DNA from: a virus
IMG/VR virus record: IMGVR_UViG_3300022707_001577
Location: 1 to 25,580 of that record
Direction: 5' to 3' (one strand)
Length of the DNA: 25,580 nt
Position numbers and translations under genes: made by a program. The notes beneath the pieces were generated by a model that worked only from the letters and a program-made list of their open reading frames with translations, did no database searches and was not told the DNA's origin. Shown here piece after piece: positions 1 to 25,580 of this stretch (positions are counted from its first letter, which is position 1; each line of letters starts with the position of its first letter).

Positions 1-15
1 AAATGATCAAAGGAC

Positions 16-45
16 TTGACAAGCTTCCGGGTTCCATGATAGGGT
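16..45 (+). promoter_or_regulatory. Candidate sigma-70 promoter upstream of the capsid gene
   Basis: TTGACA at 16-21 matches the -35 consensus. After an 18-base spacer comes TAGGGT at 40-45, preceded by TG at 37-38 as in an extended -10. The predicted transcription start falls at about 52-53, at or next to the capsid ATG, so the mRNA could be leaderless. AGGG at 41-44 could instead act as a weak Shine-Dalgarno sequence. The motif is read directly; its use as a promoter is inference. Confidence 0.5.
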
Positions 46-52
46 CGCAGGC

Positions 53-1204
53 ATGAGTAAAGACGCAGATAAGAAAAAGGGATTGGCCGCAGTTCTCGAA
101 AGGCTCAACGCGCTTGAGGGCAAGTTCGTAACAGCCGAAGACTTCAAGAAACAACTCGACGAATACGAAGGCAAAATTCTTCAGAAAATTCCTGCAATGA
201 CACGCGCCCAGATTCATGGTGGGGCCGAAGGCGTCGACGGACAAAAACTGAACGCCCAACTTTCTTTCATGTGCCGAAACAACCCCAAGAGAAATTTCGA
301 TGAAGCCGAAGCTAAGGCTTTGGGAATCGAAATCGGAGCAGGCGGTGGGTTCCTAGTACCAGAGGAATTCATGGCTGAAGTCAACCGCAAGAAAATCAAG
401 CGGTCTGTCATCCGTCCTCTGGCCAAAACTTTCAGTGGAGTAAGCACCAAAGGTTCCATGCCTAAAGAAGGTGGAACCGTCAAAGTGATTTGGGAATCTG
501 AGAACATCAAGACTCCTGAAACACAGAACCCAGTTTTCCAGAGCACCACTTGGGCCTTGAATAAGATGAAGGGCCTCATCAAAGTTTCTGACGAACTCGT
601 TAGCGGTTCTGGAATCGACATGTTTGCTCTACTGTCTGACATGTTCGGTGAAGCCTTCGAAGTCGAGGAAGATTTGGTCTTCATGAACGGAAGCGGTTCG
701 CTTCGACCTCTAGGAATCAGGAACACCCCAGGGATCGTCGCAGTACCACAGGCTGGGGCCGATCTAGACTACGACGACTTCATCAATATCAAGCATGGCC
801 TGAAGGTCCAGTATCGGAATGATGCAGTATGGCTACTTCCGAACACAGTCTTAGAAACAGCTGCCAAGATTCGAGATGGTCAGGGTCGCCCAATCTTTAT
901 CGACATTGCCGAGCTAGGTAATGCAGGCGCGCCCATGCCACCCATGACAATCGGACGGTTCTTAGGTCGCCCTGCTTTCGAGCAGAACGACATTCCTACC
1001 GATCTTGATCCAGGTGGGAACAAATCTGAAATCTGGTTTGGGGATCTAGGCCAATACTTTGTGTTTGACGGAGGCACGATGGAAATGTCGACCTCCACTG
1101 ATCTGTTCTTTGACGAGGACGCAACCGCCGTCAAGATGCTTCAGTTCTTAGACGGTAAGATCGGTCAAGAGGAAGCCTTCAAATTCGGATCGGGGATCAA
1201 ATAA
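53..1204 (+). CDS. HK97-fold major capsid protein
   Basis: Forms the icosahedral shell of the phage head. The 383-residue protein has a charged, helical N-terminal part (about residues 1-50, predicted coiled coil) typical of the scaffold-like delta domain that the prohead protease removes. A low-complexity linker follows, then the HK97 fold from about residue 85. Recognisable landmarks are GGGFLVPEEF (about 98-107), the E-loop region with VIWESENIKTPETQNP, the KMKGLIKVSDELV helix entry and MNGSGSLRPLGI, all characteristic of this family. An in-frame stop at 17-19 limits the N-terminus, so ATG 53 is the only good start. No protease gene is visible upstream because the window begins 52 bases before the gene; whether cleavage occurs cannot be judged. 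Family assignment is strong; the delta-domain role is inferred. Confidence 0.95.
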   Translation: MSKDADKKKGLAAVLERLNALEGKFVTAEDFKKQLDEYEGKILQKIPAMTRAQIHGGAEGVDGQKLNAQLSFMCRNNPKRNFDEAEAKALGIEIGAGGGFLVPEEFMAEVNRKKIKRSVIRPLAKTFSGVSTKGSMPKEGGTVKVIWESENIKTPETQNPVFQSTTWALNKMKGLIKVSDELVSGSGIDMFALLSDMFGEAFEVEEDLVFMNGSGSLRPLGIRNTPGIVAVPQAGADLDYDDFINIKHGLKVQYRNDAVWLLPNTVLETAAKIRDGQGRPIFIDIAELGNAGAPMPPMTIGRFLGRPAFEQNDIPTDLDPGGNKSEIWFGDLGQYFVFDGGTMEMSTSTDLFFDEDATAVKMLQFLDGKIGQEEAFKFGSGIK

Positions 1205-1205
1205 G

Positions 1206-1646
1206 ATGAGTGGACGAACGGGAGCGAGCGCAGGTGGAACACTAGGTGAACAGCTCAAACAAGTCGTGGCTATCATCCCTGCCGACCAAGTTCCTGCGAC
1301 TGTCAACGGCCCCGCCATTGATCGTCAGAGATTCAATGTCGGCGTGCTTGTGGTTCAAGGTGGAGCTGCCATTGGTGGCCCGTCTGCCCAGACAGCCGAC
1401 TACCTAATTCAAGAGGCCGACGCCGCTGCAGGTCCGTGGACCAATGCAGTCAAAGGCGCGTTTGGTGATGTCGTAACGACCCAAGAGACAGCCGACAACT
1501 TCATCCAAGAGCTTGAAATAGACTTCAGAAAGATGAAAGCCTTCGTTCGGGTTCAGCAGCTTACTGCCCTCACGGGTGGAACCTCCTGGCCCCAAGCTGC
1601 ATCCATGGTTTTGGGTGCCGCAGTCCGAGAACTACCAGCAGTCTAA
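1206..1646 (+). CDS. Capsid-associated protein, possible decoration/head protein
   Basis: A 146-residue protein starting one base after the capsid stop codon, so co-translated with the capsid gene. It is rich in Ala, Gly and Val with alternating hydrophobics (FNVGVLVVQGGAAI, then ADYLIQEADAAAGPW, then FRKMKAFVRVQQLTAL), suggesting a small beta-sandwich. Proteins with this pattern (an 'IDRQ.FN..V..V' strand, a central acidic part, and a late 'MKAFVRV' strand) are common immediately after phage capsid genes and are usually annotated as structural proteins of unknown role. A decoration or head-stabilising function is inferred from position only. The next gene begins in the same reading frame three bases after this stop codon, so occasional read-through would give a fusion. 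Confidence 0.55.
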   Translation: MSGRTGASAGGTLGEQLKQVVAIIPADQVPATVNGPAIDRQRFNVGVLVVQGGAAIGGPSAQTADYLIQEADAAAGPWTNAVKGAFGDVVTTQETADNFIQELEIDFRKMKAFVRVQQLTALTGGTSWPQAASMVLGAAVRELPAV

Positions 1647-1649
1647 TCC

Positions 1650-2207
1650 TTGAAGTTTAGAGCCCTCATCTATGGTGTTCGCCTCACGATAAACGGGCGA
1701 GTCAAAGATTACGAATCTGGTGATACTTTCGAACTAGATCCAAAAGTCGATGCTTTCAGGATTGAGCAGCTGACAGGTACCAAACCCCCTATGATCGAGG
1801 AAGTAAGAACACCCAAGCCTATGACCAAGAAGCAGATGGCCGCAGCCAAGAAAACAGAGGAAGAGGCTGCAGCTAAAGTTGATGGCAAGCCAAAGTCTGG
1901 GATCTTAGCCAAAGCCGCGAGTGCTGTTAGTTCGATCATGGGTGGAGGTGGCAACCCCGATGCAGACGCAAAGGTCAGGATCGACATTTATCCAGATGCC
2001 AAGAATGATGGCAAGTTCGTTCTGGTTCTAGACGAGGGTGTCGAAGGTACAGAGGAAAACCCCAACCCCAAGATTTTCGAGGACTTATCTGAAGGTGACA
2101 CTGATACATTGGTCAAAGATTCTGGCCTGCTAGAGGACAAAAAAGATAACGTCCTCAAGCACGATGCGCCTTACGACTTCCCGGACCCAAACGCGACCCC
2201 GGAATAA
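1650..2207 (+). CDS. Hypothetical structural protein with Ala/Lys linker and acidic C-terminus
   Basis: 185 residues if started at TTG 1650; no Shine-Dalgarno is visible, so initiation probably depends on coupling to the preceding stop codon at 1644-1646. Residues 1-50 form a small beta-rich unit (RALIYGVRLTINGRVKDY, then FELD and VDAFRIEQLTGT) that resembles the short protein at 3345-3539 in style. A Lys/Ala-rich, probably helical linker (about 55-90) and a Gly-rich turn follow, then an acidic beta-strand region (RIDIYPDAKNDGKFVLVLDEG) and a disordered Pro/Asp tail. I do not recognise a family. Its place in the capsid transcription unit, just before a terminator, suggests a head accessory protein. 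The start codon is uncertain. Confidence 0.5.
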   Translation: MKFRALIYGVRLTINGRVKDYESGDTFELDPKVDAFRIEQLTGTKPPMIEEVRTPKPMTKKQMAAAKKTEEEAAAKVDGKPKSGILAKAASAVSSIMGGGGNPDADAKVRIDIYPDAKNDGKFVLVLDEGVEGTEENPNPKIFEDLSEGDTDTLVKDSGLLEDKKDNVLKHDAPYDFPDPNATPE

Positions 2208-2234
2208 GCCTCTTACAAACACCGCTTCACAGTG

Positions 2235-2268
2235 ACCCCCAAGCTCGGTAAGAAGGTTGGGGGTTTTT
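2235..2268 (+). terminator. Rho-independent terminator after the capsid operon
   Basis: A perfect 8-bp stem, ACCCCCAA at 2235-2242 and TTGGGGGT at 2257-2264, encloses a 14-base loop and runs into TTTTT (2264-2268). It lies 28 bases after the stop of the 1650-2207 gene. It probably reduces read-through so that capsid-block mRNA exceeds connector and tail mRNA. Confidence 0.85.
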
Positions 2269-2271
2269 CTA

Positions 2272-2280
2272 TGGTAGGAT
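2272..2280 (+). promoter_or_regulatory. Candidate extended -10 promoter or SD of the connector gene
   Basis: TGGTAGGAT at 2272-2280 fits an extended -10 element (TG-n-TAnnnT). Only 18 bases separate the terminator T-run from the next ATG at 2287, so any promoter here would start transcription at about 2287, on the start codon. The same bases contain AGGA, which at a 7-8 base spacing could be a Shine-Dalgarno site used by read-through transcripts. The sequence alone does not separate the two readings. Confidence 0.35.
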
Positions 2281-2286
2281 CCTTTC

Positions 2287-2859
2287 ATGGCTAACGAATA
2301 CACGACCTCATCCCCTGTTCTTAGAGCCCTCGGAATTCAGAATCCAAGCACAGAGCAAACGCTACTCGTAAACGAGAGCATCGAGGGAGCCAGCCGATTC
2401 GTTGACAATGACACCAACGAGATTTGGAACACTCGGAGTCTTACTGTCCTGACTGAGGCCGTCGAGCATCAACGGAAACTATTCATGCCATTCAAGATCC
2501 AGTCGATTACGACCGTGAAAGAGGGCGTGCGTGGGGGCCAGCCTGGAGTCCTGCTTTCAGTCGATGACTTCCACGTCTATCGAAGTTACCTAGAGAAAGA
2601 TGCAGGCGTGTTCTGGTCTAGGGAACAGCTGGACATAGAGGTCGTGGGTATCTTCGGGCCTGTGACGACGGACGCCGACATCGTTAGGGCTACCGTTGAG
2701 ATTGCATCTCAGATGGCACAGCTCAAGAAACGGAGCTTTGTAAACCAAGACGGCATAGAACAGACCGTCCTGCAGACAGCCCTACCCGACTTCGTGAAAG
2801 ACATTCTGAACCAGCGCAGAAAGTATCCTCTGATGGATCAAGTCTTCAAAATTAGCTAA
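2287..2859 (+). CDS. Head-tail connector (HK97 gp6-like adaptor)
   Basis: A 190-residue protein with the layout of the gp6/adaptor family that forms the ring below the portal. The N-terminal helical part (about 8-40, LRALGIQNPSTEQTLLVNESIEGASRFVD within it) is followed by a beta-rich middle with the LFMPFKIQSITTVKEG segment (about 65-80), typical of connectors ('l..p..pi.sv..v'). A 'DI..A..E.ASQMAQLKKR' helix (about 138-158) and a C-terminal arm complete it. Gene order (after the head genes, before a tail terminator-like gene) agrees. It is the first gene after the capsid terminator. Assignment rests on pattern and position, not on a search. Confidence 0.7.
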   Translation: MANEYTTSSPVLRALGIQNPSTEQTLLVNESIEGASRFVDNDTNEIWNTRSLTVLTEAVEHQRKLFMPFKIQSITTVKEGVRGGQPGVLLSVDDFHVYRSYLEKDAGVFWSREQLDIEVVGIFGPVTTDADIVRATVEIASQMAQLKKRSFVNQDGIEQTVLQTALPDFVKDILNQRRKYPLMDQVFKIS

Positions 2860-2862
2860 TAG

Positions 2863-3345
2863 ATGGGTCTATACGCCGATACAATCAATTCTGTATACGA
2901 CGAGCTAAAGGCCAAGCTAGTAGGTGGACAGCCCTTGGACTTCATAAGTGGAATATTGCTAGGGGAGCAGGACCAACAGCTTACCCTAAAGCTCCCACAC
3001 CTATTGGTGATGCTTCCAGATCCCTTCACGGAAGAAATATGGGCAGCTCTGAAAGACAAACGAGAGACCCTATTTAGAGTTCAAATCTTGGTCGCTGTTG
3101 AGGCTCCGTCTGACAAGGAGAGACCGTATGGACTTAGTGGAGATCCGACTAAACGTGGAATTCTTACCGTGACAGAGGACGTGATGAACCAGATCGAATT
3201 ATCGAGGACCGCTATTCTTGCCTCCAGTCCCAAAAACATCGACATGAATTTGAACGCTGGCCAAGGCCAGAACATCGGAGGACAGGATTACGGGACAACT
3301 ATTATGCTAAGATTCAAGCAGAGATTCTTTCACGGAGACCGCTAA
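2863..3345 (+). CDS. Tail terminator / neck protein-like
   Basis: A 160-residue protein beginning three bases after the connector stop. An N-terminal helix (ADTINSVYDELKAKLVGG) is followed by alternating strands (LLVMLPDPFTEEI; FRVQILVAVEAP) and a final strand pair (YGTTIMLRFKQRFF). This alpha/beta layout, in which the middle strand describes an assay-like 'vqI.v.v' core, is usual for tail terminator or tail-completion proteins that cap the tail tube and join it to the head. Position between connector and tail tube supports the call. It overlaps the next gene by one base (TAATG). Exact role is inferred. Confidence 0.55.
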   Translation: MGLYADTINSVYDELKAKLVGGQPLDFISGILLGEQDQQLTLKLPHLLVMLPDPFTEEIWAALKDKRETLFRVQILVAVEAPSDKERPYGLSGDPTKRGILTVTEDVMNQIELSRTAILASSPKNIDMNLNAGQGQNIGGQDYGTTIMLRFKQRFFHGDR

Positions 3346-3539
3346 TGACAGTTGAAGGTACACACAATACAAGCATGGCAGGCGATGGCAAAGTCAAGAT
3401 CAAATATACGGGGCCTAAGGCTGAAGTCATCGAGCCTGAATCAGCTTATAAATTCAAACGCGGTGAAGCTGTCGAGGTTGATTCTCTTTTGGCAACTCGG
3501 TTGATTGCAAATGGCCAATTCAAAAAGGTGACTAAGTAA
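3345..3539 (+). CDS. Small head/tail accessory protein (unknown)
   Basis: A 64-residue basic protein overlapping both neighbours by one base, so translated by stop-start coupling. It reads as a compact beta-rich unit: KVKIKYTGPKAEVIEP, then FKRGEAVEVDSLLATRLIANGQF. The ending 'FxxGExVEVDxxxAxxLIxxGxF' is a recurring pattern in short phage proteins found near connectors, in which a strand binds a ring partner. No function is established that I can name. It could be a head-completion or tail-tube accessory factor. Confidence 0.6.
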   Translation: MTVEGTHNTSMAGDGKVKIKYTGPKAEVIEPESAYKFKRGEAVEVDSLLATRLIANGQFKKVTK

Positions 3540-4504
3540 TGTTTACACTAAACCATCTAGCCTATATCGGGATTCAGAAAGAAGCTGTCTGGGGAGTACC
3601 CATCTTTTCCGCTTTGGACTTTGGAACTCACCAGTCAGATTCTATCCTTGTTACACCTACCCCGATTGTCGCTGCTGGCATAAATAATACTCCGACTATG
3701 AATAAGAGGGTCGCTGGCTTGAAGGTTGTCTCTGGTGGTTTTCCCTGGGAAGTTGGCCCCGAAGATCTTACAGCTGAGCTTCTAAAACATACTTTTTCTA
3801 AGGAGACTTTCGTAGATGACGGAGTAGGTAATGGGGGTCAGCACACATTCGCGCCACGCGATCTGGCAAACCCTCTGCCTCCTGGTCTGACAATTCAATT
3901 AGGTCGAGGTCGCACCGACGCTGTTCGAAATGCTTTTGGATATCGAATCTCTACGCTGACTTTCTCCCTAGATCCAGATGGACTCTTGCTCGGAACTGTA
4001 GAGGGAACAGCTAAAGACGAAGCTGCAGGAGTTTTGCAGACTCCGGTTTACAGTCTCGAAAATGAATTCTTTGGATCCGATGTCAATGCGATTCTAAACG
4101 TCGACGGCGCGACAGCTTGTATTCGCAGTTTCACGATGGCGATTGCAACTGGCCTTGTTGGTGACAGGCGTTGTCTTGGAACTAACTTGATCCAACAGCA
4201 AGCACCTGGGGTCTACGACGTGACTGGTTCATTCGGTTTGTTCTACGAGGATGAAGTCATAGCCGACAAGGTTAGAAACCACGCACCTTTCAGCATAGAT
4301 ATTGAACTGCGCGGAACTTTGATTGGCACGACCCAAAGACTAATCAAGTTCGATATTCCAAATGCTCAATTCAACGGCGCAAGTCCTACGACACCAGGGC
4401 GAGAAGGCGAATTGCTTCTAGAGCTTGGGTTCCAAGCCATCAGGAAAGCAGGCAGCGAACTTGCAACGATCAAAGTAAACAATTCTGTAAGGTCAGCCTA
4501 CTAA
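3539..4504 (+). CDS. Tail tube (major tail) protein
   Basis: A 321-residue protein that most likely polymerises into the tail tube. The N-terminal section 'YIGIQKEAVWGVP' resembles the opening of many siphovirus tube proteins ('....I.kE..yGt...p'). The region WEVGPEDLTAELLKHTF, followed by Gly-rich strands and repeated long strands (SFTMAIATGLVGDR, FSIDIELRGT, LLLELGFQAIRK), fits the tail tube beta-sandwich/barrel fold. Its position after the neck gene and upstream of the tape measure is canonical. At over 300 residues it is longer than the simplest tube proteins (about 150-200), so it may contain a second surface domain. Confidence 0.75.
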   Translation: MFTLNHLAYIGIQKEAVWGVPIFSALDFGTHQSDSILVTPTPIVAAGINNTPTMNKRVAGLKVVSGGFPWEVGPEDLTAELLKHTFSKETFVDDGVGNGGQHTFAPRDLANPLPPGLTIQLGRGRTDAVRNAFGYRISTLTFSLDPDGLLLGTVEGTAKDEAAGVLQTPVYSLENEFFGSDVNAILNVDGATACIRSFTMAIATGLVGDRRCLGTNLIQQQAPGVYDVTGSFGLFYEDEVIADKVRNHAPFSIDIELRGTLIGTTQRLIKFDIPNAQFNGASPTTPGREGELLLELGFQAIRKAGSELATIKVNNSVRSAY

Positions 4505-4514
4505 GGGGGGCGAC

Positions 4515-5042
4515 ATGTCCCTCACAATGCGGGTCGTTCCTGGCCCAAACAACAAGAAAATCTTTGAAGCCCTAACCGACAAGCGCGCTATAGAACTTGC
4601 CTTCGCGCGGGCCAACACAGAATTCGCAGTCTTTCTAAAACAGAGATTAGTCAGAATGACCCACCAGAAAGTTAGGAAGCGCACAGGCACTCTAGCCAAA
4701 AGATGGAGAGCAATTCCTACACCAGAAAAAATCACAGTCACAAACGATGCTAGGTCTAAAGTCGGTGGAACTCCCTACGCAGTCTTTCTTGAGCGTGGAA
4801 CAAGACCTCACTTTGTCGCGCCCAGAAGGGCCAGCGTTCTTGTTTTTAGGCTTGGAGGCAGGGGGCCAATTTCTTCTTTCAAAGCGATTAGTGCAACATC
4901 TAGAAAGAACTTCGGATTTTCCCGTGGTCACAAGGTTCGAGGAATCAAACCCCGAAGGATCTTCAGATCTGCTTTCGATCCTATCAAGGATAATCTAGGC
5001 AAGCTGAATTTCAAGCACGTTCGACAAGCTCTATTACCATGA
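4515..5042 (+). CDS. HK97 gp10-like / minor tail or tail-completion protein
   Basis: A 175-residue, very basic protein with a good ribosome site (GGGGGG just before the ATG). The core 'YAVFLERGTRPHFVAP' followed by 'LVFRL' and then a 'H.VRGIKPRRIFRSAF' segment is the signature of HK97 gp10-like and virion-morphogenesis-type proteins ('y..y.E.GT..h.i.P' with a closing 'H.G..a.pF'). These proteins act at the head-tail or tail-completion joint. N-terminal helices (IELAFARANTEFAVFLKQRLV) are as expected. It lies after, not before, the tail tube gene, a slight rearrangement of the commonest order. Confidence 0.65.
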   Translation: MSLTMRVVPGPNNKKIFEALTDKRAIELAFARANTEFAVFLKQRLVRMTHQKVRKRTGTLAKRWRAIPTPEKITVTNDARSKVGGTPYAVFLERGTRPHFVAPRRASVLVFRLGGRGPISSFKAISATSRKNFGFSRGHKVRGIKPRRIFRSAFDPIKDNLGKLNFKHVRQALLP

Positions 5043-5269
5043 GAGTAAAACCCCCAGATCACGACGCGATTCCAAGTCTTATGGAATTTGCAGCTCTAAG
5101 AAAGAAGATGCTCAAAGGTCAGCTCGACGAACCGCAAACGCTACGATGGCTGCGAGGCGCGTTCTATTTTGAAGGCCAGGACGATCCCGAATGGAATCAA
5201 GAGCGAGCCTATAAAGCTGCCCTGCATCCTGGACTGGAAAACGCAAAAATCAAAGTGGAGCTGGTCTAG
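5039..5269 (+). CDS. Small protein upstream of tape measure, tail assembly chaperone candidate
   Basis: A 76-residue protein sharing ATGA with the previous gene and TAGTG with the tape measure gene. It is mostly helical and charged (PSLMEFAALRKKMLKGQL, then PQTLRWLRGAFYFEGQDDPEW). No family is recognised. In most siphophages the slot between tube and tape measure holds the tail assembly chaperone pair made by a programmed frameshift. I found no second overlapping frame or slippery site here, so the chaperone idea rests on position alone. Confidence 0.5.
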   Translation: MRVKPPDHDAIPSLMEFAALRKKMLKGQLDEPQTLRWLRGAFYFEGQDDPEWNQERAYKAALHPGLENAKIKVELV

Positions 5270-7191
5270 TGGCTGCAGACGAAATAATTGAATATCTCAT
5301 CAAGGTCGACAAAGACACTGGGGCCGTCAAGAACGTCACGGATGAAATCCAAAAGCTCGATAAGCAAGTAGGCAAACTGCCAAACAAGTTCAAAGCAGTC
5401 GGGCGTTCTATTTCAGATGTAGATAAGAAAACCAAGGGGCTCGGGGATAATACAAAAGGGCTCCAGGGCAAAACGAAGCAAGCCTTTTCTTTCCTCAAGG
5501 CCCAGTGGATAGGGATCGCAGCTGGAATCGCTTCAGCTATCGCCGCTGTAAAAGCTTTCGGCTCGGCTATGGATCTTGCAGACCTGGCCTCCAAAGCCGA
5601 GGACATATCTTTTGCCTTCAACAAATTTTCAGAAGCAGCTGGACAAAGCGCGAAGATTTTGCTCGGAGAATTACGGCAAGCGGCGAAGGGTACGATTTCC
5701 GATATCAATCTTATGGAGAAAGCCAACGCGGCTTTTCTTCTGGGGGGCAAAGAGCTTTTTGCTGAGCTTCCTAAGCTTATCGAGATCGCCCGAGGCGCGG
5801 CTCTTGCAACCGGCCAGTCGGTCGAATTCCTTTTTGACTCGATTGTTCTTGGAGTTGGAAGGCAGAGTCGTCAGATTTTAGATAATGTTGGCATAATTCT
5901 CTCAGCCGAAAAAGCTAACCAACAATATGCAGATGCTTTAGGAATCGAAGCTTCGCAACTTACAGATGTGCAAAAGAAACAAGCATTCCTCAATGGGACC
6001 CTTGAGGCAGGCCAGCTCTCCCTCGATGCTCTGGGCGGGTCGGTTACTCTTCAGACAGATCGCTTGGCTAAGATGAAAGCAATTTCGGAGGAAGTAGATC
6101 GAGTATGGGGCGAAAGGTTAAAGCCGACAGTTGACGCGCTTAGAGATTCATGGACAAATTTCAAGCTTACCCTTCTGCCGGACGACATTCGCCGGAACAT
6201 GCTTTCGATTGAGGAATTGAACACCAGAATATTTGAAGAAAAAATTAGAATCGACGAGCTTACAGAAGCAAATGAAGAGGCTGGTCGGGGCCAGCGCCGA
6301 GCCATAGGCCAAAGGGGTATTGAAATAAGCCAGCGCGAAGCAAATATTGTTGTCATGCAAAAAGAAATTGAAGAGAGAGCAAGACTAACTGAAGCGGCTG
6401 AAAAACAAAGACAAAAGAATCAGGAGCAACAGGACGCCGCCGATGAAATCCTAGCCAAAGAAAACGAGAGGCTTGCGATCAGGGAATCAAACGCCGCGAA
6501 AGAACAGGCGAGGCTCGAGGCTACATTCACAGATAGACAAAAAATCGAAAAGCTTACAACTCAGCTTCTAGAGGCCGAAGGGAACCAGCGGCTTGCTATA
6601 GCAAGGCGAATCGTATCTCTAGAAAAGAAAATAGATGATGCAAGAAGGGCCGGCAAAGTCAAGCTTGCGAAGACGCTTCTGGCGATTGAACTAGCGGCCG
6701 CTCAAACTATTATAAAGCTAGCATTTGAAACGGGAGCTGGACAAAAAACCACGGCGCGCGATGTTGCTAGGGAAGTAGTGAAGACTGTAGGGAATGCGGC
6801 GGCGTCTCAAATTTTGGCCCATGCGGCTACAGGAGCCAGTAAAGAAATCGCTACAAAGGGCTTGGCAGGCTTGCCGTCGGCCGCTCTTGTATTAGCGAAG
6901 GGCGCGCTTCTAGCGGCTGGTGTAGCGGCCATCACGGGGGCCGCTGTAAGGAACATAGGCTTCAGCGGCGGTGGTGGTGGTGAAGAGGCTCCAGTGCCAA
7001 CTATTGAGACACCAGAATTTGGCGCTTTCGATGCGGGACCGTCTTCAGACGAAATCGCAAATGCGCCACCAGGATCCGAACCGGCATCTGGACAGACTGT
7101 GCTAATTTCAATATCCGGTGCTGAAATATTGGTGGCTGAAGAAGTGGCCCGACAAGTGCGTGAATCTATAGCAAGATTGGCGGCGACATAA
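5269..7191 (+). CDS. Tape measure protein
   Basis: A 640-residue protein that sets tail length and is threaded through the tube. The start is GTG at 5269, overlapping the previous stop as TAGTG, with GGAG eight bases upstream. The N-terminus (about 1-75) is charged and helical; a hydrophobic stretch at about 80-98 (IGIAAGIASAIAAVKAFG) is a probable membrane-insertion segment. Residues 300-470 are Glu/Arg/Gln-rich coiled coil, and a second Ala/Gly-rich hydrophobic region lies at about 510-565, followed by a Gly/Pro linker. This profile is typical of tape measures. At roughly 1.5 angstroms per residue the tail would be about 95 nm. The C-terminal 80 residues are probably trimmed or bind the tail tip. 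Confidence 0.9.
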   Translation: MAADEIIEYLIKVDKDTGAVKNVTDEIQKLDKQVGKLPNKFKAVGRSISDVDKKTKGLGDNTKGLQGKTKQAFSFLKAQWIGIAAGIASAIAAVKAFGSAMDLADLASKAEDISFAFNKFSEAAGQSAKILLGELRQAAKGTISDINLMEKANAAFLLGGKELFAELPKLIEIARGAALATGQSVEFLFDSIVLGVGRQSRQILDNVGIILSAEKANQQYADALGIEASQLTDVQKKQAFLNGTLEAGQLSLDALGGSVTLQTDRLAKMKAISEEVDRVWGERLKPTVDALRDSWTNFKLTLLPDDIRRNMLSIEELNTRIFEEKIRIDELTEANEEAGRGQRRAIGQRGIEISQREANIVVMQKEIEERARLTEAAEKQRQKNQEQQDAADEILAKENERLAIRESNAAKEQARLEATFTDRQKIEKLTTQLLEAEGNQRLAIARRIVSLEKKIDDARRAGKVKLAKTLLAIELAAAQTIIKLAFETGAGQKTTARDVAREVVKTVGNAAASQILAHAATGASKEIATKGLAGLPSAALVLAKGALLAAGVAAITGAAVRNIGFSGGGGGEEAPVPTIETPEFGAFDAGPSSDEIANAPPGSEPASGQTVLISISGAEILVAEEVARQVRESIARLAAT

Positions 7192-7859
7192 TGCCTGCAT
7201 TTCAAGATCCTATAAAATTGGGTAGACCGAGAAAGGAGCTTTCTTTCACCGCAGATGTGGATGAGCTTGGACAAATTGGCCAGAGCATAGCAAGCTCGGA
7301 AAGAACTGTAAGGAATGCGGCGGGGGAATTGTTCAAACGTACTTTCAGAAAACAAATGGCTGACTTCAGAGTCAGACCAACATTTCCTACCACTGATACT
7401 TTGAAGAACCAACTTGAAGGGCTAAAGCTTATAGCGGACGAACCGCTCTCATTCTTTTTTGCGGACGATTGGCCAATCATTGCGGATAGATACACACTAG
7501 ACACCCCCACGACTTTCAAGCTGTCGACTTCACCCTATACACGATTGGGCAAGGCGTACAAAGATGCAGGTGGGACGGATACCGACATCATAAACATTTC
7601 GAAAGTCTTCGATACCTACAAATTTGACGGCGAGCCGGGGGGAACGGATCATTTTGCCGGGGGATCTTATGACGCCGTTACCCGAATCGTGACGCTTGGA
7701 TCCCCACCGCCCGGAGGGATCGGGTCGGCCATATTTGCTAATTGGACTTATAAAGGCGCGCTTGTGAACTTGAGACCATTCCAACCTCAGAATCGTGGCG
7801 GTAATGTTAGCGCAGGAAGCCCTCTCTGGGCTGTTTCTTTGAGGTTGGACGGGATCTAG
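7191..7859 (+). CDS. Distal tail-type protein (unknown family)
   Basis: A 222-residue protein coupled to the tape measure by a one-base overlap (TAATG). Residues 1-60 are charged and partly helical; the rest is beta-rich with Gly/Pro loops (FDTYKFDGEPGGTDHFAGG, VTRIVTLGSPPPGGIG) and ends in a strand-rich tail (LWAVSLRLDGI). The segment 'YDAVTRIVTL' followed by 'G..I.ANWTYKGALVNL' recalls small virion proteins that fold into one beta sandwich. Location between tape measure and hub is where distal tail or baseplate proteins sit. I cannot name a family. Confidence 0.55.
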   Translation: MPAFQDPIKLGRPRKELSFTADVDELGQIGQSIASSERTVRNAAGELFKRTFRKQMADFRVRPTFPTTDTLKNQLEGLKLIADEPLSFFFADDWPIIADRYTLDTPTTFKLSTSPYTRLGKAYKDAGGTDTDIINISKVFDTYKFDGEPGGTDHFAGGSYDAVTRIVTLGSPPPGGIGSAIFANWTYKGALVNLRPFQPQNRGGNVSAGSPLWAVSLRLDGI

Positions 7860-7861
7860 CG

Positions 7862-8101
7862 ATGAAACTATTCGATCCAGTCCAAAAAAAAGAGGTGGAG
7901 GTTGTAACAAAAACCTTTGAACTGAAAATGAAGCCCGGAACCGCAGGGACCGCAAATGATCCACACCAGCCCTTGCTTGCGGATGCACTCGAAAACAAGG
8001 CTTACAAATGGACCGTGAATGACAAAGACAACACGATCACGGTGTGGGCGGAAGCCAAAGAAATCACAAACATAGCAAAAACCCACAAAGTAGTAATTTA
8101 G
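7862..8101 (+). CDS. Small tail-tip-associated protein (unknown)
   Basis: A 79-residue protein starting two bases after the preceding stop. It is mixed polar with beta tendency: VEVVTKTFELKMKPGTAG, then YKWTVNDKDNTITVWAEAKE. Its stop (TAG 8099-8101) overlaps the GTG start of the giant hub gene, so the two are likely co-translated. No family is recognised; it may be a chaperone or a small subunit of the tail tip. Confidence 0.55.
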   Translation: MKLFDPVQKKEVEVVTKTFELKMKPGTAGTANDPHQPLLADALENKAYKWTVNDKDNTITVWAEAKEITNIAKTHKVVI

Positions 8102-11100
8102 TGGCTCGCCCATTTCATTTTTCCAGTGATCCTTTATCCCTATGGACCGTTGTGGATATTATTGGCGCGGGCAACTGGAGCCAGTCGGGATCACTCGAAA
8201 CAGCATTTAGAACATCCGGCCCGGCGGGGGGGAGTATCAGTGCTTTAGTCAGAAACACCGACACCGCAGATGAGCAAACGGTGGAAGCCCGAGTCAAGGC
8301 TAGTCCTTGGACCAATGACGAACAAGGATTTTCTGTTCTCGCGAATTTTATAGATTCGGATAATTTCTATTATGGGAACATTCAGAGATTCCAAGGTTTG
8401 GCGCGAATTGTAAAGGTCGTGGCTGGGGTTTTCACTGTAATGACTCAGACGTCGAGCCCCTATTCGTCCGGGACCTTTGTCCGCATCAAATTGACCACGG
8501 AAAACAACGGATCGAATAAAGATTTGGAATTTTTCAGGGATGGTGTTTCCTTGCTCACGGTTTCAACCTCTGACAAACACGGAACTGGACAGGCGGGATT
8601 GCTATATCACGGCGTGGCCTCCGGGAACATCAACGATTATGATTGGTGGGCCTTCAACATGAGTCAAAATATTTCGAGCGTTGTTCCTTCTAGTGGGGGA
8701 GTGTCGGGTGGGACGAATGTTGCTATCAACGGGACCGACATTGGGGACAGTACTCTAGCGGAATTTGGAGGTCTGCCCGCAACAGGAAACGTCGCGACGC
8801 CTAACACTAAACTTGATTGTATCACCCCGGCAGGCGCTCTGGGTTTCGTGGATGTAAAAATAAAGTTTGGAACGCTGGGATCCGAGGAATTTACCTTCAC
8901 TCTTGCATCCGCATACGAATATACAGCAGATCCATTATTGGATTTGGGTCGAGTCAACCAACAGTTTTTAGACGCACAAAAAGCCCCTGCCTCAGAGATG
9001 AAAAAAGAACTAAAGGCTTGGCTCAGGAATGTGGCGGCTAGCGCGGAAGGGTCCGTCGCGACCGGTGATGATCTAGACGCGGATCATCCGGCCTCTGGCG
9101 CGATCGATGGTGATGCCGCCCACCTGAATTTTGGGCCCGGATCCGGAGCCGAGAATGGAATCGGTAAGGGCGGTTGGAAATCTTCTGCGGCTTCGCTATT
9201 ACATTTTATAACCTCGGCTTCTGATTGGAATGGCGGTGTCCAGACAAATATAAAAACGATCAATGATGCAATTGAAACCGCTTTTGACACGAGCCGATAC
9301 GAACAGGACTTCGACGGGCTCGCGGATGGCGCTCTGGCAACCCAAGATGGCTGGGCCAATATTAGTGGTACGGGAACCATAGATGTCGGCGCAGCTTTTG
9401 CATTTGGCGGGGGCGGTAAGGGCTTGCAGCTAAAAACCGCTGGAGGTCAAACCCAAAGGGTTGTAAGAAGGTCCATAACTTTCGGTACAAAAGTAACGCT
9501 TTCTCACCGGCTACAGCTCAAAGATATAACCGGCGGTCCCAACTTTATTTTGGGGGCAACCGGAACCGGGCAAGTTATTTGGGGATTCGACGGAACCGAC
9601 AACACGGTCAAATTCTTTTCGGGAAGTTGGAAGATTACTACCGTCAGACACGTGACGCCTATAAATATTTTTGAGCGTTGGGTCATTCATTTGGATAGAA
9701 CGACAGCCGCATCTACTGTGTTCAGATTGTTTATTGATGGCGTTCAAATACATGAGATGGTTTTGGACACGACGGGCATGAACGAAATGGATATTAGATC
9801 AGGGGGTGTCACTTCTGAAACTTATTTCGATGATTTGAGAATTGGCGATAATCTCCAAGATACAGGCCAGCAAGAAAACGTCTTCGATTTGGGCGCGGAT
9901 CCGGTGAACAATGGCCGCGCAGAATTGAGTTTCAATGGAGAAGCCAAGAGAGTCGAAACGCTTTTGCCCGGAGCTTTTTACGGAGCTGCAAACGACGATG
10001 GCCCAACTACTCTAAGGGCAGCCACCACACAAGATAGAATAGCACAAACATTTGAAGTTGATTCCGACGGAGTCATGACGGGCGTTTTGATTTATATATT
10101 AAGAGCAGGAACACCTGCTCCTGCCTACAAGGCTGTTGTTTCTTTGGAAATAGCAAATACGACAGGCGGGACTCCGGAACCGGGAACCGTTGTCCATGGT
10201 AGAAGCGTTGAAATTGATACCGCGTCCATAGGCACTTCGTCTAGGTCCGTTCTGTTTGACTTCCCAACCCCGATTCATCTGAAAGCGGGCGTGAGATATG
10301 CCCTTATTCTCGACGGGAAATTTGATATTGATGCGGTGAATCATATAGATTGGAGAAGCGACAATTCTGCGCCGGGTTATACCAATGGACAAGCTTTCAT
10401 GTTTGATTCGGGAACCGCATCATGGAGTTCGTTAGCTAGAGATCAACTGTTCGCGGTCATTGGATGGCTTCAAGAGGAAACAGGCTTCGCCGGGAATGAT
10501 CCGATTGCACAAACTCTTAGAACGTCATCCACATTTGCAAATTTCGCCCAAGGGTTTAAGGTTCCGTTTGATACGAAGATCCAATATTTGCAACTTCCTG
10601 TCCGTCAAGTAGGAACACTCCCGGTGAACAGTACGATTTGGTGGGAACTTTGGTCGGATAATGGAGCATCTCCTGGCAAGCCATTGGCTCTAATTCAAGA
10701 GGGCTACCATCACGACGCTACGGTCATTTCTGGGAATCCTATTCCGCACGATCAATTTGTTCTCTCACTTCCGCGTGAAGTCGAAGTCTTTGCAGGCGTG
10801 CAATATCATTGGGTGCTTAGAGGGAACTGGGCTTTTGCTTCAAGCCCTGGAATAAACATCCAAGCCGATGTTACGGGTTCAACTTATCCAGATGGAACTA
10901 GAAATTTTGGTGATGATAGTTTTCCCATAGTCTGGTCGCCGCCTGCAAATGAACCGCCCATCGTTTCAGATTTCGACTTCAAGATCTTAGGTACGCACAG
11001 ACCTTCTTTTAGATTTGATGCGGCTTATTCCACGGACGATATTACATATGGAACCTTCCAAAAGATCACAGATAATCCTAAGAGACTTGGGTCGCTAGCC

Positions 11101-14028
11101 GACATTGCTTTCACTGGCGAGAAAAAACGCTTTTGGAAAATACGAGCCGAAGCGCAACGCAAAACCACGGACGGACTCGATGAGCCGTGGACCCCGATTC
11201 TATCCGACTACACCGTCAAAGCCATATTCAGGACTCGAAAAGAACTTAGGGTAGACATGGGACAAAGTAGAGTCATTCGCGGAATGGAAATCTACGCCCA
11301 TCCCACAGAACATGGCATGAGGCAAATTGTCATCGAGCATTCAACAGATGATATTTCCTTTACACCGATCACGGCTTTCGATGAATTGGCGTCCCGAAGA
11401 AAAGGAGGGGGCGCGTCGGATCCCGTAAATGTGGCTGGCACGATCACCACGGACGGGGATTATATAAGAGTCATTTTTGATGCTGACATCACGATGCGAT
11501 ATTTCAAGATTTTTGTTGAAGACAACGACGACGAATTTGCTCGGATTATGGAAGTTAGAGCCTTTCGGGTCGAGGATTGGACCGATAGATGGGTCAAGCA
11601 TTCGGAAGGTCAATCGGGTGACCCGCTTTTCCGGAAGGTTGAAGCCCGAAGTATGACAATCAGTCTAAGGAACGACGACGGGTTTCTTTCAGCCAAGAGG
11701 ACAGAGGGTGGATTCAATGACCAAGTTGGCCCCGGCGTCAGGCTCTTTCCAAAAATTGGATACACAGACGGCGCGACTCTTGTCCGCCGTGGCGTTTTCT
11801 ATGTAGAAAAATGGCCCGAAAAAATTAAAGATCCAACAATCCAAGTAAAGTCCCGCGACGGAACCAAGATCATGAATACTCAGGTTCGGGCTAAATTTAC
11901 GGCCAGAAGAAGGACTACTGAACTCATCGAATACTTGGGAAATCTTTCGGGCATTCCTTCTACAGATATGAACCTCGATCAATCGGGGGACTCAATAAAT
12001 TTCTATCTCGGGAAAGAGGTCAACGCTTATCAAGAGGCTCAAAAAATAGCTGAGTCAGTTGCCTTTAGCCGCCTATTTTTTGATGAAGAGGGATATTTGG
12101 TTTTTCAGATCGTTGGGAATGGTGTTCGTGACACAGAAATACAGGCGGATGGAAGTCTCGCCACGCCAAGGCGAACTATGGGTCCGCCCGCTTTCGTCGG
12201 TGACAAGATGTATATATTGATTTCAGAAGATGCGGGCGGAGGAGATGAGGATATAAATTTATTCGAGTGGGATATCGCGACTTCAGTTTGGACGAATCGC
12301 GGGATTGTCGCCACGGGAGAGGCCCGAATGAACGGGGCTTTGATTGCGTTCGATGAGAGAATATGGATTGCAACCTGGGAAGCGCCACTTCCTAATCTTG
12401 TCGGAAAACTTCAGGTCTACGACCCTTCTGATTTGAGCGTGACTGAAAAAATGAACCTGTTGCCTGAATTTTCCATCGCCGATTATGATTCCCCAGGACA
12501 CAATGACGGCCCCGGCGCAAACGACGGAATAGTGCGATCGATGGTAAGCCAACTGGTTCAGGGACACCGTTGGATCATAAGTTGTGAAAGTTCAAGGCTC
12601 CGATATAAAAACAAGCCATACGAAATCGACCTCTTTAAGCTGAGAGACAAGGCGCATACAGATATAACTGGTTGGGACAATTCGGAAAGAATCATTCATG
12701 CTTTGCGAACAGAGAGCGACAAGCTTGTTGGACTTACAAAGAGAGAAGTTGGCGGAGACATCAAGGCTATCGAATGGGATTATGATGCTAAGACCGTCAC
12801 AAACAAAGTCACTTTTCCTTCTATGGGAGGAAACCGCGGGCATGTGGTTGGTATGGATAACGTCGGCGATGGCACTTTATGGCTGGCGTACTCAACGAAT
12901 TTAGGTGTGGGAGATGTTGGGGCGCGGCTATCAACGCTTGACGTTTCAGGGGACACATGGATTTTCACTGAAGGAGATGCGGTTGCTGATGTGGCAACCC
13001 TCGCACCATTTGCCGAAGGTGATGGCGTCGTTTATGCCGATGGTCTTATTCTTGGGTATTGGGGTAAACCCATTGGATCCGATTCTCAATATAGATTTAT
13101 GGGAAGGGACTTGAAAGCTCCAAACGTTGAAAATACTGACATTGGCCCAATAGGTTCGGGCGGAACATCCCGCGTTGGTCAATTTAGAAGCCACACAGAT
13201 GTAAATGGTGTTGTTTGGATATACGGAATCATGGATGATTTTAGAATTTTTGAACTTAGGGTCAGAGGTGTTCTACCGGCGCAAGAAGTTTCCACAAAAA
13301 TTATATCTGAAGATTCGGAAGGGCTGCTAAGAGACATGAGCGCGGATCGAACAGACGAAGCGGGGGGTGAGGCGGCAATCATAAACGTGGCTTACATAAA
13401 AAGCCGACCCCTGATTGCAGAACCGGATCTAGAGCAAGTGTGGGAAGGTTCCGATTTTCCTTGGGCTGTAAACAAAGACACTCTCATTGAATTTGATGTA
13501 GAGCTAGAGGAAGAGTGCGACCCCTCGACCATAGCCTTCCAATCACCAACCCCTCAATTTGCCGATGGCGGGGCCGGTGTGGCGACTCTAAAGGATGTCA
13601 TCGATGGGGGCTCCACTATTCGGAGTACGAGTCGCGTCCGAATAAGTATCGACGTAACTGCTGGGGGAAGGCTCACAGGACTTGCTTTGGAAGGAAAACC
13701 ATTGAGGCGGCAAGGAACTTTGATCGCCGTAGCTCTGGGAAAACCGTCAAGCAAAAATCGTTTTGGCATTCGAGAGTTTTTCAGGCAGAACGACTATATT
13801 TATAATCCGATGAATCTCATGGGACTTGCAAAAAGTCTTGTCGATAGGTTTCAGACTCCCAAACAAAGGATCACCGGTCTTCGAGCTTTGGCTCTTTGGG
13901 ATCTTCAGTTATTCGACAGAACGACTCTTATTGCGGCTACGCTTGGGATCAATGGCGATTACTACATAACCGGCATCCAAGGATCGTTCGAAGATCCCGA
14001 CATGACCTTCGACGCGATAGAAGTATGA
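8101..14028 (+). CDS. Giant tail hub / host-recognition mosaic protein (1975 aa)
   Basis: The start is GTG 8101 in a TAGTG overlap; an in-frame ATG at 8044 lies inside the previous gene and is unlikely. Approximate domain order: residues 1-190, LamG/concanavalin-like sandwich; 191-279, IPT/TIG-like (ISSVVPSSGGVSGGTNVAIN); 287-308, helix; 400-584, second LamG-like unit; 627-790 and 800-965, two similar sandwich domains (shared 'IAQTF..', 'G..Y.L.L.G' features); 1046-1158, F5/8 type C-like; 1179-1342, hub-like part (SLRNDDGFLSAKR, VRRGVFYVEKWPEKI); 1355-1723, Kelch-like beta-propeller candidate (GDKMYIL, DERIWIATW, DGTLWLAYS); 1746-1975, hub C-terminal part ending FEDPDMTFDAIEV. It probably closes the tail tube and binds carbohydrate or protein receptors. 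Tail-protein identity is firm; the individual domain names are pattern-based. Confidence 0.8.
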   Translation: MARPFHFSSDPLSLWTVVDIIGAGNWSQSGSLETAFRTSGPAGGSISALVRNTDTADEQTVEARVKASPWTNDEQGFSVLANFIDSDNFYYGNIQRFQGLARIVKVVAGVFTVMTQTSSPYSSGTFVRIKLTTENNGSNKDLEFFRDGVSLLTVSTSDKHGTGQAGLLYHGVASGNINDYDWWAFNMSQNISSVVPSSGGVSGGTNVAINGTDIGDSTLAEFGGLPATGNVATPNTKLDCITPAGALGFVDVKIKFGTLGSEEFTFTLASAYEYTADPLLDLGRVNQQFLDAQKAPASEMKKELKAWLRNVAASAEGSVATGDDLDADHPASGAIDGDAAHLNFGPGSGAENGIGKGGWKSSAASLLHFITSASDWNGGVQTNIKTINDAIETAFDTSRYEQDFDGLADGALATQDGWANISGTGTIDVGAAFAFGGGGKGLQLKTAGGQTQRVVRRSITFGTKVTLSHRLQLKDITGGPNFILGATGTGQVIWGFDGTDNTVKFFSGSWKITTVRHVTPINIFERWVIHLDRTTAASTVFRLFIDGVQIHEMVLDTTGMNEMDIRSGGVTSETYFDDLRIGDNLQDTGQQENVFDLGADPVNNGRAELSFNGEAKRVETLLPGAFYGAANDDGPTTLRAATTQDRIAQTFEVDSDGVMTGVLIYILRAGTPAPAYKAVVSLEIANTTGGTPEPGTVVHGRSVEIDTASIGTSSRSVLFDFPTPIHLKAGVRYALILDGKFDIDAVNHIDWRSDNSAPGYTNGQAFMFDSGTASWSSLARDQLFAVIGWLQEETGFAGNDPIAQTLRTSSTFANFAQGFKVPFDTKIQYLQLPVRQVGTLPVNSTIWWELWSDNGASPGKPLALIQEGYHHDATVISGNPIPHDQFVLSLPREVEVFAGVQYHWVLRGNWAFASSPGINIQADVTGSTYPDGTRNFGDDSFPIVWSPPANEPPIVSDFDFKILGTHRPSFRFDAAYSTDDITYGTFQKITDNPKRLGSLADIAFTGEKKRFWKIRAEAQRKTTDGLDEPWTPILSDYTVKAIFRTRKELRVDMGQSRVIRGMEIYAHPTEHGMRQIVIEHSTDDISFTPITAFDELASRRKGGGASDPVNVAGTITTDGDYIRVIFDADITMRYFKIFVEDNDDEFARIMEVRAFRVEDWTDRWVKHSEGQSGDPLFRKVEARSMTISLRNDDGFLSAKRTEGGFNDQVGPGVRLFPKIGYTDGATLVRRGVFYVEKWPEKIKDPTIQVKSRDGTKIMNTQVRAKFTARRRTTELIEYLGNLSGIPSTDMNLDQSGDSINFYLGKEVNAYQEAQKIAESVAFSRLFFDEEGYLVFQIVGNGVRDTEIQADGSLATPRRTMGPPAFVGDKMYILISEDAGGGDEDINLFEWDIATSVWTNRGIVATGEARMNGALIAFDERIWIATWEAPLPNLVGKLQVYDPSDLSVTEKMNLLPEFSIADYDSPGHNDGPGANDGIVRSMVSQLVQGHRWIISCESSRLRYKNKPYEIDLFKLRDKAHTDITGWDNSERIIHALRTESDKLVGLTKREVGGDIKAIEWDYDAKTVTNKVTFPSMGGNRGHVVGMDNVGDGTLWLAYSTNLGVGDVGARLSTLDVSGDTWIFTEGDAVADVATLAPFAEGDGVVYADGLILGYWGKPIGSDSQYRFMGRDLKAPNVENTDIGPIGSGGTSRVGQFRSHTDVNGVVWIYGIMDDFRIFELRVRGVLPAQEVSTKIISEDSEGLLRDMSADRTDEAGGEAAIINVAYIKSRPLIAEPDLEQVWEGSDFPWAVNKDTLIEFDVELEEECDPSTIAFQSPTPQFADGGAGVATLKDVIDGGSTIRSTSRVRISIDVTAGGRLTGLALEGKPLRRQGTLIAVALGKPSSKNRFGIREFFRQNDYIYNPMNLMGLAKSLVDRFQTPKQRITGLRALALWDLQLFDRTTLIAATLGINGDYYITGIQGSFEDPDMTFDAIEV

Positions 14029-14270
14029 AAGCGAAAATTGATAGAGCCGTCATCACTTGGGAGGGGTTGCATATAGAATGGACTGTCTTTGATGACTCTG
14101 GTCGGCCTGTGTATTCTGCCAAAAGACTTATTGAAAGAAACGCCCAAGAGAACAACACCGCCCTAATTGCTCGAGGAAATGCTGCGGCTCTAACCGACTC
14201 AAACAGGGTAAAGGCCACGTATTCGCAAGGTGGGCAGGATGTGATTTTGGAAATGGAACCACTTGATTGA
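14025..14270 (+). CDS. Small hub-partner protein (unknown)
   Basis: An 81-residue protein beginning at ATG 14025 in an ATGA overlap with the hub gene. The same frame is open further upstream to 13896, but that stretch lies inside the hub gene and its translation is Arg-rich shadow sequence. The product is strand-rich at the start (IDRAVITWEGLHIEWTVFDD), then helical (AKRLIERNAQENNTALIARG), ending in VILEMEPLD. No family is recognised. Translational coupling to the hub suggests a tail-tip subunit or an assembly factor. Confidence 0.6.
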   Translation: MKAKIDRAVITWEGLHIEWTVFDDSGRPVYSAKRLIERNAQENNTALIARGNAAALTDSNRVKATYSQGGQDVILEMEPLD

Positions 14271-14312
14271 GGTCTAGTAGACAGATTTAGGCTCGGGAGA
14301 TACCATAGGGTC

Positions 14313-15155
14313 ATGAAAAAACTACTTGGATTGATCGCGTTTTCAATGGTGTTAGGACTTCTTTCGACGGCTAGAGCCCAAATTCCATACACAGATAAGG
14401 CAGAAGGCTTTGGCGGTTCTTTCTTCACAGCTGAAACAGCTACAACGCAGGGCAAGTGGTTTGATACTAAGAAATGGGGCGGTGCTGGAACGCTTCAAGT
14501 AACTGGTGCTGGAACCTATGTCATTCAAATTCGTGGGTCCAACGCAGAATTTATCCCTCTAGACACCGACGACCAAGTTCAGGTCGGAAAAGACATCACG
14601 GTTCCAGGTATTCATGGAATGAATTTCAATACTCGATGGGTAAAAGCGATCATAAGCACCTACACATCGGGAACGATCACGGCTGAATTCTGGATGGGGC
14701 AAAAGGGATCCTCGACCTACTTTTCTGTAAACGAAAAGGGCGAGATCTCTACAACTTCAAGTGGTGGAGCAGGCTTAGTCGATCAGGGAACTTCGGGGGT
14801 CGACGCAGATGCTTGGAACTTTGTGGCGAGAGATTCAGCTGGAGTTGAATTAGATCTTGCAAGAGGTCCAGCGCAGACAGCGACAGAACCTACAGTTATT
14901 GCCATCGGTGATACTCCGACCCTAATTCTTGCAGCTTCAGCAAACACTCATGGCGCGATTATCAAAAACATGGGAACTGCAATCGTGTTCATTGGAAAAA
15001 GTGGAGTAGCAGACACGACAGGAATTCCATTGCGTGGGGGTGTGTTGAACGACGACGCCAAGGGAGAAAGTGGACTAGCCGAACATGGTGATGACATATA
15101 TGGAATTGTCACTAGCGGCACTGTAAATATTCGTCTTCAAGTTCGATCAAACTAA
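14313..15155 (+). CDS. Exported virion-like protein with Sec signal peptide (first of three)
   Basis: A 280-residue protein with a clear Sec signal peptide: MKK, a hydrophobic core LLGLIAFSMVLGLL, and the cleavage motif ARA before Gln23. Residues 25-150 are a Gly/Thr-rich beta domain (TLQVTGAGTYVIQIRGS, TSGTITAEFWMGQKG). Residues about 185-280 match a small beta domain often seen in phage fibre or decoration proteins ('vI.NmGtaiVFIGksG...t.GipLrgG', then 'DDIYGIVTSGTVNIRLQV'). Signal peptides are unusual on virion proteins, so it may be assembled in the periplasm or displayed on the cell surface. The leader 14271-14312 has GGGAG 14 bases and AGGG 3 bases before ATG, both poorly spaced. Confidence 0.75.
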   Translation: MKKLLGLIAFSMVLGLLSTARAQIPYTDKAEGFGGSFFTAETATTQGKWFDTKKWGGAGTLQVTGAGTYVIQIRGSNAEFIPLDTDDQVQVGKDITVPGIHGMNFNTRWVKAIISTYTSGTITAEFWMGQKGSSTYFSVNEKGEISTTSSGGAGLVDQGTSGVDADAWNFVARDSAGVELDLARGPAQTATEPTVIAIGDTPTLILAASANTHGAIIKNMGTAIVFIGKSGVADTTGIPLRGGVLNDDAKGESGLAEHGDDIYGIVTSGTVNIRLQVRSN

Positions 15156-16504
15156 TGAATAGATTCAAAGTTTTACCTGTCCTATTTCTTTTGCTGTGCG
15201 TCCCGGCGCACGCTTTACAAATTCAATCACCAGTTATAAGGGACCACGCAGACTTGGATGGTCTGACAACGGGAGATGACCACACCCAATATCAGAAGGA
15301 ATCTGAAAAAGACGGAGCCAACGGATACGCAGGCCTTGACGGATCGGGTGATATTGCTGTGGGCGCGCTGCCTAATCATGCGTCGAATCATACTGATGGC
15401 ACAGACGATATCCAAGATGGAACGGCTGCTCAGAAAGGTTTGGTGACAGCAACACAAATCACAAAGCTAGATGGTATTGAACCCTCTGCCAAAGATGACC
15501 AGACCGACGCTGAAATAAAAACAGCCTATGAAGCCAATCCTAATACGAATGAATTTTCAGACGCAGAGCAAACCAAGCTAGGCGGCGCAGAGGAAACGTC
15601 TAACAAAAATATCGCGAATGGATATGCTGGCCTGGATGTGTCAAGCAAACTCGATGGCGCACAGCAGGTTTATGGAACTGGATCAAACACAGCAGCGGAA
15701 GGAAATGATTCGCGTTTATCAGATGCCAGAGTCCCGACTGCCCATGATTTAGCTGGAGCAGAGCACAACGCGGATACTCTTGCGGATTTGAATACAAAGG
15801 TTTCCGATGCCACATTGATTGACACAGGCGATTCCAGGTTGAGCGATGCGCGGACCCCGACTACCCACGATCTCGCAGGGGCAGAACATGCCGCAGATAC
15901 TTTAGCGGACCTAAATTCTAAAGTTTCTGATGCCACTCTGATTGATACGGGGGACACAAGGATTCCGATACAGGGTGAGAATGACGCCTTGGTGGGATCA
16001 GCCGGTACGCCTTCGACTAGCAACCCATATCTTACCGATGAAGACAACAGGATCGACATACATTGGGATCTAAAGACCGCAGGCGAGGGGTCGTTTGAAG
16101 TCTTTGCAGGTACGCCCGGCATAAAGTCACCAGACTGGGACAGCGGAGACCTCATGGGATATATTTTGGTCACTGGGTCCGCAGTTGATGACCAAGGTGG
16201 CGTGGTTTACGAGTTCGTAATTCCAGAGGGCGTCACGGACCTTACTGAGGTTAGTTGCACCGGCAAGCTAGGTGTCGCCTCTCAGGACGCCATCACCGTT
16301 CGCGTCAAGAGGGAAGACGGAACCCAAGTAGATACGGGTGGGCCTCATCAAATAACAGCCGCTGTGGAAACCCTTCTTGTGATCAACACTTTTAGCGGTG
16401 AAACCTTTGTTCCTGGGACAAGATTTATTATCGAAGTTGAGTATCAGGGAGATAATACGGAAACTGGATCCATCGGAAGTTGCCTGGTGGAAATGGCTAG
16501 ATAG
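15155..16504 (+). CDS. Tail-fibre-like exported protein with tandem repeats
   Basis: A 449-residue protein overlapping the previous stop (TAATG). The N-terminus is a signal peptide (MNRFKVLPVLFLLLCVPAHA, cleavage after Ala20). The body has phrases typical of trimeric phage fibres: HADLDGLTTGDDHTQY, GYAGLDGSGDI (and again GYAGLDVSSKL), TKLDGIEPSAKDDQTDAEI, EFSDAEQTKLGG, and two tandem copies of a 41-residue unit at residues 185-266 (DSRLSDAR.PT.HDLAGAEH). The C-terminal 150 residues form a beta sandwich, perhaps a receptor-binding head. Fibre assignment is confident; the export signal is visible and odd for a fibre. Confidence 0.8.
   Translation: MNRFKVLPVLFLLLCVPAHALQIQSPVIRDHADLDGLTTGDDHTQYQKESEKDGANGYAGLDGSGDIAVGALPNHASNHTDGTDDIQDGTAAQKGLVTATQITKLDGIEPSAKDDQTDAEIKTAYEANPNTNEFSDAEQTKLGGAEETSNKNIANGYAGLDVSSKLDGAQQVYGTGSNTAAEGNDSRLSDARVPTAHDLAGAEHNADTLADLNTKVSDATLIDTGDSRLSDARTPTTHDLAGAEHAADTLADLNSKVSDATLIDTGDTRIPIQGENDALVGSAGTPSTSNPYLTDEDNRIDIHWDLKTAGEGSFEVFAGTPGIKSPDWDSGDLMGYILVTGSAVDDQGGVVYEFVIPEGVTDLTEVSCTGKLGVASQDAITVRVKREDGTQVDTGGPHQITAAVETLLVINTFSGETFVPGTRFIIEVEYQGDNTETGSIGSCLVEMAR
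15707..15952 (+). repeat. Two tandem 41-codon repeats in the fibre gene
   Basis: Units at 15707-15829 and 15830-15952 encode 41 residues each, 37 of them identical. Only 14 of the 41 codons are identical, so 23 conserved residues are written with different codons. The start of a third unit (DTRIP) follows at 15953. The repeat probably extends the fibre shaft. Confidence 0.9.
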
Positions 16505-16511
16505 TAGGACC

Positions 16512-17315
16512 ATGAAAACCTGGATTTATATTCCTGCAATTATTGTTAGCCTCTTTTTGGCGGTCCCTGCTCATGCGACTGTTAGTGTTTTGGGCGCGGA
16601 TTCATTAGGTCAAGGCAACGTATCGACCATCACGCTCAACACCACGATGCCCGTTGGCGAAAACACTCTTATGATTGCAATTTTTCATCTTGAACTTGGA
16701 CAATCCGTCACAACTCCTAATCCCACGTGGAACACAACAGAGACTTTTACTCTGGCCAGTGTGATCGATGCGAGTCCAGAAGATAATACTGAAATTTGGT
16801 ATTTGGTCGGCCCTACCCAGGGGACGTTTGATTTTGTGGGAAATATAACAGACAGCAATAATCACATGGTCGGCTTGATTTTTCTTGAGGGCGTGGATGG
16901 CTCCGATCCAATTGGAGCTACCCCAGCAGGAGTATTCAGCGTTGGAACAACGGACAGCGTGACCATTACCACCACGGCGGCGAACAGCATGATTGTCGAT
17001 GGCGCATCCTGGGGGGATAATAACTCGGTCCTTACTGAGGGGGGGAGCCAAACCGAACAGTATGAAGTCGGCGGTACTGGTGGCGGTCCTTCCTTTTCAA
17101 AAGTTCAAGGCGCGGCAAGCACCAGGCTAGTTACTACCGCCCAGCAATATATCAATACCTATACAAGCACCATAAGCGTAAATTATTCCTATCTTGGAAT
17201 TGAAGTCAAAGAAATGGTAGACGCTGGCGGGGAGCATCAAGACCAAGTGACCGCAGGAGTCCACCAAGACGTAGTAACTGGGGGAGTCCATCAAGACGTA
17301 GTGAACGGACTCTAA
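16512..17315 (+). CDS. Exported jelly-roll-like virion protein with C-terminal HQD repeats
   Basis: A 267-residue protein starting at ATG 16512; the frame is open upstream to 16398, but that part lies inside the fibre gene. The signal peptide is MKTWIYIPAIIVSLFLAVPAHA (split here only by its features: basic start, hydrophobic core to Leu16, AHA at 20-22). The mature part is a beta domain with 'MPVGENTLMIAIFHLE', 'TEIWYLVGPTQGTFDFVG' and 'HMVGLIFLEGVDGSDPIG', a pattern seen in carbohydrate-binding-like jelly rolls of phage and secreted proteins. The C-terminus carries three 9-residue repeats, G-x-HQD-x-V-x-x. The cleavage motif VPAHA is identical to that of the preceding gene. Ribosome site: AGGA just before ATG. 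Confidence 0.7.
   Translation: MKTWIYIPAIIVSLFLAVPAHATVSVLGADSLGQGNVSTITLNTTMPVGENTLMIAIFHLELGQSVTTPNPTWNTTETFTLASVIDASPEDNTEIWYLVGPTQGTFDFVGNITDSNNHMVGLIFLEGVDGSDPIGATPAGVFSVGTTDSVTITTTAANSMIVDGASWGDNNSVLTEGGSQTEQYEVGGTGGGPSFSKVQGAASTRLVTTAQQYINTYTSTISVNYSYLGIEVKEMVDAGGEHQDQVTAGVHQDVVTGGVHQDVVNGL
17229..17309 (+). repeat. Three 27-base repeats encoding GxHQDxVxx
   Basis: Units 17229-17255 (GEHQDQVTA), 17256-17282 (GVHQDVVTG) and 17283-17309 (GVHQDVVNG) form the extreme C-terminus of the third exported protein. The His-Gln-Asp core is invariant. Periodic His and Asp in a trimeric beta structure could bind metal, as His residues do in the T4 gp37 needle, but that is speculation. Confidence 0.85.
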
Positions 17316-17629
17316 TGCCTGACGAAAAGCCCGATAAGTTTTTCAAGAGAGCTAGACAGAAAGTAGTTCCCCAAATTCCGATGGCTGAATTTTTCAAGAT
17401 CATGGTATGGCTTGCAGGTTTTGGGGTGCTTATGACTCAGGCTGGAAAAGGTTTGGATGCTATGCACATAAATATTGACACGCCTGTGGGTCAGATCTAC
17501 AAGAACAAAGATCATATCAAGTGCATCGAAACAAACATGGAAGATCTAAGAATTAGAGCCAACATGCTCTTGAAGTTTCACGGTCTAACTATCCCCGATT
17601 CCCCCGAACCTATGCACCAAGATGAATAG
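17315..17629 (+). CDS. Small membrane/coiled-coil protein at the start of the lysis block
   Basis: A 104-residue protein with a one-base overlap (TAATG). Residues 1-22 are basic and polar; a hydrophobic segment at about 27-42 (KIMVWLAGFGVLMTQAG) may be one transmembrane helix. After it comes a polar region with a helical stretch (IKCIETNMEDLRIRANMLL, about 68-88). Single-TM plus coiled-coil proteins next to endolysins are often holin-, antiholin- or spanin-like, but nothing specific is recognisable. It overlaps the endolysin start by eight bases. Confidence 0.5.
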   Translation: MPDEKPDKFFKRARQKVVPQIPMAEFFKIMVWLAGFGVLMTQAGKGLDAMHINIDTPVGQIYKNKDHIKCIETNMEDLRIRANMLLKFHGLTIPDSPEPMHQDE

Positions 17630-18320
17630 CAGCGACATATTCCAGCAGGATTTAGCTTGGGTTCTCATGCACGAAGGGGGAATTTCAGACCACCCCGACG
17701 ATCCTGGCAAGCTCACTGTCAAGGGCGTAGCCCAGGCGAAGCACCCCGACCAAATAGCGTTGTGGTCTAGAGTCATGGAGCTCATTTCTAGGGATCTAGG
17801 CGACCAGCTGATACTGGCCGACCCTGAAATCAACAAATATATAAGGGAAATCTATTGGGATCTCTACTACAAGCCTTTGAACTGCCACAAAATGCAGGCT
17901 CCTATTTTCAGACGCAAGGTTTTTGATACTGCGGTGAATGTCGGCCGTCGTAGGTGCGCTCGATGGGTCCAACGAACCCTCAATCTATGTGACAGAGGAT
18001 CCAAGTCAGATGGTCTCATCCTCGATGGTGGACTTGGACCTACAACGCTGAAGGTTTTGAACAAATATTCAGCCGAAGACGATTTCTTGACTAAGCAAGT
18101 CACAGGTTTTCAGATGGCCCACTACCAAAAGATTTCGGAAAGGACCAAGAGGTTCGAGGTCTTCATTCGTGGGTGGACTAACAGAGCCTTCGAGGGTGTT
18201 CTTGGAAGTATGAAGGCTAACGATCATGCGCTGGCTGACATCGTGACAGACGAAGACATGGAAGCCTCACTGATTACTGGCCACAAAGTCTTTGGACCCT
18301 TAGAACCTGCCTGGGGTTGA
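17622..18320 (+). CDS. Endolysin, GH108-type lysozyme with peptidoglycan-binding domain
   Basis: Degrades peptidoglycan at the end of infection. The 232-residue protein begins with the GH108 signature: helix DLAWVLMHEGG with catalytic Glu18, then SDHPDDPGKLTVKGV (the family usually has DPGG..T..GI). The tryptophan-rich helix IREIYWDLYYKPLNC (about 70-84) is also typical. From about residue 95 there is a PG_binding_3-type region (FDTAVNVGRRRCARWVQRTL, DGGLGPTTLKVLN, then the FIRGWTNRAFEG helix). A C-terminal extension of some 35 residues is acidic and beyond the usual family end. There is no signal peptide, so release needs a holin. It overlaps the gene before it by eight bases. Confidence 0.9.
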   Translation: MNSSDIFQQDLAWVLMHEGGISDHPDDPGKLTVKGVAQAKHPDQIALWSRVMELISRDLGDQLILADPEINKYIREIYWDLYYKPLNCHKMQAPIFRRKVFDTAVNVGRRRCARWVQRTLNLCDRGSKSDGLILDGGLGPTTLKVLNKYSAEDDFLTKQVTGFQMAHYQKISERTKRFEVFIRGWTNRAFEGVLGSMKANDHALADIVTDEDMEASLITGHKVFGPLEPAWG

Positions 18321-18365
18321 TGCAGTCTGGAAAAGAAGAAATGCAATCTTTCAAAGTTCGAGGGT

Positions 18366-18536
18366 ATGGATCCGAAGCAGCAAAGCACAAAAGTGGATCC
18401 ACCCAAGCCGATCAGCGCCGAAGAAATGAAACGGATCCGCAAGACCATCATCAATCACGATCCGAACCCAGAGGACATTCGGCCCAAGTCTTGGGAAGAC
18501 AAAGTGGACGAGGAAGCGGAATATGGATTTAGATAA
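18366..18536 (+). CDS. Small charged protein of unknown function (56 aa)
   Basis: A 56-residue protein too short for many gene finders, starting at ATG 18366 with GAGGG very close upstream. It reads as normal protein: a Lys/Gln start, then ISAEEMKRIRKTIINHDPNP, and an acidic end (WEDKVDEEAEYGFR). It lies in the endolysin frame, after that gene's TGA. A 71-residue frame at 18317-18532 overlaps it but is Ser/Gly/Arg/Gln low complexity and looks like a shadow. Its location between endolysin and holin candidate suggests a minor role in lysis or none. Confidence 0.6.
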   Translation: MDPKQQSTKVDPPKPISAEEMKRIRKTIINHDPNPEDIRPKSWEDKVDEEAEYGFR

Positions 18537-18554
18537 ATCGAAAGGTGGTATCAG

Positions 18555-19019
18555 ATGGCAATAGAGGCAAAAGCGCAGACGGCCATGAACGGGCTGTCGA
18601 AAAAAATGGGTGTAGCAGGCATATTTCTTGGCTGGTTATTTTTCATATGCACCGCGCCTGATTTGCAGAGGGTTGTTCTTGGATCCATAGTCACTGTCCT
18701 ATTTATCATCGTTACTTTGTGGCGACAGACTGTGGACATGAAAGCCAATCCTAAATCTGTGGACTTGACCAAGACTTTGATGGGGCGAATGTCAGCGGCA
18801 ATGGCAATGGCTGGTGGTTTTCTTACAGGCCTTTTTGCTTCCAACATTTCTATGGAACTAAAGATGTGGGGTGGATTCTCTGTTGTTGTATCTTTCCTAA
18901 TCATGCAGGGAATTTATGACACAGTGAAGGCAAACCTAAACAGCCCAAAGCAAAATGAACGAAGAACAAATTCAGGAAGATTGCTCGGCGGTGCACCACC
19001 TCCACCTATAGAAGAATGA
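18555..19019 (+). CDS. Putative holin-like membrane protein (four TM segments)
   Basis: A 154-residue protein with a good ribosome site (AGGTGG, seven bases before ATG). Four hydrophobic stretches are visible at about 19-35 (VAGIFLGWLFFICTAP), 40-57 (VLGSIVTVLFIIVTLW), 79-97 (SAAMAMAGGFLTGLFA) and 104-120 (GGFSVVVSFLIMQGI). The C-terminus is polar and Pro-rich. It lies just downstream of the endolysin and overlaps the spanin-like gene by four bases (ATGA). A holin that permeabilises the inner membrane is the natural reading, inferred from topology and place, not from a recognised holin family. Confidence 0.6.
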   Translation: MAIEAKAQTAMNGLSKKMGVAGIFLGWLFFICTAPDLQRVVLGSIVTVLFIIVTLWRQTVDMKANPKSVDLTKTLMGRMSAAMAMAGGFLTGLFASNISMELKMWGGFSVVVSFLIMQGIYDTVKANLNSPKQNERRTNSGRLLGGAPPPPIEE

Positions 19020-19552
19020 AGATCCTGTCTTTCCTTAGTAAAAAGGTAATTCTGTGGGTGGCTGGCATTGGGCTGGCCTCTGCGCTTGCTTTCTCTGGGG
19101 CCCAGTGCCGTCGCATTGAAAAGCTGGAAGTCGAAAACTTGGAACTGCGATCCAAAAATTCAAAGCTTGAATTTCAGGTGGAAACAAAACAGGCCGAGAT
19201 TGAAACGCATGAACTGATACGGCAAGGACCAGAGGCCATTGCCTCCGCTACCGACAAGATCAAATTGAATATCAAGCCCAAGAATGGCGCGACTCCAATT
19301 CCTTCTAAGGTGATAGAGGATGACGGCGTGACTGTCATCACAGTGGATCCAGAACGACAGGCCGAGATCGTAAAGAAGGCCGAGCTAACCGAGTCAAAAA
19401 TACTTAGGATCGGCGAGCTTGATGAGGAAATTATTGAATACGATAGGCTGTTGAAAAAAGCTAGACGGACCCGAATGAGAAACACAGTCATTGGCGGCCT
19501 CATTGGAGTCGGAGTTACAATCGTAATCGTGAAAATTATTAGTAGGAAATAG
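19016..19552 (+). CDS. Spanin-like protein with two terminal membrane segments
   Basis: A 178-residue protein. Residues 10-28 are a hydrophobic segment (KVILWVAGIGLASALAFSG) ending at Cys31. Next comes a coiled coil (IEKLEVENLELRSKNSKLEF, about 34-60), a polar middle, another helix (120-150), and a C-terminal hydrophobic segment at about 157-174 (TVIGGLIGVGVTIVIVKII). The i-spanin Rz has only the N-terminal TM; the u-spanin class has an N-terminal lipoprotein Cys and a C-terminal TM. Here the sequence before Cys31 is GAQ, a poor lipobox, so both readings remain possible. Last gene of the block, before a strong terminator. Confidence 0.5.
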   Translation: MKILSFLSKKVILWVAGIGLASALAFSGAQCRRIEKLEVENLELRSKNSKLEFQVETKQAEIETHELIRQGPEAIASATDKIKLNIKPKNGATPIPSKVIEDDGVTVITVDPERQAEIVKKAELTESKILRIGELDEEIIEYDRLLKKARRTRMRNTVIGGLIGVGVTIVIVKIISRK

Positions 19553-19603
19553 ACCTGCGTGTGACAGGAAAGGTGACCTCGGCGGGTCACTGTCTGTTCT
19601 TTT

Positions 19604-19640
19604 CCCAGCTGGATCCTGAAAAGGGTTCAGCTGGGTTTTT
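19604..19640 (+). terminator. Strong Rho-independent terminator of the late operon
   Basis: A 14-bp stem (19604-19617 with 19622-19635, including two G-T wobble pairs) is closed by a GAAA tetraloop and followed by TTTTT (19636-19640). A smaller hairpin, GTGACC/GGTCAC around 19573-19589, precedes it. Together they should end structural and lysis transcription. Confidence 0.9.
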
Positions 19641-19853
19641 ACTTAAGCTCGATATCCCGAATAGCTCTAGAATCGCGTAGGAGCCTCGCCACGGTTCCCA
19701 GCCAGTCTCAGCTATAAGCAGTCAAGAACAGTCGTTCCCTACCCTTAGACGCTATCCATGCAGATATTTCGGCAAGTTTTGAGATCTCGTGGGCCAGAAT
19801 GGGTGACCGACCACATAATCAGCTGATTGATGATTGTAGTATTCCCTATGGGG
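19641..19853. other. Intergenic region between late and early-type operons
   Basis: No convincing gene on either strand. CAGTC occurs three times (19703-19707, 19719-19723, 19729-19733), too short to call a binding array. A 22-codon frame at 19758 has no ribosome site. No tRNA cloverleaf was found. The region may hold operator or attachment sequences that cannot be recognised by eye. Confidence 0.4.
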
Positions 19854-19882
19854 TTGACTATAATCAAGGAAAAGAGTAAAGT
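19847..19882 (+). promoter_or_regulatory. Promoter region of the 19926 operon
   Basis: TTGACT (19854-19859), a 17-base spacer and TAAAGT (19877-19882) fit a sigma-70 promoter; alternatively TATAAT at 19859-19864 is the -10. The 20-base stretch beginning 19847 matches 16 of 20 bases with the stretch beginning 21424, which precedes the next operon head, so the block may be a shared promoter or operator box. Confidence 0.55.
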
Positions 19883-19925
19883 AATGACAGATGAGACACA
19901 ACACAGCACAAAAAAAGGAGACAGC

Positions 19926-20327
19926 ATGAAAATAGAAGACGCAGGCCACGCCGTCAGGGTCTTAGAAGCCCTTGTTGAGCAGGGAGACAAAACAATATTA
20001 GAAGCCAGCACAGGCCCTTGGTTTATAGAGTGCAATGGTTGGCTATCCCAGAGATTGCCTGGCCCAAGCGCAAAAGGACTTGGTGCCGCTGTCACAGATG
20101 AGGAATTGAGTAAAGGAGATGGCAACCTCATAGCCGCATCAAGATCCCTAGTCCCTGCCCTAGTCGAAGGTGCCAAGGCGGTGCTGGATAGATACCGAAC
20201 CACAAAAATGGGCATAGGTAATGATCCTCTATCGGCTAGGTTGCAGGAAGCCGAGTTCAATATATTTTATTTGGCGAAAGCCTACGCCCCAAGGATGGCA
20301 GAGGCAGGGATGAAGGTTCCGGAATGA
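19926..20327 (+). CDS. Phage protein with 'GPW ... IAASR' motif (unknown function)
   Basis: A 133-residue protein starting at ATG 19926, chosen for the excellent AAAGGAG six bases upstream; ATG 19884 is an alternative adding 14 residues. Within it 'ASTGPWFIECNGW' followed by 'GDGNLIAASRSLVPALVEGAKAVLDRYR' matches a widely distributed phage pattern ('A.pGPW..... D..FIaaAR..vPaLl..v..l'), found in early regions of many siphophages with no known function. The C-terminal helix (ARLQEAEFNIFYLAKAYAPR) is an extension. It heads a run of ATGA-coupled small genes. Confidence 0.7.
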   Translation: MKIEDAGHAVRVLEALVEQGDKTILEASTGPWFIECNGWLSQRLPGPSAKGLGAAVTDEELSKGDGNLIAASRSLVPALVEGAKAVLDRYRTTKMGIGNDPLSARLQEAEFNIFYLAKAYAPRMAEAGMKVPE

Positions 20328-20518
20328 TTGATTGGGAAGAGTTGTACCAGGAACGGCGGCAAGCAAAGATGGCAAAGGAACCCCAAACCTATATATGCGA
20401 AATCTGTAAGGAAAAGATAAAGGATTATCTCAGAGAGCTTGTATTCGTTCACAACAGTCATATGCATTGGTCATGCTGGACGGATAGCGTTATAAAAAAG
20501 AATGGGATAGACCGATGA
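20324..20518 (+). CDS. Small zinc-binding-type protein
   Basis: A 64-residue protein in ATGA overlap with the gene before. Its helical, charged N-terminus (WEELYQERRQAKMAKE) is followed by YICEICKEKI, then VHNSHMHWSCW. The CxxC pair plus the later His/Cys group suggest one zinc site. No family or function is recognised. Confidence 0.6.
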   Translation: MIDWEELYQERRQAKMAKEPQTYICEICKEKIKDYLRELVFVHNSHMHWSCWTDSVIKKNGIDR

Positions 20519-20700
20519 CCCAGAGCAAGAATCAGCACAAGCGCAGGACGAAATTCGGCGCGCTCGACTGCGCCACAAGATTATTGAAGGATCATAAGTA
20601 CGTTCAAATTATTCAGTCTGACAACTTTTTCATTATTGAGACAGAGCACATGAAGCCTCTGCCAGGGCAGCATCTGATTTATTCGAGGCGACAGGTATGA
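20515..20700 (+). CDS. Small hypothetical protein
   Basis: A 61-residue basic protein overlapping both neighbours by four bases (ATGA). The body alternates strands and turns (HKYVQIIQSDNFFIIETEHM) and may form a small beta sheet. No motif beyond that. Its reality rests on exact coupling within the operon. Confidence 0.5.
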   Translation: MTQSKNQHKRRTKFGALDCATRLLKDHKYVQIIQSDNFFIIETEHMKPLPGQHLIYSRRQV

Positions 20701-21038
20701 GCGCGATACTTGAGAGGGAGTGGGGAGAATCGGAGCCATGGTATCCGAGCGCAAATCAAGAGAGGGCATTCGAGAGCGCGATGAATACTCGAACATCTGA
20801 CATCGAATACGCACGAGAGCAGGTGCTTGAATATCTACATCTAGAAAGTTCGGACGTAGATTTTTGGGAAGGCGACGACCCCGAGGAAATCGAGGATCCA
20901 GAATACGACGATCACGAAGGCACCTATTATTTTAGGCATCCGGTTTATGTTCGGCTGATCTGCAACGACGGCCGCTGCTTTCATTTTACAGATGGACAAA
21001 GAGGTCCAACACAAGAAAGGGAAAGAACAGGTGGGTGA
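20697..21038 (+). CDS. Hypothetical acidic protein
   Basis: A 113-residue protein in ATGA overlap with the gene before it. It has a helix (IEYAREQVLEYLHLESSD), then a very acidic stretch (GDDPEEIEDPEYDDHEGTYY), and a closing beta pair (PVYVRLICNDGRCFHFTDGQ). The strong negative charge and the compact end resemble small phage regulators or DNA mimics, but this is only a resemblance. Function is unknown. Confidence 0.55.
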   Translation: MSAILEREWGESEPWYPSANQERAFESAMNTRTSDIEYAREQVLEYLHLESSDVDFWEGDDPEEIEDPEYDDHEGTYYFRHPVYVRLICNDGRCFHFTDGQRGPTQERERTGG

Positions 21039-21423
21039 AATAGCAGACAGCATCATTGAAGGCGCGTTTTGTCAGGTGTGCGGTGAATATATGGGCGAGG
21101 GTGACGGATACCCAAGAACCTGTGCAGGCTGCGCTGAAGATGATGACATGTCAGATTTAGTCAAGGTAGAAACCAGTCCAAAAGTAAAGCGTGTCGAATG
21201 GGCTACGGAAAAGCTCGAAGCAAAAGGCTGGGACATCGAGCCGGGTCCAGATAAAACAGCAATAAAAATCTGCAGCCCGACAGGTCGATGGTTCAATTTC
21301 TGGCCCTATTCGGGATGGTTTACAGAAAAAGGCTCTGGCGTACAGGGTCGAGGCTTCGCAAATTTGCTAAGAGTCGAAGCTGGCGAAAAACAAAGATCGA
21401 AACAGCAGGAGGGAAAAGCTTGA
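21031..21423 (+). CDS. Zinc-ribbon plus 'FWPYSGWF ... GRGFANLL' phage protein
   Basis: 130 residues from GTG 21031, which overlaps the previous gene by eight bases and has AAGGGA upstream. ATG 20992 would add 13 residues but needs a 47-base overlap and has no ribosome site. Residues about 10-35 hold a four-Cys zinc site (CQVCGEYM, then CAGCAED). The C-terminal half (ATEKLEAKGW, then FNFWPYSGWFTEKGSG, then GRGFANLL) matches a widespread phage domain whose usual core is 'idFwPtTgkw...GrGv..Ll', often found near recombination genes. Its biochemical role is unknown. The Cys-pair fusion is notable. Confidence 0.65.
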   Translation: MGEIADSIIEGAFCQVCGEYMGEGDGYPRTCAGCAEDDDMSDLVKVETSPKVKRVEWATEKLEAKGWDIEPGPDKTAIKICSPTGRWFNFWPYSGWFTEKGSGVQGRGFANLLRVEAGEKQRSKQQEGKA

Positions 21424-21447
21424 TTATAGGGTTGATTATGATAAGAT
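21420..21447 (+). promoter_or_regulatory. Candidate promoter before the 21454 gene
   Basis: TTGATT (21420-21425), a 16-base spacer, and TGA-TAAGAT (-10 at 21442-21447, extended by TG at 21439-21440). The predicted start falls at about 21454, the A of the ATG, and no Shine-Dalgarno sequence is present, so a leaderless mRNA is possible. Confidence 0.5.
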
Positions 21448-21453
21448 ATCAAT

Positions 21454-21615
21454 ATGAAAAATAACACGGATGATTTTAGCCTTCCTACCCTAAAGTGCTT
21501 GCATTGTGGGCATAGGTGGCCACCGCGAAAGCCAGAGCTACCAGCTGTATGCCCCAAATGTCATTCGGCTAGATGGAATAGGGAGAAAAAAAGGAGCAGG
21601 AATGTCACTAAGTAA
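21454..21615 (+). CDS. Small zinc-ribbon protein (53 aa)
   Basis: A 53-residue protein missed by a 60-residue cut-off. It has a classic ribbon: KCLHCGHRWPPR, then LPAVCPKCHSARW, two CxxC knuckles 16 residues apart, with a basic tail (REKKRSRNVTK). The layout is that of zinc-ribbon phage proteins that bind DNA or RNA. It has its own promoter candidate, and its last codons contain the Shine-Dalgarno site of the ATPase gene, which it overlaps by 14 bases. Function is unknown; the zinc site is confident. Confidence 0.75.
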   Translation: MKNNTDDFSLPTLKCLHCGHRWPPRKPELPAVCPKCHSARWNREKKRSRNVTK

Positions 21616-22801
21616 AGCTGTCAACACGCAGCGTTTTCTCAGGGCGAGTCTATACGGGCCTTCGGGTTCGGGTAAGACTCTCACGGCTTTGATCCTTGCG
21701 GAAGCACTCGCAAAGAAAGAAGAGAGCAGAATCGGTATGTGGGATTCGGAACATGGTTCCGACTTTTACACCGAAGCAGTCCAGACTAGGGCTTGTCATC
21801 CAGGTGCGTTTGATTTCGACGCCGACTATGACAAGTCCCTGACTGGAATCACGAAGTTAGTAAAGAGTATCGACGGCAAGACTCACAAGGTTTTCATCTG
21901 TGATTCGATGACCCATATTTGGGAAGCCGCGCGAAACTCTTACAACGGCCCAACTGGTCCGGGTGGTCAAATCCCGATCCACGCTTGGGGTCCAATCAAA
22001 GCCAGATACAAAGCCATCATGGATTCGCTACAGAACATGAAGGCCCACGTAATCATTATTGGCCGTGAGGGTGTGGAGTACGGCGAAGGTGAGGACGGCA
22101 AGGACGGCGTGATTGGAAAACGCATGAAGGCCGAATCCGAAACCGAATACGAAATGAACATGAGTATCCGTATGGAACGGGTCGGGCAGAAACGGCGCAA
22201 GGATGAATTTGCAGTCCGCGCCATTGTTGAGAAGGACAGAACGGGGATCATGCAGGGCAAGGTTATAGTGAACCCCACATTTGAAACCCTACTTGAGCCA
22301 GTCATGCGGATGCTGACGGCTGAAAAGCAGGGCAAGATCCAAACGGCTGCAGAGATCGAGCGCAAAGACGCGCAGCACTTCGCAGACACAGACCACAATA
22401 CGGAGTCCAAATCAGCAGAGTTGTTGTTGGGCTTTCGTAAACAGTTGAACAACGCGAAGTCGCTAGATGATCTGAAGCTGGTCAATAAACAAATCAAATC
22501 CAAAATTCCTTCGATGACACCGAATGACATTTCAAGTCTTCGGCATCAATACGGGGAAATTTCGGACAGATTCAAACAAAGTGGCGACAAGAACAAAGAA
22601 AAAGGCCAGCTGCTCATGGACCTAGAGCCAATCGTTTTGGCTATGGATCCGGACAGATACAAAAAGCTGGTTGGAATCGCACTCAAGGGCAGGAATCCTG
22701 AGTGGTCAAATGGATTTACAGTAGTGGACCTGCGCGCATTGACGCGTGCGATCCAAGAGGAATCGCCGACACAACAAACACTAGAGCCAGCACAGGCCTA
22801 G
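21602..22801 (+). CDS. AAA_24 / Sak4-like phage recombination ATPase
   Basis: A RecA-fold ATPase of the kind used in phage single-strand annealing recombination and replication. Start ATG 21602 is preceded by AAAAAAAGGAGCAGG; the frame is open to 21506 but the upstream part lies inside the zinc-ribbon gene. Walker A is GPSGSGKT (residues 19-26), an acidic box WDSEHGS lies at 47-53, and Walker B VFICDS lies at 97-102 with Asp101. The next block (HAWGPIKARYKAIMDSL, then HVIIIGREGVEY) fits the family core. From about residue 240 there is a helical C-terminal extension of unknown role. No partner SSB, RecT or exonuclease is visible in the window. Confidence 0.85.
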   Translation: MSLSKAVNTQRFLRASLYGPSGSGKTLTALILAEALAKKEESRIGMWDSEHGSDFYTEAVQTRACHPGAFDFDADYDKSLTGITKLVKSIDGKTHKVFICDSMTHIWEAARNSYNGPTGPGGQIPIHAWGPIKARYKAIMDSLQNMKAHVIIIGREGVEYGEGEDGKDGVIGKRMKAESETEYEMNMSIRMERVGQKRRKDEFAVRAIVEKDRTGIMQGKVIVNPTFETLLEPVMRMLTAEKQGKIQTAAEIERKDAQHFADTDHNTESKSAELLLGFRKQLNNAKSLDDLKLVNKQIKSKIPSMTPNDISSLRHQYGEISDRFKQSGDKNKEKGQLLMDLEPIVLAMDPDRYKKLVGIALKGRNPEWSNGFTVVDLRALTRAIQEESPTQQTLEPAQA

Positions 22802-22818
22802 AGGGGAACAAAAAAAGA

Positions 22819-23529
22819 ATGGAAACCGCAATAGCACTAGCCGAAGAAACCGGAAAGGGAATTGCCACAGTCCAAGATGACATCAACGGGCTTGCAATTT
22901 TTACAGACGAGGGCCTGCAGAAAGCCTCCGGTATGTTAGGAATCGTCAATGGGTTGCTGAAAGAAATCGACTCGACCTTTGACGAGCCGATCAACCTAGC
23001 CTATCGAGCGCATAAGTCCATGACTGGGAAAAAGGCTCTGCATGCTGGCCCGTTGAAGCAAGCGAAACAGATTCTAGTTGGCAAGATCGGAACCTATACC
23101 ACAGAACGCGACGCGAAGATCGCGGAGGAAAAGAGGCTGGCCGACGAGGCTAGAGAAAAAGCCGAAAGAGATCAACGCGAAAAAGATGAGGCAGCGTTGC
23201 AGGCTGCAGCCGACGCAGAAAAAGAGGGCGACACAGAAAAAGCTGCAGAGATTATGGAAACTGCAGCCCAGGAAGTGCCAGCCCCACCACCTCGATACGA
23301 GTCCAAGCCAGCGCCTAAGACTGCAGGAATGTCTGTGGGTGTGACTTGGTTCGCCAACGTCGTTAGCAAAATGGATCTATGCAAAGCCATCGTAGAGGGC
23401 AAAGTGGATCCAGATTGTATTGAGCCGAACATGAAATTTCTCAATGCAATCGCAAAGGCCAAAAAGAAAACAGAGCTAGGAATCGCTGGCGTAGTAGGGA
23501 CGACCAAGCCGAGAGTTTCTGGCAGGTAA
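22819..23529 (+). CDS. Widespread phage coiled-coil protein of recombination modules (unknown function)
   Basis: 236 residues from ATG 22819; the frame extends upstream to 22702 but inside the ATPase gene. Residues about 25-85 are helical (LKEIDSTFDEPINLAYRAHK, then LHAGPLKQAKQILVGKIGTY), followed by a Glu/Lys/Ala coiled coil (about 90-145), a Pro-rich linker (EVPAPPPRYES), then 'TWFANVVSKMDLCKAIVEGK', 'EPNMKFLNAIAKAKK' and 'GIAGVVG'. This is the common siphophage pattern 'fkPlk..ahkaHk....ke..l.Pl..a...l...i..Y', closing with 'W...v.d...lv.Av..G.vp....pn...ln..a'. It repeatedly sits beside annealing ATPases or recombinases. Mechanism unknown. Confidence 0.8.
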   Translation: METAIALAEETGKGIATVQDDINGLAIFTDEGLQKASGMLGIVNGLLKEIDSTFDEPINLAYRAHKSMTGKKALHAGPLKQAKQILVGKIGTYTTERDAKIAEEKRLADEAREKAERDQREKDEAALQAAADAEKEGDTEKAAEIMETAAQEVPAPPPRYESKPAPKTAGMSVGVTWFANVVSKMDLCKAIVEGKVDPDCIEPNMKFLNAIAKAKKKTELGIAGVVGTTKPRVSGR

Positions 23530-23532
23530 ATC

Positions 23533-23844
23533 ATGGAGTGCGTGAGCTGTGGGTCCACCTCTAATCTGGAACTTTGGAATGAGTGGGAATATCTCTGCCC
23601 GAAGTGCTGGACGAAAATCGAAAAACGTAGAGGGGGCCTGCAGCCGTCATGCGCCTGCCGGACATTCAATGTCCCTTGCCACGACTTTATTTTATTGCGA
23701 GGTTCTACAGTTTGCAGAACCGACGCCCACGCGCCAAGATGCCACAAACAATATGCCAATGGCGAATTCAAGCCAGCGGAAGCAAAAAAACAGTGGGAAA
23801 GAACTAGAAGGAATTACAGAATCAGAGGCAATCCCGATGATTAG
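23533..23844 (+). CDS. Zinc-finger protein, partly duplicated by the inverted repeat
   Basis: A 103-residue protein with MECVSCGSTSNLELW, then YLCPKCW (a CxxC/CxxC ribbon, about residues 3-28). A second Cys/His-rich part follows (SCACRTFNVPCHDF, then VCRTDAHAPRCHKQY), so two zinc sites are possible. The tail is basic and helical (AEAKKQWERTRRNY). Bases 23709-23853, which cover the last 44 codons, recur in inverted orientation at the window end. Its stop overlaps the ATG of the next (frameshifted) gene by eight bases. The function is unknown; nucleic-acid binding is plausible. Confidence 0.65.
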   Translation: MECVSCGSTSNLELWNEWEYLCPKCWTKIEKRRGGLQPSCACRTFNVPCHDFILLRGSTVCRTDAHAPRCHKQYANGEFKPAEAKKQWERTRRNYRIRGNPDD

Positions 23845-23853
23845 ACTTTTCAA
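23709..23853 (+). repeat. Left arm of a perfect 145-bp inverted repeat
   Basis: Identical over 145 bases to the reverse complement of 25436-25580. It spans the 3' end of the zinc-finger gene and the first 17 bases of the next gene. Identity stops at 23854 (G here, A in the other copy). The other end is set by the window edge, so the repeat may be longer. Confidence 0.97.
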
Positions 23854-24080
23854 GACTTTTCATAAAGATTCTTCGGAGTCTCGCCACAGACTGGAGGGCG
23901 ACGGAGCGGAATCTAAAAGAGGCTGCGCTGATTCATAAAGACCAGATGCTTTTTGGGGATGGGTACCAGCGCAGATTTTTTGATTTTCGAGGTCGTCTAC
24001 ATATCCGTAGAGTGAAGCAGAAAATAGTAAAGACAGAACATGGATACCAAGCGATCCCACCCAAAGGATTCGATAGCTGA
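23837..24080 (+). pseudogene. Small basic protein gene broken by a 10-bp duplication
   Basis: An open frame from 23841 to TGA 24078-24080 reads like real protein (ILRSLATDWRATERNLKEAA, QRRFFDFRGRLHIRRVKQ, then EHGYQAIPPKGF) but has no usual start codon near its beginning. ATG 23837 overlaps the zinc-finger stop as ATGATTAG, the usual coupling here, but leads into another frame. Removal of one 10-bp unit (23844-23863) gives one 77-residue protein beginning MIRLFIKILRS. The stop TGATG is coupled to the next gene. As read, only a 44-residue product from ATG 23946 could be made. It may be a true mutation or an assembly error. Function is unknown. Confidence 0.6.
23844..23863 (+). repeat. 10-bp tandem duplication (frameshifting)
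   Basis: GACTTTTCAA at 23844-23853 is followed by GACTTTTCAT at 23854-23863, nine of ten bases identical. Removing one copy joins the ATG at 23837 to the open frame that ends at 24080. The unit boundary is exactly the end of the inverted repeat arm. Confidence 0.85.
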
Positions 24081-24262
24081 TGGATATGTTTACGCGAGAG
24101 AACGTCAACAAAGATCGGATCCACAGAGAACGCATGGCTAAATTGAAAAAGAGACCTCGCTGCGGACAGTGCAGGGGTCTAGGTTCAGTGAGCAATGGAG
24201 AGGGCGGCATGAAGCCATGCCCAAACCATATCCACAAAAAAAGGAGCAGGTATGGACAGTAA
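24080..24262 (+). CDS. Small protein with a DnaJ-type half zinc motif
   Basis: A 60-residue protein starting in a TGATG overlap (ATG 24086 is an alternative). A basic helix (KDRIHRERMAKLKKRP) leads into CGQCRGLGSVSNGEGGMKPC followed by PNHIHKKRSR. CxxCxGxG is the phrase of DnaJ-type cysteine-rich repeats; with the later Cys and two His it could bind one zinc. Its last codons (KKRSR) contain the Shine-Dalgarno site of the next gene, in the same manner as the 21454 gene. Function unknown. Confidence 0.6.
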   Translation: MDMFTRENVNKDRIHRERMAKLKKRPRCGQCRGLGSVSNGEGGMKPCPNHIHKKRSRYGQ

Positions 24263-24497
24263 GGTTGTTTATAGGAAATTTATTATTGACTGCACGGTAA
24301 CGAACACAGGTTTTTCTGTCACCGTTGGGTACAGAGATGGCGACATAATCGCCCAGCAGCTTGGAGTGGCAGGGAAACTAAAAACCATGATGGAGTGGGC
24401 CAAAAGAACCGTCGATACTCATATCGAAATCAAAAGTCAACTCCATAAAGAATTGAAAGATCTGAAATTAGATTGGGTTCAGGAGATGCCCTGGTGA
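24252..24497 (+). CDS. Small hypothetical protein
   Basis: An 81-residue protein with an ideal ribosome site (AAAAAAAGGAGCAGG, just before ATG) and an 11-base overlap with the previous gene. The N-terminal half is strand-rich (VVYRKFIIDCTVTNTGFSVT), the second half helical (LKTMMEWAKRTVDTHIEIKS, then LHKELKDLKLDW). No family is recognised. It overlaps the HNH gene by four bases (GTGA). Confidence 0.6.
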   Translation: MDSKVVYRKFIIDCTVTNTGFSVTVGYRDGDIIAQQLGVAGKLKTMMEWAKRTVDTHIEIKSQLHKELKDLKLDWVQEMPW

Positions 24498-25024
24498 GAG
24501 ATCCACAAAAACAGTACAGCACCTTGAAGCCCTCCAAGGTTTGGAGCAATAATCCAAAAGAGCCTAAGCCCATGCGTAAAATTGCACTGAAAAAATGGAT
24601 CCGGTATGAACGCGATCGCGGATGGGTTCGGCTTGTTTATGCAGACTGGCTCGAAATTGAAACTTGGAGCACGCCCGATGGGGAAGTGCCCTGCCCAAAG
24701 TGTGGTCGATCTTTTCTGATGAAGGAAATTGCATTAGATCACATTGGGAATCGCGACGCATTTCCAGGGCTTTCAAAAAATCCGCACAACTGGCAACCCC
24801 TATGCAAATCCTGCAATGAACAGAAGTTTGAACACGATCACGGCGAGAATCTTTCTCAAAGAAATATTGATTATCGGGGCCATAGCTTGATGCTGTATAT
24901 GGATTTGCGAGTGCGATCCGATTGGGACGAAGTTGGTGAAGGGGCTTTTTATCCAGATGTAAATTGTGGCGTGTGGATCAAAACAAAATCAGGGCTTACA
25001 GTGAAGGGCAGGAATGCAAGCTAG
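24494..25024 (+). CDS. HNH endonuclease
   Basis: A 176-residue protein from GTG 24494, which overlaps the previous stop as GTGA and has AGGAG upstream; an in-frame TTG at 24473 is less likely. The HNH site is visible: CPKCG (zinc Cys pair), then IALDHIGNRDAF (first His), HNWQPLCKSCNEQKFEHDH (Asn, second Cys pair, final His). HNH proteins of phages nick or cut DNA; those next to terminase genes assist packaging, while free-standing ones may be homing enzymes. The terminase is not in this window, so the role is open. The first 45 residues are basic; the last 60 are beta-rich and of unknown role. Confidence 0.8.
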   Translation: MRDPQKQYSTLKPSKVWSNNPKEPKPMRKIALKKWIRYERDRGWVRLVYADWLEIETWSTPDGEVPCPKCGRSFLMKEIALDHIGNRDAFPGLSKNPHNWQPLCKSCNEQKFEHDHGENLSQRNIDYRGHSLMLYMDLRVRSDWDEVGEGAFYPDVNCGVWIKTKSGLTVKGRNAS

Positions 25025-25034
25025 AATAATTTTC

Positions 25035-25044
25035 GTGTTAGGAT
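25035..25044 (+). promoter_or_regulatory. Extended -10 candidate upstream of the winged-helix gene
   Basis: TGTTAGGAT at 25036-25044 fits TG-n-TAnnnT. No good -35 element lies upstream. A start at about 25051 would give a 5' leader of about 127 bases containing the hairpin at 25062-25086. Confidence 0.3.
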
Positions 25045-25054
25045 GCAGGGCAAT

Positions 25055-25086
25055 AAAAAAAACCCTTGGGAATGTTGCCCAAGGGT
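25055..25086 (-). terminator. Intrinsic terminator on the - strand or a leader hairpin
   Basis: A perfect 9-bp stem (ACCCTTGGG 25062-25070 and CCCAAGGGT 25078-25086) with a seven-base loop is flanked on the left by eight A residues (25055-25062). Read on the - strand this is a textbook terminator with a T-run. On the + strand there is no T-run, so there it could only be a leader hairpin. Confidence 0.6.
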
Positions 25087-25177
25087 GGAAAAGATTGTCG
25101 GTCACGACCCGACCCCTGAAGGATACCACAAGGGATTGGGCTCACGCAATGGGTATCTACCAGGGAGAGTACAAATC

Positions 25178-25580
25178 GTGTCAAAACCCAATTACCAAAT
25201 GCATCCAGTAGTCCAGAAAAAGCTGTTAGGACGGCTTTTAGAATACGCAGTTTTGAAAGCTATATTCGCCCATCAGAATTCTTGCAAGTCTCTGGTGAAG
25301 CTGCCCAAACATCCTTCGACCTGGGGCTGGGTGGTTCGAGCTGAGATTGCCCATCGCATGGGATTCAAAGAATGCAACAAAACTCTATCGAGAAAAATCA
25401 GAAAAGCCTTTTTGTGGCTCGAGGAAAAAGGATATTTGAAAAGTCTAATCATCGGGATTGCCTCTGATTCTGTAATTCCTTCTAGTTCTTTCCCACTGTT
25501 TTTTTGCTTCCGCTGGCTTGAATTCGCCATTGGCATATTGTTTGTGGCATCTTGGCGCGTGGGCGTCGGTTCTGCAAACT
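25178..25580 (+). CDS. Winged-helix DNA-binding protein, truncated by inverted repeat (partial)
   Basis: Open to the window end, so it lacks a stop codon. The start is GTG 25178, with GGGAGAG eight bases upstream; ATG 25199 (shorter) and ATG 25043 (longer, across the hairpin) are possible. Residues 11-35 are helical (VVQKKLLGRLLEYAVLKAIF), then PSTWGWVVRAEIAHRMGF and SRKIRKAFLWLEEKGYL (about 47-87) form a winged helix-turn-helix: helix, recognition helix, wing. Only 25178-25435 is unique. From 25436 the bases belong to the inverted repeat, so later residues are probably not the true C-terminus. A replication initiator or regulator is possible but not shown. Confidence 0.55.
   Translation, partial: MSKPNYQMHPVVQKKLLGRLLEYAVLKAIFAHQNSCKSLVKLPKHPSTWGWVVRAEIAHRMGFKECNKTLSRKIRKAFLWLEEKGYLKSLIIGIASDSVIPSSSFPLFFCFRWLEFAIGILFVASWRVGVGSAN
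25436..25580 (-). repeat. Right arm of the 145-bp inverted repeat
   Basis: Exact reverse complement of 23709-23853, with 1582 bases of unique sequence between the arms. The junction at 25435/25436 falls inside the winged-helix gene at a codon boundary. The arm's inner end (25436-25445) is the complement of the 10-bp unit duplicated at 23844. Confidence 0.97.
25445..25580 (-). pseudogene. Inverted partial copy of the zinc-finger gene 3' end
   Basis: On the - strand the last 44 codons and stop of the zinc-finger gene at 23533-23844 are repeated without any change. The window ends before its 5' part. Perfect identity means the duplication is very recent or an artefact of amplification or assembly. 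Confidence 0.7.

Follow-up and report, generated by a model that had tools for sequence, protein, structure and literature searches.

The locus described here raises the question of why three consecutive genes of a tailed phage, one of them encoding a putative tail fibre, would carry Sec signal peptides. By the textbook account, tailed phages are assembled entirely in the cytoplasm. The window analysed is the 25,580-base IMG/VR virus record IMGVR_UViG_3300022707_001577, which contains an HK97-type capsid gene, tail genes, a hub-like protein, the leader-bearing trio, and lysis genes. Close relatives are nearly absent: the capsid of this phage is matched in isolates at no more than ~24–28% identity, and no confirmed relatives of the hub, the endolysin, or the capsid C-terminus were found among viral contigs. 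We think it rather probable that the trio forms a single late cassette whose products are attachment proteins, exported to fold in the periplasm and to join virions at lysis. The basis for this proposal in the window is the leader sequences, the coupled operon, its position, the fibre homology of protein 2, and the recurrence of the layout in other phages. The features are collected in Table 1.

Table 1. Coordinates of the trio, its predicted domains, and the neighbouring tail and lysis genes in the window
Feature	Coordinates	Strand	Evidence or score
Large tail hub/tip-like protein, 1994 aa, TIG domain, no signal peptide, upstream of the trio	8044..14028	+	
Small protein, 81 aa, no signal peptide, overlaps the hub gene	14025..14270	+	
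Gene 1, 280 aa: predicted Sec signal peptide and 258-aa orphan mature part, 0 Cys	14313..15155	+	
Gene 1 signal peptide MKKLLGLIAFSMVLGLLSTARA, predicted cleavage STARA-Q (ARA-Q), then QIPYT	14313..14378	+	score 4.65
Gene 2, 449 aa: tail-fibre-like protein with predicted signal peptide	15155..16504	+	shaft homology
Gene 2 signal peptide MNRFKVLPVLFLLLCVPAHA, predicted cleavage VPAHA-L (AHA-L), then LQIQS	15155..15214	+	score 5.21
Gene 2 fibre shaft: DHADLDGLTTGDDHTQY, NHASNHTDGTDDIQDGT, and duplicated SRLSDAR-PT-HDLAGAEH repeats	15236..16009	+	tblastn, PHROG, viral loci
Gene 2 C-terminal domain, both mature Cys (368, 443)	16010..16501	+	
Gene 3, 267 aa: predicted Sec signal peptide and 245-aa orphan mature part, 0 Cys	16512..17315	+	
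Gene 3 signal peptide MKTWIYIPAIIVSLFLAVPAHA, predicted cleavage VPAHA-T (AHA-T), then TVSVL	16512..16577	+	score 5.20
Gene 3 C-terminal HQD repeats EHQDQVTAGVHQDVVTGGVHQDVVNGL	17232..17312	+	
Single-TM protein, 104 aa, first lysis-side gene, 1-nt overlap with gene 3	17315..17629	+	
Endolysin, GH108 and PG_binding_3 (phrog_315)	17622..18320	+	domain and PHROG matches
Holin-like membrane protein	18555..19019	+	inferred from hydrophobic segments
Spanin-like protein, hydrophobic segment at each end, long charged middle	19016..19552	+	weak Rz-like match, E 0.079

Each of the three N-termini has a basic n-region, a hydrophobic core, and an A-x-A site, with no later transmembrane segment, as in substrates of Sec and signal peptidase I. 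They read as textbook leaders of this class, with predicted mature N-termini at Q23 (gene 1), L21 (gene 2), and T23 (gene 3). Leaders were scored with a purpose-written rule, not SignalP, that looks for a net positive n-region, an uncharged hydrophobic core of 9–13 residues, and a nearby A-x-A-like site; all of the 27 known E. coli signal peptides used as a check pass it. The lowest trio score was reached by one of 1280 ORFs of at least 100 aa from other phage loci, a background that left out loci with recognized leader cassettes as well as isolate genomes. Among 786 internal windows of the trio proteins, none scored as high. Elsewhere in the window, a lower cut-off was passed only by the N-terminal transmembrane segment of the spanin-like protein. 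Three leader genes in a row are not a product of chance. In the mature parts, the largest 19-residue mean hydropathy is 1.18, and no further transmembrane segment was found. The trio sequences also lack the lipobox Cys after the leader that marks outer-membrane lipoprotein exclusion factors of the Llp type, and no outer-membrane anchor or C-terminal sorting motif was seen in them. Export and cleavage are predicted for the trio proteins of the window phage.

TAATG one-base overlaps connect gene 1 to gene 2 and gene 3 to the gene that follows it, and the gap between gene 2 and gene 3 is 7 nt. The ORF table lists an in-frame upstream GTG at 16398 for gene 3, which would give a 107-nt overlap with gene 2. 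The ATG at 16512 is preferred because it has an AGGA just upstream and avoids this overlap. The trio thereby forms a coupled operon that lies between the tail hub and the GH108 endolysin, and the coupled junctions indicate that it is probably made together with the lysis genes.

The shaft of protein 2 matches tail fibres of many isolates by tblastn, PHROG tail families, and 73 viral loci, and by these shaft repeats the protein is classed as a predicted phage tail fibre. No homologue of its C-terminal domain was found among the fibre loci compared. This domain holds the only mature cysteines of the trio, and Cys368 and Cys443 could pair in an oxidizing compartment. Searches of Pfam, PHROGs, NCBIfam, the PDB, phage records, and viral contigs yielded no convincing match to proteins 1 and 3, and a PDB sequence search with proteins 1–3 likewise returned none. 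The end of protein 1 has weak similarity (E 0.006) to a small protein beside a fibre gene in L017. AlphaFold, run on single sequences of mature proteins 1 and 3 with no alignments, gave a pLDDT of about 31. Both proteins are orphans by sequence that may be fibre-like.

These results uphold much of the initial annotation, which had called Sec signal peptides on all three genes (ARA, AHA, and AHA sites, two within VPAHA), started gene 3 at 16512, and placed the genes consecutively between the tail hub and the lysis genes. It had also described the mature parts as fibre- or decoration-like. For protein 2 the shaft homology agrees; the “beta domain”, “decoration”, and “jelly roll” assigned to proteins 1 and 3 are unproven, with no convincing homologue.

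To place protein 2 among its relatives, we consider the 170 fibre ORFs that share its shaft motifs (some contigs enter the tally repeatedly), 4 of which bear a signal peptide. By batch, the tally is 0 of 73, 1 of 19 (L090), and 3 of 78 with a visible 5′ end (L165, L168, and L185). L079 was discounted as a further case, having been flagged only at an internal start and with a low score. Ordinary fibres with DHxxLxGLxxDDHTQY-type shafts thus resemble protein 2 in their repeats but differ in that 166 of the 170 have no signal peptide, which counts against the reading of exported fibres.

The four leader-bearing fibres repeat the window layout where the extent of the contig shows it. Contig L168 encodes a prohead protease/capsid, a tape measure, and an F5/8-type protein, then five consecutive leader genes, the first of which is the fibre; an NlpC/P60 lysin and a small membrane protein come next. 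In L090, two leader-bearing genes come ahead of membrane proteins and a PG_binding/CHAP lysin: one encodes a 1415-aa fibre with a GDSL-like domain, the other a polysaccharide lyase, whose leader is evident on inspection although its rule score is low (2.67). The leader-bearing fibre of L185 lies beyond a lambda-J-like hub, and the contig that carries the L165 fibre also encodes terminase and portal; both cassettes sit at a contig end.

Isolated phages offer a further comparison. In Cellulophaga phage phi18:3, gp85, gp86, and gp87 are three consecutive signal-peptide genes whose leaders are followed by Q (gp85 has a low rule score, 3.18). They lie upstream of a GH108 endolysin in the same PHROG family as the window endolysin, and GenBank notes describe them as virion, structural, or tail proteins by experimental MS/MS. 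Phage phi10:1 has four consecutive signal-peptide genes, gp91–94 (gp92 scores low, 3.26), all noted in GenBank as structural by MS/MS. By the rule, no leader is present on the phi10:1 portal, minor and major capsid, connector, gp83, gp87, gp88, or gp90. This virion evidence consists of GenBank MS/MS notes, not peptide lists or N-termini; secreted proteins can co-purify with particles, and contamination could mimic the result.

Relatives in the Pachyviridae, Assiduviridae, and Duneviridae keep the leader-gene arrangement, with phi46:3, phi19:3, Nekkels_1, and Ingeline_1 among the cassette relatives. The bodies of phi46:3 gp81 and phi10:1 gp93 are 93% identical and their leaders differ; conversely, phi18:3 gp86 and phi10:1 gp93 share 83% over residues 1–118 and their bodies differ. 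Enzyme bodies have been swapped between two different signal-peptide-plus-N-terminal modules and retain one of the two. Because the bodies move between two leader modules yet keep a leader, the pattern speaks for selection on the leader. No leader was found on the virion proteins of Cellulophaga phi18:1 or on fibre-region proteins of phi38:1, Croceibacter P2559S, Flavobacterium 11b, and Maribacter Panino, and the leader trait is therefore confined to some phages. Manatee Spring phages annotated with a “membrane-anchored cell surface protein” were considered as leader cases and rejected, as no leader was found.

The Cellulophaga cassettes and the window trio are alike in having at least three consecutive Sec-leader genes between tail and lysis genes. 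The cassettes comprise three to five consecutive genes that are fibre- or depolymerase-like, and a GH108 endolysin is found in both phi18:3 and the window. They differ from the trio in that most of their leaders stop ahead of a Q, the Bacteroidota pattern, and in that their products are annotated as virion proteins, whereas the trio is known from sequence alone. There is also no sequence similarity: blastp at E 1e-4 detected none between the trio and the Cellulophaga or L168 cassettes, and the connection is therefore one of layout only. The trio probably works like the Cellulophaga cassettes but is not a member by sequence.

In the open-access literature, to which the search was confined, we found no paper that describes tail fibres with leaders in tailed phages; this absence is not proof of novelty. 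The main text of the North Sea flavophage paper has no mention of signal peptides (PMC8776804), and another study counts a missing signal peptide in favour of a protein’s phage origin (PMC6199706). Porphyromonas gingivalis phages carry genes with Q-rule leaders that have no assigned function and may modify the host surface (PMC10367356); these differ in being reported as possible host-surface modifiers, not as fibres or virion parts. The mosaic adhesive trimer (MAT) fibres of Bdellovibrio bacteriovorus are phage-tail-fibre-like, have a signal peptide followed by a conserved ~130-aa domain, and are exported (PMC10769870). They are bacterial predation proteins, not phage-encoded, and are likened to the trio by description only, so we keep them solely as an analogy. 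In filamentous phage fd, the virion proteins pIII and pVIII cross the inner membrane via a cleaved signal peptide before assembly. The difference is that an Inovirus assembles at the membrane, whereas tailed phages build heads and tails in the cytoplasm.

In the mechanism we favour, each trio protein would be synthesized as a preprotein and passed to Sec for export, and signal peptidase I would trim the leader. The fibre-like bodies would fold and oligomerize in the periplasm. Once the cell is opened by the holin, endolysin, and spanin from the genes immediately downstream, the mature proteins would come into contact with particles leaving the cytoplasm and attach to them as receptor-binding or surface-degrading (depolymerase) fibres. 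Sec export with joining at lysis is favoured because it explains the leaders, the fibre and depolymerase content, the detection in isolate virions, and the lysis-adjacent position. Virion presence of leader-bearing cassette proteins is supported only in the annotated Cellulophaga isolates, and by analogy we infer it for the trio proteins of the window phage. Export, cleavage, periplasmic folding, and a time of joining at lysis are presumed in every case.

The initial annotation had proposed either fibres added outside the cytoplasm or a periplasmic or surface complex. In a complex, the exported proteins would never be in the virion and would instead mask receptors, exclude superinfection, keep progeny off debris, or modify the cell coat. 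The trio leaders are strong by sequence, as such roles would require, and T5 Llp is a known phage-encoded exported protein with a function of the receptor-masking or exclusion type. The pairing of a leader-bearing fibre with a leader-bearing polysaccharide lyase in L090 fits a surface role, and secreted tail-fibre-like trimers act at the bacterial surface in Bdellovibrio (PMC10769870). However, all seven leader proteins in the two isolated phages phi18:3 and phi10:1 are noted by MS/MS as virion proteins, and joining to the virion is favoured for this reason. The missing lipobox, outer-membrane anchor, and C-terminal sorting motif, together with the location of the genes in a late structural-to-lysis operon, also weigh against a complex that stays behind, which we regard as unlikely. 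The initial annotation knew of no described layout of this kind and suggested looking for the three-gene cassette elsewhere. Indeed, we found no open-access paper that describes the layout; it nevertheless recurs, by layout and not by sequence, in the Cellulophaga phages and L168, and sits unremarked in annotated genomes.

Cleavage is predicted from sequence in all cases, and some phage tail proteins have hydrophobic segments. The N-termini could accordingly stay uncleaved as membrane or tail anchors on ordinary fibres assembled in the cytoplasm. This is improbable given that an A-x-A site stands right after a signal-peptide-length core in 3 of 3 trio proteins and that ordinary same-shaft fibres have no hydrophobic segment. 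The Cellulophaga leaders, moreover, stop ahead of a Q, in keeping with the Q rule for substrates of Bacteroidota signal peptidase I (PMC10367356). Chance hydrophobic N-termini or wrong start codons might be suspected from the upstream GTG of gene 3 and from the use of a purpose-written rule. Such an origin is barely credible against a background of 1 in 1280 at equal score, three consecutive cases in the window, and recurrence in other phages.

Together, the evidence suggests that in some tailed phages the last steps in building the attachment gear take place outside the cytoplasm. A wider proposal is that several unrelated tailed-phage lineages mature receptor-binding or depolymerase fibres in this manner, by Sec export, trimming, periplasmic folding, and loading at or after lysis, from an exchangeable cassette beside the lysis genes; we hold it to be an even call. 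If some phages do export attachment proteins, the attachment gear could make use of periplasmic folding and disulphides, and particles still inside the cell would be unable to adsorb before lysis. Fibres set free could in that case also act on neighbours, and genes now written off as host-like or moron genes would code for parts of the virion. Direct tests of the idea are possible with the isolates phi10:1 and phi18:3.

For the host of the window phage, a search in genome contigs returned two distant fibre matches only, in a Nitrospirae MAG and a Dehalococcoidia MAG, and a search of 77 genomes from the phylum to which the Nitrospirae MAG belongs did not find protein 3. A Bacteroidota host is unlikely because 2 of the 3 window leaders do not end before Q. 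The spanin-like protein suggests a diderm host.

The same leader-bearing modules (loci L099 and L102–L106) are common to Pachyviridae, Assiduviridae and Duneviridae. As podovirus-like and siphovirus-like members both occur among these families, the leader cassette, a run of consecutive genes with predicted Sec signal peptides between the tail and lysis genes, passes between phages of differing tail type. At the L103 locus, the pectate lyase gp95 of Cellulophaga phage phi10:1 also begins with a leader-like N-terminus (MIKNLLILLITFNCFSQ). It carries no MS/MS note, and is perhaps an exported enzyme rather than a virion component.

In locus L090, a leader-bearing polysaccharide lyase (PF14099) adjoins a leader-bearing fibre that contains a GDSL-like domain; judged by its leaders, this phage looks Bacteroidota-specific. 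Five consecutive signal-peptide genes on a phage contig (L168/L189) adjoin an NlpC/P60 lysin. Pfam and PHROG gave no match for these five, and the mature parts of genes 1–4 contain 3, 3, 3 and 9 Cys residues.

Coordinates of the features described (window positions unless a locus is named)
Feature	Position
L090 lyase and fibre	L090:1140-6676
phi10:1 gp95	L103:10289-11779
Five-gene run	L168:4315-11265; L189:2819-4891
Gene 2	15155-16504
Gene 3 HQD repeats	17232-17312
Spanin-like protein	19016-19552
Inverted repeat, arms	23709-23853; 25436-25580

Within the window, the perfect 145-nt inverted repeat is most likely an artefact of assembly end, its second arm being the extreme contig end; ORF calls within the final 145 bases are unreliable. 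The spanin-like protein has a hydrophobic segment at each end and no clear lipobox (AFSGAQC), and could be an unusual spanin. Gene 3, the last of the leader-bearing trio, ends in three HQD repeats (HQDQVTAGV, HQDVVTGGV and HQDVVNGL), possibly metal-binding; no similar H-x-D triplet was found in other ORFs of the window and the first 75 loci. The shaft of protein 2, the tail-fibre-like middle member, is internally duplicated, with two copies of the unit SRLSDAR-PT-HDLAGAEH-ADTLADLN-KVSDATLIDTGD.
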